Source of the DNA: Nocardioides scoriae
GTDB lineage: Bacteria; Actinomycetota; Actinomycetes; Propionibacteriales; Nocardioidaceae
Length of the DNA stretch: 64,000 nucleotides
NCBI RefSeq assembly: GCF_900104965.1
Contig: NZ_LT629757.1
Location: 3,286,001-3,350,000, forward strand
Reading direction: 5' to 3'
Both the position numbers and the translations under genes were made by a program. Below the pieces are notes generated by a model, which was given only the letters and a program-made list of their open reading frames with translations, was not told where the DNA came from and searched no databases. Numbering within the stretch: the stretch's first letter is position 1; every line of letters begins with the position of its first letter. Positions 1-64,000 of this stretch are shown in pieces.

Positions 1-654
1 CGCGTCCTCGACCACGCCACCGGCGGCGAGCGCAGCCACCGCCAGGCCGAGGCGTTCTGGGCCGGTCACGAGCTGGCCTCGCTGCTCGCCCGCTGGGGCT
101 GGACCTTCCACGCCGACCGGCTGCACGTCGTCGTCGACCCCGACCCGGCCGTCCAGTGGGAGGCCTTCCTCGACGTCGCCCGCGCCACGCCGCAGCTGCG
201 GGCGGCGCTGCCCGCGCACGTCCCGGCGTACGCCGATCCCGCGGGCGTGGCCGTCCTGCGCACCGTCAACCGCCAGCTCGAGGCCCCGCTGGCCCGCGCG
301 ACCTCCGACCTGCTCGCCGCCCCCGTGCGCCCCGGGACGGCCGCCGACCCCGAGCGGGCGATGATGCCCACGGTCGCCACGTCGGCCCTGGCCCCGCTCG
401 TGGCCCGCTGGCGCACCGGGCTCGCCGCCGCCGGCCACGACGTCCGCGGCGACCTGTCGGCGCTGCTCGACGACGCCGACCCCACCCCGCTGCCGGGTCC
501 CCGCGACCAGCTGGGCGTCACCGTCGACGCCCTCGGGGAGGCCCTCGCCGACAACTCCGCCCTGCGCCTGCGCGTCGCCGAGCTCGAGGCCGACAACGAC
601 CGCCTCGACCGCAAGCGCCGCAAGTGGAAGCGCGCCGCCCGGGCCACCGCCTGA
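1..654 (+). CDS. Sulfotransferase-like protein, C-terminal part (5' end outside window)
   Basis: The frame is open from the first base and ends at TGA 652-654, giving 217 residues of a protein whose start lies outside the window. The visible part begins RVLDHATGG and continues with a segment like HELASLLARWGWTFHADRLHVVVDP, which resembles the region where actinobacterial sulfotransferase-like proteins describe the recipient strand and PAPS-side helix. The last 40 residues form a charged heptad-like helix (ALRLRVAELEADNDRLDRKRRK), probably a short coiled coil. The nucleotide-binding N-terminus cannot be seen, so the enzyme assignment is a family resemblance only. The downstream neighbour is convergent, and a repeat array separates the two. 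Confidence 0.5.
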   Translation, partial: RVLDHATGGERSHRQAEAFWAGHELASLLARWGWTFHADRLHVVVDPDPAVQWEAFLDVARATPQLRAALPAHVPAYADPAGVAVLRTVNRQLEAPLARATSDLLAAPVRPGTAADPERAMMPTVATSALAPLVARWRTGLAAAGHDVRGDLSALLDDADPTPLPGPRDQLGVTVDALGEALADNSALRLRVAELEADNDRLDRKRRKWKRAARATA

Positions 655-656
655 CG

Positions 657-908
657 CTCGGTCTCCGAGGAGGTCGCCCCCGCGAGGGGCGCGGACGGCT
701 CGGTCCCCGAGGAGGTCGCCCTGGCGACCGTCTCGAGGGGCCCTTCGAGACAGGACTTCGTCCTTCCTCAGGGACCGAGGGGCCCTTCGAGACAGGACTT
801 CGTCCTTCCTCAGGGACCGAGGGGCCCTTCGAGACAGGACTCCGTCCTTCCTCAGGGACCGGGGGCCCCTTCGAGACAGGACCTCGTCCTACCTCAGGGC
901 CCGGAGGG
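657..908. repeat. 42-bp-period tandem palindromic repeat array
   Basis: Six consecutive units keep an exact 42-bp register. Two units (657-698, 699-740) start CTCGGTCYCCGAGGAGG. Four units (741, 783, 825 and 867 onward) start CCCTTCGAGACAGGAC. Each of the latter carries a small hairpin, AGGAC-TTC-GTCCT, varying to AGGAC-CTC-GTCCT with the stem kept. The array fills the gap between two convergent genes, so it may serve as a bidirectional terminator or an extragenic palindromic (REP-like) cluster. Because 42 is a multiple of three it produces a spurious open frame with a 14-residue repeat, which I do not treat as a gene. Confidence 0.85.
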
Positions 909-914
909 TCGGGC

Positions 915-1592
915 TCAGCTGCCGAGGGCTCCCAGGCGGGTGGTGAGCCAATCGATGAGGGGGCGCAGGCGGCGCCAGTCGTCGCGGACGTGCTCGAGCA
1001 GGTCCGGGGTGTGGATCCACGGCTCGAAGCCGTAGGGGCGACCCAGGGCGAGCGACTTGTGGCGCAGCAGCTCCAGGCGGGGGTGGTCGCGGTCGTAGCC
1101 GCGGGGGGTGGTCTTGAGCTTCTCGCCGTGCACCTCGAAGCCCTCGGCGACCAGGCCCCCGACGATCCGCTCCAGCTCGCGGCCGGAGTGGTCGACGTCG
1201 ATGGCGGTGCGGATCCGGGCCAGGTCGGGGCTGGAGGCGTGGTAGAAACCCGCCCCGACGCGCACGCCGGGCGCGCCGACCTGGACGTAGAAGCCGGTGG
1301 AGGGACCGGCCGCGACGAAGGCGCCCTGGTGGTCCTTGTAGGGCGTCTTGTCCTTGGAGAAGCGCACGTCGCGGTGGGGCCGGTAGACCTTCGCGGCGCC
1401 GAACTCCGGCGCGAGCGCCTCGGTGAGGGCCAGCATCGGCGCCCGGACCGCGGCGTCGTACACGTGGCGGTGCGCCTCCCAGTAGGAGCGCGTGTTGTCG
1501 AGCTCGAGGTCGTCGTAGAAGTCGAGCGCGGCCTCGGGGAAGCCGACCGGGACCGGCCCGGACGCAGCGGCGGGGGCGGGTGAGGGTGACAT
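915..1592 (-). CDS. DUF2461 family protein
   Basis: 225 residues. The core (GFPEAALDFYDDLELDN, then DVRFSKDKTPYKDH, and the C-terminal PWIHTPDLL) matches the DUF2461 family, found widely in bacteria and with no established biochemical role. The only usable start is ATG at 1592-1590; there is no ATG or GTG between it and the conserved GFPEAA segment. That ATG shares its A with the last base of the encoded CCA end of the adjacent tRNA-Gly, so the gene has no room for its own ribosome-binding site. It must be read leaderless from processed RNA or from a transcript that includes the tRNA. Function unknown. Confidence 0.8.
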   Translation of the reverse strand: MSPSPAPAAASGPVPVGFPEAALDFYDDLELDNTRSYWEAHRHVYDAAVRAPMLALTEALAPEFGAAKVYRPHRDVRFSKDKTPYKDHQGAFVAAGPSTGFYVQVGAPGVRVGAGFYHASSPDLARIRTAIDVDHSGRELERIVGGLVAEGFEVHGEKLKTTPRGYDRDHPRLELLRHKSLALGRPYGFEPWIHTPDLLEHVRDDWRRLRPLIDWLTTRLGALGS

Positions 1593-1667
1593 GGAGCGGA
1601 TGACGAGACTCGAACTCGCGACATCGACCTTGGGAAGGTCGCGCTCTACCAACTGAGCTACATCCGC
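1592..1667 (-). tRNA. tRNA-Gly (anticodon CCC)
   Basis: On the minus strand the sequence folds as a complete cloverleaf. The acceptor GCGGATG pairs with CATCCGC, the D arm is GCTC/GAGC, the anticodon stem CGACC/GGTCG holds loop TTCCCAA (anticodon CCC), and the T stem is GCGAG/CTCGT with TTCGAGT in the loop. The discriminator is T, and CCA is encoded at 1594-1592. Reads GGG glycine codons. The CCA overlaps the ATG of the following DUF2461 gene. Confidence 0.95.
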
Positions 1668-1708
1668 GTGGCGGTCCTCGCACGCGAGGGGAGCCGCCGC
1701 AGGGAAGG

Positions 1709-2503
1709 CTACCCGACCCGGTCGGCCGGGGTCAGCACCGGTGCGAGGGTGGGCCGGCGCGGGGCCAGGCCGTCGCCCGAGGAGCGGCCGGTCAGGCGTC
1801 GGTGCACCCACGGCACCAGGAACTCCCGCGTCCACGCGGCGTCCGCGCGCAGCTGCTCGCGCCGCGACAGCGACGGTGCCACGAACGGCTCCGGCGGCGG
1901 CATCGCGTGGCCCACGCCGAGGGCCGCGAGCACGGCCCGGGCGATGGCGTCGTGGCCGCGGGCGTTGAGGTGCATCCGGTCGGTGTCCATGAGCTCGGAG
2001 ACCGGCTGGTCGCGCATCCGCCACATGTCGACCAGCGCGGTGCCGTGGCGGTCGCTGATCTCGCGGACGTGCTCGTTGAAGACCGCCATCCGGCCGCGCA
2101 GGGGGCCGTAGATGCCCGAGCCGCCCGGGTCCCAGATGGTGAAGACGACCACCCGGGCGCCGGTCGCGGCGAGCCGGCCGACGCCCTCGTCGTACGCCGC
2201 AGCGAGACCGTCGAGGTCCACCCGGGGCCGCAGCACGTCGTTGGCGCCGGCGTGGATCGTCACCAGGTCGGGCGCCATCGCCAGGGCCGGCTCGAGCTGC
2301 TCGGCCAGGATCGGCAGCAGCTTGCGGCCGCGGATCGCGAGGTTGGCGTGGCCGAAGTCGAGCCCCTCGGAGCGCGCCTCGGCCTCGAGCACCTCGGCGA
2401 CCCGGTCGGCCCAGCCGCGCAGGCCGTGGGGCCGCGCCGGGTCGTGGTCGCCCACGCCCTCGGTGAAGGAGTCGCCCAGGGCGACGTAGCGCTGCAGGGT
2501 CAT
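1709..2503 (-). CDS. SGNH/GDSL-type hydrolase
   Basis: 264 residues, probably a cytoplasmic esterase or lipase of the SGNH fold, as no signal peptide is visible. Block I is ALGDSFTEG near residue 8 (catalytic Ser), block III is the oxyanion HAGANDVL near residue 85, and block V is TDRMHLNARGHDAIA near residue 192 (catalytic Asp and His). The natural substrate cannot be told from sequence. The gene begins 4 nt after the dcd stop on the same strand, so dcd and this gene are probably co-transcribed. Confidence 0.88.
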   Translation of the reverse strand: MTLQRYVALGDSFTEGVGDHDPARPHGLRGWADRVAEVLEAEARSEGLDFGHANLAIRGRKLLPILAEQLEPALAMAPDLVTIHAGANDVLRPRVDLDGLAAAYDEGVGRLAATGARVVVFTIWDPGGSGIYGPLRGRMAVFNEHVREISDRHGTALVDMWRMRDQPVSELMDTDRMHLNARGHDAIARAVLAALGVGHAMPPPEPFVAPSLSRREQLRADAAWTREFLVPWVHRRLTGRSSGDGLAPRRPTLAPVLTPADRVG

Positions 2504-2507
2504 CCGC

Positions 2508-3083
2508 TCAGATCTGGGTGCGGTGGAAGTTCGCGAACGACTTCGACGGCGTGGGGCCGCGCTGGCCCTGGTAGCGCGAGCCGTACTTCGCCGAGCCGTA
2601 GGGGTGCTGCGCCGGGGAGGAGAGCCGGAAGAAGCACAGCTGACCGATCTTCATGCCGGGGTAGAGCTTGATCGGCAGCGTCGCGACGTTGGCCAGCTCG
2701 AGGGTGACGTGGCCGCTGAACCCGGGGTCGACGAAGCCGGCGGTCGCGTGGGTGAGCAGGCCGAGGCGGCCCAGCGACGACTTGCCCTCGACGCGGGCGG
2801 CGACGTCGTCGGGCAGCGTGACGGTCTCGTACGTCGAGCCGAGCACGAACTCGCCCGGGTGCAGGATGAACGGCTCCTCGCCCTCGGCCACCACCTCGCG
2901 GGTGAGGTCGGACTGGTCGGCCGCCGGGTCGATGTGGGGGTAGCGGTGGTTCTCGAAGACCCGGAAGTAGCGGTCGAGCCGGAAGTCGATGCTGGAGGGC
3001 TGGATCATCGCCGCGTCGTACGGGTCGAGCGCGATCCGTCCCTGGTCGATCTCGGCGAGGATGTCGCGGTCGGAGAGCAGCAC
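2508..3083 (-). CDS. dcd: dCTP deaminase (probably bifunctional dCTP deaminase/dUTPase)
   Basis: 191 residues from a GTG start at 3083, which matches the usual family length; the frame continues upstream but that part is not family-like. Conserved blocks are [18 protein letters not shown], the signature [18 protein letters not shown], and [15 protein letters not shown]. The C-terminus [17 protein letters not shown] is the flexible lid over the active site. The enzyme deaminates dCTP to dUTP; mycobacterial homologues go on to dUMP, and that bifunctionality is inferred here from kinship. It supplies dUMP for thymidylate synthesis. It is divergent from the siderophore uptake operon and upstream of the GDSL hydrolase gene. 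Confidence 0.93.
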
Positions 3084-3144
3084 GGGCGCCAACCTAACCC
3101 AGCCGGGTCGGGGGCACCCCTTGCGTCCGGGCCGTGGGGGCAGA

Positions 3145-3174
3145 TTAGGGTGCCCTAAGTAAGCCAAGGCTTAC
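3145..3174. promoter_or_regulatory. Candidate IdeR/DtxR iron boxes
   Basis: Two adjoining palindromes sit 35-64 nt before the siderophore-binding lipoprotein gene: TTAGGG-TG-CCCTAA (3145-3158) and GTAAGCC-AA-GGCTTAC (3159-3174). Both resemble halves of the actinobacterial IdeR/DtxR operator (TTAGGTTAGGCTAACCTAA), and the gene they precede is a typical iron-repressed target. Repression by Fe(II)-IdeR is inferred from this match. Confidence 0.7.
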
Positions 3175-3208
3175 CTGACCCCGACCCCCTTCCCGAAGGA
3201 ACACCCTG

Positions 3209-4243
3209 ATGAAGCGACTGCGGCACCTCGCCCTGGCCGCCGGTCTCGGAGCGCTCGCCCTCAGCGGCTGCTCGACCGGCTCGACCGAGGACGGCGGCGA
3301 CGCCGCGGCCTCCAGCGCCACCACCGAGACCGACGCCGACGCCTACCCCGTGACGATCCAGCACGCGTTCGGCGAGACCACCCTCACCGAGGAGCCCGAG
3401 CGCGTGGCCACCCTCGGCTGGGCCGACCAGGACGTCGCCGTGTCGCTCGGGGTGGTGCCGGTCGGCGCGACCAAGCTGACCTGGGGCGGCAACGACACCG
3501 GGAGCTCGGACTGGTTCGACGCGGCCGTCGAGGAGCTCGGCGGCGAGGCCCCGGTGCGCTACGACGACGCCGACGGTGCCCCGATCGAGGAGGTCGCCCA
3601 GACGCGGCCCGACCTGATCCTGGCCACGAACTCCGGGATCACCGAGCAGGAGTACGAGAAGCTCTCCAAGATCGCCCCGGTCGTGGCCTACCCCGAGGCC
3701 CCGTGGACGACGCCGTGGCAGACCTCGCTCGAGACCGTCGGCGAGGCGCTCGGACGCACCTCGCAGGCCGAGGAGGTCGCCGCGCAGGTCGGGGAGGAGA
3801 TCGACCAGGCCAAGGAGGACAACCCCGACCTCCAGGGCGCGTCGATGATCTTCGGCTACGTCGCCACCACCGACCTGTCGACGATCGGCATCTACGCCCC
3901 GCAGGACCCGCGGGTCTCCTTCATGCACGACCTCGGCCTCGAGGACGCCCCGGCGGTCGGCGACGCGATCAAGCCCGGCGAGTTCTACTCCACCGTCTCG
4001 GCCGAGAAGGCCCCCGAGCTGGAGTCCGACGTCTTCCTGACCTGGGCCGAGTCGCCCGCGGACATGGAGAAGTTCGCCCGGGACAAGCTGGTCGGCCAGG
4101 TCCCGGCCATCGCCGGCGGCCACGCCTACGCCGAGGCCGACAAGCAGGTGGCGATGGCGGTCACCAACCCGACCCCGCTGTCGATCCCGTTCATCATCGA
4201 CGAGTTCGTGCCCGAGGTCAGCAAGGCCGTCCAGGGCTCGTGA
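3209..4243 (+). CDS. Iron-siderophore ABC transporter substrate-binding lipoprotein
   Basis: 344 residues. The N-terminus MKRLRHLALAAGLGALALSGC is a lipoprotein signal with the lipobox cysteine at about residue 21, so the mature protein is anchored to the outer face of the membrane. The rest is a class III (FecB/FepB-like, TroA-fold) binding protein with ERVATLGWADQDVAVSLGVVPVG near the start and DLILATNSGITEQEYEKLSKIAPVV in the middle. It captures ferric siderophore and delivers it to the two permeases encoded next. The ATG follows a GAAGGA ribosome-binding site. It is the first gene of a five-gene operon behind the iron boxes. Confidence 0.93.
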   Translation: MKRLRHLALAAGLGALALSGCSTGSTEDGGDAAASSATTETDADAYPVTIQHAFGETTLTEEPERVATLGWADQDVAVSLGVVPVGATKLTWGGNDTGSSDWFDAAVEELGGEAPVRYDDADGAPIEEVAQTRPDLILATNSGITEQEYEKLSKIAPVVAYPEAPWTTPWQTSLETVGEALGRTSQAEEVAAQVGEEIDQAKEDNPDLQGASMIFGYVATTDLSTIGIYAPQDPRVSFMHDLGLEDAPAVGDAIKPGEFYSTVSAEKAPELESDVFLTWAESPADMEKFARDKLVGQVPAIAGGHAYAEADKQVAMAVTNPTPLSIPFIIDEFVPEVSKAVQGS

Positions 4244-5280
4244 GCGTCCGCACGGCGACGCCGGTCGCCCCCTCCGGGAGCCCCGCGCGCCCGGAGGGGC
4301 GGCTGCGCACCTCGCCGGCCGTCGCCGTGGCCGTGCTGGTGGTGGGCCTGGTCGTCGTCTCGGTGGCCTCGGTGCTGCTCGGCGCCCGCTGGATCGGGCC
4401 CGGCTCGCTGCTCGACCCCTCCAGCCCGACCCACGAGATCGCCGCCGTGCGGCTCGACCGGACCCTGCTCGGGCTCACCGTCGGCGGCGCCCTGGGCCTG
4501 GTCGGCGCGCTGATGCAGGGCCTGACCCGCAACCCGCTCGCCGACCCCGGCGTCCTCGGCGTCAACGCCGGGGCCTCCCTGGCCATGGTGGTGGCGATCT
4601 CGGTCCTGGGCGTCTCCGACATCCGCGTCTACGTCTGGGCCGCCTTCGCGGGGGCGGCGACCGCCCTCGTGCTGGTCCACGCCATCGCCTCGGCAGGCCG
4701 CGGCGGCGCCACCCCCGTCAAGGTCGCCATCGCCGGGGCCGCGCTCACGGCGGCCGTCACCAGCTGGGTCTCGGGGCTGCTCCTCGTCGACCGCAAGACC
4801 ATCGAGTCGTTCCGGCTCTGGCAGGTCGGCACCGTGGCCGGCCGCGGTGACGAGGTGCTGCTCATCGGGCTGCCCTTCCTCGTCGTGGGGGCCGTGCTCG
4901 GGCTCGCCTGCGCCCGGACCCTCAACGCCCTGGCCCTCGGCGACGACCTCGCCCGCGGGCTGGGTCGCCACCTGGTGCGCGACCGGCTCGTGGTGGGCGT
5001 GGCGGCAGTGCTGCTCTCGGGGGCCGCCGTCGCGCTGGCCGGACCGATCGCCTTCGTCGGGCTGATCGTCCCGCACGGCGTCCGCGCCCTGGTCGGGCCC
5101 GACTACCGCCTGGTGCTGCCGCTGAGCCTGGGCTTCGGCGCGGTGCTGGTCGTCGCCGCCGACACGGTCGGCCGCCTGGTGCTGCCGCCGGGCGAGGTCC
5201 AGGTCGGGATCATGAGCGCCGTCGTGGGCGTCCCCGTCTTCCTCCACCTCGTGCGTCGCGGCCGGATCGGGGCGCTGTGA
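4240..5280 (+). CDS. Iron-siderophore ABC transporter permease, FecCD family (first subunit)
   Basis: 346 residues, starting at GTG 4240 inside a GTGA overlap with the preceding gene. It has the multi-helix FecCD/BtuC pattern: a first membrane segment near residues 25-48, the family block LVGALMQGLTRNPLADPGVLGVNAG near 90, and GPIAFVGLIVPHGVRALVGPDYR near 270, the loop that contacts the ATPase. With the next gene it forms the heterodimeric channel for ferric siderophore. The cognate siderophore cannot be named. Confidence 0.93.
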   Translation: MSVRTATPVAPSGSPARPEGRLRTSPAVAVAVLVVGLVVVSVASVLLGARWIGPGSLLDPSSPTHEIAAVRLDRTLLGLTVGGALGLVGALMQGLTRNPLADPGVLGVNAGASLAMVVAISVLGVSDIRVYVWAAFAGAATALVLVHAIASAGRGGATPVKVAIAGAALTAAVTSWVSGLLLVDRKTIESFRLWQVGTVAGRGDEVLLIGLPFLVVGAVLGLACARTLNALALGDDLARGLGRHLVRDRLVVGVAAVLLSGAAVALAGPIAFVGLIVPHGVRALVGPDYRLVLPLSLGFGAVLVVAADTVGRLVLPPGEVQVGIMSAVVGVPVFLHLVRRGRIGAL

Positions 5281-6350
5281 GCACCGTGCTGAGCCCCCGC
5301 GCGGCCGTCGCGAGCCCCTCCGCCCCTCCTGCCGCCGACCCGCGGGAGGTGGTGCGCCGGGCGCGACGCCGGCCGCAGCGGCGCACGCGCCTGGTCGTGG
5401 CGTTCCTCTCCGCGCTGCTGGTCACGGTCTTCCTGGTGCGGATCACGCTCGGCGACTTCATCGTCACGCTGCCCGACGTGGTCCGGATCGTCACCGGCAC
5501 CGAGATCCCCGGGGCGTCGTACATCCTCATGGAGAGCAAGCTGCCCCGGGCGGTGCTCGGCGTGCTCGTCGGGGCGGCGTTCGGGGTCGGCGGCGCCATC
5601 TTCCAGACCACGCTGCGCAACCCGCTGGCCAGCCCCGACGTCGTCGGCGTGAGCGTCGGGGCCAGCACGACCGCGGTGTTCACCATCGTGGTGCTCGACC
5701 AGCGGGGCGCGTGGCTGGCCGTCGCCGCGGTGCTCGGCGCCGTGGGCGTCTCGGTGGGGGTGCGGCTGCTGGTCGGCGCGCACGCCGGCACCCGGCTGGT
5801 GCTCGTCGGGGTCGCGCTGAGCGCCGGGCTCTACTCGGTGGTGCAGTACCTGTTCACCCGCGCCGACGAGTGGGACACCCAGATCGTGCTGCAGTGGCTG
5901 ATCGGCAGCCTCAACCGCGTCGACTGGCCCACCATCCGCGTGCTGTCGCTTCTGCTCCTGCTGGTGGTGCCGGTGCTGGTGGTGCTCGCGCGCTCGGCCC
6001 GGGTCTCCGAGCTCGGGGACGACGCCGCCGCCGGGCTCGGCGTGCCCCCGCGGCGGGCCGACCTGCTGCTGCTCGTGGCCGTGCTGCTCGTCGGTCTCGG
6101 GGTCGCGGCGGCCGGACCGGTCTCGTTCGTGGCCTTCCTCGCCGGGCCGATCGCGCGGGCGCTCAACGGCGGCCGCACCACGCTGGTCGGCGCCGGGCTG
6201 GTCGGCGCGATCATCGTCGTCGCGGCCGACCACGTCGCGGCGTACGCCGTGCCGGACGTGAACTTCCCCGTCGGCGTCGTCACCGGCGCCGTCGGTGCCC
6301 CCTTCCTGCTGTGGCTGCTGGCCACCGGCCGCACCTCCCGGAGGTCCTGA
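5277..6350 (+). CDS. Iron-siderophore ABC transporter permease, FecCD family (second subunit)
   Basis: 357 residues from GTG 5277, again a GTGA overlap. A basic N-terminal extension (REVVRRARRRPQRRTR) precedes the first helix. Family blocks are GAIFQTTLRNPLASPDVVGVS near residue 105 and GPVSFVAFLAGPIARAL near residue 280, where the usual VPH of this loop is replaced by AGP, as is common in the second subunits of these pairs. It partners the preceding permease. Confidence 0.92.
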   Translation: MSTVLSPRAAVASPSAPPAADPREVVRRARRRPQRRTRLVVAFLSALLVTVFLVRITLGDFIVTLPDVVRIVTGTEIPGASYILMESKLPRAVLGVLVGAAFGVGGAIFQTTLRNPLASPDVVGVSVGASTTAVFTIVVLDQRGAWLAVAAVLGAVGVSVGVRLLVGAHAGTRLVLVGVALSAGLYSVVQYLFTRADEWDTQIVLQWLIGSLNRVDWPTIRVLSLLLLLVVPVLVVLARSARVSELGDDAAAGLGVPPRRADLLLLVAVLLVGLGVAAAGPVSFVAFLAGPIARALNGGRTTLVGAGLVGAIIVVAADHVAAYAVPDVNFPVGVVTGAVGAPFLLWLLATGRTSRRS

Positions 6351-7198
6351 TGGACGCCCTGCCCCTCCACGACGCCCGCCCCTCCGGGTCGCGGCTGCGC
6401 ACCGAGGACGTGACGCTGGGGTACGGCGACCGCCCGGTCGTCTCCGGCCTCACCACCGCCGTCCCCGACGGGCGGGTCACCGTCATCGTCGGCGCCAACG
6501 CCTGCGGCAAGTCGACGCTGCTGCGCGGGATGGCCCGGCTGCTGCGGCCCAGCTCCGGCGCGGTGCTGCTCGACGGCCAGGCGATCGCCTCGCTGCCCTC
6601 GCGCCAGGTGGCCCGCGCCCTCGGCCTGCTGCCGCAGGACCCGGTCACGCCCGAGGGGGTCAGCGTCGTCGACCTCGTCGGTCGCGGGCGCCACCCCCAC
6701 CAGGGTGCGCTGCGGCGCTGGTCGTCGGCCGACGAGGCGGCCGTCGCCGAGGCGCTGCGGCTGACCGACACGCTCGACCTGGCCGAGCGCCTGGTCGACG
6801 AGCTCTCGGGGGGCCAGCGCCAGCGGGTCTGGATCGCGATGGCGCTGGCCCAGCAGACCGAGCTGCTGCTGCTCGACGAGCCCACGACGTACCTCGACGT
6901 CGCCCACCAGGTCGAGGTCCTCGACCTGCTCGCCGAGCTCAACGAGGTCCGCGGAACGACCGTCGTGATGGTGCTGCACGACCTCAACCTCGCCGCGCGG
7001 TACGCCGACCACCTCGTCGCGATGCGCGAGGGCCGCGTGGTCGCGGCCGGGCCCCCCGCCGAGGTCATCACCGAGGCCTGCGTCAGCGAGGTCTTCGGCA
7101 TGGGCTGCCGCGTCGTCGACGACCCCGTCACCGGCACGCCCATGGTCGTCCCGCTGGGACGCGCCGCCCGCCACCGGACCCAGGAGGTCCCCGCATGA
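6350..7198 (+). CDS. Iron-siderophore ABC transporter ATP-binding protein
   Basis: 282 residues, starting at ATG 6350 in a TGATG overlap. The domain is complete: Walker A GANACGKST near residue 50, Q-loop LLPQDPVTPEG, ABC signature LSGGQRQRVWIAMALAQ near 147, Walker B LLLLDEPTTYLD and switch His in VLHDLNLAARYAD. It is the FecE/FepC type, and it powers import through the two FecCD permeases encoded upstream. A downstream ATGA overlap links it to the reductase gene. Confidence 0.94.
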   Translation: MDALPLHDARPSGSRLRTEDVTLGYGDRPVVSGLTTAVPDGRVTVIVGANACGKSTLLRGMARLLRPSSGAVLLDGQAIASLPSRQVARALGLLPQDPVTPEGVSVVDLVGRGRHPHQGALRRWSSADEAAVAEALRLTDTLDLAERLVDELSGGQRQRVWIAMALAQQTELLLLDEPTTYLDVAHQVEVLDLLAELNEVRGTTVVMVLHDLNLAARYADHLVAMREGRVVAAGPPAEVITEACVSEVFGMGCRVVDDPVTGTPMVVPLGRAARHRTQEVPA

Positions 7199-8211
7199 GC
7201 ACCGCACCCGCCGACACCACCACCACCGACCGGACCGACTCCCAGCCGGCCTCCCCGACCACCTCCGGGGCGGCCGGGGAGGCCGCGCTGCCGATGGTGC
7301 TGACCACGGTCGAGGCGGTCGAGGTCACGCGCCTGTCGCCGTCGTACGTCCGGGTCTGCTTCGCCGGCGACCTCGCCGACCTCGGCGTGGACGGCCCCTG
7401 GCTCGACCAGCGCATCAAGCTGGTGCTCCCCGAGGAGCACGGCGTCGTGCCGTCGGTCGAGGGGGTCGGCGCCGACTGGTACGCCGGCTGGCGTGCGCTC
7501 CCGCCCGAGCAGCGCGGCCACATGCGCACCTACACCGTCCGCGACGTGCAGGGGTACGGCGCCGACACCCGCCTCGTCGTCGACTTCGTGGTCCACGAGG
7601 ACGGCCTGGCCGGGCCCGGCGGCGGCTGGGCGCTGCGCGCCCGCCCGGGGATGAGGATCGTGCTGGTGGCCCCGCGCCGCGGCGTGCCGTTCGGCGGCAT
7701 CGAGTTCACCCCCGGCGCGGCGACCTCGCTGCTGCTGGTCGGCGACGAGACGGCCGTGCCCGCCGTCGCCGGCATCCTCGCCGGCCTCGGCTGCGCAGTG
7801 ACGGGCACGGCGTTCCTCGAGGTCCCCGACGCCCTGGACATCCAGGACCTGCCCGCGCCGCCCGGAGTCGAGGTCCGCTGGCTGGTCCGTGGCCACCGCG
7901 ACGTCGGCGCCCGGCTGGTGCCCGCCGTCCGCGAGTGCCTCGGCCTGCCCGCCTCCGCGCCCGGCGACGACCACGTCGAGGTCGACCCCGACCTGTGGGA
8001 GACCCCGGCGTTCTCGAGCTCCGGCGAGGAGGTCGCGACCCAGGCCCACAACCCCGCGTCGGGCCCCCTCGACGGCGTCTTCGCCTGGATCGCCGGCGAG
8101 TCCACCATGGTCACCCGCCTGCGCCGCGCCCTCGTCCGCGAAGTCGGCGTCGACCGCCGCCAGGTCGCCTTCATGGGGTACTGGCGGCGGGGGGTGGCGA
8201 TGCAGTCGTAG
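7195..8211 (+). CDS. Siderophore-interacting protein (FAD-dependent ferric-siderophore reductase)
   Basis: 338 residues starting at ATG 7195 in an ATGA overlap. After a low-complexity Thr/Ala-rich N-terminus (to about residue 30) comes the SIP FAD-binding barrel with RTYTVRDV near 105, the flavin-binding RxYTxR-type motif, followed by a nucleotide-binding domain with LLLVGDETAVPAVAGIL near 180 and a C-terminal AGESTMVTRLRRALVREVGVDRRQVAFMGYWRRG. It reduces the imported Fe(III) complex in the cytoplasm so that iron is released. It is the last gene of the operon, followed by strong palindromes. Confidence 0.93.
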   Translation: MSTAPADTTTTDRTDSQPASPTTSGAAGEAALPMVLTTVEAVEVTRLSPSYVRVCFAGDLADLGVDGPWLDQRIKLVLPEEHGVVPSVEGVGADWYAGWRALPPEQRGHMRTYTVRDVQGYGADTRLVVDFVVHEDGLAGPGGGWALRARPGMRIVLVAPRRGVPFGGIEFTPGAATSLLLVGDETAVPAVAGILAGLGCAVTGTAFLEVPDALDIQDLPAPPGVEVRWLVRGHRDVGARLVPAVRECLGLPASAPGDDHVEVDPDLWETPAFSSSGEEVATQAHNPASGPLDGVFAWIAGESTMVTRLRRALVREVGVDRRQVAFMGYWRRGVAMQS

Positions 8212-8216
8212 GCGGG

Positions 8217-8250
8217 GGGCAGTTTCCCCGGTCGACCGGGGAAACTGCCC
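8217..8250. terminator. 34-bp perfect palindrome, probable bidirectional terminator
   Basis: The arm GGGCAGTTTCCCCGGTC is followed directly by its exact reverse complement, a perfect palindrome starting 6 nt after the siderophore operon stop. A second smaller hairpin, ACGGGCAG-TT-CTGCCCGT, lies at 8276-8293. There is no U tract, as usual in this group. It probably ends the uptake operon, and possibly also the convergent reductase gene. Confidence 0.7.
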
Positions 8251-8370
8251 GCGGGGTCGGACATGTCGGGCACGAACGGGCAGTTCTGCCCGTCGAGCGC
8301 GTCCGATCCGTCCGGTACGCCGCGCGCGTACGCCGCCCGCCGCTCGGGTCTGCCGGCGGGAACGCCAACG

Positions 8371-8407
8371 GGGAGGATCGCTGCCAGCTGGTGGCAGTGG
8401 TCCTCCC
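8371..8407. terminator. Hairpin between convergent genes
   Basis: GGGAGGA pairs with TCCTCCC and, inside it, CTGCCA pairs with TGGCAG around a short loop. It lies 27 nt beyond the stop of the minus-strand Fe-S oxidoreductase and probably terminates that transcript. Confidence 0.6.
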
Positions 8408-8433
8408 CGATGTCGTACGACGGGCCGCGGGGC

Positions 8434-11400
8434 CTACAGGTCGAAGAGCGATCCGGCGTCGTGGACGTCGGCGTCCGTGCGGGGCTGGTGCGCCTCGCCG
8501 GAGCCGGCCGGACGGGCCGGCTGGTCGTCGGTCGTCGTGTCGGCCTCCGCGGGGCCGGTCACGTCGGTCGGGTCGTCCGCACCGGCGGTGCCGTCCTCGG
8601 GAGCCTCCGGTGCCGGCGCGACCTCGTCGCGGGGCTCCGCCTGGACGGCCTCGGAGGTGTCGGTCGCGACGTCGGGGTCGTGCGGCGTGGCCGCGGTGGC
8701 CTCCGACGCGGACCCGCCACCGGCGAACTTCGCCTTGATGTCGCGCAGCGAGCGGACCGGGGCAGCCTCGGCCGCGGGCTCGTGGGCGTCCGCCGGTGAC
8801 TCCGCCGGTGTCTCGCCCGGTGCCTCCGTCGTCGTCGCCTCCGTCGAAGCCTCGGCGACCGGGGCGGTCTCCGGGGCCGCAGCGGGGGCCGCCGTGGCGG
8901 CGGTCGCAGCCGGGGCCGACGCAGCCGGGAGGTCGAACATCGACCTGCCCTTGGCGTACTTGCCGCTCACCGCCGGCGAGGACCCGCTCGTCGAGGCACT
9001 CGCGGACGCCGTGGCTGCCGCGGTCGCCCCCGAAGGCTCCGGCGCCGGCTCGGTGGCCGCCGGCTCGGCCTCGCTCGAGACCTGGTCGCCGGAGGCCGGG
9101 GTGTCCGACTCCTCGACGACCGTCTCCTGGGCGTCGGCGGCCTCGTCCTGCGCGGGCGCCGCCTCGGTGGGCACCTCGCTGGCGGGGGCGGCCGAGCTGC
9201 CGGCCACCGTCTCCTCCTCGGGCTCGGCCAGGTCGAACAGCGACCCGCCCTCGGGGATCGCGCTCGCCGGGGTGATCGCGGTCCGGCTGCCCGACGTGGC
9301 GCCGGCCGCGGGGGCGGTGGCGGCCGGGGCGGTGTCCTCGGGGGTGCCGACGCCGGGCTCGCGCGCCGAGGTGTCGGCGTCGTCCTGGCTGCGGTCGAGG
9401 TGGCCGTCGGTGGTGGAGTCGCCGGCCGGGTCCTCGCCGGCCGGCTCGTCGCCCACCGGGGCGGCGGGCTCCTCGGTGGCCGACGTCGCCTCGCCGGCGG
9501 GGAGCTGCGGGGCCGCGGCCACCGTCTCCTCCTCGGGCTCGGCCAGGTCGAACAGCGATCCGCCCTCGGGGATCTCCGTGGCGGGGGTGACCGCGGTGCG
9601 CGACGACGCGGCCGCCGGGGCGGTCTCCTCGGGGGTGCCGACGCCGGGCTCGCGGGCCGAGGTGTCGGCGTCGTCCTGGCTGCGGTCGAGGTGGCCGTCG
9701 GTGGTGGAGTCACCGGAAGGGTCCTCCCCGGCCGGCTCCGAGGCCGGCTCGGAGGCAGGTTCCGCTGCAGGGGAGGCCGAGTCGTCGGGCTCGGCGAGGT
9801 CGAACAGCGACCCGCCCTGCGGGATCTCGGTCGCCGGCGTGGAGGCCGCGCCCGCGTCCGCCTTCGCGGTCGGAGCGGGACCCGAGCCCGAGCCGGCGCC
9901 CGAGTCGGTGCCGGTGTCGGTGTCGTCGTCACCCAGGTCGAACAGCGACCCGCCCCCGGACGGCGCCTTCTCCGCCGGAGCAGCCTCCGCCGGAGCAGCC
10001 TCCGCCGGAGCTGCCGACGCCGACGAGGACGACGAGTCGTCACCCAGGTCGAACAGCGAGCTGCTCGCGGCGGCGGACGCGGCGCCACCGCCGGTGGAGG
10101 CCGGCTCGGCGTCCTTCATCTCGGGCTCGTCGAAGAGCGAGCTGCCGCCGGACGCCTTGGCCAGCGGGCCGGCGTCCTCGGTCGCGGTGACGGTGTCGGC
10201 GGTCTGGGTCGCGTCGCCGGCCGACGGCTCGGCGTGCGTGTCCTCCTCGACGGCCTCCTCCTGCTCGCGCGTGAGGGTGGCCGTGCCGCCACCGGCCGCA
10301 GCCGCACCGGACGCAGCCGCACCCGCCCCGGCGGTGGACCGCGCGACCGGCCTGGTCTCGCCCTTGACCGAGGCCAGCAGCATCTGGGCCACGTCGAGGA
10401 CCTCGACCTCCTCGCGCGCCTCGCCCTTGGACTGCTGGTTGGTCAGCCCGTCGGAGAGCATCACGCGGCAGAAGGGGCAGCCGACCGCGATCTGGTCGGC
10501 GCCGGTCTCGACGGCCTCCTTGGTGCGGTTGAGGTTGATCCGCTCGCCGGTGTTCTCCTCCATCCACATGCGAGCGCCACCGGCGCCGCAGCAGAACGAC
10601 CGCTCGGAGTTGCGGGGCATCTCGACGAGGGTGGCGTCGGGGATGACCTGCAGCAGCTCGCGCGGCGGGGAGTAGACGCCGTTGTGGCGACCGATGTAGC
10701 AGGGGTCGTGGTAGGTGACCTGGCGCTTGTCGGCGGTGCCGTTGCTGGCCACCGGCGTCAGGCGCTTCTCGCGGACCAGGCGGTTGAGCAGCTGGGTGTG
10801 GTGGACGACCTCGAGCTCGACCCCGAAGGCGGCGTACTCGTTCTTGAGGGTGTTGAAGCAGTGGGCACAGGTCGAGACGACCTTCTTGGCCTTGGCGTCC
10901 TTGAGGGTCTCGGCGTTCTGCGCGGCCAGGCCCTGGAAGACGAACTCGTTGCCGGCGCGGCGGGCGGGGTCGCCCGTGCAGGTCTCGCCGTTGCCGAGCA
11001 CCGCGAAGTCGACGCCGGCCATGTCGAGCAGCTCGGCGACGGCGCGGGTGGTCTTCTTGGCGCGGTCCTCGTAGGCGCCGGCGCAGCCGACCCAGAACAG
11101 CCACTCGACCTCGTCGAGCGACTCGACGTCCTCACCGACGACCTTGACCTCGAAGGGCAGGTCCTTGGCCCAGTCGAGGCGGGCGTTGGGCGACATGTTC
11201 CAGGGGTTGCCCTTGTTCTCCAGGCCCTTGAAGAGCCCGTTGAGCTCGCTGGGGAAGTTGGACTCCACCAGCACGGCGTAGCGCCGCATGTCGACGATGT
11301 GGTCGACGTGCTCGATGTCGACGGGGCACTGCTGCACGCAGGCGCCGCAGGAGGTGCAGTTCCACAGCACGTCGGAGTCGATGACCGCGGCGCCGCTGTC

Positions 11401-12555
11401 GGGCATGTAGAACCAGTCGTCGCCGGTGTCGCCGACCAGCGGACGCTCGACCTCGCGGGCGAGGGCGGTGTCGCCCTCGAGGAGCGCGGCGCGGTCGCCC
11501 TCGGCGGCGTTGAGGTACGGCGCCTTGGCGTACGCGTGGTCGCGCAGCGCGGTGATGAGCAGCTTGGGGGACAGCGGCTTCTCGGTGTTCCAGGCGGGGC
11601 ACTGGCTCTGGCAACGGCCGCACTCGGTGCAGGTCGAGAAGTCGAGGATGCCCTTCCAGGCGAAGTCCTCGACCGCGCCGACGCCCAGCTTGGTGTCCTC
11701 GTCCATCTCCTCGAGGTCCTCGAAGTCGATGGTCTTGCCGCCGGAGGTCATGGGGGCCAGGCCGCCCAGCGCGGTGCGGCCGGTGGCGTGGCGCTTGAAG
11801 TAGATGTTGAAGAAGGCCAGGAAGCGGTGCCAGGCGACGCCCATCGTGGGCCGCAGCGAGATCACGATCATCCAGGTGAAGGAGATGAGGATCTTCAGCA
11901 TCGCGACGAGGTAGACGAGGTTCTCGATGGTGCCGGTCGACAGCCCGGAGAACAGCTCGCCCAGCCAGAAGGAGAACGGGAAGTGGAACGCCGTGGCGTT
12001 CTCGGAGTGCTCGCCGCCCTTGCTGAGCAGGGCGTACTCCAGGCCGCGCAGCACCACGATGCACAGGCCCACGCCGAGGATGACCATCTCGACGAAGTAG
12101 CCCTGCCACATCGTGGAGCCCCAGAAGCGGCCCTTCGGCCCGCGCACGCGCTCCTTCGGGCGGGTGGCGCGGTAGTAGACGAAGGCGACGATCGCCACCA
12201 GCATCACGACCGTGAACAGCTCGCTGAGCCACTCGAAGAGGAAGAAGTGGCCGATCAGCGGGAGCGCGAAGTGGGCGTCGAAGAGCTGACCGAAGGCCGT
12301 CAGCAGCGTGAAGAACAGCAGCCCGAAGCCGGTCATGATGAACCAGTGACCGGCGCCCACCCAGTGCCACTGCAGCATCCGGGTGTGGCCGAGCGACTCC
12401 TTGACCAGGGTGATGCTGCGCCCGACGGGGTTGTCCGTGCGCCGGGCCGGCTGGCCGATCTTGATCGTCGCGATGATCTGTCGGATCGCCTTGACGAACA
12501 GCGCGATGCCGACGACCGCGATCGCGATCGAGACGATCTGGGCGAACAGCTGCAT
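8434..12555 (-). CDS. Membrane-bound Fe-S oxidoreductase (heterodisulfide-reductase-like) with long disordered tail
   Basis: 1373 residues from ATG 12555 (GGGAG upstream). Residues 1-255 hold about six membrane helices of the NarI/DsrM-like cytochrome type. Two [4Fe-4S] motifs follow, CTECGRCQSQCP (309-320) and CTSCGACVQQCP (400-411), then two CCG-type cysteine domains with CAHC (563), DPCY (617) and CCGAGG (655). This core resembles mycobacterial Rv0338c-type reductases; the electron donor and acceptor are unknown. Residues 733-1373 are Ala/Glu/Pro/Ser/Thr-rich and predicted disordered. They carry eight S-[LM]-F-D motifs (806, 833, 870, 916, 1000, 1105, 1205 and at the C-terminal end, 1369) and the basic segment SLRDIKAKFAGG near 1269. 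The tail may recruit partners; that is inference. Confidence 0.9.
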   Translation of the reverse strand: MQLFAQIVSIAIAVVGIALFVKAIRQIIATIKIGQPARRTDNPVGRSITLVKESLGHTRMLQWHWVGAGHWFIMTGFGLLFFTLLTAFGQLFDAHFALPLIGHFFLFEWLSELFTVVMLVAIVAFVYYRATRPKERVRGPKGRFWGSTMWQGYFVEMVILGVGLCIVVLRGLEYALLSKGGEHSENATAFHFPFSFWLGELFSGLSTGTIENLVYLVAMLKILISFTWMIVISLRPTMGVAWHRFLAFFNIYFKRHATGRTALGGLAPMTSGGKTIDFEDLEEMDEDTKLGVGAVEDFAWKGILDFSTCTECGRCQSQCPAWNTEKPLSPKLLITALRDHAYAKAPYLNAAEGDRAALLEGDTALAREVERPLVGDTGDDWFYMPDSGAAVIDSDVLWNCTSCGACVQQCPVDIEHVDHIVDMRRYAVLVESNFPSELNGLFKGLENKGNPWNMSPNARLDWAKDLPFEVKVVGEDVESLDEVEWLFWVGCAGAYEDRAKKTTRAVAELLDMAGVDFAVLGNGETCTGDPARRAGNEFVFQGLAAQNAETLKDAKAKKVVSTCAHCFNTLKNEYAAFGVELEVVHHTQLLNRLVREKRLTPVASNGTADKRQVTYHDPCYIGRHNGVYSPPRELLQVIPDATLVEMPRNSERSFCCGAGGARMWMEENTGERINLNRTKEAVETGADQIAVGCPFCRVMLSDGLTNQQSKGEAREEVEVLDVAQMLLASVKGETRPVARSTAGAGAAASGAAAAGGGTATLTREQEEAVEEDTHAEPSAGDATQTADTVTATEDAGPLAKASGGSSLFDEPEMKDAEPASTGGGAASAAASSSLFDLGDDSSSSSASAAPAEAAPAEAAPAEKAPSGGGSLFDLGDDDTDTGTDSGAGSGSGPAPTAKADAGAASTPATEIPQGGSLFDLAEPDDSASPAAEPASEPASEPAGEDPSGDSTTDGHLDRSQDDADTSAREPGVGTPEETAPAAASSRTAVTPATEIPEGGSLFDLAEPEEETVAAAPQLPAGEATSATEEPAAPVGDEPAGEDPAGDSTTDGHLDRSQDDADTSAREPGVGTPEDTAPAATAPAAGATSGSRTAITPASAIPEGGSLFDLAEPEEETVAGSSAAPASEVPTEAAPAQDEAADAQETVVEESDTPASGDQVSSEAEPAATEPAPEPSGATAAATASASASTSGSSPAVSGKYAKGRSMFDLPAASAPAATAATAAPAAAPETAPVAEASTEATTTEAPGETPAESPADAHEPAAEAAPVRSLRDIKAKFAGGGSASEATAATPHDPDVATDTSEAVQAEPRDEVAPAPEAPEDGTAGADDPTDVTGPAEADTTTDDQPARPAGSGEAHQPRTDADVHDAGSLFDL
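9325..9723 (-). repeat. Duplicated segment inside the Fe-S reductase tail
   Basis: Two copies of a roughly 36-codon unit (9616-9723 and 9325-9432) encode D-P-x-GDSTTDGHLDRSQDDADTS and following residues with only two differences. Each is followed by a variable linker and the block IPEGGSLFDLAEPEEET. The near identity at DNA level indicates recent duplication within the tail. Confidence 0.85.
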
Positions 12556-12652
12556 GGAGACTCCCATTCGGTTCGGGCGCACCTCGACCACGAGACGGCT
12601 CGGCGCGAGCCTAGACCCCGAGGCGCGAGCCCGGTGGTCGATGTGAGCAACG

Positions 12653-13846
12653 CTACCTGGCGGTAACTTGGCGCGCGTCCGAGCCCGGGACCAGCGGGAT
12701 GGCGGCCAGCGGGAAGAGGGCGGCGACGGCGAAGGTCGCGGCGTACCCGACGTGGGTCAGCGCGAGCCCGGCGACCGGGGCGACGGCGGCGGCCGCGACG
12801 TACTGCGCGGTGTTCTGCACGCCGAGCGCCCGGCCCGACCAGTAGGCACCGGCCCGCTCGGCGACGCCGGTGAAGGCCAGGCCGTTGTCCGCGACGGTGA
12901 CCATCGAGGCCAGCACCAGCACCACCACGGCGACCCCCAGCGGCTCGACCAGGGCGAGCGCGCCCATCGAGAGGCCGGCGGCCACCGACACCCAGCGCAG
13001 CGGCCGCACCCGCGAGCCGACCACGTCGGAGAGGTGGCCGACCGCGATCCGGCCCAGCGCGCCCAGCACGTGGGTCGAGGCGACCAGCGCGCCGGCGGCC
13101 CCCGGCGACCAGCCGCGCTCGGTCACCAGCCAGGTCAGGGAGTAGGTCCACACCAGGAACTGCGGCACCACGAGCAGCACCGAGACGCCGTGCACCCGCG
13201 CCAGGAAGGAGTCGACGCGGTAGGGGTTGGCGCTCAGCTCGGGTGTGCGCCGGGGCCGCGGCGGGTCGAGGACCAGCACGGCCACCACCAGCAGCGCGAC
13301 GGCCGTCGCGCCGACCGGGATCCAGGTGGCGGCCTCCACGCCGGCCCGCGAGGCCGTGAGCGCCATCGACGCAGCGGCCATCGCCACGCCGAGCGGCTGG
13401 GCCATCTGCCGGACGCCCATGGCCAGGCCGCGCCGCTCGGGGGCGAACCACCCCACCACGATCCGGCCGCTGGCCGAGCTGGTGCTGGCCGCGAAGAGGC
13501 CGACGACGAGCAGCGCCGCGCCCAGCGCCCACACCGAGGTGGCGCGGGTGGCGGCCACCCCGGCGACGGTGGTGCCGGCCAGCCCGAGCAGCATCACGCG
13601 CCGCTCGCCCCACCGGTCGACCAGCAGGCCCCACGCGAACAGGCTGAGCATGACGCCCGCGACCGGCATCGTGGCCAGGGTCCCGGCGGCGGCCAGCGAC
13701 AGGCCGCGCTCGGACTGCCAGGTCGGGATCAGGAACGCCGGGCCGTTGATCGCGACCGAGGCGCCGGCCTGGGCGGCCACGCTGGCGCCCAGCATCGACC
13801 AGCGGCGGGCGGTGCCGATGGTGGCGGGGTCGAGCGCGGCGGTCAC
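12653..13846 (-). CDS. MFS transporter
   Basis: 397 residues from GTG 13846. About twelve hydrophobic segments are visible, with the MFS signature DRWGERRVMLLGLAG between helices 2 and 3 and GHLSDVVGSRVRPLRW in the second half. The sequence resembles nitrate/cyanate- or drug-type MFS proteins without pointing to a substrate. It starts 4 nt before the stop of the IclR regulator gene on the same strand, so the pair are probably co-transcribed and the IclR protein may control it. Confidence 0.85.
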   Translation of the reverse strand: MTAALDPATIGTARRWSMLGASVAAQAGASVAINGPAFLIPTWQSERGLSLAAAGTLATMPVAGVMLSLFAWGLLVDRWGERRVMLLGLAGTTVAGVAATRATSVWALGAALLVVGLFAASTSSASGRIVVGWFAPERRGLAMGVRQMAQPLGVAMAAASMALTASRAGVEAATWIPVGATAVALLVVAVLVLDPPRPRRTPELSANPYRVDSFLARVHGVSVLLVVPQFLVWTYSLTWLVTERGWSPGAAGALVASTHVLGALGRIAVGHLSDVVGSRVRPLRWVSVAAGLSMGALALVEPLGVAVVVLVLASMVTVADNGLAFTGVAERAGAYWSGRALGVQNTAQYVAAAAVAPVAGLALTHVGYAATFAVAALFPLAAIPLVPGSDARQVTAR

Positions 13847-13850
13847 CCGC

Positions 13851-14609
13851 TCACGCTAGGTGGCCCCCCACCCGTCGGCTGACGGTGCGCGCGGTCGTGG
13901 ACACCGCCGCCACGAGCGCGTCGCGGTCGACGACCTCGCGCGAGTCCCAGGTGACCGCGATCCCGGCCACGGGCGTGCCGTTGTGGTCGAGCACCGCGAC
14001 CGCGACCGAGGCGAACCCGGGCGTCACCTCGCCGTCCTCGCTGGCGAACCCCTGGCGCCGGGTCTGGCCCAGCACGGAGCGCAGCGCGGTCAGCGTCCGC
14101 GGCCCGCGACCGTGGCGGTCCACGAAGGCGCTGCGATCGGGGTAGAGCGCCCGCACCTGGGCGTCGGGGAGGGTCGCCAGGATGGCCCGCCCGCTGGCGG
14201 TGAGGTGCGCGGGCAGGCGCACGCCGACGTCGGTCACCAGCGGCGGACGACCCGGCGCCCGCTCCTCCAGCACGTAGAGCACGTCGCGCCCGTGGGGGAC
14301 CGCGAGGTGGGCCGAGCGGCCGGTGCGGTCGACCAGCGAGGCCAGCGGGCGGTGGGCCAGGCGCTGGAGCGGCGCCTGCCGGGTGTAGCCGGTGCCGACC
14401 TCGAAGGCCGCCACCCCCAGGCAGTAGCGGTGGTCCTCCTCCACGTGCGCCACGAAGCCCTCCGCGATCATCGCGTTGACCAGGTGGTACGCCGTGGAGC
14501 GCGGCAGCTCCAGGGCCGCGGCGATCCGCTCCAGCGGCACCGGGTCGGGCTGGGAGGCCAGGAACCGCAGCACCCGCAGCGCCCGCGTGGCTGCCGGGAC
14601 CTGGCTCAC
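13851..14609 (-). CDS. IclR family transcriptional regulator
   Basis: 252 residues from GTG 14609. The N-terminal winged helix-turn-helix covers residues 1-65 (ATRALRVLRFLASQPDPVPLERIAAALELPRSTAYHLVNAMIAEGF, shown by its start and end). The C-terminal effector domain follows, with LPAHLTASGRAILATLP and a closing GIAVTWDSREV segment. IclR proteins bind 14-16-bp palindromes. Given the position next to the hut genes, and a 16-bp palindrome before hutH, it is a reasonable candidate regulator of histidine utilisation; control of the adjacent MFS gene is equally possible. Confidence 0.88.
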   Translation of the reverse strand: MSQVPAATRALRVLRFLASQPDPVPLERIAAALELPRSTAYHLVNAMIAEGFVAHVEEDHRYCLGVAAFEVGTGYTRQAPLQRLAHRPLASLVDRTGRSAHLAVPHGRDVLYVLEERAPGRPPLVTDVGVRLPAHLTASGRAILATLPDAQVRALYPDRSAFVDRHGRGPRTLTALRSVLGQTRRQGFASEDGEVTPGFASVAVAVLDHNGTPVAGIAVTWDSREVVDRDALVAAVSTTARTVSRRVGGHLA

Positions 14610-14755
14610 CGCCCGCCCCCGTCGCCCGTCGTGCCCCCGCCCGTGCTGCCGCCCATGGCGCGAACCTAACCTGGCGAACCTCGCCCGTCGGCGGTCGGCC
14701 GGACGCACAATGGGGACGCCGACACCTGCCGGCACCTCGATCGCTCGGAGACCCC

Positions 14756-15334
14756 ATGCCCTCGCGCCACCCCGCCGTCCGCCTGCTGCTGCTCGCCCTG
14801 GTGGGCCTGCTGCTCCTGCCGCTGGCGGCGACCGCCCCGGCGTCGGCCGCGTCGCTGCCCAGCAAGAAGAAGTGGGTCAGCGACACCGTGGCCGCCGCGT
14901 CCGGCTCGCGCACCTACCTCCAGCAGCGGCTCGACGCCCTCGAGGAGGGCGACGACCCGCTCGCCATCACCCTCGACATCGACAACACCTCGCTGGCCAG
15001 CCACTACGACCCGGGCAAGCCGGTGGTCGCGGTGCTCAAGCTCGCGACGTACGCCCGCAACCACGGGGTGAAGGTCTTCTTCAACACCGCCCGTCCCGAG
15101 GGCAAGGTCGCCGGTGCGGTGGCCTCGCTCGAGAAGGCCGGGTTCCCGGTCGACGGCATCTGCGGACGCAGGTCCGGCGAGAGCCTGGCCGAGGGCAAGC
15201 AGCGCTGTCGCGCCGAGTTCGCCGACCAGGGCTACCGGATCGCGGTCAACGTCGGCAACCGCAGCACCGACTTCACCGGCGGTGGGTACGACCGGGCCTA
15301 CCGGCTGCCGAACTACGGCAACCTGCTGGTCTGA
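14756..15334 (+). CDS. Secreted HAD-family acid phosphatase-like protein
   Basis: 192 residues. A clear signal peptide (positively charged start, LLLLALVGLLLLPLA, cleavage near ASA-AS at about 31) sends it out of the cell. The HAD motif I is LDIDNTS, with nucleophile Asp74 and acid/base Asp76, and motif II is FNTARPEGK. The late segment RIAVNVGNRSTDFTGG carries motif IV-like Asp. It resembles class B/HAD acid phosphatases of actinobacteria. The substrate is unknown, and the gene stands alone between minus-strand genes. Confidence 0.83.
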   Translation: MPSRHPAVRLLLLALVGLLLLPLAATAPASAASLPSKKKWVSDTVAAASGSRTYLQQRLDALEEGDDPLAITLDIDNTSLASHYDPGKPVVAVLKLATYARNHGVKVFFNTARPEGKVAGAVASLEKAGFPVDGICGRRSGESLAEGKQRCRAEFADQGYRIAVNVGNRSTDFTGGGYDRAYRLPNYGNLLV

Positions 15335-15361
15335 GCGCCCGCCCGCGGTGCCTCGGCCGCG

Positions 15362-16381
15362 TCACCCCGTGGTGTCGTCGAACCACAGCGCCATCCGCGA
15401 GGACGTGCCCGGGCAGGTGATGTCGAGGTCGCGTCCCGAGGCCACCCACTGCGCCATCACGGCGGGGCCGCCCTGGATGGCGCTGCCGCGACCGCAGCGC
15501 CGCACCGCCTCGGCCTGCGAGGTCTCACCCGCGGCCCGCCACTCGGGCAGCCCGAGCTCGAGGTCGCCCACGACCCGGTCCCACAGCGCGGCCGTGGAGT
15601 AGACGCCGACCCGGTGGCCCGCGTCGGTCCAGCCCCGCGCCGCGCCCCGCACCACCGCGGCGTTGGCGGCGAGGTCCGGGCCCCAGTCGAAGTCCGGCAC
15701 CGGCTCGACGTCGAGCCACACCACCGGGCTGCGCAGTCCGGCCCGCCGCATCACCTGGCGGGCGTACGCCGCCTGCGCGTAGCCGACGTTGGCGTAGCCG
15801 TCGAGCCGCGAGCCCCCGTCGAAGGGACCCGCGTCGCCGTAGCGGGCCAGCTGGTCGCCCACCGGCGTCGACAGCACGACGTACGCCGCGGCGAGCAGGC
15901 CGCGCTCCCGGACCCAGCCGACCTGGTCGGCCAGGCACGGGTTGGGCGTGAAGCCGGGTCCGTTGGTCAGGCCCAGCACCACGAACCTGGCCTCGGGCAG
16001 CGGCATCGGCAGCCCCAGCGTGCGCCGCTGGGGGATCCCCATCCCGGTCGGGCACTGCGGCCACCCGACGTCGCCGCCCAGCACCGGGGGCTGCTGCCGT
16101 CCGGCCTCCACGCTCTCGCGCAGCCCCTCCGGCACCGTCACCTCGCCCTGCTGGCGGCCCGCGCGCGGCGGGGCGGCGGTCGGGCCGGCGCTCGCGCGAC
16201 CGGTCGGCACCGACGTCGGGGTCGAGGTCGGGGAGGAGGTCGGGGAGGAGGTCGGGTCGGCCGCCTCGGAGGCGGTGCGCCGCGACTCGGGCTCGAGCGG
16301 CGCCTGGCACCCCGCGGCCGCCAGCAGCGCGGCAGCGGCCAGCGCGCCCACGAGACCGCGTCCGGGGGGTCGACGAGACAT
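15362..16381 (-). CDS. Secreted lipoprotein, glycoside-hydrolase-like (TIM-barrel, GH25/DUF1906-like)
   Basis: 339 residues from ATG 16381. A lipoprotein signal ends at AAAGCQAP (Cys near 25), followed by a Thr/Ser/Pro spacer with [12 protein letters not shown] repeats. The folded part begins [16 protein letters not shown] and includes [38 protein letters not shown] (an acidic pair typical of such barrels) and [16 protein letters not shown]. This order resembles actinobacterial DUF1906/GH25-like cell-wall proteins; hydrolase activity is inferred, not shown. It is divergent from hutH. Confidence 0.65.
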
Positions 16382-16490
16382 CCGCAGCACCCCCTCGTCG
16401 CTCGTGCGCGCCCGGCCGGGCCCGTCGTCGCATGGTGCCACCCCCGGCCCCGCCGGGCGGGCGGTTCGGAGCGGGCCGGGTCGCCGGGAT

Positions 16491-16506
16491 GTCTCGGATC
16501 CGAGAC
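16491..16506. promoter_or_regulatory. Candidate hut operator palindrome, copy 1
   Basis: GTCTCGGATCCGAGAC is a perfect 16-bp palindrome beginning 70 nt before the hutH start. The identical sequence occurs once more in the window (27941-27956), also 70 nt before a plus-strand start codon. A transcription factor site for the hut genes is the likeliest reading, and the nearby IclR-family gene makes a candidate ligand. Confidence 0.55.
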
Positions 16507-16560
16507 GCGCAGGAGGTCGGGGCCGTGGCCGCGACCGGCTCGCGGCCGTGTACTGGGTCC

Positions 16561-18147
16561 ATGACCACCGCGCTCGTGCCTCCGTCCGCCCGCACCGTCG
16601 TCGAGGTGGGCGTCGGGGCCGTGGCGCCGGCCGACGTCCTCGCGGTCGCTCGCGACGGGGCGCGGATCGAGCTGACGGCCGACGCGCTCGAGGCCGTCGA
16701 CCGCGCCCGCGCCGCCGTGGACGAGCTGGCCGCGTCGGCCACGCCCGTCTACGGCATCTCGACCGGGTTCGGCGCGCTGGCGACGCGGCACATCCCGACC
16801 GAGAAGCGTGCCCGGCTGCAGCGCTCGCTGGTCCGCTCGCACGCCGCGGGGTCCGGCCCCGAGGTCGAGCGCGAGGTGGTGCGGGCGCTGATGCTGCTGC
16901 GCCTCTCGACGCTGGCGACCGGGCGGACCGGCGTGCGCCGCGCCACCGTGCAGCTGCTCGCGGACGTGCTCGACGCGGGGATCACCCCGGTGGTCCACGA
17001 GTTCGGCTCGCTCGGCTGCTCGGGCGACCTGGCGCCGCTGTCGCACTGCGCGCTGGCGCTCATCGGCGAGGGCGAGGTGCGCGACGCCGACGGCGTCCTG
17101 CGCCCGGCCGCCGAGGCCCTGGCCGCCGCGGGCCTGGAGCCCGTCGAGCTGGCGGCCAAGGAGGGGCTGGCGCTGATCAACGGCACCGACGGCATGCTCG
17201 GCATGCTGGTGATGGCGCTGGCCGACCTCGAGGTGCTGCTGCGCACCGCCGACGTCGCCGCCGCCATGTCGGTCGAGGGCCAGCTCGGCACCGACCGGGT
17301 CTTCGCCGAGGAGCTGCAGGCGCTGCGGCCCCACCCCGGGCAAGCCGCCTCGGCCGCCAACCTGCGGGCGCTGCTCCGCGACTCCGGCGTCGTGGCCTCC
17401 CACCGCGGCCCCGACTGCACCCGCGTGCAGGACGCCTACTCGCTGCGCTGCTCGCCGCAGGTGCACGGTGCCGCCCGCGACACCCTCGACCACTGCGCCC
17501 GGGTGGCCGGCTGGGAGCTGGCGAGCGCGGTCGACAACCCGGTGGTGGTCTCGGCGGGCGACGACGGCCCGGCGCGGGTGGAGTCCAACGGCAACTTCCA
17601 CGGGGCGCCGGTGGCGTACGTGCTCGACTTCGCCGCGATCGTGGCCGCCGACCTCGCCTCGATCAGCGAGCGGCGCACCGACCGCTTCCTCGACAAGGCC
17701 CGCAACCACGGGCTGCCGCCGTTCCTGGCCGACGACCCGGGCGTCGACAGCGGCCTGATGATCGCGCAGTACACCCAGGCCGGGATCGTCTCGGAGCTCA
17801 AGCGGCTGGCCCACCCCGCCAGCGTCGACTCCATCCCCTCCTCGGCGATGCAGGAGGACCACGTCTCGATGGGGTGGGCGGCAGCCCGCAAGCTGCGCCG
17901 CTCCGTCGACGGGCTCACCCGCGTGCTCGCCGTCGAGGTGATGGCGGCCGCCCGGGCGCTCGACCTGCGCCGGCCGCTCGAGCCGTCGCCCGCCACCGGG
18001 GCGGTCGTCGACCTGCTCCGCTCCCACGGCGTCCAGGGCCCCGGCCCCGACCGCCACCTGGCCCCCGAGATCGAGGCCTGTGTCGATCTCGTCCGCAGCG
18101 GGGCCGTCGTGGCCGCCGCCGAAGCAGTGATCGGAGAACTGAAGTGA
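16561..18147 (+). CDS. hutH: Histidine ammonia-lyase
   Basis: 528 residues from ATG 16561. It deaminates histidine to urocanate, the first step of histidine breakdown. Visible features are [18 protein letters not shown] with catalytic Tyr64, and the MIO-forming loop [14 protein letters not shown], where Cys153-Ser154-Gly155 stands in for the more common Ala-Ser-Gly; I recall the Cys form from other actinobacterial histidases. [15 protein letters not shown] near 310 and [11 protein letters not shown] are further family blocks. The start may lie close to its promoter (TACTGGGT just upstream). Its stop overlaps hutU by GTGA. Confidence 0.96.
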
Positions 18148-19820
18148 CCGACAACCCCCGCCTGCCGATCCACGCCGCCCACGGCACCGAGTTGTCCGCC
18201 CGGTCGTGGCAGACCGAGGCGCCGCTGCGGATGCTGATGAACAACCTCGACCCGGCCAACGCCGAGCGGCCGGAGGACCTCGTGGTCTACGGCGGCACCG
18301 GCAGGGCCGCGCGCTCCTGGGAGGCGTACGACGCCCTCGTGCGCACCCTGCGCGACCTGCGCGACGACGAGACCATGCTCGTCCAGAGCGGCAAGCCGGT
18401 CGGCGTGGTGCGCACCCACGAGTGGGCCCCGCGCGTGCTCATCGCCAACTCCAACCTGGTCGGCGACTGGGCCAACTGGGAGGAGTTCCGCCGGCTCGAG
18501 GACCTCGGCCTGACGATGTACGGCCAGATGACGGCCGGCTCGTGGATCTACATCGGCACCCAGGGCATCCTCCAGGGCACCTTCGAGACCTTCGCCGCCG
18601 TCGCGGACAAGAAGTTCGGCGGCACCCTGGCCGGCACCATCACGCTGACCGCCGGCCTCGGCGGCATGGGCGGCGCCCAGCCGCTCGCGGTCACCATGAA
18701 CGACGGCGTGGCGATCTGCGTCGACGTCGACGCCAGCCGGATCGAGCGCCGCATCGAGCACCGCTACCTCGACGTCCGGGCCGACTCGGTCGACCACGCG
18801 GTGCAGCTGGCCGTCGAGGCCCGCGACGCCCGCCGGCCCCTCAGCATCGGGGTCCTGGGCAACGCCGCCGAGGTGTTCCCCCACCTGCTCGCGGTCGGCG
18901 CCCCGATCGACGTCGTCACCGACCAGACCTCGGCGCACGACCCGTTGTCCTACCTCCCGGTCGGCGTGCCGTTCGAGGACTGGCACGACGCCGCCCGCCG
19001 CGACCCCGACGGCTTCACCAAGGACGCGCAGGCCTCGATGGCGGCCCACGTGCGGGCGATGGTGGAGTTCCAGGACGCCGGCGCGGAGGTCTTCGACTAC
19101 GGCAACTCGATCCGCGACGAGGCCCGCAAGGGCGGCTACGACCGGGCCTTCGAGTTCCCCGGGTTCGTGCCGGCCTACATCCGGCCGCTGTTCTGCGAGG
19201 GCAAGGGCCCCTTCCGGTGGGCCGCGCTGTCCGGCGACCCCGCCGACATCGCCGCGACCGACCGGGCGATCCTCGAGCTGTTCCCGGCCGACGAGAAGCC
19301 GGAGTACGCCCGTCTCCACCGGTGGATCGAGATGGCCGGCGAGCGGGTCGCCTTCCAGGGCCTGCCGGCGCGGATCTGCTGGCTGGGCTACGGCGAGCGC
19401 CACCGCGCCGGCCTGAAGTTCAACGAGATGGTGGCCAGCGGCGAGCTCTCGGCCCCGGTCGTGATCGGGCGCGACCACCTCGACGCCGGCTCGGTGGCCT
19501 CGCCCTACCGCGAGACCGAGGCGATGCTCGACGGGTCCGACGCCATCGCCGACTGGGCCCTGCTCAACGCGCTGGTCAACACGGCCTCGGGTGCCACCTG
19601 GGTCTCGATCCACCACGGCGGCGGCGTCGGCATGGGCCGCTCCATCCACGCCGGCCAGGTCTGCGTGGCCGACGGCACGGAGCTGGCGGCGCAGAAGATC
19701 GAGCGGGTGCTGACCAACGACCCGGCGATGGGCGTCATCCGCCACGTCGACGCGGGGTACGACCGGGCCGTCGAGGTGGCCGCGGAGCGCGGCGTACGCG
19801 TGCCGATGACCGAGGGCTGA
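18144..19820 (+). CDS. hutU: Urocanate hydratase
   Basis: 558 residues from GTG 18144, the usual length. It converts urocanate to imidazolone propionate with tightly bound NAD+ used as an electrophile. Conserved segments include [22 protein letters not shown], the nucleotide-binding [14 protein letters not shown] and the active-site cysteine block [15 protein letters not shown]. Translational coupling to hutH through a 4-nt overlap ties steps one and two. Further hut genes lie 9 kb downstream rather than directly after. A large palindrome follows the stop. Confidence 0.97.
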
Positions 19821-19830
19821 CCACCCCGGT

Positions 19831-19876
19831 GTCGTGGGGGCCAGCGGGCGCCCGGGCGCCCGCTGGCCCCCACGAC
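19831..19876. repeat. GTCGTGGG-family palindromic repeat, copy 1 (also a likely terminator)
   Basis: A 46-bp perfect palindrome: the arm begins GTCGTGGGGGCCAGCGGGCG and is followed by its exact complement. It starts 10 nt after the hutU stop. A diverged copy sits at the 3' end of hutF (31172-31225), so this is a dispersed repeat as well as a probable terminator for hutHU. Confidence 0.8.
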
Positions 19877-20016
19877 CCGCGCGCGTGTGTCGGCCAGGTG
19901 AAACTTCCGTCTCCGGCGGTGGTTCGCCAGCCGGAGAACTGTCGCGGGGACTGCCGCGGGGTCTAGTTTTCTCGGACGGCCTCCCGGCGAGGGGCCGGCG
20001 ACGAGAGGGAGCCGGC

Positions 20017-21501
20017 ATGACCAACCTGGCCGAACGAGGCACCACCGGGTTCGCGGACCAGCTGCGGCGGCGCAAGCCGATCGGGGCCGCCCGCTCCGGC
20101 AACGGCGCGGAGCTGGAGCGCAGCTTCGGCACCTTCCAGCTGATGATGTTCGGCGTCGGCGCCACCGTCGGCACCGGCATCTTCTTCGTGCTCCAGGAGG
20201 CGGTGCCCGACGCGGGACCGGCGGTGATCATCTCGTTCCTGGTCGCCGGGCTCGGGGCCGGTCTCTCCGCGCTGTGCTACGCCGAGGTCGCGGGCGCGAT
20301 CCCGGTCAGCGGCTCGACGTACTCCTACGCCTACCACGCGATGGGCGAGCTGGTCGCGATGGTCGTGGCCGCCTGCGTGCTGCTGGAGTACGGCGTCAGC
20401 TCGGCCGCCGTCGCCGTCGGCTGGAGCGGCTACTTCAACGAGCTGCTCGACAACCTCTTCGGCTTCTCGCTGCCCGACGCGCTGTCCTACTCGCCGGTGC
20501 CCTACGAGGACAACACGACCGGCCTGGTCAACCTGCCGGCGATCGTGCTGGTGCTGATGTGCATGGTGCTGCTGGTCCGCGGTGCCAGCGAGTCGGCCCG
20601 GGTCAACACGATCATGGTGCTGGTCAAGCTGGGCGTGCTGGTGATGTTCGTCGTCATCGGCATCACCGCCTTCGACACCGACAACTTCAGCGGCTTCTGG
20701 GACGCCGGTGCGACCGGCATCAGCGCGGCGGCGGCCACGATCTTCTTCTCCTTCATCGGCCTCGACGCGGTGTCGACCGCGGGGGAGGAGGTCCGCGACC
20801 CGCAGCGCGCGCTGCCCCGGGCCATCATGGGCGCGCTCGCGGTGGTGGTGACGATCTACGTGCTGGTCGCCCTGGCCGGCGTCGGCGCCCAGCCGGTGGA
20901 GAAGTTCTCCGACCCCGAGCAGCAGAGCGCCGGCCTCTCGGTCATCCTCGAGAACATCACCGGCAGCAGCATCCCCGCCACGGTCCTGGCCGCCGGCGCC
21001 GTCATCTCGATCTTCTCGGTCACGCTGGTGACGCTCTACGGCCAGACCCGGATCCTGTTCGCCATGGGCCGCGACGGGATGCTGCCCGACCGGTTCTCCT
21101 CGGTGAACCCCCGCACCCTGACCCCCACCTTCAACACCGTGGTGGTCTCGGTCGTGGTGGCGCTGGTGGCGGGCTTCGTGCCGGCCGACTACCTGTGGGA
21201 CACCGTCTCGATCGGCACCCTGATCGCCTTCGTCGTGGTCGCGCTGGCGGTGCTGGTGCTGCGCCGCACGGCCGCCGACCTGGAGCGGCCGTTCCGGGTG
21301 CCGGGCTACCCCGTGACGCCGCTGCTCACCATCGCGGTCTGCGTCTACATCCTGTCCGGCCTGGCCGCCGTGACCTGGGTGATCTTCCTGGTCTGGCTCT
21401 CGGTCGTGCTCGGCTTCTACCTGCTGTGGGGCCGCCGGCACGCGGCCCTGAACCGCGGCGAGGTCGCCACGACCGACGTGCCCGACGGGGGCCAGCGGTG
21501 A
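20017..21501 (+). CDS. APC family amino acid permease (cationic amino acid transporter type)
   Basis: 494 residues from ATG 20017 with a GAGGGAG ribosome-binding site. It has 12 to 14 membrane helices; the first block FGVGATVGTGIFFVLQEAVPDAGPA is the APC substrate-binding motif, and FSFIGLDAVSTAGEEVRDPQRALPRAIMG near 250 is typical of the CAT subfamily. It probably imports an amino acid by proton symport; histidine is an attractive guess given hutHU immediately before it, but nothing in the sequence proves it. Its stop overlaps the universal stress protein gene by GTGA. Confidence 0.88.
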   Translation: MTNLAERGTTGFADQLRRRKPIGAARSGNGAELERSFGTFQLMMFGVGATVGTGIFFVLQEAVPDAGPAVIISFLVAGLGAGLSALCYAEVAGAIPVSGSTYSYAYHAMGELVAMVVAACVLLEYGVSSAAVAVGWSGYFNELLDNLFGFSLPDALSYSPVPYEDNTTGLVNLPAIVLVLMCMVLLVRGASESARVNTIMVLVKLGVLVMFVVIGITAFDTDNFSGFWDAGATGISAAAATIFFSFIGLDAVSTAGEEVRDPQRALPRAIMGALAVVVTIYVLVALAGVGAQPVEKFSDPEQQSAGLSVILENITGSSIPATVLAAGAVISIFSVTLVTLYGQTRILFAMGRDGMLPDRFSSVNPRTLTPTFNTVVVSVVVALVAGFVPADYLWDTVSIGTLIAFVVVALAVLVLRRTAADLERPFRVPGYPVTPLLTIAVCVYILSGLAAVTWVIFLVWLSVVLGFYLLWGRRHAALNRGEVATTDVPDGGQR

Positions 21502-22376
21502 CCCTCGTCGTCGGCTGGCCGCCCCACCGCGACGACCCCGCGGCGCTCCACCTCGCGGCCACCCTCGCCCGCTCGGCGGGGGAGGACCTGCTGCTGGTCT
21601 CCGTGGTGCCCCGCGCCTGGCCCACCCCGGTCGCCTCCCACGTCGACCGCGACTTCGCCCGCTGGGCCGAGGAGTACGGCGACCGCGCGGTCGCCTCGGC
21701 CCGCGAGGCCCTCGCCGCGACCTGCCCCGACGTCGCGGCCGACGCCGTCGCCGTGGCCGGCAGCTCCGTGGCCGGAGCCCTGGTCGCCGAGGCCGAGCGG
21801 CTGGCCGCGCCGATGGTGGTGGTCGGCTCCGGCGTCGAGGGCGCCTGGGGCACCGTCGTCCTCGGCTCCACCGCCGACCGGCTGCTGCACTCCTCGCCGG
21901 TCCCCGTGGCGCTCGCCCCCCGCGGCCACCGCAGCGACCCCGACCTGCGCGTGCGCCGCGCCACCTGCGCCTTCCGCGGCGACGACTCCTCGCGCACGGC
22001 CCTGCGCCGGGCGGCCCGGATCTGCCGCGGCATCGGCGCCGACCTGCGGGTCGCGACCTTCGGGGTCCGCGGCAAGGTGATGTACCCGCCCGAGGTGCTC
22101 GGCGAGGGCGACGTCCTCGCGGCGTACCTCTCGCGCACCTCGGCCGCCCAGGAAGCCGCCGTCGCCGCCCTCGGGGAGCTCAGGCCCGCCCACGTCGAGA
22201 CGGCCGTCGCCACCGGCGCGACCTGGGCCGAGGCGCTCGAGCGCCTGGCGTGGCAGCCCGGCGACCTGCTCGTCGTCGGCTCCTCCTCGGCCAGCCTGAT
22301 GTCGCGGCTGTTCCTCGGCTCCAACGCCACCAAGATCGTCCGGTCCTCGCCGGTGCCGGTGGTGGTGGTGCCGTAG
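21498..22376 (+). CDS. Universal stress protein, tandem UspA domains
   Basis: 292 residues from GTG 21498. Two UspA domains: residues 1-145, ending VVVGSGVEGAWGTVVLGSTADRLLHSSPVPV, and 150-292, ending VVGSSSASLMSRLFLGSNATKIVRSSPVPVVVV. Each ends in the ATP-binding-type G-x2-G-x9-G-[ST] pattern. Coupling to the APC permease gene (4-nt overlap) is a common arrangement, where the Usp protein is thought to modulate the transporter. Confidence 0.9.
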   Translation: MTLVVGWPPHRDDPAALHLAATLARSAGEDLLLVSVVPRAWPTPVASHVDRDFARWAEEYGDRAVASAREALAATCPDVAADAVAVAGSSVAGALVAEAERLAAPMVVVGSGVEGAWGTVVLGSTADRLLHSSPVPVALAPRGHRSDPDLRVRRATCAFRGDDSSRTALRRAARICRGIGADLRVATFGVRGKVMYPPEVLGEGDVLAAYLSRTSAAQEAAVAALGELRPAHVETAVATGATWAEALERLAWQPGDLLVVGSSSASLMSRLFLGSNATKIVRSSPVPVVVVP

Positions 22377-22382
22377 GGGGCC

Positions 22383-22412
22383 GCGGTCTCCCGAGGTCGC
22401 CCGGGAGACCGC
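22383..22412. terminator. Hairpin terminator between convergent genes
   Basis: GCGGTCTCCCG pairs with CGGGAGACCGC across an 8-nt loop, 7 nt after the universal stress protein stop and facing the convergent sortase gene. Confidence 0.7.
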
Positions 22413-22481
22413 CGCTGGGCCGCAGCTGCAGCCCCGGCGCAGCGACATGCTCTGCGGCGCAGCCCGTGGTGCGCGCCGGGG

Positions 22482-23144
22482 TCAGGCCGACGGCCGGGCG
22501 AACCACACGGTGCGCTCGGTCCAGATCCCGGGGCCGAGCCGCTGGCCCGAGCAGACGACGATCGCGACCTGGGCAGGGCCGCGGCGGTCGTAGTAGCGGA
22601 AGTACGGCGCGTCCGCCGGCACCTCGACCCGGTCGGTCACGCGGTAGCAGAGCCGGCGGTCGCCGTCGGCCAGGACGACGCGCCCGCCCTCCCGCAGGCC
22701 CTCGAGCAGCCGGTTGCCCAGCGCCGAGCCGTCGGGCCAGGTGTGGGCGTTGAGCAGCACGTTGCCGCGGCCGTCGCCGGGCCGGACGCCCTGCGCGCGG
22801 TCGAAGGCGAAGACCGTCTTGCCGGCGGTCGTCGTGGGGGGCGTGCCGGGGACCTCGGGGCTGGGGCGCGGCGGGGTGACCACGGCGGCGTCGCGCACCA
22901 CGCCGGCGACCGTGACCGTGGTCGGCTCGAAGGGCCGCGTCACCCGGCTGGGGCACGCGGGCGGGGCGAGCGTCGCGGCCGGCTCGACCGGCTGCCCGGA
23001 GGGCGAGGCGGGCTCCGCACCCGAGGACGCGCTGCTGGGCGCCGGGGTCGAGCCACGGGTGAGGGCGAGGCCGGCCCAGGTGCCGCCGGCCACGACGACC
23101 AGCACCGCCGCGAGGACCAGCGCGAGGCGTGCGGTGCGGCTCAC
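22482..23144 (-). CDS. Class F sortase-like membrane-anchored protein
   Basis: 220 residues from GTG 23144. One N-terminal membrane anchor (residues 6-28) and a Pro/Ser-rich linker lead to a sortase-like barrel. The catalytic trio can be placed at His134 (LLNAHTWP), Cys198 (AIVVCSG) and Arg211 (WTERTVWF). Class F sortases of actinobacteria are attached to the membrane and their protein substrates are mostly unknown. No LPXTG-type partner is encoded nearby. The start overlaps the stop of the DnaJ-C28-like gene by GTGA. Confidence 0.82.
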   Translation of the reverse strand: MSRTARLALVLAAVLVVVAGGTWAGLALTRGSTPAPSSASSGAEPASPSGQPVEPAATLAPPACPSRVTRPFEPTTVTVAGVVRDAAVVTPPRPSPEVPGTPPTTTAGKTVFAFDRAQGVRPGDGRGNVLLNAHTWPDGSALGNRLLEGLREGGRVVLADGDRRLCYRVTDRVEVPADAPYFRYYDRRGPAQVAIVVCSGQRLGPGIWTERTVWFARPSA

Positions 23145-23755
23145 GCGCGCCGCCACCAGCGCCGCTCCCGGCGCTCGCGGCGGCCCCGACGGGTCGTCTC
23201 CTCCTCGGCCGTGCGCCGGGCGGCCTCGGCGTTGGCGCGCCGGCGCTCGTCGAGGCGCTCGCGCCAGCGGCGTACCTCCTGCTCCACGTCGCGCGTCGGC
23301 GTCACCACCGGCGGCCCGCCCTGGAGCTGGCGCCGGGCCACCACGATGCGGCGGTTGAAGCCCTCGACGAGCTCGCGCACCCGCTTCTCCAGCGACTCGC
23401 GGTCGAGCAGCGCGTCGAGCTCGGCGTCGTCCTTGCGCAGCTGCAGCGCCTCGGGCAGCACGCCGGTGATCTGCTCGCGCTCGATGAGCTTCTTGAGCCA
23501 CCAGTCGCGGTCGTACGGCGAGCCGAGGTCGCCCAGCGGCTTGCCCTGTCCCGGCAGGTTGTCGAAGTCGCCCCGCGCCATCGCCCGCTCGATCTGCAGG
23601 TCTACCCACCGCGCCTGGTGCTGGATCCGGGTGGCGGCGGCCGAGGACCCGGTGCGCGCGTCGCGCTCCTGGTCGTCACGACCCCGGTGGCGGCGGTCGA
23701 CGTCGGGGCGCGACCGCCCGGGGTCCGGGGATCGCGAGGCCGGGGAGTCGGTCAT
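23141..23755 (-). CDS. DnaJ-C28-like protein (DUF1992)
   Basis: 204 residues from ATG 23755. The central block QARWVDLQIERAMARGDFDNLPGQGKPL, followed by WWLKKLIEREQITGVLP, is the DUF1992 (DnaJ homologue subfamily C member 28) signature, although no J-domain is present. The last 50 residues are a highly charged Arg/Glu helix. The biochemical role is unknown. Translationally coupled to the downstream sortase gene. Confidence 0.85.
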   Translation of the reverse strand: MTDSPASRSPDPGRSRPDVDRRHRGRDDQERDARTGSSAAATRIQHQARWVDLQIERAMARGDFDNLPGQGKPLGDLGSPYDRDWWLKKLIEREQITGVLPEALQLRKDDAELDALLDRESLEKRVRELVEGFNRRIVVARRQLQGGPPVVTPTRDVEQEVRRWRERLDERRRANAEAARRTAEEETTRRGRRERRERRWWRRA

Positions 23756-23849
23756 GGTGGGTCTCCGAGAGGTGATCGGTGCGACCAGCCTACGGGCGGG
23801 GAGAAGTCCCGTCCGGCCGACGAGGAGGGCCACCACCTAGCATCCCGGG

Positions 23850-24635
23850 GTGCCCGACGACCTCTCGCTGACCGTGCTGGCGCTGCTCACGCTCGCCGGA
23901 CTGGTGGCCGGCTTCGTCGACGCGGTGGTCGGTGGCGGCGGCCTGGTCCAGCTGCCTGCGCTGCTCGTGGGGCTGCCCGGCGCGACGCCCCTGCAGGTGC
24001 TGGCCACCAACAAGCTCGGCTCGGTGTGCTCGACCTCGGCCAGCAGCGCGACGTACCTGCGCCGCGTCCGGCCCGACCCCCGCACCTTCCTGCCCCTCAT
24101 GGCCACCGCCTTCGCCGGCTCCATCGGCGGTGCGCTCGTGGCCAGCCACCTGCCGCGCGACGCCTTCACGCCGATCGTGCTGGTCGCGCTGGTGCTGGTC
24201 GGCGGCTACGTGCTGTTCCGGCCCTCGATGGGCGAGGTGACCGCACTGCGCTTCACCGGCCGCCAGCACGTCGCGGCCGCCATGGGCACCGGCCTGGTGA
24301 TCGGGTTCTACGACGGCGTGCTCGGCCCCGGCACGGGCAGCTTCTTCGTGATCTCGCTGGTCGGCCTGCTCGGCTACGACTTCCTCCAGGCCTCGGCCAA
24401 GGCCAAGATCGCCAACTGGGCGACCAACGTCGCGGCGCTGGTCGTGTTCGTCCCGCAGGGCGCGGTGCTGTGGCAGGTCGGGCTGCTCATCGGCCTGGGC
24501 AACCTCGTCGGCGCGTACGTCGGCGCCCGCACGGCCGTGCGTCGTGGCACGGCGTTCGTGCGGGTGTTCTTCCTGCTCGTGGTCGGCGGGTTCGTGGTCC
24601 GGCTGGGGGGCGAGGTGCTGGGGCTCTGGGGCTGA
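23850..24635 (+). CDS. TauE/SafE family membrane permease
   Basis: 261 residues from GTG 23850, with about eight helices. The two internally repeated TauE/SafE motifs are visible: GFVDAVVGGGGLVQLPALL (residues 21-39) and GFYDGVLGPGTGSFFVISLVG (near 152). The family exports sulfite, sulfoacetate or related organosulfur anions; the substrate here is unknown. The stop codon coincides with the first bases of an 81-bp palindromic repeat. Confidence 0.88.
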   Translation: MPDDLSLTVLALLTLAGLVAGFVDAVVGGGGLVQLPALLVGLPGATPLQVLATNKLGSVCSTSASSATYLRRVRPDPRTFLPLMATAFAGSIGGALVASHLPRDAFTPIVLVALVLVGGYVLFRPSMGEVTALRFTGRQHVAAAMGTGLVIGFYDGVLGPGTGSFFVISLVGLLGYDFLQASAKAKIANWATNVAALVVFVPQGAVLWQVGLLIGLGNLVGAYVGARTAVRRGTAFVRVFFLLVVGGFVVRLGGEVLGLWG

Positions 24636-24715
24636 CTGATCACCCGGACGTCCGGGTGATCAGTCACTGGACGGGTGTTGCAACAGACGTCCAGTGGCTG
24701 AAAAGGACGTCCAGC
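24635..24715 (-). repeat. 81-bp dispersed palindromic repeat, copy A
   Basis: Inverted relative to copies at 29993-30073 and 59151-59231, and the same length. It contains three stem-loops: a perfect 30-bp palindrome with arm ACTGATCACCCGGAC, a central hairpin around TGTTGCAACA, and a GGACGTCC box. It lies between convergent genes (TauE stop at 24635, MFS stop at 24726) and may act as their terminator. Confidence 0.9.
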
Positions 24716-24725
24716 AGCCGCCGCG

Positions 24726-26165
24726 TCAGTCCGCGAACGCGTCCCGGGGCACCACGAGCAGGCAGGCCGCGGCGACGAGCGCGGTGGCGGAGCAGACGGC
24801 CCAGACCGTGAGGTAGCCCGAGAGCGGGGCGGCGCCGACCTCGGCGCCCTCGATCGAGCCGGTGGCGGCCAGGGCGATGGCGAAGACGCTGGAGGCGATC
24901 GCGCCGCCGATGGTCTTGGTGGTGTTGGTCATCCCCGTGACGAAGCCGGTGCGGTCCGGCGGGGCGGCGGCGGCCGCGGCGGCGGGCAGCGCGGCGACCA
25001 GGGCGCCGGAGCCGACGCCGGCGATCGCCATGTTGAGCAGCGTCTGGGCGGTCGAGCCGTGCAGCGGCAGGAACAGGCCGTAGCCCAGCGCCACCAGCAG
25101 GCAGGCGACGAGCATCGCCCCGCGGGTGCCGAGCAGGCGCGAGGTGAGGGGCAGGCTGAGGGCGCCGGCGACCAGCGCCACGACGTACACCCCGATGAGC
25201 GTGGAGACGAAGCTCGCCGACGCGCCGAGGCCGTAGCCGGTCACGGCCGGGTCGGTGCGGGCGAAGGTCGACAGCGGGATCTGCGCGCCCAGCACCGACA
25301 TCCCGAACAGGAAGGCGGTCAGCTGCACCGGCCACTGGGCCGGCGTCGCGAGCAGGCGCACGTCGATCAGCGGGTCCGGCGTGCGCAGCTGCACGCGCAC
25401 GAACGGCCACAGCGAGGCCAGCCCGAGCACCAGCACCAGCCACGGGAGCGGCGACCCCGGGCCCTGGAGCCGCACCAGGATGAGGCCGGCCATGACGAGG
25501 CCGATCGAGAGCGTCACCAGCGCGAAGCCCCGCAGGTCGACCCGGCCGGTGGCCACCGGCGGGGTCGGTGCGACGCCGATGCCGACCACCACGAAGCAGA
25601 TCGACACCGCGACCGCCGGCAGCGTGAGGAGCAGCGGCACCCCCATCGAGGTGACCAGGGCGCCGCTGGTGAGGGCCCCGGCGATGACGCCGAGCTCGAG
25701 GGCGGCGACGAGCAGGGCCGCCGAGCGCCGGGTCAGGCGACCCTGGGCGCCGGAGCCCGCGGTGCGGCGGTAGATGATCGCGACCTCGAGCGGCAGCCAC
25801 ACCACGTAGAACCCCTGGAGCGCCCAGGCGACCAGGAAGGTCGTGAAGCCCGGGGCGAGCGCGACGCCCCACGACGCGAGGGCCGTGACGCCGGTCGAGA
25901 GCAGCAGCACCTGCCGGTGGCCCCACAGGTCGCCCAGGCGCGCCAGCAGCGGCACCACCAGCGCCGAGACGACCAGCTGCGCGGCCTCGAACCAGTTGAC
26001 GTCGGCGTCGCGGATCCCGAGGTGGCGGGCGATGTCGCTGAAGACCGGCGTGTAGTAGCCCTGCAGGATCCCGCTGGCGACCTCGACGGCGACCAGGAAG
26101 CCGACGACCGCCACCAGGCCCGGGACGACCGGGCTGGTCGTGGGGGCCGGCCGGGTGGCGCTCAC
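24726..26165 (-). CDS. MFS transporter (drug/proton antiporter type)
   Basis: 479 residues from GTG 26165 (GTGA overlap with the M20 peptidase stop). A 14-helix-type MFS pattern: LARLGDLWGHRQVLLLSTGVTALA is the loop 2-3 signature and GFVTGMTNTTKTIGGAIASSVFAIAL lies in the second half. This resembles the EmrB/QacA drug efflux group, but the substrate is not deducible. It is the second gene of a two-gene operon with the peptidase; shared function is unknown. Confidence 0.86.
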   Translation of the reverse strand: MSATRPAPTTSPVVPGLVAVVGFLVAVEVASGILQGYYTPVFSDIARHLGIRDADVNWFEAAQLVVSALVVPLLARLGDLWGHRQVLLLSTGVTALASWGVALAPGFTTFLVAWALQGFYVVWLPLEVAIIYRRTAGSGAQGRLTRRSAALLVAALELGVIAGALTSGALVTSMGVPLLLTLPAVAVSICFVVVGIGVAPTPPVATGRVDLRGFALVTLSIGLVMAGLILVRLQGPGSPLPWLVLVLGLASLWPFVRVQLRTPDPLIDVRLLATPAQWPVQLTAFLFGMSVLGAQIPLSTFARTDPAVTGYGLGASASFVSTLIGVYVVALVAGALSLPLTSRLLGTRGAMLVACLLVALGYGLFLPLHGSTAQTLLNMAIAGVGSGALVAALPAAAAAAAPPDRTGFVTGMTNTTKTIGGAIASSVFAIALAATGSIEGAEVGAAPLSGYLTVWAVCSATALVAAACLLVVPRDAFAD

Positions 26166-27514
26166 GCCGGGGTCCCGGTCGTGGCGGCGGGCTCGTCGAG
26201 GCGGCGCAGCAGGTCGGCGTACCACTCCACGCCGTCGAGCCAGTCCTGCACGCCGACGTGCTCGTCGTAGGAGTGGATGCTCTCCCGCTGCGCCCGGCTC
26301 ATCCGGAACGGCGTGAAGCGGTAGACCCGGGGGCAGATCGCGGCGAAGAACCGGGAGTCGGTGGCCGCCATCATCACGTACGGCGTCACGACCGCCTCGG
26401 GGAAGTGGTCGCCCACGACCTGCTCCAGCAGCCGGAACGCGTCGTCGTCGACCGGGGAGACGGGACTCGGCTCGTTGGCCTCCAGGACGGTCACGGCCAC
26501 GGAGTCGTCGGCGACCGCGCGGCGCACGTGGGCGGTCGCCGAGGCCACGGTGTCGCCCACCAGGATCCGCAGGTTGAGCACGGCCGTAGCGCTCGAGGCG
26601 ATCACGTTGTGCGCGGGCGACCCGGAGAGCTGGGTGACGGCCATCGTGGTCCGCGCCAGCGCCGCCGGTTCGGGACCGGCGGCGACCAGGGCGCGGGCGA
26701 CCAGCGGCTGCAGCCGGCGGGCGGAGGCCAGCAGCGGGCGCAGCGGCCGCGGCGCGTGGGGCGCGATCCGGGCGAAGAGCTCCAGCGTCGGCTCGGGCAG
26801 CCGGGTCGCGAACGGCCGCCGCTCCAGCCGTACGACGGCCCGGGCGATCCGCGCGGTCGGCCCACCCGGCGCCGGCGTCGAGGAGTGGCCGCCCCGGCCC
26901 TCGGCCCGCAGCTCGAGCGTGGTGGTCCCCTTCTCCGAGACGCCGACCACCCCGAGCGGCGGGCGCACGCCGGGGAACGCCTCGGCCGCGACCGCCCCGC
27001 CCTCGTCGAGCACGAACCACGGCTCCACGCCGCGCCCGCGCAGCACCTCGACGGCCTCGGCGGCGTCGGCCCCCGAGACCTCCTCGCGGGCGCCGAAGGA
27101 GAGCCACACGTCGCGGGCCGGGACGACGTCCTGCTCCAGGGCCCGCTCGACCGCCACGCACAGCGCCACCAGCGACCCCTTGTCGTCGAGGGTGCCGCGG
27201 CCCCAGACCTTGCCGTCGTGCACCTCGGCCCCGAACGGCGGGTGCTGCCACGGCGCGTCGGGGTCGACGGGCACCACGTCGAGGTGCGCCATCAGCACCA
27301 CCGGCGCGGACGACGCGTCCCGGCCCGGCCAGCGCAGCAGCAGCGAGTGCTGCCGCACCCGGGTCACCTCGAGGCGCTCGTGGACCAGCGGGAACTCCTC
27401 GGCCAGCGCAGCCAGGAAGTCGTCGAACGCGCCGTGGTCGATCTCGTCCTCGACCGTCGAGGAGACCGTCGGGACCCGCACGAGGCGGCGCAGCTTCTCG
27501 ACGTCGACGTCCAC
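26162..27514 (-). CDS. M20 family metallopeptidase (carboxypeptidase/PM20D1-like)
   Basis: 450 residues from GTG 27514. Metal-binding motifs of the M20 family are present: MAHLDVVPVD (His77, Asp79), GRGTLDDKG (metal-bridging Asp110), AREEVSG (catalytic and metal Glu) and a C-terminal SIHSYDEHV. The dimerisation domain begins VGVSEKGTTTLELRAEGRGGHSS near 190. The layout fits the carboxypeptidase S/PM20D1 branch, which hydrolyses or condenses N-acyl amino acids or dipeptides. The exact substrate is unknown. Confidence 0.88.
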   Translation of the reverse strand: MDVDVEKLRRLVRVPTVSSTVEDEIDHGAFDDFLAALAEEFPLVHERLEVTRVRQHSLLLRWPGRDASSAPVVLMAHLDVVPVDPDAPWQHPPFGAEVHDGKVWGRGTLDDKGSLVALCVAVERALEQDVVPARDVWLSFGAREEVSGADAAEAVEVLRGRGVEPWFVLDEGGAVAAEAFPGVRPPLGVVGVSEKGTTTLELRAEGRGGHSSTPAPGGPTARIARAVVRLERRPFATRLPEPTLELFARIAPHAPRPLRPLLASARRLQPLVARALVAAGPEPAALARTTMAVTQLSGSPAHNVIASSATAVLNLRILVGDTVASATAHVRRAVADDSVAVTVLEANEPSPVSPVDDDAFRLLEQVVGDHFPEAVVTPYVMMAATDSRFFAAICPRVYRFTPFRMSRAQRESIHSYDEHVGVQDWLDGVEWYADLLRRLDEPAATTGTPA

Positions 27515-27617
27515 GCGGGTGAGGCTAGGCGATCGCGGACCGCCGTGCGCCGCGTCGCCGCGCCGTCGGGGCGGCTGGTCGGATCGTCGGTGTCGCGACC
27601 GACCGGGACGTGCCGAA

Positions 27618-27642
27618 GGCCCCGACCACGTGGGTCGGGGCC
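27618..27642. terminator. Hairpin GGCCCCGACC-N5-GGTCGGGGCC
   Basis: A 10-bp perfect stem with a 5-nt loop, about 75 nt beyond the stop of the minus-strand DUF6131 gene and upstream of the M20 gene. It probably terminates the former. The surrounding stretch 27515-27717 contains no other gene I can support. Confidence 0.6.
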
Positions 27643-27717
27643 TCCGGAGCCGTGGGCAAGACGTGCCGTGGGCTTGACCGGACCGAGGTCCGGGGTGGTG
27701 CGTCTAGGGCTGTGCCC

Positions 27718-27861
27718 CTAGAACACGCGCCGTCGCGTGCCGCCGATCGGCACCAGGTTGAGCACCAGGCCGACGATCAGCAGAATCGCACCGATCGTGA
27801 CCAGGATGGACTGGGGCAACACCAGTCCGATGATCAGCAGAATCAAACCCAGGACGACCAT
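27718..27861 (-). CDS. DUF6131-type small membrane protein
   Basis: 47 residues from ATG 27861, preceded by GGGAGCAGGAC. The sequence MVVLGLILLIIGLVLPQS, then a second hydrophobic stretch TIGAILLIVGLVLNLV and a basic tail GGTRRRVF, gives two membrane helices in a hairpin. Such peptides are common in actinobacteria (DUF6131) and have no known role. Base use is less G/C-rich than its neighbours because of the Leu/Ile-rich composition. Confidence 0.75.
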   Translation of the reverse strand: MVVLGLILLIIGLVLPQSILVTIGAILLIVGLVLNLVPIGGTRRRVF

Positions 27862-27940
27862 GTCCTGCTCCCTTCGTTGGAATTCCCCCCGATGGGACAG
27901 ACGTACCCCCTTAGCAGAGGCCACAAACAACAGGCGTGTG

Positions 27941-27956
27941 GTCTCGGATCCGAGAC
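27941..27956. promoter_or_regulatory. Candidate hut operator palindrome, copy 2
   Basis: GTCTCGGATCCGAGAC, identical to the copy before hutH. As there, a plus-strand start codon (GTG 28011) lies exactly 70 nt from the first base, and the 11 nt before it match hutH at 9 positions (GGACTGGTGCC against GTACTGGGTCC). No credible protein follows, but the hut genes allC-hutF-hutI lie 0.7 kb ahead on that strand. Alternatively it serves the DUF6131 gene, whose start is 80 nt away on the other strand. Confidence 0.5.
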
Positions 27957-28028
27957 GGGGGTGGGCCGCCCGGGTGGCGGACCTCGCGCGGCGTCCGGTG
28001 GACTGGTGCCGTGACGAGCCCCCTCGCC

Positions 28029-28670
28029 TCAACCCGCCCCGCCGGCAATCCCGTGGCGACCCCAGCGTCCCCGGTGCACGACCTCGTCGAGGTCGCGTCG
28101 CGGGCGCCGCGTGCGCGAGCCGGCCGCCCCGCCCGGGGCCGGGTGGCCGATGGTGATCGCCCCGACCGGGGTGAACTCCGCCGGGATCCCGAAGGCCGTC
28201 GTCACCGCCTCGACGCGGTCGGGCGGCACGCCGAAGAAGCAGCCGCCGAGGCCCTCGTCGACCAGCGTCTGCAGCACCAGCAGCGAGGCCATCGCGGCGT
28301 CCATGTGCCAGTAGGGCACCGACCACGGGGACCCCTCGGTGCCCTCCTGGGCGACGGCACGGCCCTTGTCGGGCGCGGCGTACCGCTCGACGTACGCCGC
28401 CCGGCTCGAGCACGGCAGCACCACCACCGGGGCCCGCACCATCCCGGCCAGCCAGCGGTCGGGGGCCGCGACGCCGTCGGAGGTGGCCGCCCAGAAGCGG
28501 CCGACGTCCTCGGGGGCGTCGAGCACCAGGAAGCCCCACCCCTGGGTGAACCCCGCGCTCGGCGCCCGGGTCGCGTGGGCGAGGGCGCGGTCCACGACGG
28601 CCGGGTCGACGGCCTCGTCGGTGTAGCTGCGGACCATCCGGCGTCGTCGCACGACCTCGCGGAACTCCAT
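28029..28670 (-). CDS. Nitroreductase family protein
   Basis: 213 residues from ATG 28670 (MEFREVVRRRRMVRSYTDE); an ATG at 28682 would add four residues. FMN-contacting basic N-terminus, HATRAPSAGFTQGWGFLVLD, GLGGCFFGVPPDRVEAV near 155, and the family ending RPRRDLDEVVHRGRW followed by an extra ten residues. It is an FMN-dependent oxidoreductase of unknown substrate. It is divergent from the allC-like gene with only about 10 bp between starts, so each promoter must lie inside the other gene. It interrupts the plus-strand hut region. Confidence 0.85.
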   Translation of the reverse strand: MEFREVVRRRRMVRSYTDEAVDPAVVDRALAHATRAPSAGFTQGWGFLVLDAPEDVGRFWAATSDGVAAPDRWLAGMVRAPVVVLPCSSRAAYVERYAAPDKGRAVAQEGTEGSPWSVPYWHMDAAMASLLVLQTLVDEGLGGCFFGVPPDRVEAVTTAFGIPAEFTPVGAITIGHPAPGGAAGSRTRRPRRDLDEVVHRGRWGRHGIAGGAG

Positions 28671-28680
28671 GGGGGCCAGC

Positions 28681-29904
28681 ATGGCTGAGGACTTCGAGCA
28701 GATGTGGCGCGACCTCGCGCCGGTGGGGCGCTCGTCCGCGAGCGGCGGCTACTTCCGCCAGCCGTTCACCGCGGCCGAGACCGAGCTGCGCGGCTGGTTC
28801 GCCGAGCAGTGCGCCGCCCGCGACCTGGCCCTCGAGGCCGACGGCAACGGCAACCTGGTGGCGACCTGGGCGCCCCCGGCGGGCGACGCGGCCGGGCCGG
28901 CGGTCCTCGTGGGCTCCCACCTCGACTCGGTCCTCGACGGCGGGGCGTACGACGGGCCGCTCGGCGTGGTCTCCTCGCTGGCCGCCGTCGACCTGCTGCG
29001 CGAGCGCGGCGTGGTGCCGCGCCGGCCGGTGCTGGTGGGCGCCTTCGTCGAGGAGGAGGGGTCGCGCTTCGGCGTGGCCTGCCTCGGCTCCCGGTTGCTG
29101 ACCGGGGCGACCTCGCCCGAGGCCGCCGCCGCGCTGCGCGACCGCGACGGCGTGCCCTTCCTCGACGCGATGGCCGCCGCCGGCCACGAGCCGGCCCCCG
29201 GCCCGGCCGCCTGGCTGGACCGGGTCGGCTGCTTCCTGGAGCTCCACGTCGAGCAGGGCCGCGACCTGGTGCACCGCGACCTCCCGGTCGGGCTCGCCGG
29301 GGAGATCTGGCCCCACGGCCGCTGGCGCTTCGACTTCACGGGCGAGGCCAACCACGCCGGGGCGACCCGGATGGAGGACCGCCGCGACCCGATGCTGACC
29401 TACGCCATGACCGTCCTCGCGGCCAACAAGCAGGCCCGGCTCGCGGGTCAGCGCGCCACCTTCGGTCGCGTCGACGTCGCCCCCAACGGCACCAACGCCG
29501 TGCCCTCGCGGGTCACCGCCTGGCTCGACGCCCGGGGCGACTCCGACGAGGCCCTGGCCGCGCTCGTGGGCGAGGTCGAGCGGCAGGGGTCGCAGCGGGC
29601 CGACCGCGACGGCACCGGCCTGGCCGTGACCGCCGAGTCGGTCTCCGGGGCGGTCCGCTTCGACACCGGCCTCACCGCCCGGGTCGGCGCCGCGCTGGCC
29701 GACCGCTTCGGGGAGGTGCCGGTGCTCCCGTCCCTGGCCGGCCACGACGCCGGCGTCCTGGCGGCCTCCGGCATCCCCACCGCCATGCTCTTCGTGCGCA
29801 ACCCCACCGGCGTCTCGCACTCGCCGGCCGAGCACGCCGAGACGGCCGACTGCCTGCTCGGCGTGCACGCGCTCGCCGACGCCCTCGAGGCGCTGGTCGC
29901 GTGA
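28681..29904 (+). CDS. Allantoate amidohydrolase-like M20 amidase of the hut operon
   Basis: 407 residues from ATG 28681 (GGGGG five nt upstream; an in-frame ATG at 28669 overlaps the divergent start). Zn ligands of the AllC/carbamoylase family: VGSHLDSV (His80), AYDGPLGV (Asp91), FVEEEGSRF (Glu125-126) and LELHVEQG. It hydrolyses N-substituted amino acids. Since hutF produces N-formylglutamate and no hutG is present, it may supply the deformylase step; this role is inferred from position. Coupled to hutF by a GTGA overlap. Confidence 0.85.
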   Translation: MAEDFEQMWRDLAPVGRSSASGGYFRQPFTAAETELRGWFAEQCAARDLALEADGNGNLVATWAPPAGDAAGPAVLVGSHLDSVLDGGAYDGPLGVVSSLAAVDLLRERGVVPRRPVLVGAFVEEEGSRFGVACLGSRLLTGATSPEAAAALRDRDGVPFLDAMAAAGHEPAPGPAAWLDRVGCFLELHVEQGRDLVHRDLPVGLAGEIWPHGRWRFDFTGEANHAGATRMEDRRDPMLTYAMTVLAANKQARLAGQRATFGRVDVAPNGTNAVPSRVTAWLDARGDSDEALAALVGEVERQGSQRADRDGTGLAVTAESVSGAVRFDTGLTARVGAALADRFGEVPVLPSLAGHDAGVLAASGIPTAMLFVRNPTGVSHSPAEHAETADCLLGVHALADALEALVA

Positions 29905-31241
29905 CGGCGTACCTGCTCGAGCACGCGCTGCTCCCCGACGGCGTCGCCTCCGACGTACGCGTCGAGGTCGCCGACGGGGTGATCGCGGGAGTGCTGGACG
30001 TCCTTTCCAGTGACCTGACGTCTGTTGCAACAGACGTCAGGTCACCGATCACCCGGACGTCCGGGGAATCAGCGGCCCCGATCCCGGTCCCCGGCCTCAC
30101 CCTCCCCGGCCTGGCGAACGGCCACAGCCACGCGTTCCACCGGGCGCTGAGGGGGCGCACGCAGACCGAGCGGGGGTCGTTCTGGACCTGGCGCGAGCAG
30201 ATGTACGCCGTCGCGGCCGACCTCACGCCGGACTCCTACTTCGAGCTGGCCCGCGAGACGTACGCCGAGATGGTCGCCACCGGGATCACCGCGGTCGGGG
30301 AGTTCCACTACCTGCACCACCAGCCCGACGGCACGGCGTACGACGACCCCAACGAGATGGGGCGGGCGCTGCTGGCCGCGGCCGACGACGCGGGGATCCG
30401 GATCCGGCTGCTCGACACCTGCTACCTCGCGGCCGGGTTCGGGCGACCCCCGGAGGGGGTGCAGCGGCGCTACTCCGACGGCGACGCCCACGCCTGGGCC
30501 GAGCGGGTGGCGCTGCTCGACGACGACCGGGTCGGGGTGGCGATCCACTCCGTGCGCGCGGTGCCGGCCGACCAGCTCGCGACCGTGGTCGAGGCCGCCG
30601 CGGGCCGCCCGCTGCACGTGCACCTGTCGGAGCAGGTCGCCGAGAACGACGCCTGCCTGGCCGCCACCGGCCGCACGCCCACCCAGCTGCTCGCCGACCA
30701 CGGGGCGCTCGGCCCGCTCACCACCGCCGTGCACGCCACCCACCTCACCGACGCCGACGTGCGGCTGCTGGGGGAGAGCCGCACCCGGGTCTGCTTCTGC
30801 CCGACGACCGAGCGCGACCTCGCCGACGGCATCGGCCCCTCGCGGCGGCTGCACGACGCCGGGGCGGTGCTGACGCTGGGCTCGGACAGCCACGCGGTCA
30901 TCGACCTGTTCGAGGAGATGCGCGCCGTCGAGCTCCACGAGCGGCTCGCCACCCAGGAGCGCGGCCACTGGTCGGCGCTGGAGCTGCTGGCGGCCGCCAC
31001 CCGCGACGGCCACGCGGCGCTCGGCCTCGACGACGCCGGCGCGATCGAGGTCGGCCGCCGCGCCGACCTGGTCACCGTCGACCTCACCACCGTCCGCACC
31101 CGCGGCGCCGGCGCCGCCCCGGAGACCCTGGTCTTCGCGGCGGGCGGCGCCGACGTGCGCCCGTTCCCGGGGGGAGTCGTGGGTGCCAGCGGGCGCCAGG
31201 GCGCCCTCCCACCCGCACGACTCCCGGAGGAGGCCCGATGA
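29901..31241 (+). CDS. hutF: Formimidoylglutamate deiminase, altered by two repeat insertions
   Basis: 446 residues from GTG 29901. Amidohydrolase-fold enzyme that converts N-formimidoylglutamate to N-formylglutamate and ammonia. Metal ligands are in [15 protein letters not shown] (His75, His77), with [11 protein letters not shown] and [16 protein letters not shown] further on. Residues 31-58 are encoded by an 81-bp palindromic repeat inserted in frame between the first strands of the N-terminal sheet. After [12 protein letters not shown] the usual closing strands (about 30 residues ending in VVVDGRxVVxDG-like sequence in the family) are replaced by residues from a second repeat. Whether the enzyme still folds is open; the frame is intact and coupled both ways. 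Confidence 0.87.
29993..30073 (+). repeat. 81-bp dispersed palindromic repeat, copy B, inside hutF
   Basis: Same element as at 24635-24715 and 59151-59231; 81 bp is 27 codons, so the reading frame of hutF is kept. The central hairpin differs from copy C by matching changes in both arms (CCTGACGTC/GACGTCAGG against CTGGACGTC/GACGTCCAG), so pairing is preserved even within a coding region. The outer palindrome is imperfect here (GGGGAATC in place of GGGTGATC). Confidence 0.92.
31172..31225 (+). repeat. GTCGTGGG-family palindromic repeat, copy 2, at the hutF 3' end
   Basis: A hairpin with outer arms GGGAGTCGTG and CACGACTCCC and inner arms GGGCGCC/GGCGCCC. It shares the core GTCGTGGGNGCCAGCGGGCG with the repeat after hutU (19831-19876). 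It encodes the last residues of HutF and ends 12 nt before the hutI start codon. Confidence 0.8.
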
Positions 31242-32389
31242 GCTCCGTCCTGCTGACCGGCATCGGCGAGCTGGTCACCAACGACCCCACCCACGACGGC
31301 ACGCCGCTGGGCCTGCTCACCGACGCCGCGGTCGTCGTCGAGGACCACCGCGTCGCCTGGGTGGGCCGTCGCCACGAGGCGCCGGCGACCGACGACGCGC
31401 GGGACCTGGGCGGCCGCGCGGTGCTGCCGGGGTTCGTGGACTCCCACTCCCACCTGCTCTTCGCGGGCGACCGGGCGGGCGAGTTCGCGGCCCGGATGGC
31501 GGGGGAGTCCTACACCGGCGGCGGCATCCGCACCACGGTGGCCGCGACCCGGGCCGCCACCGACGAGCAGCTCGAGGCCAACCTGGCCCGCCACCTGGCC
31601 GAGATGCGCCGCCAGGGCACCACCACCGTCGAGGTCAAGAGCGGCTACGGCCTCAGCGTCCACGACGAGGCCCGGGCGCTGGCGATCGCGCGTCGCTGGA
31701 CCTCGGAGACGACCTTCCTCGGCGCCCACGTGGTGCCGCCGGAGCACGCGGACGACCCCGCGGCGTACGTCGAGCTGGTGACGGGCCCGATGCTGGAGGC
31801 GGCCGCCCCCCACGCGCGGTGGATCGACGCCTTCTGCGAGCGGGGCGCCTTCGACGCCGACCAGGCGCGTGCCGTCCTGGAGGCGGGCGCCGCGGCCGGC
31901 CTGCGGGGCCGGTTGCACGCCAACCAGCTCGGGCCCGGGCCCGGCGTGCGCCTGGCGTGCGAGCTCGGGCTCACGGCGGTCGACCACTGCACCTTCCTCG
32001 CCGACGCCGACGTCGAGGCGCTGGTCGGGTCGGGCACGGTGGCGACGCTGCTGCCCGGCGTGGAGTTCAGCACCCGCTCGCCGTACCCCGACGCCCGCGG
32101 GTTGCTCGACGCCGGCGTCACCGTCGCGCTCGCCAGCGACTGCAACCCCGGGTCCTGCTACACCTCCTCGCTGCCGCTGTGCGTGGCGCTGGCGGTGCGC
32201 GAGATGCGGATGACGCCCGCGGAGGCGGTGTGGGCGGCGACCGCGGGCGGGGCCCGGGCCCTGGACCGCGACGACGTCGGCGTCCTCGCCCCGGGCCGCC
32301 GCGCCCACCTGACGGTGCTCGACGCCCCCTCCCACCTGCACCTCGCCTACCGCCCCGGCGTGCCGCTGGTCGCCGAGGTGATCGCCTGA
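31238..32389 (+). CDS. hutI: Imidazolonepropionase
   Basis: 383 residues from ATG 31238 (ATGA overlap with hutF; GGAGGAGG upstream comes from the repeat flank). It opens the ring of imidazolone propionate to N-formimidoylglutamate, the step between hutU and hutF. Metal site: [17 protein letters not shown] near residue 66; [14 protein letters not shown] near 127; [15 protein letters not shown] (shortened GPG loop) near 227; and [16 protein letters not shown] near 305. Length is typical. It is the last hut gene; an acidic small peptide gene follows after 68 nt. Confidence 0.95.
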
Positions 32390-32457
32390 TTCGATCCGGC
32401 GAGAACGGGCACGGAGGTGGCGGCGCACCGCAGCGCCCACCCATCCCAGGAGGCGAC

Positions 32458-32703
32458 ATGAGCGAGACCCCGAACCAGCCGCTCGGCGACGACGAGATCG
32501 AGACCACTCCCGCGACCGGCGGCGACAGCGGCCACGGCCCGGCCGACGCGCCCGGCAGCGACACCGCCGGCCACGACGGCACCGACGGCTCGGACAGCGA
32601 CGCCTCCGACGGCAGCTCGCACGGCCCGGCCGACGCTCCCGGCAGCGACACCGCCGCCCACGACGGCACCGACGGCTCCGACAGCGACGCCTCCGACTCG
32701 TAG
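32458..32703 (+). CDS. Small acidic repeat peptide, possible modified-peptide precursor
   Basis: 81 residues from ATG 32458 with a strong AGGAGG site. Residues 1-23 (MSETPNQPLGDDEIETTPAT plus GGD) look like a leader. Residues 24-52 and 53-81 are tandem 29-residue repeats differing at three positions, each HGPADAPGSDTA-x-HDGTDG-SDSDASD. The peptide has no Cys, Lys or Arg, many Asp, Ser and Gly, and two His per repeat; it is surely unstructured. The stop TAG abuts the GTG start of a JmjC/cupin oxygenase with no gap. Precursor of a modified or metal-binding peptide is my inference; I know of no characterised member. Confidence 0.7.
   Translation: MSETPNQPLGDDEIETTPATGGDSGHGPADAPGSDTAGHDGTDGSDSDASDGSSHGPADAPGSDTAAHDGTDGSDSDASDS
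32527..32700 (+). repeat. Two tandem 87-bp repeats within the acidic peptide gene
   Basis: 32527-32613 and 32614-32700 are 29-codon direct repeats with a handful of base changes, producing the duplicated half of the acidic peptide. They run right up to the stop codon. Confidence 0.9.
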
Positions 32704-33849
32704 GTGGACGCTCTCGACCTGCTCAGCGGCGACGCCCAGACCTTCGTGGAGAAGGTCTGGGCGTCGCACGTCCACGTCCACCGCGCCGAGCCCGACGAGC
32801 TCGTCGGCCTGTTGTCGTTCGCGGACGTCGACCACCTGCTCACCAGCACCGCCATCCGCACCCCCGCGGTCCGCGTCGCCCGTGACGGCGCCGTGCTGCC
32901 GGCCTCCGCGTTCACCCGCAGCGGGTCGACCCTGGCCGGCCAGCCCCTCACCGGCCTGGTCGACGCCCGCAAGGTCGCCGACCTGTTCGAGGACGGCGCC
33001 ACCGTCGTGCTGCAGGGGCTGCACCGCTACTGGGCACCCCTGACGAGGCTGGTCGCCGAGCTCGAGCTCGCGCTGGGCCACCCGTGCCAGGCCAACGCCT
33101 ACCTGACCCCGCCCGGTTCGCAGGGCTTCGCGGTCCACAGCGACAGCCACGACGTCTTCGTCTTCCAGACCCACGGCTCGAAGCTGTGGGATGTGCACCC
33201 CGCGCCGCTGGAGGACCACGAGGACGCCCGCGAGGTGCTGCTCGAGCCCGGCCTGTCGATGTACCTCCCGACCGGCACGCCCCACGCCGCGCGCGCCCAG
33301 GACACCGTCTCCCTGCACGTGACCGTCGGGATCAACCAGCTGACCTGGCGCAGCCTGGTCGACCGTGCCGTCGAGCAGGCGCTCGCCGGGCTCGGCGACC
33401 TCGACACCCACCTGCCTGCCGGTCACCTCGACCGGCCCGGTGTGCTGGCGCAGGGCCTGGCCGAGCGGCTCGGCCGGCTGTCCGACGCCCTGGGCGCCCT
33501 GGACCCCCAGGCGGTGGCCGACGCGCAGGCCAGCTCCTTCCTCCAGGGCCGCGTCACGAGCCCCCTCGGCGGCAGCCTGCTCGACCGGATGGCGCTGGCC
33601 GACCTGGCCGGGGACACCCCGCTGCGGCGGCGCCCCGGCCGCGCCTGCGTGCTGCAGCCGGACGGCGACCGGCTCCACCTGCTGCTCGGCGACCGCCGGG
33701 TCACGGTGCCCGCCCGCATCACGACCGCGGTCGAGCAGCTGCGCGGGCTGCTGGAGCTCACGCCCGACGACCTCGACCTCGACCCCGCCTCGAGCCTCGT
33801 GCTGTGCCGTCGACTGGTCCGCGAGGGCCTGCTGGAGGTCCGGCGCTGA
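32704..33849 (+). CDS. JmjC/cupin-4 family Fe(II)/2-oxoglutarate oxygenase (ribosomal-oxygenase-like)
   Basis: 381 residues from GTG 32704, directly after the acidic peptide stop. The cupin core has the HxD...H iron site: GFAVHSDSHDVFVFQ (His145, Asp147) and LPTGTPHAARA (His194), placed as in the E. coli YcfD family; LWDVHPAPL follows. The C-terminal third resembles the dimerisation and winged-helix part of that family. YcfD-type enzymes hydroxylate ribosomal protein residues, but here the gene is locked to a repeat peptide, so that peptide may be the substrate (inference). The 3' end contains GGAGG seven nt before the next start. Confidence 0.8.
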   Translation: MDALDLLSGDAQTFVEKVWASHVHVHRAEPDELVGLLSFADVDHLLTSTAIRTPAVRVARDGAVLPASAFTRSGSTLAGQPLTGLVDARKVADLFEDGATVVLQGLHRYWAPLTRLVAELELALGHPCQANAYLTPPGSQGFAVHSDSHDVFVFQTHGSKLWDVHPAPLEDHEDAREVLLEPGLSMYLPTGTPHAARAQDTVSLHVTVGINQLTWRSLVDRAVEQALAGLGDLDTHLPAGHLDRPGVLAQGLAERLGRLSDALGALDPQAVADAQASSFLQGRVTSPLGGSLLDRMALADLAGDTPLRRRPGRACVLQPDGDRLHLLLGDRRVTVPARITTAVEQLRGLLELTPDDLDLDPASSLVLCRRLVREGLLEVRR

Positions 33850-34748
33850 GCGCCGCGCCCGTCCGCTGCTCCGGCGCCGCCCTGGAGCGGGGCGACGACC
33901 CGGCCGGCAGCGCTCCGCACCTCGCGGCGTTCCTGCTGGTCGAGCACCACGGCCCGTGGGGGCAGTCGGTGCTGCGCGACAGCCGGCTGCCCGAGGACGT
34001 GCGCCGCCACCTCGGCGGCCACCAGCACCTCAAGGTGCTCCTCGCCCGGCGGCACCACCGCGCGCACCGCGGCTCGTCGTACGCCGTGATGGCCTGCTTC
34101 CCCGGCCGTCGCCAGCTCCTCGTCCGCACGGTCGAGGACCACCGCGAGCTGCTCGACGTCGACGTCGCGGCGATCGCCCGCGGCGAGGCCCCCGAGGGCT
34201 GGGACCCCGCGCCCGGACCGGTGTACGCCGTGTGCACCCACGGCCGCCACGACGCCTGCTGCGCCGAGCGCGGTCGCCCGGTGGTGGCCGCGCTGACCGG
34301 GGTGCGGCCCGAGCAGACGTGGGAGGTCTCCCACGTCGGCGGCGACCGCTTCGCCGCCAACGTGCTGGTGCTGCCCGAGGGTCTCTACTACGGCCAGGTC
34401 ACCCCCGAGGGCGTCACCGGCCTGGCGCACCACCACGAGGCGGGCCGCCTCGACCTCGACCACCTGCGCGGCCGGTCCAGCCGGCCGATGTCGGTCCAGC
34501 ACGCCGAGGTCGCGCTGCGCCGCCACCTCGACGACGACCGCCTCACCTCCGTGCGGCTCGTCGCCCTCGACGCCGAGCGGGCGGTGTTCGCCCACGAGAG
34601 CGGTCGCTGGGAGGTGCGCGTCGAGCGGCGCACCGGTGAGCCCGCCCGGCTGACCTGCGGGGCGGCCGGGCTCTCGCGGGTCCCGACGTTCGCGGTCACC
34701 TCCCTCGTCCGGCTCGACCCCGACACCTCCGAGGCCGGGGGCGCCTGA
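33846..34748 (+). CDS. Sucrase/ferredoxin-like (Apd1/Aim32-like) [2Fe-2S] protein
   Basis: 300 residues if started at CTG 33846, which lies in a CTGA overlap seven nt after GGAGG; a GTG at 33804 would add 14 residues. The thioredoxin-like ferredoxin signature is YAVCTHGRHDACCAERGRP (Cys130, Cys138, Cys139) followed by SHVGGDRFAANVLVLPEG with His163, which are candidate [2Fe-2S] ligands. Such proteins are thought to transfer electrons. Coupling to the oxygenase suggests it keeps the oxygenase iron reduced or supplies electrons during peptide modification (inference). Confidence 0.8.
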   Translation: MSAAPVRCSGAALERGDDPAGSAPHLAAFLLVEHHGPWGQSVLRDSRLPEDVRRHLGGHQHLKVLLARRHHRAHRGSSYAVMACFPGRRQLLVRTVEDHRELLDVDVAAIARGEAPEGWDPAPGPVYAVCTHGRHDACCAERGRPVVAALTGVRPEQTWEVSHVGGDRFAANVLVLPEGLYYGQVTPEGVTGLAHHHEAGRLDLDHLRGRSSRPMSVQHAEVALRRHLDDDRLTSVRLVALDAERAVFAHESGRWEVRVERRTGEPARLTCGAAGLSRVPTFAVTSLVRLDPDTSEAGGA

Positions 34749-34834
34749 CCCGACCGCCGTCCGGCGTGCGAAGGTCGTCCAGGTTTCCACCACTCCGGGT
34801 GGGGTACGTCACACACCGACACCAGGAGGTGCGC

Positions 34835-36262
34835 ATGGCAGGCTTGGCCTTCCTCGAGAAGAAGAACACCGTGGCCCGACCGGGCTACAGCAAGTGGCTC
34901 ATCCCCCCGGCCGCGCTCTGCGTCCACCTCAGCATCGGCCAGGTCTACGCCTTCTCGGTGTTCAAGGCCTCGCTGGTGCAGCGCTTCGAGTCCTCGCAGA
35001 CCGCGGTGGCGTGGATCTTCTCCATCGCCATCGTCATGCTCGGCCTCTCGGCCGCCGTGCTCGGCACCTGGGTGGAGCGCAACGGCCCCCGCAAGGCGAT
35101 GGTCGCCGCCGGCCTGTGCTGGAGCACCGGCTTCCTCGTCGGCTCGCTCGGCATCGCGATCGGCAGCCTGCCGCTGCTCTACCTCGGCTACGGCGTCATC
35201 GGCGGCATCGGCCTGGGCATCGGCTACATCTCGCCGGTCTCCACGCTGATCAAGTGGTTCCCCGACAAGCCGGGCCTGGCCACCGGCATGGCCATCATGG
35301 GCTTCGGTGGTGGCGCGCTCATCGCCTCGCCGCTGTCCACGCTGCTGCTCGGCACGTTCGACCCGGGCTTCGACCCGGCCAACACCGACAACGGCGCCAG
35401 CGCCTCGGCCCTGGCCAGCACCTTCCTGACCCTCGGCCTGGTCTACCTCGTCTTCATGATGATCGGCGCCGCGCTGATCCGCCTGCCACCCGGCTTCGAG
35501 GACGACGCCACCGCCGCGCACCAGCCCGGTCGCAACGGCGCGCTCGTCCGCGCCAAGCAGGCCATCCGCACGCCGCAGTTCGCGCTGCTGTGGGTGGTGC
35601 TGTTCTGCAACGTCACCGCGGGCATCGGCATCCTCGAGCAGGCCGCGCCGATGATCCAGGACTTCTTCCGCGACGGCCAGGACTCCAGCGTCTCGGCCGC
35701 CGAGGCCGCTGGCTTCGTCGGCATGCTGAGCCTGGCCAACATGGCCGGACGCTTCGTGTGGTCGAGCCTGTCGGACCGCATCGGACGCAAGCCGATCTAC
35801 ATGATGTACCTCGGGGTGGGACTGGTCCTCTACGTCCTGCTGGCGACGATCGGCCAGCAGTCGACGGCCGTGTTCGTCGTGCTGGCGCTGGTGATCATCA
35901 GCTACTACGGCGGTGGCTTCGCGACCGTCCCGGCGTACCTCAAGGACCTGTTCGGCACCCTCGAGGTCGGGGCCATCCACGGTCGCCTGCTGACCGCGTG
36001 GGCGGCAGCCGGCGTGATGGGGCCGCTCATCGTCAACGGCTTCCTCGACGCGGCCGGCGAGCCCGGCTCGCTGGTGGCCTCGGACTACCACCCCGCGCTG
36101 ATCACGATGGTCGTCGTGCTCGCGGTGGGCTTCGTCGCCAACCTGCTCGTCAAGCCGGTCGACGAGAAGCACTTCGACCAGGACGCCCTGTCCACCCACG
36201 CCGAGCGCAGCTCCGGAGCCGGCCGCTCCGGTGAGCCCGCCACCTCAGGAGGCACCCGATGA
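34835..36262 (+). CDS. OFA family MFS transporter (oxalate/formate antiporter-like)
   Basis: 475 residues from ATG 34835 with AGGAGG upstream. Twelve helices; family blocks are SIGQVYAFSVFKASLVQRFE, VISGI-like GYGVIGGIGLGIGYISPVSTLIKWFPDKPG and RFVWSSLSDRIGRKPIYMMYLG. OFA members exchange small carboxylates such as oxalate and formate. Formate is a product of the hutF route (via N-formylglutamate), so a link is conceivable but not demonstrated. Overlaps a small membrane subunit gene by ATGA. Confidence 0.88.
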   Translation: MAGLAFLEKKNTVARPGYSKWLIPPAALCVHLSIGQVYAFSVFKASLVQRFESSQTAVAWIFSIAIVMLGLSAAVLGTWVERNGPRKAMVAAGLCWSTGFLVGSLGIAIGSLPLLYLGYGVIGGIGLGIGYISPVSTLIKWFPDKPGLATGMAIMGFGGGALIASPLSTLLLGTFDPGFDPANTDNGASASALASTFLTLGLVYLVFMMIGAALIRLPPGFEDDATAAHQPGRNGALVRAKQAIRTPQFALLWVVLFCNVTAGIGILEQAAPMIQDFFRDGQDSSVSAAEAAGFVGMLSLANMAGRFVWSSLSDRIGRKPIYMMYLGVGLVLYVLLATIGQQSTAVFVVLALVIISYYGGGFATVPAYLKDLFGTLEVGAIHGRLLTAWAAAGVMGPLIVNGFLDAAGEPGSLVASDYHPALITMVVVLAVGFVANLLVKPVDEKHFDQDALSTHAERSSGAGRSGEPATSGGTR

Positions 36263-36390
36263 GCCAGCACGACGCGCACGACCGCCCCACCAGCCCGCTG
36301 CTCGTCACGCTCGCGTGGCTGCTCGTCTCGGTGCCGCTGGCCTACGGCCTGTGGCAGACCCTGGTCAAGGCCGCCCAGCTGCTCGGCTGA
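36259..36390 (+). CDS. MFS transporter small subunit
   Basis: 43 residues from ATG 36259: MSQHDAHDRPTSP, one membrane helix LLVTLAWLLVSVPLAYGLWQ and a short amphipathic end. Such single-helix peptides are regularly encoded directly after OFA transporters in actinobacteria and are annotated as small subunits. The ATGA overlap supports co-production. Confidence 0.8.
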   Translation: MSQHDAHDRPTSPLLVTLAWLLVSVPLAYGLWQTLVKAAQLLG

Positions 36391-36401
36391 GGACCACCCG
36401 C

Positions 36402-36440
36402 GACGCGGAGGTGCCCCTGGGGGGAGGGGCCCTCCGCGTC
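36402..36440. terminator. Strong terminator hairpin
   Basis: GACGCGGAGG-T-GCCCCT pairs with AGGGGC-CCTCCGCGTC around a GGGGGG loop: a 16-bp stem with one bulge. It lies 12 nt after the small-subunit stop and faces the convergent response regulator gene, so it may end both transcripts. Confidence 0.75.
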
Positions 36441-36578
36441 CGGTGGTGCCGGGTGGGCCACAGGGGGTCGTGCCCACCTGGGTCGAGTCTGCCGCGCCGT
36501 ACGCGTGCACGCCTGAGCCGACGGGCCCCACCCGGACTGGCCCCGATGCACCACGTGGCGGCACGCACCCGGCCGCCC

Positions 36579-37253
36579 TCAGCGGTCGGGGAGCAGGCCC
36601 TCGCGGACGGCGATCGAGAGCGCCTCGAGCTTGGAGTGCGCGCCCAGCTTGGCCGACAGGTTGGCGATGTGGTTGCGCACGGTGTGGACGCTGACCACCA
36701 GCTGCGCCGCGATCGCGGCGTTGGTCATGCCGCGTGCGAGCAGCCCCAGGACCTCGTGCTCGCGGTCGGTCAGCTCCTGGTGCCGTGCACCCGAGCTCCG
36801 CGTGAGCCGCGGCAGCAGCCGGGCGAGCATCTCGGGGGAGATCAGGGCCTCCCCGGAGGCGGCGGCCCGCACCGCGGCGGTGACCTCCGCCAGACCGCGG
36901 GTCTTCGACACGAACCCGGACGCGCCGGCCTCGATGGCGGCGACGAGCACGTGGTCGGCCGCCGTGGCCGTGAGGACCACGACGTGCATCTGCTCGCGCA
37001 GCGCCCGCAGCTCGGGGATCGCGCTGACGCCGTCGCCGTCGGGCAGGCGGTGGTCGAGGAGCAGCACGTCGGGCTGCGTGCTCCGCACGAGGGTGCGGGC
37101 CTGCTCCAGGCTCCGGGCGACGCCGACGGAGGTGAGGTCCGGCTCGGCGTCGAGCACCATCGACAGGCTGGTGGCCAGCACCTCGTGGTCGTCGACCACG
37201 AGCACGCGCGTGGGTGAGGTGTCGCTCTCCTGGACGTCGTCCGTGGCGTTCAT
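36579..37253 (-). CDS. NarL/LuxR-type response regulator
   Basis: 224 residues from ATG 37253. Receiver domain 15-130: acidic pocket VVDDHE, phospho-acceptor Asp67 in LLLDHRLPDGDG, and conserved Lys in GFVSKTRG. C-terminal LuxR helix-turn-helix, residues 158-224: LTDREHEVLGLLARGMTNAAIAAQL with VSVHTVRNHIANLSAKLGAHSKLEAL. It is divergent from a second response regulator and a histidine kinase, which is its probable sensor. Targets unknown. Confidence 0.92.
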   Translation of the reverse strand: MNATDDVQESDTSPTRVLVVDDHEVLATSLSMVLDAEPDLTSVGVARSLEQARTLVRSTQPDVLLLDHRLPDGDGVSAIPELRALREQMHVVVLTATAADHVLVAAIEAGASGFVSKTRGLAEVTAAVRAAASGEALISPEMLARLLPRLTRSSGARHQELTDREHEVLGLLARGMTNAAIAAQLVVSVHTVRNHIANLSAKLGAHSKLEALSIAVREGLLPDR

Positions 37254-37414
37254 GGGTCCCCCACCCGGGGTGCGTGGTCGCACCCCTCCCCCGAGCCGAG
37301 CGGCCGGGGGCCGCTCGATCTGGTGCCAAGGTACTAGACCGACTGGTGCCTGCACGCGTTTCGCCGGCCGCGACTTCGGCGGAGACTGGAGGCCCCCAGC
37401 CAGGGAGCCAGACG

Positions 37415-37870
37415 ATGACCAGCACCCGCGTAGTGGTGGCGGACGACGACAGCACCTTCCGGAGCGCGCTGGTCGACGTCCTGGGCGTCGACCCGGGCAT
37501 CGAGGTGGTGGCGTCGCTGTCCTCGGGCGCGGGGCTCGTCGAGACCCTGGCCCGCACCCACGCCGACGTCGCCCTGGTCGACGTCCGGATGCCCGACGGT
37601 GGCGTCCACGCCGCCCGGTCGGTGCGCGAGGCGTGCGAGGACGGACGCCTCCACGAGGTCGCGGTCGTCGCGATCTCGGCGCAGGCCGCGACCCACACCG
37701 TCGTGTCCCTGCTGCGCGAGGGAGCCGTGGGCTACCTCGTCAAGGGCCACCTCGGGGGGGACCTGGGGTCCCTGGTCAAGAGGTGCGCCCGTGGCGAGGT
37801 CGTCGTGGCCGGCCCGTCGGGCGCCGAGGCGCTGCGAACACTGGTCCGGGACGGGCACGTGCTGACGTGA
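37415..37870 (+). CDS. Single-domain response regulator receiver protein
   Basis: 151 residues from ATG 37415. A receiver domain only: acidic residues VVADDDS, acceptor Asp56 in ALVDVRMPDGG, and Lys110 in GYLVKG. No DNA-binding domain follows, just about 30 residues. The histidine kinase gene begins 26 nt after the stop, so this may be a phosphate sink or a partner-protein regulator in the same phosphorelay. Confidence 0.85.
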   Translation: MTSTRVVVADDDSTFRSALVDVLGVDPGIEVVASLSSGAGLVETLARTHADVALVDVRMPDGGVHAARSVREACEDGRLHEVAVVAISAQAATHTVVSLLREGAVGYLVKGHLGGDLGSLVKRCARGEVVVAGPSGAEALRTLVRDGHVLT

Positions 37871-37895
37871 CGCCGCGGCGACACCGGCGGCGGCG

Positions 37896-39512
37896 GTGAT
37901 CCGACACCTGCGTCGTCTGGAGGACGCCGACAGCGTCTTCGCGGTGCTGCACGCCGCGCCCACCCCCGTGATCGCCGTCGACGACACCGGTCTGGTCGAC
38001 TTCGCCAACAGCGCGGCCCTCGCGGCGTTCGGGTACGAGCTGGACGACCTCCTCGGCCGTCGGGTGGAGGAGCTGGTCCCGGAGTCCGCCCGGGATCGTC
38101 ACGTCCAGCTCCGCGCGGGGTACGCCGCGCACCCGCGCGCCCGCGATCTCGGAGCGGGTCTGCACCTGGCTGCGCGACGGCGCGACGGCAGCACCTTCCC
38201 GGTCGAGATCAGCCTCATCCCGCTGCGCAGCGGCGACGGGCTCTGGACCATCGCGTCCGTGGTCGACGTCAGCGGCCGGTTGGCCACCGAGGAGCGGCTG
38301 CGCGAGCTGGGTCGGTCCTACCAGACGCTGGCGGAGCTGAACGAGGTCGTGGTCCGAGCGGGCGACGAGCAGGCGCTGTTCGCCGAGACCTGCCGGGTCG
38401 CGGTCGAGCGGGGTGGCTACCTGGGCGCCTGGGTGGGTCGCGCGGACGATGCGGGGCGGGTCCACTCCGCCGCCTCTGCCGGCGCACTGGACGGCTACGT
38501 CGCCGCGCTGGACATCAGCATCGATCCGGCGCACCCCCGGGGCAACGGCCCCACTGCGCTGGCGCTGCGCGAGGGGCGCCCGTGGTTCACCTCCGACTTC
38601 GGCAACGACGAGATCGTGCGGCCGTTCCGAGACCTCGCCGCGCCGTACGGCATCGGCTCCTCGGCCACGGTGCCGCTCGTCCAGGGGGGCGTCCCCGCCG
38701 CGGTGCTGTGCCTCTACTCCGAGCACCCGGGTGCCTTCGGCGGCGAGACCGGCGCGCTGCTGCGCTCGCTGGGGGAGAACGTCTCCTTCGCCCTGGACGG
38801 ATTCGCCGTGCGGCGCCAGCTCGAGCAGCTGGCGCTCGAGCGCCACGAGCTGTCCGAGCGGCTGGCGGACGCGCAGGAGCGGGAGCGGTCCCGGATCGCC
38901 GCCGGCATCCACGACGACTCCCTGCAGTCGCTCGCCGCCCTCGAGCTGCGGCTGGGGATGCTCGAGGGGCAGGTCGCGGCCCACGACCCCGACCTCGCCG
39001 CGCAGGTCGGGTCGGTGGGGGCCACGCTGCGCCACGTCGTGACCGGGCTGCGGGACCTGCTCTTCGAGCTGGAGCCGGTCGGTCACGAGGTCCCCTCCGA
39101 GGCCCTGCTGCGCGACGCCGTCGAGCAGGTGCTCGGGGACGCGGGGGTCGAGGTCGTGGTGGACGTCCGGCTGGACGACGGGCCCGCGCCCACCCTGCCC
39201 GATGCGGTCCGGGTCCAAGCGCTGCGCATCCTCAAGGAGGCGCTGTGGAACGTGCGCCACCACGCCGGGGCCCGTCACGTCGTGCTGGCCGCCACCACGG
39301 TCGGGGGCGGGATGGCGGTCACCCTGACCGACGACGGTGTCGGGTTCGACCCCACCGCGGACCGAGGGGCCGGCCACCGCGGCCTGGGCAACATGCACGA
39401 CCGGGCGGCACTCGTGGGGGGGCACCTGGACGTCGAGAGCGTCCCGGGCGCGGGCACCGTCGTACGACTGTGGGTCCCGTCCACCGGCGACGCACCAGCG
39501 CCATCGCACTAG
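37896..39512 (+). CDS. PAS-GAF sensor histidine kinase (NarL-system type)
   Basis: 538 residues from GTG 37896, soluble with no membrane helix. PAS domain about 10-125 (VFAVLHAAPTPVIAVDDTG), GAF domain about 145-305, HisKA_3 dimerisation helix with phospho-acceptor His339 in SRIAAGIHDDSLQSLAAL, and an HATPase domain with N-box LKEALWNVRHHAGA, DDGVGFDP and GLGNMHDRAALVGG. Kinases of this type signal to LuxR-type regulators, so the divergent regulator at 36579-37253 is the natural partner. The ligand of the PAS or GAF domains is unknown. Confidence 0.92.
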   Translation: MIRHLRRLEDADSVFAVLHAAPTPVIAVDDTGLVDFANSAALAAFGYELDDLLGRRVEELVPESARDRHVQLRAGYAAHPRARDLGAGLHLAARRRDGSTFPVEISLIPLRSGDGLWTIASVVDVSGRLATEERLRELGRSYQTLAELNEVVVRAGDEQALFAETCRVAVERGGYLGAWVGRADDAGRVHSAASAGALDGYVAALDISIDPAHPRGNGPTALALREGRPWFTSDFGNDEIVRPFRDLAAPYGIGSSATVPLVQGGVPAAVLCLYSEHPGAFGGETGALLRSLGENVSFALDGFAVRRQLEQLALERHELSERLADAQERERSRIAAGIHDDSLQSLAALELRLGMLEGQVAAHDPDLAAQVGSVGATLRHVVTGLRDLLFELEPVGHEVPSEALLRDAVEQVLGDAGVEVVVDVRLDDGPAPTLPDAVRVQALRILKEALWNVRHHAGARHVVLAATTVGGGMAVTLTDDGVGFDPTADRGAGHRGLGNMHDRAALVGGHLDVESVPGAGTVVRLWVPSTGDAPAPSH

Positions 39513-39565
39513 TCAGGACCCCACCTGCGCGCCTGTCGGACGGCTGCGTCGCGGTGCCACCCTGG

Positions 39566-40048
39566 ATGGATGAGCACCCCTCCGCCCCGCGACACCGCGA
39601 TCCTGTGAACCGTCCTGCCGGTGCGGGCGAGACGGCGATCCCGGTCGCCGTCGCCGTCCCGTCCGGTCGGGACGCCGTCCGTCACGACCTCGTGGAGCTG
39701 CTGGACCACGAGCTCCGCACTCCGTCGACGAGCGTCGTGGGACTGGTCGAGCTGCTGCTCGACGGCGAGGTGGGGCCGCTCAGCGAGGCCCAGGCGTCGA
39801 TGCTGCGACGGGTGTCCGTGAACAGCCTGCGCTTGAGCGCCGCCGTCGAGCAGGTGCTCGACGTGTGCCACCACAGCACCGGGGCGCAGGAGCAGGGCCC
39901 CGACCTGGCCGTCGTGCTCGAGGCCCTCGGCTCCTGGGCGCGAGGTCGGGGATCGGTGCCGGGGTCGACCCCACCTCCCCCGGCTCGTCGGTTCGTCCCC
40001 ATGCCGGCTCGGGACGCCAGTCGGGGTCGACCTACCCTGGCGGGGTGA
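39566..40048 (+). CDS. Orphan HisKA-domain protein lacking a kinase ATPase domain
   Basis: 160 residues from ATG 39566 (a GTG at 39605 is an alternative). The recognisable part is a HisKA helix pair, VELLDHELRTPSTSVVGLVELLLDGEVGPLS then RRVSVNSLRLSAAVEQVL, with phospho-acceptor His in the classical H-E-L-R-T-P box. The usual HATPase domain is absent; after residue 115 the sequence becomes Pro/Arg-rich and ends. This is either the truncated remnant of a kinase or a phosphotransfer/dimerisation module. Its stop overlaps the next gene by GTGA. Confidence 0.6.
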   Translation: MDEHPSAPRHRDPVNRPAGAGETAIPVAVAVPSGRDAVRHDLVELLDHELRTPSTSVVGLVELLLDGEVGPLSEAQASMLRRVSVNSLRLSAAVEQVLDVCHHSTGAQEQGPDLAVVLEALGSWARGRGSVPGSTPPPPARRFVPMPARDASRGRPTLAG

Positions 40049-40257
40049 AGCTCGAGCGCAAGCACGCCCTGGTCCTGGTCGCCGTCGCGGTGTGGAACGT
40101 CGTCACCTACGCGCAGTTCACCAAGGCGCTGGTGCAGACCGAGGAGGACCGCCCGACCGGCTACTTCGTGGCCCACGGCGTGCTGATCGTGGTCAACCTG
40201 GTGATCGCCGTGGTGCTGGGCCGGTGGGGCCTGCGCGCGCTGCGTGCCAGCCGCTGA
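40045..40257 (+). CDS. SCO4848-family small membrane protein
   Basis: 70 residues from GTG 40045. Two hydrophobic helices, HALVLVAVAVWNVVTYAQF and YFVAHGVLIVVNLVIAVVLG, are separated by the polar TKALVQTEEDRPTG. This matches a conserved actinobacterial membrane protein of unknown role (SCO4848 type). It overlaps both neighbours. Confidence 0.75.
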   Translation: MKLERKHALVLVAVAVWNVVTYAQFTKALVQTEEDRPTGYFVAHGVLIVVNLVIAVVLGRWGLRALRASR

Positions 40258-41521
40258 GCCCGCCGCCCCGGGTCCCCGCCCGGGGCTCGGCCGCGGCTTC
40301 CGCCGGCTGTTCGGCGCCAGCGCGACCAGCAACCTCTCCGACGGGGTGCTGCAGGCGGCGCTGCCGCTCCTGGCCGCCAGCCTGACCCGCGACCCGGTCG
40401 CCGTCGCGACCGTCTCCGCGCTGGCCTTCGTGCCGTGGCTGCTGTTCTCGCTGCCGGCCGGCACCCTGGTGGACCGGGTCGACCGCCGGGCCGCGATGGC
40501 GGCGGCCAACATCGGGCGCGCGGCGGCGCTGGGGCTGCTGGCCGCCGCGGTGGTCGCGGGCGTCGCCACGCTCCCGGTGCTGGGGGCGGCGGCGTTCGTG
40601 CTCGGCTGCGCCGAGACGGTCCACGACAACGCGGCACGCGCGCTGCTCCCGGCCGTGGTCGAGCGCCACCAGCTGGAGCGGGGCAACAGCCTGCTCGCCA
40701 CCGCCGAGAGCGTCGGCAACCAGTTCGCCGGCGCTCCGGTGGGGGCGTGGCTCTTCGCGGCCGCGGCCAGCCTGCCGCTGTGGTCCGGTGCCGGGGGGTA
40801 CGCCGTGGCGGCGCTGCTCGTCCTGGGCGTGGCCGTGCGCCGCCCGGCCGCACCGGCCCGCGCGACCGACGCCGGTGCCACGACCGCCGCGCGGCCCACC
40901 CTGCGCGCCGCGACGGCCGAGGGGCTGCGCTGGCTGCTCCACCACCGGCTGCTGCGCTCGCTGATGGTGCTGACCTCGGTCCAGGCCATGTGCCACTCGC
41001 TGGTGCAGGGCGTGCTGGTGCTCTACGCCCTCGAGGCGGTCGGCCTGGGGGAGCGCGGGTTCGGCGTGATGCTGGCCGCCGGGGGGATCGGGGCGGTGGT
41101 CGGCGCGCTGGCCTCGCCGTACGTCACGCGCACGCTGGGCCGCACCCACGCCATGGGCGTCACCGGCGTGCTGTCGGCCGCCGCCCTGCTCGCCATGGGC
41201 CTGGCGCCGCACCCCGTCGTCGCGGTGGCCGGCTTCGCCACCAGCGCGGCAGCGGTCTCGGCGTTCAACGTGCAGGTGATGTCGGTGCGCCAGGCGCTGG
41301 TGCCCGAGGTGCTCTTCGGCCGGGTGCAGGGCGCCTACCGCACCGTGATCTGGGGTGGCATCCCGCTCGGCACCCTCGGGGGCGGCGCGCTCGCGTCGGT
41401 GGCGGGGCTGCCGGCCGTCTTCGTGGTCTCCGGCGTCGGCGGGATCGCCATCGGCGCCGGCGTGTGGTGGCTGCTGCACGGTCATCGTGCGGACATCGAG
41501 GCCGGATTCGCCACACCCTGA
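40244..41521 (+). CDS. MFS transporter (MFS_3, enterobactin-exporter-like)
   Basis: 425 residues from GTG 40244, overlapping the preceding gene by 14 nt. Twelve-helix pattern with ATSNLSDGVLQAALPLLAASLTRDP at the N-terminus, the motif LVDRVDRRAAMAAANIGRA after helix 2, and ETVHDNAARALLPAVVERHQLERGNSLL, which is typical of the EntS-like subgroup. It is an exporter of unknown substrate. Confidence 0.85.
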   Translation: MPAAEPAAPGPRPGLGRGFRRLFGASATSNLSDGVLQAALPLLAASLTRDPVAVATVSALAFVPWLLFSLPAGTLVDRVDRRAAMAAANIGRAAALGLLAAAVVAGVATLPVLGAAAFVLGCAETVHDNAARALLPAVVERHQLERGNSLLATAESVGNQFAGAPVGAWLFAAAASLPLWSGAGGYAVAALLVLGVAVRRPAAPARATDAGATTAARPTLRAATAEGLRWLLHHRLLRSLMVLTSVQAMCHSLVQGVLVLYALEAVGLGERGFGVMLAAGGIGAVVGALASPYVTRTLGRTHAMGVTGVLSAAALLAMGLAPHPVVAVAGFATSAAAVSAFNVQVMSVRQALVPEVLFGRVQGAYRTVIWGGIPLGTLGGGALASVAGLPAVFVVSGVGGIAIGAGVWWLLHGHRADIEAGFATP

Positions 41522-41602
41522 GGCCGTACGCCGCACCGGCCGCAGGAGTTCCCGCCCCCGGGCGCCGGTCGGTCACGATTGGGCAACGGGGGACCCGCCT
41601 GC

Positions 41603-41631
41603 TTGACCGGGGTGGGGCCGCGGACCAAGGT
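41603..41631 (+). promoter_or_regulatory. Candidate sigma-70-type promoter of the peptide ABC operon
   Basis: TTGACC (41603-41608) and CAAGGT (41626-41631) are spaced by 17 nt, 86 nt before the first permease start. The rest of 41522-41717 holds no gene I can support. Confidence 0.35.
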
Positions 41632-41717
41632 GAGTCGACCGCGCCGCCCGACGTGGTCCGGACCCCGGCCACCGAGGGGCCGAGGAGATCGTCCGACCAG
41701 CCTGGGAGGCCCCCGAG

Positions 41718-42707
41718 TTGAGCACGCTGGAGGACCCCTCGTCCGCCATGGCGGACCCCGAGGCCATCGCCGCGGGCGAGCAGCGCATCGAGGGTCGCTC
41801 GCTCTCCCAGATCGCGTGGGGACGGCTGCGCCGCGACAAGGTGGCGCTCGCGGGCGCCGGCTTCATCGTCTTCCTGGTGCTGGTGGCGCTGTTCGCCCCG
41901 CTGCTGGTCAAGATCACCGGCGGCCCGCCCGACGAGTACCACGAGGACCTGCTCAACATGGGCCTCGGCGGCATCCCCTACGGCACCTTCGGCGGGATGA
42001 GCTGGGCCCACCCGATGGGCCTGGAGACGGTCAACGGCCGCGACATCTTCAGCCGGGTCCTCTACGGCGCCCGGATCTCGCTGCTGATCGCGATCCTCGC
42101 CACCTTCGTCTCGGTCGTCATCGGCACCACGATCGGCATCGTCGCGGGGTTCTTCGGCGGCTGGGTCGACGCGGTCCTGTCGCGGATCATGGACATCTTC
42201 CTGGCGTTCCCGCTGCTGGTGTTCGCGATCGCGCTCTCGGGCGTCATCCCCGACAAGGCGTTCGGCCTCTCGGGCCTGCCGCTGCGGCTCTCGCTGCTGG
42301 TCTTCGTGATCGGCTTCTTCAACTGGCCCTACATCGGGCGCATCGTGCGCGGCCAGACGATCTCCCTGCGCGAGCGGGAGTACGTCGAGGCCGCCCGCAG
42401 CCTGGGTGCCCGGCGGCCCTACATCCTGTTCACCGAGCTGCTGCCCAACCTGATCGCGCCGATCCTGGTCTACGCGACGCTCATCATCCCGACCAACATC
42501 CTCTTCGAGGCGGCGCTGTCCTTCCTCGGCGTCGGCGTGCCCCCGCCGACCGCCAGCTGGGGCGGGATGCTCGCGGACGCGGTGAACTTCTACACCGTCC
42601 CGCACTTCATGTTCTGGCCCGGCCTGGCGATCTTCGCCACGGTCATGGCCTTCAACCTCTTCGGGGACGGGCTGCGCGACGCGTTCGACCCCAAGAGCAG
42701 CCGGTGA
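41718..42707 (+). CDS. Dipeptide/oligopeptide ABC transporter permease, DppC-like
   Basis: 329 residues from TTG 41718 (GGGAGG six nt upstream). An N-terminal OppC_N segment, LSQIAWGRLRRDKVALAGAGFIVFLVLVALFAPLL, leads to a binding-protein-dependent permease domain with the EAA-type loop EYVEAARSLGARRPYILFTELLPNLIAPIL near 225. It is the first gene of a five-gene importer cluster; having the C-type permease before the binding protein is a slightly unusual order. Confidence 0.9.
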   Translation: MSTLEDPSSAMADPEAIAAGEQRIEGRSLSQIAWGRLRRDKVALAGAGFIVFLVLVALFAPLLVKITGGPPDEYHEDLLNMGLGGIPYGTFGGMSWAHPMGLETVNGRDIFSRVLYGARISLLIAILATFVSVVIGTTIGIVAGFFGGWVDAVLSRIMDIFLAFPLLVFAIALSGVIPDKAFGLSGLPLRLSLLVFVIGFFNWPYIGRIVRGQTISLREREYVEAARSLGARRPYILFTELLPNLIAPILVYATLIIPTNILFEAALSFLGVGVPPPTASWGGMLADAVNFYTVPHFMFWPGLAIFATVMAFNLFGDGLRDAFDPKSSR

Positions 42708-42772
42708 GTCCTCGGACCACTGCGCTCGCACAGCCCGCGACCCTGCGCCTGCCAGGGCCGGAGGAGAGAAAG

Positions 42773-44548
42773 GTGAGGAAGATGCGCATCACGCGTAAGA
42801 GAGCAGCCGCGGCCATGGTCGCGGTCGCGGCCCTCGGGCTCAGCGCCTGTGGCTCCGGAGGGGGCGGCAGCAGCAGCGGCAACGGCGACGAGCCCGAGCT
42901 GTCCAACGCCGCGATCGGCAAGGTCGTGGACGAGTCGGACGAGAAGGGTGGCACCCTCACCTTCGGCCTGGCCGGCGAGTGGGGCGACACCGTCGACCCC
43001 GGCGAGACCTACTACGGCTACTCCTGGGACATGCTGCGCAACTACGCGCGCACCCTGGTGATGTTCAAGACCGAGCCCGGCAAGGCCGGCCTCGAGCTGA
43101 CCCCCGACCTGGCCACCGACCTCGGCAAGTCGAGCGACGGCGGCAAGACCTGGACCTACACGCTGCGCGACGGCGTGAAGTTCGAGGACGGCTCCCCGAT
43201 CACGGCGCAGGACGTCAAGTACGCCGTGCTCCGCTCCACCGACAAGCAGACCTTCCCCAACGGGCCGGCCTACTTCGAGGGCATGCTCGACCTGCCGAAG
43301 AACTACAAGGGCCCCTACAAGACGCCCGACGTCAACACCGACTCGGCCATCGAGACGCCCGACGACAAGACCATCGTCTTCCACCTCACCACGCCGTTCG
43401 CCGGCTTCGACTACCTCGCCCAGCTCCCGCAGACGGCCCCCGTGCCCGAGGCGGAGGACACCGGGACGAAGTACAAGGACCACGTCATCTCCTCGGGTCC
43501 CTACATGTTCGACGGCAAGTACAGCCCCACCACCGGGTTCACGCTCGTGCGCAACCCCAACTGGGACGCCTCGACCGACCCCAACCGCAAGGCGCTGCCC
43601 GACGAGATGGACGTCAAGCTCGGCCTCGACGCCAACGACCTCGACAACCAGCTGATCGCGGGCACCATCGACGTCGACATCGCCGGCACCGGCATCCAGG
43701 CGGCGGCGCTGCCCAAGGTGCTGCAGTCGGCCGACCTGCGCGAGCGCGCGGACAACCCCGTCAACGCGCGGCTGTGGTACTCCTCGATCAACCCGACCGT
43801 GAAGCCCCTGGACAACATCGACTGCCGCAAGGCCGTCATGTACGCCATGAGCCCGGTCAGCTACCAGAACGCCTACGGCGGCCAGTACGCCGGCGGCGAC
43901 ATCGCCACCACCCTGCTGCCCCCGCAGATCCCGGGCTACCAGGACTTCGACCTCTACGGCCAGAAGGACAACCCCAACGGCCAGCCCGACAAGGCCAAGT
44001 CCGCGCTCGAGGCCTGCGGCCAGCCCGACGGCTTCGAGTTCAACATCGGCTACCGCGCCGAGCGCCCGAAGGAGAAGGCCACGGCCGAGGCGTTCCAGCA
44101 GTCGCTGGAGAAGGTCGGCATCACCGCGACCCCGCGCCCCCTGCCCGAGAACGACTACTTCTCCGGCACCTGCGGCCTGCCGCCGTACGTCGTGAAGAAC
44201 AACCTCGGCATCTGCGTCAACGGCTGGGGTGCCGACTGGCCCGACGGCTACGGCTTCCTGTCCCAGATCGTCGACAGCCGCGTGATCCGGGAGACCGGTG
44301 GCTCCTCGAACACCTCGGTCCGCATCCCCGAGGTCGACCAGATGGTCGACGAGGCCATCACCGAGCAGGACGAGACCAAGCGCAACGAGCTGTGGGGCGC
44401 CGTCGACAAGCGCGTCATGGAGGAGGCAGTGATCTACCCGGGCGTGTACGCCAAGGCGGTCCTGCTGCGCTCGAAGAACGCGACCAACGTGTTCGTCAAC
44501 GAGTCCTTCGGCTACTACGACTACACGGCCATGGGCGTGAAGAAGTAG
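42773..44548 (+). CDS. Peptide ABC transporter substrate-binding lipoprotein (SBP family 5)
   Basis: 591 residues from GTG 42773, which has GGAGGAG six nt upstream; ATG 42782 is a possible alternative. Lipobox LGLSACGS (Cys26) with a Gly/Ser spacer. Family-5 features include TLTFGLAGEWGDTVDPGETYYGYSWD, the signature LRDGVKFEDGSPITAQDVKYAV and IGYRAERPKEKATAEAFQQSLEKVGI. The long form suits dipeptide or oligopeptide ligands; specificity cannot be stated. A large hairpin follows the stop, which may set its higher expression relative to the downstream genes. Confidence 0.92.
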   Translation: MRKMRITRKRAAAAMVAVAALGLSACGSGGGGSSSGNGDEPELSNAAIGKVVDESDEKGGTLTFGLAGEWGDTVDPGETYYGYSWDMLRNYARTLVMFKTEPGKAGLELTPDLATDLGKSSDGGKTWTYTLRDGVKFEDGSPITAQDVKYAVLRSTDKQTFPNGPAYFEGMLDLPKNYKGPYKTPDVNTDSAIETPDDKTIVFHLTTPFAGFDYLAQLPQTAPVPEAEDTGTKYKDHVISSGPYMFDGKYSPTTGFTLVRNPNWDASTDPNRKALPDEMDVKLGLDANDLDNQLIAGTIDVDIAGTGIQAAALPKVLQSADLRERADNPVNARLWYSSINPTVKPLDNIDCRKAVMYAMSPVSYQNAYGGQYAGGDIATTLLPPQIPGYQDFDLYGQKDNPNGQPDKAKSALEACGQPDGFEFNIGYRAERPKEKATAEAFQQSLEKVGITATPRPLPENDYFSGTCGLPPYVVKNNLGICVNGWGADWPDGYGFLSQIVDSRVIRETGGSSNTSVRIPEVDQMVDEAITEQDETKRNELWGAVDKRVMEEAVIYPGVYAKAVLLRSKNATNVFVNESFGYYDYTAMGVKK

Positions 44549-44632
44549 TCCCGAGCCCGACCCGCACCACCGTCGCAACTCCGCCACCATGCCCCCCGGG
44601 GCACACCGAGAGCAGGTGAAGGCGTAGGAGGT

Positions 44633-44668
44633 CGACCCGGTCCGGACCGCGAGGTCCGGTCCGGGTCG
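44633..44668 (+). terminator. Intra-operon hairpin after the binding-protein gene
   Basis: CGACCCGG-T-CCGGACC pairs with GGTCCGG-T-CCGGGTCG around a GCGA loop: a 15-bp stem with one mismatch, about 85 nt after the lipoprotein stop and 19 nt before the DppB-like gene. It probably works as a partial terminator or mRNA-stabilising structure giving excess binding protein. Confidence 0.6.
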
Positions 44669-44686
44669 GCCCCCCTGCCGAGGCAC

Positions 44687-45700
44687 GTGATCAGCTACAT
44701 CATCCGGCGACTCATCGCCGCCGTCGGGCTCGTGGTCATCGTCAGCATGATCACGTTCGCGATCTTCTACCTGATGCCCCGTCTCGCCGGGGCGACCCCT
44801 GAGACGCTCGCGACCCGCTACGTCGGGCGCGCGGCCACCGCCGACACGGTCAAGCTGACCGCCGAGCGGCTCGGCTTCTACGACCCCATCGTCGTGCAGT
44901 ACTGGCACTGGCTGCAGGGCGTGCTGTTCGGCACCACCATCGACACCGGCGCCCAGCAGGTGAGCTGCCCGGCCCCGTGCCTGGGCTACTCCTTCCGCAC
45001 CCAGGCGCCGGTGACGCCCGAGATCCTGCGCCGCCTGCCGGTGTCGTTCTCCCTGGCGATCGGCGCGGCCGTGCTCTGGCTGCTGCTGGGCCTGAGCATC
45101 GGCATCCTCTCCGCGCTGCGCCGCGGCTCCTTCTTCGACCGCGCCGCGATGACCGTGGCGCTGGCCGGCGTGTCCATGCCGGTCTTCTGGACCGGCCTGA
45201 TCGCGCTGTCGGTGTTCAGCTACCAGCTCGGCTGGACGCCACCGGGCGCGACGTACACGCCCTTCACGCAGAACCCCGCGCAGTGGGCCTACGGCCTGCT
45301 GCTGCCCTGGATCACGCTCGCGCTGCTCTTCTCCGCGCAGTACGCCCGGCTGACCCGCGCCGGCATGCTCGAGACGATGAGCGAGGACTACATCCGCACC
45401 GCCCGGGCCAAGGGCCTGCCGGAGCGCACGGTGGTGGTCAAGCACGGCCTGCGGGCGGCGCTGACCCCCATCGTCACGATCTTCGGCCTCGACTTCGGCC
45501 TCCTCATCGGCACCGCGGTGCTGACCGAGACCGTCTTCGGCCTCCCGGGCCTGGGCCAGCTCGCCATCGACGGCACCAAGGCCAACGACCTGCCCCAGGT
45601 CCTCGGGGTCGTCCTCCTGATCGCCGTCTTCGTGGCGGTCGCCAACCTCGTCGTGGACCTGCTCTACGCCGTCATCGACCCGAGGGTGCGCACCCGATGA
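44687..45700 (+). CDS. Dipeptide/oligopeptide ABC transporter permease, DppB-like
   Basis: 337 residues from GTG 44687. The first helix is RRLIAAVGLVVIVSMITFAIFYLMPRLAG; the permease domain includes PVSFSLAIGAAVLWLLLGLSIGI and the EAA loop EDYIRTARAKGLPERTVVVKHGLRAALTPIV. There is an extra Cys-containing periplasmic loop (QVSCPAPCLGYSF) near 90. It pairs with the DppC-like permease. The downstream ATPase gene overlaps by ATGA. Confidence 0.92.
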   Translation: MISYIIRRLIAAVGLVVIVSMITFAIFYLMPRLAGATPETLATRYVGRAATADTVKLTAERLGFYDPIVVQYWHWLQGVLFGTTIDTGAQQVSCPAPCLGYSFRTQAPVTPEILRRLPVSFSLAIGAAVLWLLLGLSIGILSALRRGSFFDRAAMTVALAGVSMPVFWTGLIALSVFSYQLGWTPPGATYTPFTQNPAQWAYGLLLPWITLALLFSAQYARLTRAGMLETMSEDYIRTARAKGLPERTVVVKHGLRAALTPIVTIFGLDFGLLIGTAVLTETVFGLPGLGQLAIDGTKANDLPQVLGVVLLIAVFVAVANLVVDLLYAVIDPRVRTR

Positions 45701-46833
45701 GCCAGTCCTCCCAGCAGTCCACCCAGCAGCCGGGCATGCGGTCCGGCGGGCTCCAGAGCCACGCCGACCGGACCGCCGCCGGTCCCGACGCGGCCGAGCA
45801 CTACCTCCAGGTCGAAGACCTGCGGGTGCACTTCTCCACCGACGACGGGCTGGTCAAGTCCGTCGACGGCCTGTCCTTCCACGTCGACCGCGGCAAGACG
45901 CTCGGCATCGTGGGCGAGTCGGGGTCGGGCAAGTCGGTGACCTCGATGGCCGTGATGGGCCTGCACACCGGCCGGACGGCGCGGCTGAGCGGCTCGATCC
46001 GGCTCGACGGCGAGGAGCTCGTCGGGCGGCCGCTCGACGACGTGCGCCGGCTGCGCGGCAAGAAGATGGCCATGATCTTCCAGGACCCGCTCTCGGCGAT
46101 GCACCCCTTCTACACGGTGGGCAACCAGATCGTGGAGGCCTACCGGATCCACAACGACGTCTCCAAGAAGGCCGCCCGCGCCCACGCCATCGACATGCTC
46201 GACCGGGTCGGCATCCCCGAGCCCCGCAGCCGCGTCGACGCCTACCCCCACCAGTTCTCCGGGGGCATGCGGCAGCGCGCCATGATCGCGATGGCGCTCT
46301 CGTGCGACCCCAGCCTGCTGATCGCCGACGAGCCGACCACCGCCCTCGACGTGACGGTGCAGGCCCAGATCCTCGACCTGATCCGCGACCTGCAGCAGGA
46401 GTTCAACTCCGCGGTCGTCATCATCACCCACGACCTCGGCGTCGTCGCCGAGCTCGCCGACGACATCCTGGTGATGTACGCCGGCCGCGCCGCGGAGTAC
46501 GGCACCGCCCAGCAGCTCTTCGAGGCCCCCGAGCACCCCTACGCCTGGGGCCTGCTCGGCTCGATGCCGCGCTTCGACAAGCCGCCGACCGAGCGGCTGC
46601 TGCCGATCAAGGGCACGCCGCCCAGCCTGATCCGGGTGCCGTCGGGGTGCGCGTTCAACCCGCGCTGCGAGTTCTCCGACCGCGTCACCGGCGACCGGTG
46701 CACGACCGAGCGGCCCGACCTCCTGGCCGGCGGCCCGCTCGCCGGCGCCGGCGGCCACGACGTCGCCTGCCACATCCCGACCGACCAGCGCCAGCAGATC
46801 TGGGCGCAGGAGATCTCCCCGAGGCTCGCCTGA
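45697..46833 (+). CDS. Peptide ABC transporter ATP-binding protein, DppD-like
   Basis: 378 residues from ATG 45697. A Gln/Ser-rich start (MSQSSQQSTQQPG) precedes the ATPase. Walker A GESGSGKS, Q-loop MIFQDPLSAMHPF, signature FSGGMRQRAMIAMALS, Walker B LLIADEPTTALD and switch ITHDLG. The C-terminal oligopeptide domain has the CAFNPRCEF...RCTTERPDL...VACHI cysteine pattern, known in this family to hold an Fe-S cluster in some members. One of two ATPases of the importer. Confidence 0.94.
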   Translation: MSQSSQQSTQQPGMRSGGLQSHADRTAAGPDAAEHYLQVEDLRVHFSTDDGLVKSVDGLSFHVDRGKTLGIVGESGSGKSVTSMAVMGLHTGRTARLSGSIRLDGEELVGRPLDDVRRLRGKKMAMIFQDPLSAMHPFYTVGNQIVEAYRIHNDVSKKAARAHAIDMLDRVGIPEPRSRVDAYPHQFSGGMRQRAMIAMALSCDPSLLIADEPTTALDVTVQAQILDLIRDLQQEFNSAVVIITHDLGVVAELADDILVMYAGRAAEYGTAQQLFEAPEHPYAWGLLGSMPRFDKPPTERLLPIKGTPPSLIRVPSGCAFNPRCEFSDRVTGDRCTTERPDLLAGGPLAGAGGHDVACHIPTDQRQQIWAQEISPRLA

Positions 46834-47921
46834 TGACCACCACCCCTGCCCCCGCCCCCACCGGGCCCGCGTCCGACGACGGCTCCCCGGACCTCCTCCT
46901 CGAGGTCGAGGGCCTGGTCAAGCACTTCCCGATCAAGGGCGGCCTGTTCGGCCGCGGCGCCAGCGCCGTCCAGGCCGTCGACGGCGTCGACTTCGCGGTG
47001 CGCCGGGGCGAGACGTTCTCGATCGTGGGCGAGTCCGGCTGCGGCAAGAGCACCACGGCACGGCTGGTCACCCGGCTGCTCGAGCCCACCGGCGGCACCG
47101 TGCGCTTCGACGGCCAGGACATCACCCACCTGTCCGAGGGCAAGCTGCGGCCGATGCGCCGCGACATCCAGATGATCTTCCAGGACCCCTACTCCTCGCT
47201 GAACCCTCGCCACACGGTCGGCAAGATCGTCGGGGCGCCGTTCCACCTCCAGGGCGTCACGCCCGAGGGCGGCCGCAAGAAGGCCGTGCAGGACCTGCTC
47301 GAGCTGGTCGGACTCAGCCCGGAGCACTACAACCGCTACCCCCACGAGTTCTCCGGCGGCCAGCGCCAGCGCATCGGGATCGCCCGCACGCTCGCCCTCA
47401 AGCCCAAGCTGATCGTCGCCGACGAGCCGGTCTCCGCCCTCGACGTCTCGATCCAGGCCCAGGTCGTCAACCTCCTCGAGGACCTCCAGGAGGAGCTCGG
47501 CCTGACCTACGTGATGATCGCCCACGACCTGTCGGTCGTGCGTCACGTCTCCGACCGGATCGCGGTGATGTACCTCGGCAAGATCGTCGAGATCGCCGAC
47601 CGCGACGACCTCTACGACCGGCCCCACCACCCCTACACGGTCGCGATGCTCTCCGCCGTGCCCGTGGCCGACGTGAAGCGCCGCCACACGCGGGAGCGGA
47701 TCCGCCTCGAGGGCGACGTCCCCAGCCCCATCAACCCGCCCCCCGCCTGTCGCTTCCACACCCGCTGCTGGAAGGCCCAGGAGATCTGCTCGACGCAGGA
47801 GCCCCCGCTCCTGCAGATCGGCACCAGCTCCCACCAGGTGGCCTGCCACTTCCCCGAGAACGTCGCGGGGGAGCAGGTGGGGGCGGGCGCGCCTGCCACG
47901 GAACCCCCGGGTACCCGGTGA
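46833..47921 (+). CDS. Peptide ABC transporter ATP-binding protein, DppF-like
   Basis: 362 residues from ATG 46833 (TGATG overlap). Walker A GESGCGKST, Q-loop MIFQDPYSSLNPRHTV, signature FSGGQRQRIGIARTLALKPK, Walker B LIVADEPVSALD and switch IAHDLSVVRH. The C-terminal cysteines CRFHTRCWKAQEICSTQ and VACHFPE complete the family domain. The final residues EPPGTR and the stop codon are encoded by a palindromic repeat (47897-47964), so the original C-terminus has been altered. Confidence 0.94.
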   Translation: MTTTPAPAPTGPASDDGSPDLLLEVEGLVKHFPIKGGLFGRGASAVQAVDGVDFAVRRGETFSIVGESGCGKSTTARLVTRLLEPTGGTVRFDGQDITHLSEGKLRPMRRDIQMIFQDPYSSLNPRHTVGKIVGAPFHLQGVTPEGGRKKAVQDLLELVGLSPEHYNRYPHEFSGGQRQRIGIARTLALKPKLIVADEPVSALDVSIQAQVVNLLEDLQEELGLTYVMIAHDLSVVRHVSDRIAVMYLGKIVEIADRDDLYDRPHHPYTVAMLSAVPVADVKRRHTRERIRLEGDVPSPINPPPACRFHTRCWKAQEICSTQEPPLLQIGTSSHQVACHFPENVAGEQVGAGAPATEPPGTR

Positions 47922-47964
47922 TCCATGGACTCCGGGGGCACTGCAATGCCCCCGAGGTCCATGA
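47897..47964 (+). repeat. CCATGGACTCC-family palindromic repeat, left copy
   Basis: Contains CCGGGTACCCGG followed by a hairpin with left arm CATGGACTCCGGGGGCA and right arm TGCCCCCGAGGTCCATG. The inverted copy is at 49091-49165; 20 consecutive bases around GTCCATGGACTCCGGGGGCA and the GGGTACCC box are shared. It supplies the stop codon of the DppF-like gene. Confidence 0.85.
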
Positions 47965-48004
47965 AGAGCCTGGGAGGACGACTGCTTCGTCCGCTTCGTG
48001 AGGG

Positions 48005-48946
48005 TCAGGCGGCGACCGTCATCAGCGACCTGAGCAGTCGGCAGGTCTCCGCTGGACGGTGGAGGTCGGCCCACACCAGCCGGTGGCAGCGCCAGCCGGT
48101 GAGCCGGCACACGAGGCTCTCGCGCTGCTTCTCGGCCACCACGACCTGCGAGGCGCTCTGGCCGGGCGCCAGCAGCTTCTCGTACTTCACGAACCCGTCG
48201 AACTCCACGAACAAGGCGTATGCCGGCCACGCGAAGTCCACCACCGCGACCACCCGTCCCCGGCCGTCGCGCACCTCGAACTGGGGGATCGGCGCCGGCA
48301 GGCCCTGCCGCCAGAACATGTGACGGCTGCGCGTCTCGCCGACCGACTCGCTCCGGGCGTCGGCCAGGGCGACCAACAGGTCGGCCGCGAGCATGCCGGG
48401 CGTACGCCGCATCAGGGTCCGCGCGCGCCGGAGCTCGGCCGCCGTGGTGCGCCCGCTGTGCAGCAGGTGGTCGGTCACGCACAGGGCGTGCTCGACGTCG
48501 GTGAGGGTGAAGAGGTCGAGCGCCGTGCGGGCGGGGGTGGTCACGGTGTAGGGACCCACCTGCACCGTCTCCTCCTCGCCGAGCCGCCCGCAGTGCTGCA
48601 CCACGCCGGCCTCGCGTCGCCCCGCCCGACCGTCGAGGCGCGTCAGGTGGACCTCGGTGAGCGGCAGGTCCCACAGCGGCGTCCCCCAGACCGCGGCCGC
48701 GGAGACGTGGGACACGACGGCTGCGGCACCCGCGGTCCGCAGCACCGCCCGGACGAGCAGCCGGTGCCGCGCCGCCTCGTCGAGCGGGGTCCAGTCCTCG
48801 GCGGGGACGTAGGCGCCCCGGCGCACGCGGTGGATGACGCCTGAGCGTCGGGCGCGGGCCAACCACGCGTCGTCGGCCCCCGCGGCGATGGCCTCGCGCC
48901 GCAGGAACACCCCCTGCTCCTGGCTGATCCTCGCGAGCTCGTCCAT
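48005..48946 (-). CDS. AbiEi-like antitoxin-domain / DUF559-type nuclease-fold protein
   Basis: 313 residues from ATG 48946. Residues 1-55 form a winged helix of the AbiEi antitoxin N-terminal type (EQGVFLRREAIAAGADDAWLARARRSGVIHRVRRGAYV, shown by its ends). The C-terminal part, VVDFAWPAYALFVEFDGF then VVVAEKQRESLVCRLTGWRCHRLVW, fits a DUF559/Vsr-like PD-(D/E)xK fold with Asp, Glu and Lys in order. No toxin gene is adjacent, so a true toxin-antitoxin role is doubtful. The gene is bracketed by two inverted copies of a palindromic repeat. Confidence 0.75.
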   Translation of the reverse strand: MDELARISQEQGVFLRREAIAAGADDAWLARARRSGVIHRVRRGAYVPAEDWTPLDEAARHRLLVRAVLRTAGAAAVVSHVSAAAVWGTPLWDLPLTEVHLTRLDGRAGRREAGVVQHCGRLGEEETVQVGPYTVTTPARTALDLFTLTDVEHALCVTDHLLHSGRTTAAELRRARTLMRRTPGMLAADLLVALADARSESVGETRSRHMFWRQGLPAPIPQFEVRDGRGRVVAVVDFAWPAYALFVEFDGFVKYEKLLAPGQSASQVVVAEKQRESLVCRLTGWRCHRLVWADLHRPAETCRLLRSLMTVAA

Positions 48947-49090
48947 GCGGGGAGTCAAGGTCGTCGCAGCCCCCGCCGCCAGGCGCACTCGGCGGGCTGT
49001 GGACGGCGCGCTGCCGAGCCGACCCTGTGGACGGCGTTCGGCGTCGTACGGCGGGACCGGTCGCGGTGTCCGCGCCGGCCCGACCTCCCA

Positions 49091-49165
49091 GGGGTTCCAT
49101 GGACTTCCCGGGGGGTTGCAGTGCCCCCGGAGTCCATGGACCACCGGGTACCCGGTGATTCCGTG
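49091..49165 (-). repeat. CCATGGACTCC-family palindromic repeat, right copy (inverted)
   Basis: Reverse orientation of the repeat at 47897-47964, with arms CATGGACTTCCCGGGGGG and TGCCCCCGGAGTCCATG and the CCGGGTACCCGG box. Together the copies bracket the AbiEi/DUF559-like gene. The remainder of 48947-49292 holds no other gene I can support. Confidence 0.85.
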
Positions 49166-49292
49166 ACGTGCGCAACGCCCCCCGCCCCCACCCGCCGGCC
49201 GCCCAGCTGGGCCTGTGGCACCCTCGTCGGGGGAGCGGGGCAACGACCAGCAAACGACCAGCGACGGCCGGGGACGGCCACCGGAGGACGAC

Positions 49293-49847
49293 GTGGACGA
49301 CGAGCGACCCGACGACGAGCGAGACGAGCAGGTGCGCGGAGCCCTGGTCAAGGGCCTGGTCGCCCTGGTGGCGATCGGCCTGGTGATCGCGGTGGGCACG
49401 CTGCTGTCGGTGCGGGCGCTGGGCCTGGACCAGGGGGTCGACGAGGGCGCGGGGGCGGGGGAGGCGGCCGCGTCGTCGCCGTCCGAGCCGCTGCCGAGCA
49501 CGGCGCTGCCGGTGCCCGAGGACGAGGGGTCGCCCAGCGCGACCGCGACGCCGAGCCAGAGCGCGAGCCCCAACGGAGGCCGATTGCAGCTCGAGGTCAG
49601 CCCGCCGCAGGTCTCGGCGATGCAGCGGATCAACCTGACGGGCACCTACCGGGGCGCCGACGCCGGGCAGCTGCAGGTGCAGCGCTACGACGGCGGCACC
49701 TGGACCGACTTCGGCGTCGACGCCACGGTCAGCGCGGGCACGTACCAGACCTGGATCATGAGCGGCCGCACCGGCGAGAACCGGCTGCGGATGTGGGACC
49801 CGCAGGCCAGCGTCGCCAGCAACGTCGTCACGGTGACGATCGGCTGA
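49293..49847 (+). CDS. Membrane-anchored extracellular protein of unknown function
   Basis: 184 residues from GTG 49293, chosen because GGAGG stands five nt upstream; GTG 49215 would add 26 low-complexity residues. A strongly acidic cytoplasmic start (DDERPDDERDEQVRG), one membrane helix (LVKGLVALVAIGLVIAVGTLLSV), a Pro/Ser/Thr-rich linker and a C-terminal beta domain with VSAMQRINLTGTYRGADAGQLQVQRYDGG and NRLRMWDPQASVASNVVTVTIG, like an Ig or fibronectin-type fold. I do not recognise a named family. Confidence 0.65.
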   Translation: MDDERPDDERDEQVRGALVKGLVALVAIGLVIAVGTLLSVRALGLDQGVDEGAGAGEAAASSPSEPLPSTALPVPEDEGSPSATATPSQSASPNGGRLQLEVSPPQVSAMQRINLTGTYRGADAGQLQVQRYDGGTWTDFGVDATVSAGTYQTWIMSGRTGENRLRMWDPQASVASNVVTVTIG

Positions 49848-49862
49848 CCCCCGTCGTACGCC

Positions 49863-49901
49863 GCACGGGCCGGCCCCCCGCGAGGGGGGACCGGCCCGTG
49901 C
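49863..49901. terminator. Strong terminator hairpin between convergent genes
   Basis: GCACGGGCCGG-CCCCCC pairs with GGGGGG-A-CCGGCCCGTGC around a GCGA loop, 16 nt after one stop and 17 nt before the other. Confidence 0.75.
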
Positions 49902-49917
49902 TGTCGTGCGGGGTGGC

Positions 49918-50766
49918 TCAGTCCGGGATGTAGTCGAACTCGTCCGGGTTGGGGCCGGTGCGACCCTCCTCGCCCTTGTCGAGCGCCGAGATGGCGTCGA
50001 CCTGCTCGTCGCTGAGCTCGAAGTCGAAGATGGCGAAGTTCTCGGCCATCCGCTCCGGCGAGGACGACTTGGGGAAGATGATGTCGCCGCGCTGCACGTG
50101 CCAGCGCAGCGTCACCTGGGCGGTGGAGCGGCCGACCGAGCGGGCGATCTCGGAGATGGTCGGGTCGTCGAGGACGCCGCCCTGGGCGATGGGCGACCAC
50201 GCCTCGACGAGGATGCCGGCGTCGTGGCTGGCCGCGCGGGCGGCCTCGTTGGTCCAGAACGGGTGGACCTCGATCTGGTTGACGGCAGGGACCACGTCGG
50301 TCTCCTCCGCGAGCCGGGCCAGGTGCGCGGGCTGGAAGTTGGAGACGCCGATCGACTTCGCACGACCCTGCTGCTGGAACTCGATGAGCGTCTTCCAGGT
50401 GGAGACGAAGTCGCCGTCGTAGCGGGTGGGCAGCGGCCAGTGGATGAGGAACAGGTCGACCTGCTCGACCTGGAGGTCGGCCAGGGTCTGGTCGAAGGCC
50501 TTGCGGGCCACGTCGGGCTCGTGGAAGCCGTTGTTGAGCTTGCTGGTGATGAAGACGTCGTCGCGCGACAGGTCGGAGGCGGCGATCGCCTCGCCGACCC
50601 CCTTCTCGTTGCCGTACATCTGCGCGGTGTCGATGTGGCGGTAGCCGGCGTCCAGCGCCAGGCCGGTGATCTTCGCGGTGTCCTCCGGCGGGACCTGGAA
50701 GACCCCGAAGCCGAGCTGGGGGATGGTGTTGCCGTCGTTGAGGGTGAGGTTCGGGACAGTAGCCAT
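49918..50766 (-). CDS. Aldo/keto reductase
   Basis: 282 residues from ATG 50766. NADPH-dependent carbonyl reductase of the AKR5-like bacterial group. Catalytic tetrad: Asp and Tyr in HIDTAQMYGNE (near 45-51), Lys in FITSKLNN (near 76) and His in LFLIHWPLP (near 109). C-terminal cofactor motif IIFPKSSSPERMAEN. Substrate unknown; 2,5-diketogluconate reductase or methylglyoxal reductase-like activities occur in the family. Confidence 0.92.
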   Translation of the reverse strand: MATVPNLTLNDGNTIPQLGFGVFQVPPEDTAKITGLALDAGYRHIDTAQMYGNEKGVGEAIAASDLSRDDVFITSKLNNGFHEPDVARKAFDQTLADLQVEQVDLFLIHWPLPTRYDGDFVSTWKTLIEFQQQGRAKSIGVSNFQPAHLARLAEETDVVPAVNQIEVHPFWTNEAARAASHDAGILVEAWSPIAQGGVLDDPTISEIARSVGRSTAQVTLRWHVQRGDIIFPKSSSPERMAENFAIFDFELSDEQVDAISALDKGEEGRTGPNPDEFDYIPD

Positions 50767-50836
50767 ACCTGACCCAATACCCCTGGGGCCCGCGGCTATT
50801 CCGACGTGCGCCGTCGGGGCCCCCAGGGCCGGCACC

Positions 50837-52276
50837 TCAGCCCAGCGAGTTGGGGTCGCGCCAGGTGCGCTCGAAGGGCAGCCGCCACAGGTGGGGCGTG
50901 ATCAGCTGGTGGATCCGGTTGGGGCCCCACGAGCCCTGGGCGTACGGCCGCACCGGCGGCGGGTTGTCGAGCAGCGGCTGGGAGACCTCCCACAGCCGCT
51001 CGATGCCCTCCGCGCTGGTGAACAGCGTGCGGTCGCCGCGGGCGGCGTCGTAGATGAGCCGCTCGTAGGCCTCGAGGACGGCGCCGGCCCAGCCGGTCTC
51101 GTGCATGGAGAACTGCATCGAGAGCTTGTCGAGCTTCATGCCCGGGCCGGGACGCTTGCCGTAGAAGGACAGCGACATCTTCGACTGGTCCGCGAGGTCG
51201 AAGGTGAGGTGGTCGGGGCCGTTGTCGCCGACGCCGGAGCCGGCGGGGAACATCGAGCGGGGCGGCTCGCGGAAGGCGATCGAGATGATGCGCGCCCCCT
51301 CGGCCAGCCGCTTGCCGGTGCGCAGGTAGAACGGCACGCCGGCCCAGCGCCAGTTGTCGACGTAGCACTTGAGCGCGATGAAGGTCTCGGTCTCGGAGTC
51401 GGGACGCACGCCCGTGATGTCGCGGTAGCCGACGTACTGGCCCCGGACGACGTCGCTCGGCTGGATCGGCAGCATCGAGCGGAAGACCTTGTTCTTCTCC
51501 TCCGAGATCGCGAACGGCTCCAGCGCCGTGGGCGGCTCCATGGCCGTGAACGCCAGCACCTGGAACAGGTGGGTCACCACCATGTCGCGGTAGGCGCCGG
51601 TCGACTCGTAGAAGTCGGCGCGCTGCGCCAGGCCCAGCTCCTCGGGCACGTCGATCTGCACGTGGTCGATGTTGTTGCGGTGCCAGATCGGCTCGAACAG
51701 GCCGTTGGCGAAGCGGAACGCGAGGATGTTCTGCGCCGCCTCCTTGCCGAGGAAGTGGTCGATGCGGAAGATGTTCTCCTCGTCGAAGACCTCGTGCAGC
51801 GCGTTGTTGAGCTTCTTGGCCGACTCGAGGTCGGTGCCGAACGGCTTCTCCATGATGATCCGGCAGCGCTCGACCAGGCCGGCGTCGCGCAGCTGGTGCA
51901 CGACGGGCAGCGCGGCCTTCGGGGGCACCGAGAGGTACGCCAGCCGGCGGGGCTCGGTGTCGGCGGGGAAGTGGGACTCCGCGGTGGCCACCGTCTCGCG
52001 CAGCGCGGCCGGACCGCCCGCCCCGGGCGCCCAGTGCAGCCGCTTGCTGAACTCCTCCCAGCCCTCGGGGTCGGCGCCCTCGCCGCCGTGCTCGGCGATC
52101 GCCATCCTCGTGAAGTCGACGAAGCTGTCACGGGTGTGGTCGTCGAGCGAGGTCCCGACGACCTGCACCTCGGTGAGCAGGCCGGACTGGAAGAGGTGGA
52201 GCAGCCCGGGGAGGAGCTTGCGCTGCGCGAGGTCGCCGGTCGCTCCGAAGAGCACGACGGTCGTGGGTGTCGGCAT
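50837..52276 (-). CDS. zwf: Glucose-6-phosphate 1-dehydrogenase
   Basis: 479 residues from ATG 52276 (ATG 52288 would add four). Oxidises glucose-6-phosphate to 6-phosphogluconolactone with NADP+, the first step of the oxidative pentose phosphate pathway. Rossmann motif VVLFGATGDLAQRKLLPGL near residue 8, substrate site FRIDHFLGKEAAQN near 170, and IIMEKPFGTDLESA before it. It stands alone rather than with tal, tkt or opcA, so it may be a second copy outside the main pentose phosphate cluster (inference). Divergent from dnaK. Confidence 0.94.
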   Translation of the reverse strand: MPTPTTVVLFGATGDLAQRKLLPGLLHLFQSGLLTEVQVVGTSLDDHTRDSFVDFTRMAIAEHGGEGADPEGWEEFSKRLHWAPGAGGPAALRETVATAESHFPADTEPRRLAYLSVPPKAALPVVHQLRDAGLVERCRIIMEKPFGTDLESAKKLNNALHEVFDEENIFRIDHFLGKEAAQNILAFRFANGLFEPIWHRNNIDHVQIDVPEELGLAQRADFYESTGAYRDMVVTHLFQVLAFTAMEPPTALEPFAISEEKNKVFRSMLPIQPSDVVRGQYVGYRDITGVRPDSETETFIALKCYVDNWRWAGVPFYLRTGKRLAEGARIISIAFREPPRSMFPAGSGVGDNGPDHLTFDLADQSKMSLSFYGKRPGPGMKLDKLSMQFSMHETGWAGAVLEAYERLIYDAARGDRTLFTSAEGIERLWEVSQPLLDNPPPVRPYAQGSWGPNRIHQLITPHLWRLPFERTWRDPNSLG

Positions 52277-52378
52277 GAGGACCAGCATTCTCCGCCGCGG
52301 CCCGGTTGCAAAGCCGACTGTCTGGTTCGCCCGGACCGGACATCACGAATTTCCCTGCCCGAGGGGAACACCCCGGGT

Positions 52379-52427
52379 TTGCCGGGGGTTGGAGCAGGTG
52401 TCTAGAGTTGAGCCAGTCGGACTCAAG
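52379..52427 (+). promoter_or_regulatory. dnaK promoter with HspR HAIR operator
   Basis: TTGCCG (52379-52384) and TCTAGA (52401-52406) form a 16-nt-spaced promoter. Directly after lies GTTGAGC-N7-ACTCAAG (52407-52427), a HAIR element (consensus CTTGAGT-N7-ACTCAAG) with five of seven matches on the left and all seven on the right. HspR, encoded at the end of this operon, is expected to repress here. Confidence 0.8.
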
Positions 52428-52495
52428 TTGTCTGACCACCCGATCTTCACACCCCTCATCATCCTGTTCCACAGTCACACGGAGGTAACACACAC

Positions 52496-54358
52496 ATGGC
52501 ACGAGCGGTTGGCATTGACCTCGGCACGACGAACTCCGTCGTGGCGGTCCTCGAGGGTGGCGAACCCACCGTCATCGCAAACGCCGAAGGCGCCCGGACG
52601 ACCCCGTCGGTCGTGGCCTTCGCCAAGTCCGGCGAGGTGCTCGTCGGTGAGGTCGCCAAGCGGCAGGCCGTCACCAACGTCGACCGCACCATCCGCTCGG
52701 TCAAGCGCCACATGGGCACCGACTGGAAGCAGAAGATCGACGAGAAGGACTTCACCTCCCAGCAGATCAGCGCGTTCGTGCTGCAGAAGCTCAAGCGCGA
52801 CGCGGAGGCCTACCTCGGCGAGCCGGTGACCGACGCGGTCATCACCGTCCCGGCGTACTTCTCCGACGCGCAGCGCCAGGCCACCAAGGAGGCCGGCGAG
52901 ATCGCGGGCCTCAACGTGAGCCGGATCGTCAACGAGCCCACCGCGGCCGCGCTGGCCTACGGTCTCGACAAGGGCGACGCCGACCAGACCATCCTCGTCT
53001 TCGACCTCGGCGGCGGCACCTTCGACGTGTCCCTCCTCGAGATCGGCGAGGGCGTGGTCGAGGTCAAGGCGACCAGCGGCGACAACCACCTCGGTGGCGA
53101 CGACTGGGACCAGAAGGTCGTCGACTGGATGGTCAAGAAGTTCCAGGGCAACAACGGCGTCGACCTGAGCAAGGACAAGATCGCGCTGCAGCGCCTGCAG
53201 GAGTCGGCCGAGAAGGCCAAGATCGAGCTGTCCTCCTCCAGCGAGACCACGATCCACCTGCCCTACATCACCCACGGCGAGTCCGGCCCGCTGCACTTCG
53301 AGGAGAAGCTCACCCGCAGCGAGTTCCAGAAGCTCACCGCGGACCTGCTCGAGCGGACCAAGACGCCCTTCCAGAACGTCCTCAAGGACGGCGGCGTCGA
53401 CGTCAGCAAGATCGACCACGTCGTGCTCGTCGGCGGCTCCACCCGGATGCCCGCCGTGACCGACGTCGTCAAGAGCCTGCTCGGCGGCAAGGAGCCCAAC
53501 AAGGGCGTCAACCCCGACGAGGTCGTCGCGATCGGCGCCGCGCTCCAGGCCGGCGTCCTCAAGGGCGAGGTCAAGGACGTGCTGCTCCTCGACGTCACCC
53601 CGCTGAGCCTCGGCATCGAGACCAAGGGCGGCGTCATGACCAACCTCATCGAGCGCAACACCACGATCCCCACCAAGCGCTCGGAGATCTTCACCACCGC
53701 CGACGACAACCAGCCCTCGGTCGAGATCAAGGTCGCCCAGGGCGAGCGCCAGATGTGGGCGCAGAACCAGCCGCTCGGCAACTTCGAGCTGACCGGCCTG
53801 CCCCCGGCCCCGCGCGGCGTGCCCAAGATCGAGGTGACCTTCGACATCGACGCCAACGGCATCGTGCACGTGTCGGCGAAGGACCAGGGCACCGGCAAGG
53901 AGCAGTCGATGACGATCTCCGGCGGCAGCGCGCTGTCGAAGGACGACATCAACCGGATGGTCCAGGACGCCGAGCAGTACGCCGAGGAGGACGCCCGCCG
54001 CCGCGAGACCGTCGAGTCCCGCAACCAGGCCGACTCCCTCGTCTACTCGACCGAGAAGTTCCTCTCCGAGAACGACGAGAAGCTGCCCGAGGACGTGAAG
54101 ACCGAGGTCCAGGCCGACGTCGACGCGCTCAAGAAGCTCCTCGAGGACACCGAGACCGACAAGGACGCCTTCACCGCGGCCATCACCAAGCTGGGCGAGT
54201 CCAGCCAGAAGATGGGGGCGGCGATGTACGAGGCCTCCGCCGCCGAGAGCGGTGCCGCCGAGGGCGACCAGGCCGAGGCCACGACCGACGGTGACGACGA
54301 CGTCGTCGACGCCGAGATCGTGGACGAGGACGAGCAGCCCAAGAAGGACGACCAGTGA
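52496..54358 (+). CDS. dnaK: Molecular chaperone DnaK (Hsp70)
   Basis: 620 residues from ATG 52496 with GGAGG upstream. The nucleotide-binding domain starts [19 protein letters not shown] and contains [17 protein letters not shown] near 165 and [13 protein letters not shown] near 310; the substrate-binding domain begins near 370, with [14 protein letters not shown]. The acidic C-terminus [17 protein letters not shown] is the usual actinobacterial tail. It folds and protects proteins, with GrpE and DnaJ encoded next. GrpE follows through a GTGA overlap. Confidence 0.98.
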
Positions 54359-55017
54359 CCGCTCCCGACGACCGTCCCCAGGACGACTCCGTCGAGACCC
54401 CGGCCGGGGAGCACTCCGCTGCTCCCCGGCCCGGGGGGCCCGCTGGCCAGGGCCGGCCCGCCGGCAGCTTCGGCGACGTCGCCGGCGAGACCGGCGAGGA
54501 CACCGAGGTCGAGGCGGGCGACGCCTCGACCGGGCCCGAGGCCGACGGGGAGCCGTTCGACCCCGCCGCCCAGGCGGCGTCCGACGAGCTCGCGGTGGCG
54601 CGGGCCGAGGCGGCCGAGCGGCTGCTCGACCTGCAGCGGCTGCAGGCGGAGTTCCTCAACTACAAGCGGCGCGTCGAGCGCGACCGCGAGCTGGTCCAGC
54701 AGAACGCCACCTTCACGGTGCTCACCGGCCTGCTGCCGGTGCTCGACGACATCGACCGGGCCCGTGAGCACGGCGAGGTCGAGGGCGGCTTCAAGGCCGT
54801 CGCCGACGCGCTGGACCGCACCGTGGCGCAGCTGGGCCTGACGAAGTACGCCGCCACGGGCGACGCCTTCGACCCCACGCTCCACGAGGCGCTCATGCAC
54901 GGCCTGTCGCCGGAGGTCACCACGACCACCGTCGACGTGGTCGCGCAGGCGGGCTACCGCATCGGCGAGCGCGTCGTGCGCGCGGCGAAGGTGACCGTGC
55001 TGGACCCTGAGGGCTGA
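54355..55017 (+). CDS. grpE: Nucleotide exchange factor GrpE
   Basis: 220 residues from GTG 54355. A disordered acidic N-terminus (to about 70) leads to the long dimer helix [29 protein letters not shown] and the beta domain [17 protein letters not shown]...[13 protein letters not shown]. It releases ADP from DnaK. Second gene of the dnaK operon, coupled to dnaK by a 4-nt overlap. Confidence 0.96.
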
Positions 55018-55054
55018 GAGCCCCCGACCGATCCGACGAGAGGAGGGACGACCC

Positions 55055-56245
55055 GTGGCGAACAACGCCGACTGGGCCACCAAGGACTTCTACCAGGTCC
55101 TCGGCGTGGCCAAGGACGCCGACCAGGCCGCCATCAAGAAGGCCTACCGCAAGCTGGCGCGGGAGAACCATCCCGACTCCAAGCCGGGTGACAAGGCCGC
55201 CGAGGACCGCTTCAAGTCGGTCGCGGAGGCCTACGACGTCGTGGGCGACCAGGACAAGCGGGCGCAGTACGACGAGATGCGCTCGCTCTACGGCGCCGGC
55301 GCCGGCTTCGGCCGGGGCGGGGGCGGCGGGGGCTTCCCCGGCGGCTTCGGCGGTGGTCGCCCCGGCACCGGGACCCGCCCGGGCGGTGCCGGCGGCTTCG
55401 ACGTCGGTGACCTGTTCGGCGACCTCTTCCGCCAGGGCGGCCAGGGGGGCGGTGGCGGCTTCGGCGGCTCCCGCGGCCCGCGGCCGGCCAAGGGCGCCGA
55501 CGTCGAGGCGGAGGCCACGATCGCCTTCGCCGACGCGCTCGCCGGCACCACCATCAGCCTGCGGCTGCGCTCGGACGCGCCGTGCCCGACCTGCTCGGGC
55601 ACGGGCGGCAAGCCCGGCACCCGGCCGCACGTCTGCGGCACCTGCGACGGCGCCGGCATGGTGGCCAGCACCGTGGGCGGCGGGTTCTCGATGAACGAGA
55701 CCTGCCCCGAGTGCCACGGTCGCCAGCTCGTCTACGACGAGTCGTGCCCCACCTGCCACGGCTCCGGTCGAGGCGTCTCGAGCCGCACCATCTCGGCGCG
55801 GATCCCCGCCGGGGTCAAGGACGGCCAGCGGATCCGCCTCAAGGGCAAGGGGGCCTCCGGCGAGAACGGCGGCCCGGCCGGCGACCTGCTCGTGACGGTC
55901 AAGGTCGGCTCCCACCGGCTCTTCGGCCGCAAGGGCGACCACCTCACCCTCGAGGTGCCCGTCGGCTTCGACGAGGCCGCGCTCGGGGCCGAGATCAAGG
56001 TGCCCACGCTGGGTGGCGCCCCGGTGACGCTGCGCGTCCCGGCCGGCACGCCGAGCGGCCGGGTGTTCCGGGTGCGGGGCCGCGGGGCGCCGCGCAAGGA
56101 CGGCTCCCCGGGCGACCTGCTGGTGACGGTGCTCGTGGAGGTGCCGCCGACGCTGGGCGACGACGCGCGCTCGGCCGTGGAGGCCTACCGCGCGGCGCGC
56201 GCGGGCCACGACCCGCGGGCCGGCCTGCTCGAGGGAGGCGCGTGA
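55055..56245 (+). CDS. dnaJ: Chaperone DnaJ
   Basis: 396 residues from GTG 55055 with GAGGAGGG upstream. J-domain 10-75 with helix KKAYRKLARENHPDSKPGD (HPD motif), a Gly/Phe-rich linker about 85-145, and a zinc region with CPTCSGTGG, CGTCDGAGM, CPECHGRQL and CPTCHGSGR; the third finger lacks the usual GxG. The C-terminal peptide-binding domains end in HDPRAGLLEGGA. This is the DnaJ1 type that accompanies dnaK-grpE in actinobacteria. It stimulates DnaK ATPase. Confidence 0.97.
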   Translation: MANNADWATKDFYQVLGVAKDADQAAIKKAYRKLARENHPDSKPGDKAAEDRFKSVAEAYDVVGDQDKRAQYDEMRSLYGAGAGFGRGGGGGGFPGGFGGGRPGTGTRPGGAGGFDVGDLFGDLFRQGGQGGGGGFGGSRGPRPAKGADVEAEATIAFADALAGTTISLRLRSDAPCPTCSGTGGKPGTRPHVCGTCDGAGMVASTVGGGFSMNETCPECHGRQLVYDESCPTCHGSGRGVSSRTISARIPAGVKDGQRIRLKGKGASGENGGPAGDLLVTVKVGSHRLFGRKGDHLTLEVPVGFDEAALGAEIKVPTLGGAPVTLRVPAGTPSGRVFRVRGRGAPRKDGSPGDLLVTVLVEVPPTLGDDARSAVEAYRAARAGHDPRAGLLEGGA

Positions 56246-56246
56246 G

Positions 56247-56681
56247 ATGCCCACCTCCCGCCAGCCGCGTCGCAACCAGGTGCCCGGCCCGACCGTGCCG
56301 GTCTACGTCATCAGCGTCGCCGCGGAGCTGACCGGCCTGCACCCGCAGACCCTGCGCCAGTACGACCGTGCCGGCCTGGTCTCCCCGGGCCGCACCGGTG
56401 GCGGCGGTCGGCGCTACTCGCTGCGCGACATCGAGCTGCTGCGCGAGGTGGCCGAGCTGACCGCCTCCGGCATCGGCCTCGAGGGGGTGCGCCGCATCCT
56501 GGAGCTCGAGCACCAGGTCGCAGCCCTGCGCGCCCGCAACGCCGAGCTGCGGGGCCAGGTCGCCGAGCTGCAGTCGGCCCTCGAGGCCACGCTCGCCACC
56601 CTGCGCGGCCACCGGCCCAACCTGCCGGCGCTGCGCCCCCCGGGCGGCGCCATCACGCCGTTCCTGCAGTCGCCCCACTAG
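56247..56681 (+). CDS. hspR: Heat-shock repressor HspR (MerR family)
   Basis: 144 residues from ATG 56247, two bases after the dnaJ stop. MerR-type winged helix: VYVISVAAELTGLHPQTLRQYDRAGLVSPGRTGGGGRRYS (residues 19-58, shown with its key motifs HPQTLRQYDR and RRYS). A coiled coil (LEHQVAALRARNAELRGQVAELQSAL) follows. HspR binds HAIR elements, of which two are visible: before dnaK and before clpB. In Streptomyces, DnaK acts as its co-repressor, closing a feedback loop. Confidence 0.96.
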   Translation: MPTSRQPRRNQVPGPTVPVYVISVAAELTGLHPQTLRQYDRAGLVSPGRTGGGGRRYSLRDIELLREVAELTASGIGLEGVRRILELEHQVAALRARNAELRGQVAELQSALEATLATLRGHRPNLPALRPPGGAITPFLQSPH

Positions 56682-56838
56682 CCGCCCGTCGGGACGCTCC
56701 GTGCGTCTCGTCACGGGCACGGGCTTGCCGATCCCGGTGACCGGGTCGCGGCGGAGTCGTTAACCTTCGCGACACACGCGCGCACGCCCGGGGGACCCGC
56801 CCGCCGGGCCCACCGCGAGGCCGGGACAGGAGGCCGCC

Positions 56839-58149
56839 ATGCCGGCGGAGATCGACTGGTTCTTCCAGCGCGCCGACTGGCTCCACGTGCTGACGATCCC
56901 GGTGTTCACCGGCGTCGTGGGGTTCCTCATCAACTGGAGCGGGCTGTGGATGCTCTTCTCCCCGGTGCGCTTCCACGGCGTCACGGTGCCGGGCATGCGC
57001 CAGCTCTCGCGGGTGCTGCCCCGCAAGGTGCAGGAGGTGCCCGGCATCCTGCAGGGCGGCATCGGCTGGCAGGGCATCGTGCCGGCCCGGGCGGCCAAGA
57101 TGGGCAGCATCGCCGTCGACAAGGCGATCGCCAAGCTCGGCACGCCCGCGGAGTTCTACCAGCAGCTCGAGCCCGACCAGATCGCCGAGCACATCGTGCA
57201 GGTCTTCGAGCCCGAGCTGCCACAGATGATCGACCAGATCATGCGGCGCGAGCACCCCGCCCTGTGGCGTGACCTGCCCCCACGGGCACGGGCGGCCGTC
57301 GTACGTCGCGTCCAGGCGCAGCTGCCCGGCGTGGTGCGCACCGTGACCGACGAGATCGGCGAGCACATCGACCAGCTGCTCGACCCGAAGATCATGGTCA
57401 TCAACCACTTCCAGCGGCACCCCGCGCTGGTGGTCCGGATCTTCCGCGACTTCGGCCAGCGCGAGCTCAACCTGATGGTGGCCTTCGGGTTCATCTTCGG
57501 CTTCGGGCTCGGCATCCCGGTCGCGGTCCTCGACCACTGGTTCGCCCAGTGGTGGCTGCTGCCCGTGCTCGGCGTGGTCGTCGGCTGGGCCACCAACGCG
57601 CTCGGCATGTGGCTGATCTTCGAGCCGCCGGAGCCGCGCCGGGTCCTGGGCATCAAGGTGCACGGCCTGTTCCTGCGTCGCCAGGACCAGGCGGCCGAGG
57701 TCTACGCGCGGATCATCGCCGACGACGTCATCACGCTGGAGAACATCGGCGACTTCCTGCTCGACGGCCCCCGGGGCGACCGCACCCGGCAGATGCTGGC
57801 CTCGGCGATGCGCCCGGCCATCGACAACGCCGCCGGCCCGGTGCGCGGCGCGGTGCGCGTGGCCGTGGGGTCGCGGCAGTTCGACAACATCCGCGACGCG
57901 ATGGCGCTGGAGGCGGTCGACCGGACCATCGAGCCCTTCCGCGACCCGGATTTCAGCCGCCGCCAGGCCGACAAGATCAACGCGCTCATCGCGCAGCGGA
58001 CCAAGGAGCTGCCCCCGCGCGACTTCGTGGAGATGATGCGCTCCGCCATCAAGGAGGACGAGTGGATGCTCTACGCCCACGGCGCGATCATGGGCTTCGG
58101 CGGTGGGTTGCTCCACCTCGCGCTCTTCGGGGTCGGGGGGCCGGCGTGA
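56839..58149 (+). CDS. DUF445 family membrane protein
   Basis: 436 residues from ATG 56839 with AGGAGG. One hydrophobic segment near 18-40 (VLTIPVFTGVVGFLINWSGLWMLF), a second near 215-255, and a last near 415-432. Between them are helical segments with DUF445 motifs such as GWQGIVPARAAKMGSIAVDK and LLPVLGVVVGWATNALGMWLIF. Members are widespread membrane proteins without a settled function. Overlaps the next gene by GTGA. Confidence 0.82.
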   Translation: MPAEIDWFFQRADWLHVLTIPVFTGVVGFLINWSGLWMLFSPVRFHGVTVPGMRQLSRVLPRKVQEVPGILQGGIGWQGIVPARAAKMGSIAVDKAIAKLGTPAEFYQQLEPDQIAEHIVQVFEPELPQMIDQIMRREHPALWRDLPPRARAAVVRRVQAQLPGVVRTVTDEIGEHIDQLLDPKIMVINHFQRHPALVVRIFRDFGQRELNLMVAFGFIFGFGLGIPVAVLDHWFAQWWLLPVLGVVVGWATNALGMWLIFEPPEPRRVLGIKVHGLFLRRQDQAAEVYARIIADDVITLENIGDFLLDGPRGDRTRQMLASAMRPAIDNAAGPVRGAVRVAVGSRQFDNIRDAMALEAVDRTIEPFRDPDFSRRQADKINALIAQRTKELPPRDFVEMMRSAIKEDEWMLYAHGAIMGFGGGLLHLALFGVGGPA

Positions 58150-59114
58150 ACGACCGTCCCGACCGCACGCCCGAGCGCGCCACCGGTGCCCTGCCCGGCG
58201 CGCAGGACCCGCAGGGCCCCGCGCCGTGGCGCACCGACGACGAGCCGCCGGCACGACCCGGCCGCCAGCCCGTGCTGCGCGAGGCGACCGAGGCGCTGCC
58301 GGGCGTGGCCCGGATCGCCGCCACCGCCGCGGCCCGCTCGACGGCCTGGTCGGTCGGCGCCGGCCTGCGCTCGGGCCGGCTCCTGGTGCGCGCGCTCACC
58401 GATCCCGACACCGCCGGCGACCTCGTCCAGGGCGTCGCCCACGACGTGGCCGAGGCCTCGCGCACCGTCAGCGAGGTGGCCCGCGCCGTCTCCGCGGGCG
58501 TGCCGGTCACCCGCGCCCTGCGCGACGCGTCCGCCTCCCTGGCCGACGTGGTGCTAGCCGACGTCACGCCGCAGCCCCGCGAGCCCGAGCGCGAGCGGTC
58601 GCTGCGCGAGCGCGGCGAGGACCTGCTGGAGCGGTCGCGCGACGTGTGGGACGAGGAGGGCGTGCACCCGGCGTACGGCCGGATCCTCGACGAGCTCGCC
58701 CCCGACGAGGCCCGGATCCTGCTGCTCCTGCTGCGCGGGGGCCCGCAGCCCTCGGTCGACGTGCGCACCGGCGGCCCCGTCGGGATGGTCAGCAGCGCGC
58801 TGGTCGCCCCCGGCATGTCGATGATCGGCGCCCGGGCCGGCTGCCGCCACACCGACGAGGTGCCGGCGTACCTCAACAACCTGTTCCGGCTCGGCCTGAT
58901 CTGGTTCAGCCGCGAGCAGCTCGAGGACCCGATGGAGTACCAGGTCGTCGAGGCCCAGCCCGACGTGCTGGCCGCGATGCACTCCGTGCGCTTCCCCAAG
59001 GTGGTGCGCCGCAGCATCCACCTGACGCCCTTCGGCACCGGCTTCTGCACCGCCTGCCTGGTCGACGACTCCGAGGCGGCCTCGCTCCCGGCCCACCAGA
59101 TCCCCGAGGACTGA
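58146..59114 (+). CDS. Abi-alpha (DUF4393) family protein
   Basis: 322 residues from GTG 58146. A disordered Pro/Arg-rich start; a middle region with repeated helices (LVQGVAHDVAEASRTVSEVARAVSAG); and a C-terminal domain LDELAPDEARILLLLLRGGPQPSVDVRTGG...YLNNLFRLGLIWFSREQLEDPMEYQVVEAQPDV, which fits the Abi-alpha/DUF4393 family. The name comes from abortive-infection associations, but here the coupling to DUF445 and the heat-shock setting make an envelope or stress role just as likely (inference). Confidence 0.72.
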   Translation: MNDRPDRTPERATGALPGAQDPQGPAPWRTDDEPPARPGRQPVLREATEALPGVARIAATAAARSTAWSVGAGLRSGRLLVRALTDPDTAGDLVQGVAHDVAEASRTVSEVARAVSAGVPVTRALRDASASLADVVLADVTPQPREPERERSLRERGEDLLERSRDVWDEEGVHPAYGRILDELAPDEARILLLLLRGGPQPSVDVRTGGPVGMVSSALVAPGMSMIGARAGCRHTDEVPAYLNNLFRLGLIWFSREQLEDPMEYQVVEAQPDVLAAMHSVRFPKVVRRSIHLTPFGTGFCTACLVDDSEAASLPAHQIPED

Positions 59115-59150
59115 CCCGCCGCCCTCGGGGTCGGACACACCACGCGTCCC

Positions 59151-59231
59151 ACTGGACGTCGTTCCTGGTGACTGGACGTCTGTTGCAACAGACGTCCAGT
59201 CACCGATCACCCGGACGTCCGGGTGATCAGC
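59151..59231 (+). repeat. 81-bp dispersed palindromic repeat, copy C
   Basis: Third copy of the 81-bp element. Here the central hairpin is a perfect 38-bp palindrome (arm GGTGACTGGACGTCTGTTG) and the third stem GATCACCCGGAC/GTCCGGGTGATC is perfect. It lies between the Abi-alpha gene and the clpB promoter, and may terminate the former. Confidence 0.92.
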
Positions 59232-59264
59232 GCCCCTTGACCACCCCCACCCCCAAACCCCAAA

Positions 59265-59285
59265 GTTGAGGGGAACAGACTCAAC
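59265..59285 (+). promoter_or_regulatory. HAIR element upstream of clpB
   Basis: GTTGAGG-N7-ACTCAAC lies 84 nt before the clpB start and matches the HspR operator consensus CTTGAGT-N7-ACTCAAG at five of seven positions on the left and six of seven on the right. It places clpB in the same regulon as the dnaK operon. Confidence 0.8.
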
Positions 59286-59368
59286 TCTGGCGGCGTTGAC
59301 CCGGTGTCGCGCTCGCCGTCCGAGCCGCATCCCACCCCGGTCCGTCCCGGTCGTCACGAGGAGTTCGA

Positions 59369-61954
59369 GTGGACGCATCCAAGCTGACCTCACGCAGCGT
59401 CGAGGTCGTCAACGCCGCCAGCACCCTGGCCGTCAACGAGGGTCACCCGCAGGTCGACCCCGTGCACCTCGCCGCCGCCCTGCTCCGGCAGGAGCGCGGC
59501 GTCACCCCGTCCCTGCTGGCCAAGGCCGGCGCCGACGTCGCGGCCGTGAGCCACGCCGTCGACCAGGCGCTGTGGCAGCTGCCGTCGGCCTCCGGGTCGA
59601 CCGTGGCCTCGCCGACGGCCTCCGCCGCCCTGACGCGGGTGCTGGCCAGGTCGCTGGACCTGATCAAGGAGATGAAGGACGACTACGTCGCGACCGAGCA
59701 CCTGCTGCTCGCGCTGACGGTCGTCGACACCCCGGTGCGCTCGCTGCTGGCCGGCGCCGGCGTCACCGAGCAGGCCGTGCGCGAGGCGATCACCGCCACC
59801 CGCGGCAGCCGCCGGGTCACCAGCCAGGACGCGGAGGCGACGTACGACGCCCTGGAGAAGTACGCCGTCGACCTCACCGCCCGCGCCGAGGAGGGCCGGC
59901 TCGACCCGGTGATCGGCCGGGACGCCGAGATCCGCCGCGTCGTGCAGGTGCTCTCGCGGCGCACCAAGAACAACCCGGTGCTCATCGGCGAGCCCGGCGT
60001 CGGCAAGACCGCCGTCGTCGAGGGGCTGGCCCAGCGCGTGGTCGCGGGCGACGTGCCCGACTCGCTCAAGGGGCGCCGCGTGATGAGCCTCGACCTGGCC
60101 GCGATGGTGGCCGGCGCGAAGTACCGCGGGGAGTTCGAGGAGCGGCTCAAGGCCGTGCTGGAGGAGATCACCTCCTCGGGCGGCCAGATCATCACCTTCA
60201 TCGACGAGCTGCACACGGTCGTCGGTGCGGGCGCCGGCGGCGACTCCGCGATGGACGCCGGCAACATGCTCAAGCCGATGCTGGCCCGCGGCGAGCTGCA
60301 CCTGATCGGCGCGACCACGCTCGACGAATACCGCGAGCGCATCGAGAAGGACCCCGCCCTGGAGCGGCGCTTCCAGCAGGTCTTCGTGGGCGAGCCGAGC
60401 GTCGAGGACACGGTGGCGATCCTGCGCGGGCTGCAGGAGAAGTACGAGGCTCACCACGGCGTGAAGATCACCGACGCCGCCCTGGTCGCCGCGGCGATGC
60501 TGTCGGACCGCTACATCCCCGGGCGCCAGCTGCCCGACAAGGCCATCGACCTGATCGACGAGTCGGCCTCGCGGCTGCGCATGGAGATCGAGAGCTCCCC
60601 GGTGGAGATCGACCAGCTGCGGCGCTCGGTCGACCGGATGAAGATGGAGCAGCTGGCGCTGGAGCGCGAGACCGACGCCGCGTCGCAGGACCGGCTGGAG
60701 CGGCTGCGGGCCGACCTGGCCGACCGCGAGGAGGAGCTCCGCGAGCTCGAGGCGCGCTGGGAGCGGGAGAAGGCCGCCCTGGAGGGCTCGGGCGAGCTGC
60801 GCAAGCAGATCGACGAGCTGCGGGTCGAGGCCGAGCGCCTGCAGCGCGGGGGCGACCTCGGGGCCGCCTCGGAGATCCTCTACGGCCGGATCCCGGTGCT
60901 GGAGAAGCAGATCGAGGAGGCCGACCGCGTCGAGGTGCCCGCCGATGAGCGGATGGTCAACGAGGAGGTCGGCCCCGCCGAGATCGCCGACGTCGTGGAG
61001 GCCTGGACCGGCATCCCGACCGGCCGCCTGCTCGAGGGCGAGACCGCCAAGCTGCTGCGGATGGAGGACATCATCGGCGAGCGGCTGGTCGGCCAGCGGG
61101 CCGCGGTCAGCGCCGTGTCCGACGCGGTGCGACGCAGCCGCGCCGGCATCTCCGACCCCGACCGCCCGACCGGCTCGTTCCTGTTCCTCGGCCCCACCGG
61201 CGTCGGCAAGACCGAGCTGGCCAAGTCGCTGGCCGACTTCCTCTACGACGACGAGCGCGCGATCGTGCGCATCGACATGAGCGAGTACGGCGAGAAGCAC
61301 TCCGTCTCGCGCCTGGTCGGCGCCCCTCCCGGCTACGTCGGCTACGACGAGGGCGGCCAGCTGACCGAGGCCGTGCGGCGCCGGCCCTACTCGGTCGTGC
61401 TGCTCGACGAGGTGGAGAAGGCCCACCCCGAGGTCTTCGACGTGCTGCTCCAGGTGCTCGACGACGGTCGCCTCACCGACGGCCAGGGCCGCACCGTCGA
61501 CTTCCGCAACACCCTGCTGATCCTCACCAGCAACCTCGGCTCGACCTACCTCGTGGACCCGGTGCTGGCCACGGAGTCCAAGCACGAGGCGGTGATGGCG
61601 GTGGTGCGGCAGGCGTTCAAGCCGGAGTTCCTCAACCGGCTCGACGAGGTCGTCATGTTCGACGCGCTCGGCAAGGACGAGCTGGCCCACATCGTCGACC
61701 TGCAGCTGGCGGCCTTCGACTCGCGGCTGGCGCCGCGCCGGATCTCGGTCGGCGTGACCGCGGCCGCCCGCACCTGGCTCACCGACCACGGCTACGACCC
61801 GGCGTACGGCGCCCGCCCGCTGCGCCGCCTCGTGCAGACCGCGATCGGCGACCCGCTCGCGCGGCTGCTCATCGGCGGCCAGGTCGTGGACGGCCAGCAC
61901 GTCGAGGTCGACCACCCCGAGGGCGCCGAGGACCTCACCCTCACGGTCGTCTGA
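59369..61954 (+). CDS. clpB: ATP-dependent disaggregase ClpB
   Basis: 861 residues from GTG 59369 (GAGGAG nine nt upstream). N-terminal Clp repeat domain 1-145; first AAA+ module with Walker [17 protein letters not shown] near 205; middle coiled coil 405-520 with [26 protein letters not shown]; second AAA+ module with [18 protein letters not shown] near 607 and pore loop YVGYDEGG. Works with DnaK, DnaJ and GrpE to rescue aggregated proteins. Slightly shorter at the extreme C-terminus than some homologues. HspR-regulated through the HAIR box. Confidence 0.97.
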
Positions 61955-61996
61955 GCCGGGGGTCCGGGCCGAGCCGGGCCGGGCCGGGCCGGACCC

Positions 61997-62068
61997 ATGT
62001 AACGCTCCGTTACTGCATCTGAGTGCCCCCGGCGACGGGTGTACGCCGCGGGTAACGGAGCGTTACAT
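61997..62068. promoter_or_regulatory. Two inverted GTAACG-N3-CGTTAC palindromes (TetR-operator-like)
   Basis: ATGTAACGCTCCGTTAC (61997-62013) and its exact reverse complement GTAACGGAGCGTTACAT (62052-62068) are 38 nt apart, and each contains the palindrome GTAACG-N3-CGTTAC. Such TAACG-N3-CGTTA boxes are typical of TetR-family operators. They lie 145-216 nt before a membrane protein gene; no TetR gene is in the window. The bases from 62080 to 62190 are low-complexity, with GTGCCGGCCCC-like repeats and no gene. Confidence 0.55.
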
Positions 62069-62212
62069 GCGCCGCGCCGCCGCCGTGCCGGCCCCGCGCC
62101 GCCGCCGTGCCGCCGTCGCGCCGGCCCCGTGCCGGCCCCGTGCCGGCCCCGCGGCGGCCCCGCCCCTGCCCGCGCCGCCGCGCGCTGCCCGCCTCCTTGG
62201 CAGGATGACCCC

Positions 62213-63469
62213 ATGAGCGACACCCCCGCCAAGGACCGACCCCGCCAGCTGACGCTGGCGGTGGGCTTCGTGATCGGCGGCTCGCTGTTCCTGCTGCTGC
62301 AGATCTTCGACACCGTGGGGCGGCTCAGCTCGGTCGACACCCGTGACGCGGTGTCGGAGTGGCTGGCCTCGCCGGCCGGGGAGGGCCTGGGCGCCGACGT
62401 CTCGACGGTGCTGGGCCTGATGCGGGTCGGCCTGACGGTGGCGGCGGTCTGCGCGGCCGTCGCCCTGGCCGCGGGCGGCTTCGTGCTGCAGCGCCACCGC
62501 GGGGCCCGGATCGCGCTGTCGGTGGTGGCGGTCCCGCTGCTGCTGACCGCCCCGCTCACCGGCGGCATCTTCGGTGCCGTGGTGGCCGCCTCGATCGGTC
62601 TGATGTGGAGCGGCCCCGCCCGGGACTGGTACGCCGGACGGCCGGTGCGCGAGACCCCCGCCTGGCCCGCCCGCCGCTCCACCGGGCCCGACGACTCCCG
62701 GGGGTCGGTCGGCGGCACGCCCCCCAGCGCCCCCGGCGCCTCGCCGGCCCTGCGGCCCGAGGCGGAGGCGCCGCGGATCTCCACCGCCACCACCTCCGAC
62801 GCCCCCGGCGCCACCCCGGGCTGGGGTGCTCCCCGCGGCGAGGTCGCGCCGGGCGCCCCCGGCGCTCCCGGTGGCCAGGGTGCTGCTCCGGCGCGCCTCG
62901 GGGTGCCCCGCCCGGTCACGGTCGCGTGTCTGCTGACCTGGGTCTTCGCCGGCGGCGCGGCCGTGCTCTACGCCATCTCGGTGGTGGCGCTGCTGGTCGC
63001 GCCCGACTCGGTGACCGAGGCGCTGCGCAGCTCCCCGCAGTGGCAGGAGGCGACCCAGCAGGCCGGCCTGTCCGAGGACCTGCTCGTGCCGGCCCTGGTC
63101 GCCAGCTGCGTGATCGGCGGCGGTTGGGCGCTGGGCGCCTGCCTGCTCGCGTGGTTCACCCGGCGGCGCCACGACTGGGCCCGGATCCTGCTCATCGTCA
63201 GCGCGGGGGTCACCTTCCTGTTCGCGCTGGCGGCCTTCCCGGTCGGGCTGGTCGTGCAGCTCGCGGCCGCGGTGACGATCGGCCTGCTCTTCCACGCCGA
63301 GACCCGCGCCTGGTTCGCCCACCGGCCGACGCTGCCGCCGCCGCCCTCAGGTCCCCCCTCCGGCCCGCCCGCCCCGCCCCACGCCCCGCCGCACGACGGG
63401 CAGCACGGAGAGCACGGCCAGCAAGGCCCCCCGCCGCCGCAGCAGGGCGGTCACCGCGGCCCCTGGTGA
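62213..63469 (+). CDS. Multi-pass membrane protein with Pro/Gly-rich linker
   Basis: 418 residues from ATG 62213. Three helices in the first half (about 13-32, 70-90, 102-130) and three or more in the second (about 245-268, 292-318, 325-360). A disordered linker (residues 145-235, SAPGASPALRPEAEAPRIS-like) and a Pro/His/Gly-rich tail (PPPPSGPPSGPPAPPHAPPH) join and follow them. I do not recognise a family with a known role. Likely under the two TAACG-type palindromes upstream. Confidence 0.65.
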   Translation: MSDTPAKDRPRQLTLAVGFVIGGSLFLLLQIFDTVGRLSSVDTRDAVSEWLASPAGEGLGADVSTVLGLMRVGLTVAAVCAAVALAAGGFVLQRHRGARIALSVVAVPLLLTAPLTGGIFGAVVAASIGLMWSGPARDWYAGRPVRETPAWPARRSTGPDDSRGSVGGTPPSAPGASPALRPEAEAPRISTATTSDAPGATPGWGAPRGEVAPGAPGAPGGQGAAPARLGVPRPVTVACLLTWVFAGGAAVLYAISVVALLVAPDSVTEALRSSPQWQEATQQAGLSEDLLVPALVASCVIGGGWALGACLLAWFTRRRHDWARILLIVSAGVTFLFALAAFPVGLVVQLAAAVTIGLLFHAETRAWFAHRPTLPPPPSGPPSGPPAPPHAPPHDGQHGEHGQQGPPPPQQGGHRGPW

Positions 63470-63509
63470 GCCCCTGTGAGCCCCTGGTGAGCCCGGGTGA
63501 GGCTCGGGC

Positions 63510-64000
63510 TCAGGCGGTCAGCCGCGCGCCCCGCAGCCGGCGCAGGCCCTCGTCGATGACCTCTCGCTCCTTGCAGAACGCCCACCGCACCAGGTGGCGG
63601 CCCTCCTCGGAGCCGTCCTCGTAGAAGACCTGCGAGGGGATCGCCACCACCCGCGCGCGCTCGGCGAGGCCGAGGCAGAACGCCATGGAGTCCTCCCAGC
63701 CGAGGGATGAGACGTCGGTGGTGACGAAGTAGGTGCCCTGCGGCACGTGCACCTCCAGGCCGAGCTCGGCCAGGCCCGCGCAGAGGTGGTCGCGCTTGGC
63801 GAGCAGGTCGTCGCGCAGGGCCTCGTGGAAGGCGTCCTCGTGCTCCAGCGCGTGCGCCACGGCCGGCTGGAAGGGCGCCCCCGAGGAGTAGGACAGCCAG
63901 TTCTTGGCGCCCTCGACCGCGGCGACGAGCTCGGCGGGACCGCTGGCCCAGCCGATCTTCCAGCCGGTGAAGGAGAAGGTCTTGCCCGAGCTCGAGATCG
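63510..64000 (-). CDS. PLP-dependent aminotransferase (class I/II), C-terminal part, runs off the window
   Basis: The frame is open from the window end to TGA at 63512-63510. The visible start is ISSSGKTFSFTGWKIGWASGP, in which the Lys of SSGKTFS is the PLP Schiff-base lysine of class I aminotransferases. The C-terminal domain follows with YFVTTDVSSLGWED and SQVFYEDG...HLVRWAFCKE, where the Arg binds the substrate carboxylate. This resembles the DapC/kynurenine aminotransferase-like branch; the substrate cannot be settled from the C-terminus alone. Confidence 0.85.
   Translation of the reverse strand, partial: ISSSGKTFSFTGWKIGWASGPAELVAAVEGAKNWLSYSSGAPFQPAVAHALEHEDAFHEALRDDLLAKRDHLCAGLAELGLEVHVPQGTYFVTTDVSSLGWEDSMAFCLGLAERARVVAIPSQVFYEDGSEEGRHLVRWAFCKEREVIDEGLRRLRGARLTA

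What the first reader, a model, noticed from the sequence alone, without database searches (positions are those of the whole stretch)
32458..34748. Acidic repeat peptide locked to a JmjC oxygenase and a ferredoxin-like protein: candidate new peptide-modification system
Seen: an 81-residue Asp/Ser/Gly/His peptide with a 23-residue leader and two near-identical 29-residue repeats; zero gap to a JmjC/cupin gene with an intact HxD...H site (His145, Asp147, His194); then a coupled [2Fe-2S] sucrase/ferredoxin-like protein. Known: JmjC ribosomal oxygenases hydroxylate protein residues using Fe(II) and 2-oxoglutarate, and multi-core precursors of modified peptides have this leader-plus-repeats layout. 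Inference: the repeats are cores that are hydroxylated (Asp, His or Pro) or that bind metal, with the ferredoxin keeping iron reduced.
Basis: partly seen in the sequence, partly recalled or inferred. Interest (0 to 1): 0.75.

Follow-up and report, generated by a model that had tools for sequence, protein, structure and literature searches.

The report
Oxygenase-modified Asp-ladder peptide cassette
Many actinobacteria carry a small gene cassette in which a peptide made of evenly spaced aspartates is encoded next to an oxygenase that appears to grip the peptide's front end and probably hydroxylates its aspartates, which would be a little-described way for bacteria to make a modified peptide.

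Summary
An 81-aa acidic repeat peptide (32458-32703) abuts a JmjC_2 oxygenase (32704-33849), followed by a coupled Suc_Fer-like [2Fe-2S] protein. The cassette recurs in several classes of the phylum. Of 107 close JmjC homologues examined, 98 have an Asp-rich peptide just upstream by automatic test and 105 by eye; 92 have Suc_Fer downstream. A peptide-profile search of 98 genomes gave 22 hits, all beside this oxygenase. The leader PLxDDDIxT is kept in most while repeat type and number vary. Asp is the only acid, amide, basic, thiol or aromatic residue found in all 117 cores, so Asp is the likely target rather than His or Pro. The oxygenase's C-terminal winged helix has the strand-helix order of a RiPP recognition element. 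An AlphaFold model of the in-frame peptide-enzyme stretch orders the leader (strand 15-18), lengthens strand beta3 of that domain by one residue and leaves the repeats disordered. Best reading: a RiPP-like system that beta-hydroxylates an Asp ladder. Modification and product function are not shown. The ferredoxin seems auxiliary. A 2025 paper notes JmjC-RRE fusions in RiPP-like contexts; I found no description of this cassette.

The parts
32448..32453 (+). Shine-Dalgarno AGGAGG of the peptide gene
   Evidence: sequence
32458..32703 (+). 81-aa acidic repeat peptide (putative precursor), stop TAG
   Evidence: relatives
32458..32517 (+). leader (residues 1-20) with conserved PLGDDEIET; residues 11-18 modelled as short helix plus strand
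32530..32616 (+). core repeat 1 (29 residues)
32617..32700 (+). core repeat 2 (28 residues, to the end)
32704..33849 (+). JmjC_2 (PF08007) Fe(II)/2-oxoglutarate oxygenase, GTG start directly after the peptide stop; site H145, D147, H194, K160
33616..33846 (+). C-terminal winged-helix, RRE-like domain (residues 305-381) predicted to bind the leader
33846..34748 (+). Suc_Fer-like (PF06999) thioredoxin-like [2Fe-2S] protein; CTG start overlapping the JmjC stop is the likeliest

Best explanation
A RiPP-like peptide modification cassette. The peptide and the oxygenase are translated as a coupled pair. The peptide's N-terminal leader (PLxDDDIxT) binds as an extra strand to beta3 of the oxygenase's C-terminal winged-helix (RRE-like) domain. 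The disordered core, a ladder of Asp residues spaced by Gly/Ala/Ser/Thr, is thereby fed to the JmjC active site, which hydroxylates many Asp side chains, most likely at the beta carbon. The product would be a polyhydroxylated acidic peptide suited to binding hard metal ions (Ca2+ or Fe3+). The [2Fe-2S] protein is an auxiliary redox partner. Shown: genes, intact active-site residues, linkage in several classes of the phylum, conserved leader, regular Asp spacing. Predicted: leader docking. Inferred: coupling, beta-hydroxylation, metal binding, role of the ferredoxin.
For: Linkage: 98 of 107 (105 of 107 by eye) close JmjC homologues have the peptide upstream, 92 of 107 Suc_Fer. All 22 peptide-profile hits in 98 genomes lie directly upstream of the JmjC; none in the 44 genomes without it. 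Other classes of the phylum: 21 of 22 new loci. Leader kept across core types, even with a third repeat type in L149. Asp in 117 of 117 cores; spacing 2 or 3 in 96% of steps in one type (shuffled 39%), spacing 4 in 52% in the other (shuffled 9.5%). Leader block pLDDT 73/86 with strand 15-18, repeats below 50; the only strand change in the enzyme is residue 331 at the start of beta3. Where the C-terminal domain is well conserved 78 of 83 peptides have the leader motif; where degenerate 2 of 18. Fold nearest to the ribosomal hydroxylases NO66, MINA53, YcfD and to YxbC.
Against: No modification has been observed. Profile comparison of the C-terminal domain with PqqD domains found no relationship (probability 0.2%). 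The leader/domain association rests on only 2 changes on the tree, so it is not independent evidence. The docking model could not be inspected atom by atom and had no scrambled-leader control. No protease or exporter is conserved within about 3 kb in 54 loci, unusual for an exported RiPP. The ferredoxin is missing in some cassettes and genomes. Gly and Ala are also in all cores. No iron-regulator box is enriched upstream. Simple codon statistics do not show strong purifying selection on the peptide.
Confidence: 0.58

Rival explanations
1. The oxygenase does modify the peptide, but by another 2-oxoglutarate reaction: cross-linking, desaturation, backbone oxidation or cleavage, or hydroxylation at Thr/Ala/Gly, with Asp serving only as spacer or metal ligand.
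For: Gly and Ala are also present in 117 of 117 cores; a reference in PMC12710340 (title only seen) reports 2OG-dioxygenase macrocyclisation in RiPPs; JmjC enzymes in RiPPs accept unusual residues such as ornithine (PMC12257519, PMC12707348 passages).
Against: The closest folds are protein side-chain hydroxylases; the conserved regularity is in Asp spacing; no Tyr, Phe, Trp or Cys exists in the 52 DGTD-type cores.
Confidence: 0.22
2. The peptide is not a substrate: it is an acidic metal- or calcium-binding protein that supplies or buffers iron for the oxygenase and the [2Fe-2S] protein, and the oxygenase acts on something else such as a ribosomal protein.
For: Asp ladders look like hard-metal binders; the nearest solved relatives act on ribosomal proteins; two of three proteins need iron; no protease or exporter is conserved nearby.
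Against: A conserved leader that persists while the core type changes and is modelled as ordered together with the enzyme is expected of a substrate; leader loss goes with decay of the C-terminal domain.
Confidence: 0.17
3. The peptide is a chance open frame in GC-rich repetitive DNA.
For: Low complexity and high GC; weak codon evidence.
Against: Controls 0/139, 0/139 and 1/79 against 98/107; 22 of 22 profile hits beside the oxygenase; recurring start, ribosome site, leader and tight junction.
Confidence: 0.01

Closest known systems
JmjC-RRE fusions noted by Bregman et al. 2025 (PMC12710340)
   Same: [quoted passage not shown] the authors say the closest bacterial homologues (~30% identity) sit in RiPP-like contexts (passage)
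   Different: In the passages read no peptide, motif, ferredoxin partner, distribution or chemistry is described; whether this family is among theirs could not be checked (supplements not available)
BipG/PbsQ JmjC (cupin-like) hydroxylases of biphenomycin-type RiPPs (PMC12707348, PMC12257519)
   Same: JmjC oxygenase acting on a ribosomal precursor; about +16 Da on co-expression (passages)
   Different: One tailoring step on ornithine in a many-enzyme cluster; here the JmjC is the only modifying enzyme that recurs in all loci and the core is an Asp ladder
Ribosomal oxygenases NO66, MINA53, YcfD
   Same: Same overall fold, HxD...H site, lysine (NO66) at the 2-oxoglutarate position; C-terminal winged helix recalled, and supported by the profile aligning to 4csw up to position 375
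   Different: They act on His or Arg of ribosomal proteins (molecule names); a neighbouring leader-bearing repeat peptide is not known for them (recalled)
Suc_Fer-like / Apd1-Aim32 thioredoxin-like ferredoxins
   Same: Cys/His set intact in 94 of 94 rows
   Different: Function in bacteria unknown to me; Apd1/Aim32 papers seen in a search listing only
FIH and AspH (Asn/Asp beta-hydroxylases)
   Same: 2OG oxygenases that hydroxylate Asn/Asp or His in repeat or EGF-like domains (starts of abstracts in listings; otherwise recalled)
   Different: FIH aligns only distantly; AspH was not compared; their substrates are folded domains

Membership tests
RiPP system | Ribosomal precursor with conserved leader and variable core | tested here: met
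   Leader PLxDDDIxT or a variant kept in most, core type and repeat number vary; one group has lost it
RiPP system | Dedicated modifying enzyme genetically linked to the precursor | tested here: met
   98 of 107 (105 by eye); 22 of 22 peptide hits adjacent
RiPP system | Post-translational modification of the core | not testable with these tools
   needs mass spectrometry
RiPP system | Linked protease / exporter (common, not universal) | tested here: not met
   in 54 loci with flanks up to 3-5 kb a clustering that recovered the JmjC in 54 and Suc_Fer in 47 found no other neighbouring family in more than 10 loci, antisense shadow frames around the JmjC gene apart
[quoted passage not shown]
   predicted model: strands 316-320, 323-327, 332-336, helix 337-348, short helix 354-356, helix 361-373
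RRE domain | Leader binds as strand to beta3 | tested here: inconclusive
   leader strand 15-18 and beta3 extended at residue 331 in the fusion model; no coordinates, no control model
RRE domain | Sequence-profile relation to PqqD-type RREs | tested here: not met
   hhalign probability 0.2%; RREs diverge strongly, so weak evidence
JmjC_2 2OG oxygenase | HxD...H iron triad and 2OG lysine | tested here: met
   H145, D147, H194, K160 invariant in 20 of 20, aligned to NO66; residue roles recalled
JmjC ribosomal oxygenase (functional) | Acts on a ribosomal protein | not testable with these tools
   -
Suc_Fer-like [2Fe-2S] protein | Conserved Cys/His cluster ligands | tested here: met
   C129, C137, C138, H134, H162 in 94 of 94 rows; which of them bind the cluster is not tested

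The most novel reading that the evidence does not exclude
A RiPP-like family spread over several classes of the phylum whose single class-defining enzyme is a JmjC oxygenase with a built-in leader-binding domain, turning encoded Asp ladders (6-33 Asp per core) into poly-beta-hydroxyaspartyl peptides: ribosomally made, genetically tunable metal-binding polymers whose ligand spacing (2/3 or 4 residues) is written in the gene.
Probability: 0.27. Interest if true: 0.87.

Novelty: new variant of a known kind. Interest (0 to 1): 0.7.

Why it matters
If true, the cassette joins protein hydroxylases (the NO66/MINA/FIH kind) to peptide natural products: a minimal two- or three-gene system, found across actinobacteria, that would install many hydroxyaspartates in one ribosomal chain. 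It would give a simple model for how a JmjC oxygenase chooses repeated sites through a docking leader, and a genetically programmable hard-metal-binding peptide. It also makes the published remark on JmjC-RRE fusions directly testable, because here the precursor lies next door.

Tried and rejected
Chance reading frame: rejected by controls and the peptide-profile search. His or Pro as general target: rejected by core composition. Iron regulation through an IdeR/DtxR-type box: best matches upstream of the peptides are no better than in shuffles (box recalled from memory). Codon-based selection: pooled 10-codon leaders of 22 loci pS 0.34 against pN 0.17; whole peptide L003/L004 4.8 of 78.7 synonymous against 8.2 of 239.3 nonsynonymous sites; a comparison of the first codons of L002 and L003 (1.7 of 11.8 against 19.3 of 39.2) is meaningless because the two leaders are offset by one residue. 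Homology of the C-terminal domain to PqqD by profile: nothing. Conserved further genes: a first clustering was insensitive (it recovered the JmjC in 65 of 109 loci, Suc_Fer in 23); the second, on 54 loci with long flanks, recovered the JmjC in 54 and Suc_Fer in 47 and no further gene family in more than 10. hutI upstream is shared by 5 of 109 loci, so the histidine-degradation neighbours look incidental. Named family models for the window peptide: none in Pfam, NCBIfam or PHROGs, nor for six related peptides in NCBIfam. Leader loss with domain decay was first read as strong covariation; the tree shows 2 changes only. Ten literature searches showed no paper on this cassette in their listings; the library holds open-licence PMC papers only.

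Counting notes. A first detector fired in 79 of 107 close and 11 of 32 distant oxygenase loci (controls 0 of 139, 0 of 79, 0 of 139); it missed DGGA-type peptides seen, and the detector was written after those misses. Ten of its 11 distant positives are the 35-aa peptide listed under Noticed in passing. One search dropped 5 duplicate loci (L001, L032, L038, L039, L048) and set L022 aside (too little upstream DNA). Its 9 misses: 8 have the peptide by eye (L028, L030, L065, L082, L089, L093, L102, L115), L107 does not; L116 passed but bears a different acidic peptide, hence 105 of 107. Between 220 and 300 bits 1 of 3 fired (L118, a truncated member); below 220, 2 of 29 (L025, a fragmented member, and L084). 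Loci came, a chosen part of the matches (mostly the best-scoring), and many are related species, so the fractions describe close homologues, not all JmjC_2 proteins. In one search, 33 of the 54 genomes with an oxygenase match were not hit, as the profile was built from one peptide type. In one search, 5 of 27 loci repeat earlier genomes; of the other 22, 18 fired automatically, L148 and L156 show the peptide by eye, L149 was found, L172 lacks upstream DNA. One search dropped 6 rows with short oxygenase frames; one of its two exceptions of the second kind (L115) is a loose-motif artefact. Some peptide starts were mis-called; cores were trimmed, whose 117 cores leave out L149 and L150.

Full report
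What is there. Window 32458-32703 encodes an 81-residue peptide (MSETPNQPLGDDEIETTPATGGDSG, then two repeats with HGPADAPGSDTA) with a good ribosome site; its TAG is followed at once, in the same frame, by the GTG of a JmjC_2 oxygenase (32704-33849), whose stop is overlapped or abutted by a Suc_Fer-like protein ending at 34748. The Suc_Fer start is not an ordinary codon at 33849: CTG 33846 is the likeliest, because of ten relatives read at the same junction five show GTGA, two TTGA and three CTGA. The window lies in a 4.06-Mb single-contig genome with one match to the peptide.

It is more than chance and more than local. Oxygenase homologues were sought in 98 related genomes (54 with a match), 393 genomes of the class (129 at E<=1e-20) and 296 of the phylum (38 at E<=1e-60). 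Loci were read for 107 non-duplicate oxygenases scoring at least 300 bits. An acidic low-complexity peptide lies within 1.3 kb upstream on the same strand in 98 of 107, and by eye the family peptide is in 105 of 107; Suc_Fer lies downstream in 92 of 107, both in 85 by the automatic test. The same detector fired in 0 of 139 opposite strands, 0 of 139 shuffles, 1 of 79 downstream stretches, and upstream of 2 of 29 distant JmjC genes (one of those two is a fragmented true member). An earlier, less suitable detector gave 79 of 107. The reverse search, with a profile of eight peptides against the same 98 genomes, gave 22 hits in 21 genomes; comparing coordinates, each lies directly upstream of the oxygenase, and none is in the 44 genomes without it. 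In other classes of the phylum 21 of 22 further loci have the peptide and 21 of 22 the Suc_Fer gene.

Anatomy of the peptide. The front end is conserved in most: EPLSDDDMTT and the like in the window's clade, LxDDDMTT or LTDEDIETV elsewhere. The core changes type while the leader stays: DGDATD/DADGTD ladders, EGPADGGAxGTPGVHDGGADGGA repeats, and in L149 SADGTDQGVxGGTYGPRDA. The window's core mixes features of the first two. Repeat number varies (two HGPADAPGSD units here, three in the closest relatives L003 and L004). In 117 cores Asp, Gly and Ala are always present; Ser in 109, Thr in 102, Pro in 65, His in 49, Asn in 32, Arg in 21, Cys in none. Asp-to-Asp spacing is 2 or 3 in 96% of steps in the DGTD type (39% after shuffling) and 4 in 52% in the DGGA type (9.5%).

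Anatomy of the oxygenase. H145, D147, H194 and K160 are invariant in 20 diverse members and align with NO66. The AlphaFold model (mean pLDDT 90.4) is nearest NO66, MINA53, YcfD and YxbC. Residues 305-381 form a winged helix with three strands followed by helices. In a model of the natural in-frame stretch peptide-(stop read as Gly)-oxygenase, leader residues 1-20 are ordered (block pLDDT 73 and 86; helix 11-13, strand 15-18) while 22-81 are below 50. Compared with the enzyme alone the only strand difference is residue 331 joining beta3 of the winged helix; a short helix at 241-243 also appears. A strand needs a partner, and beta3 is the only strand that grew; this is the geometry described for RiPP recognition elements in PMC12710340 (passages). 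I had no coordinates and no scrambled control, so this is a prediction.

Leader and domain. With a simple motif rule, 78 of 83 peptides beside a well-conserved C-terminal domain have the leader motif, against 2 of 18 beside a degenerate one whose catalytic part still scores about 300-340 bits; the five exceptions of the first kind carry variants (PLSDQDIEAT, LDDDTTTP, LDDTTTP, LDDDAGTE, LDEEDTAP). On a tree of the catalytic part the domain changed state only twice, so this agrees with the model but is not independent proof. Profile comparison with PqqD domains found nothing: I call the domain RRE-like, not an RRE.

The ferredoxin. Its Cys and His residues are invariant in 94 of 94 rows. Yet 15 of 107 loci show none beside the oxygenase, and of 11 genomes whose cassette lacks it 6 have no Suc_Fer-like match at E<=1e-5. 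It is therefore auxiliary rather than part of the core chemistry.

How it most likely works. Coupled translation makes peptide and enzyme together; the leader docks on the winged helix; the flexible Asp ladder reaches the JmjC site; repeated hydroxylation follows. Beta-hydroxylation of Asp is inferred from the family's chemistry (established knowledge of the FIH/NO66/YcfD group, recalled) and from Asp being universal. Metal binding by the product is a further inference. In 54 loci with long flanks no protease, exporter or other family recurs in more than 10, so the product may act inside the cell, or the needed factors are elsewhere.

Novelty. PMC12710340 (outline, abstract and passages seen; not its supplements) states that RRE domains fused to JmjC PF08007 exist and that the closest bacterial homologues are in RiPP-like contexts. 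PMC12257519 and PMC12707348 (passages) show JmjC enzymes hydroxylating ornithine in RiPPs. None of the ten searches turned up this peptide-JmjC-Suc_Fer cassette; papers outside the held library may. I rate it a new variant of a known kind: strong genomics, unproven chemistry.

Noticed in passing
L127-L132, L134-L137 (one unnamed family, code f18): A more distant JmjC_2 (about 150-160 bits) has a 35-aa peptide, MDPIEVEVEDLAEVTSRDITAGGD(S/N)DGTDSSSDFI or a close variant, upstream in 10 loci; in L128 and L136 (the two checked with Pfam) a prolyl oligopeptidase lies just upstream of it, and in L128 an ABC transporter is nearby: looks like a second JmjC peptide-modification family with its own protease.
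   Followed up: partly
L107 and L116, upstream of the oxygenase: Two oxygenases without Suc_Fer beside them have a different acidic peptide ending DDPELxGADLxEDQxxGxGPTxEPGA.
   Followed up: no
L149 upstream: Third repeat type (SADGTDQGVxGGTYGPRDA) behind the same kind of leader, PLGDDDISSS; no Suc_Fer-like match in its genome at E<=1e-5.
   Followed up: partly
window 33846-33850: Suc_Fer apparently starts at CTG overlapping the JmjC stop; of ten relatives seven show GTG or TTG in the same NTGA overlap.
   Followed up: yes
Streptomyces clavuligerus plasmids (hits H2-H17): A 37%-identical JmjC_2-like gene, annotated as a cupin protein where annotated, sits on plasmids; neighbourhood not read.
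   Followed up: no
window 28669-32389: Upstream neighbours include an allantoate amidohydrolase-family hydrolase (28669-29904) and hutI imidazolonepropionase (31238-32389); hutI is in the same place in only a few close relatives.
   Followed up: no
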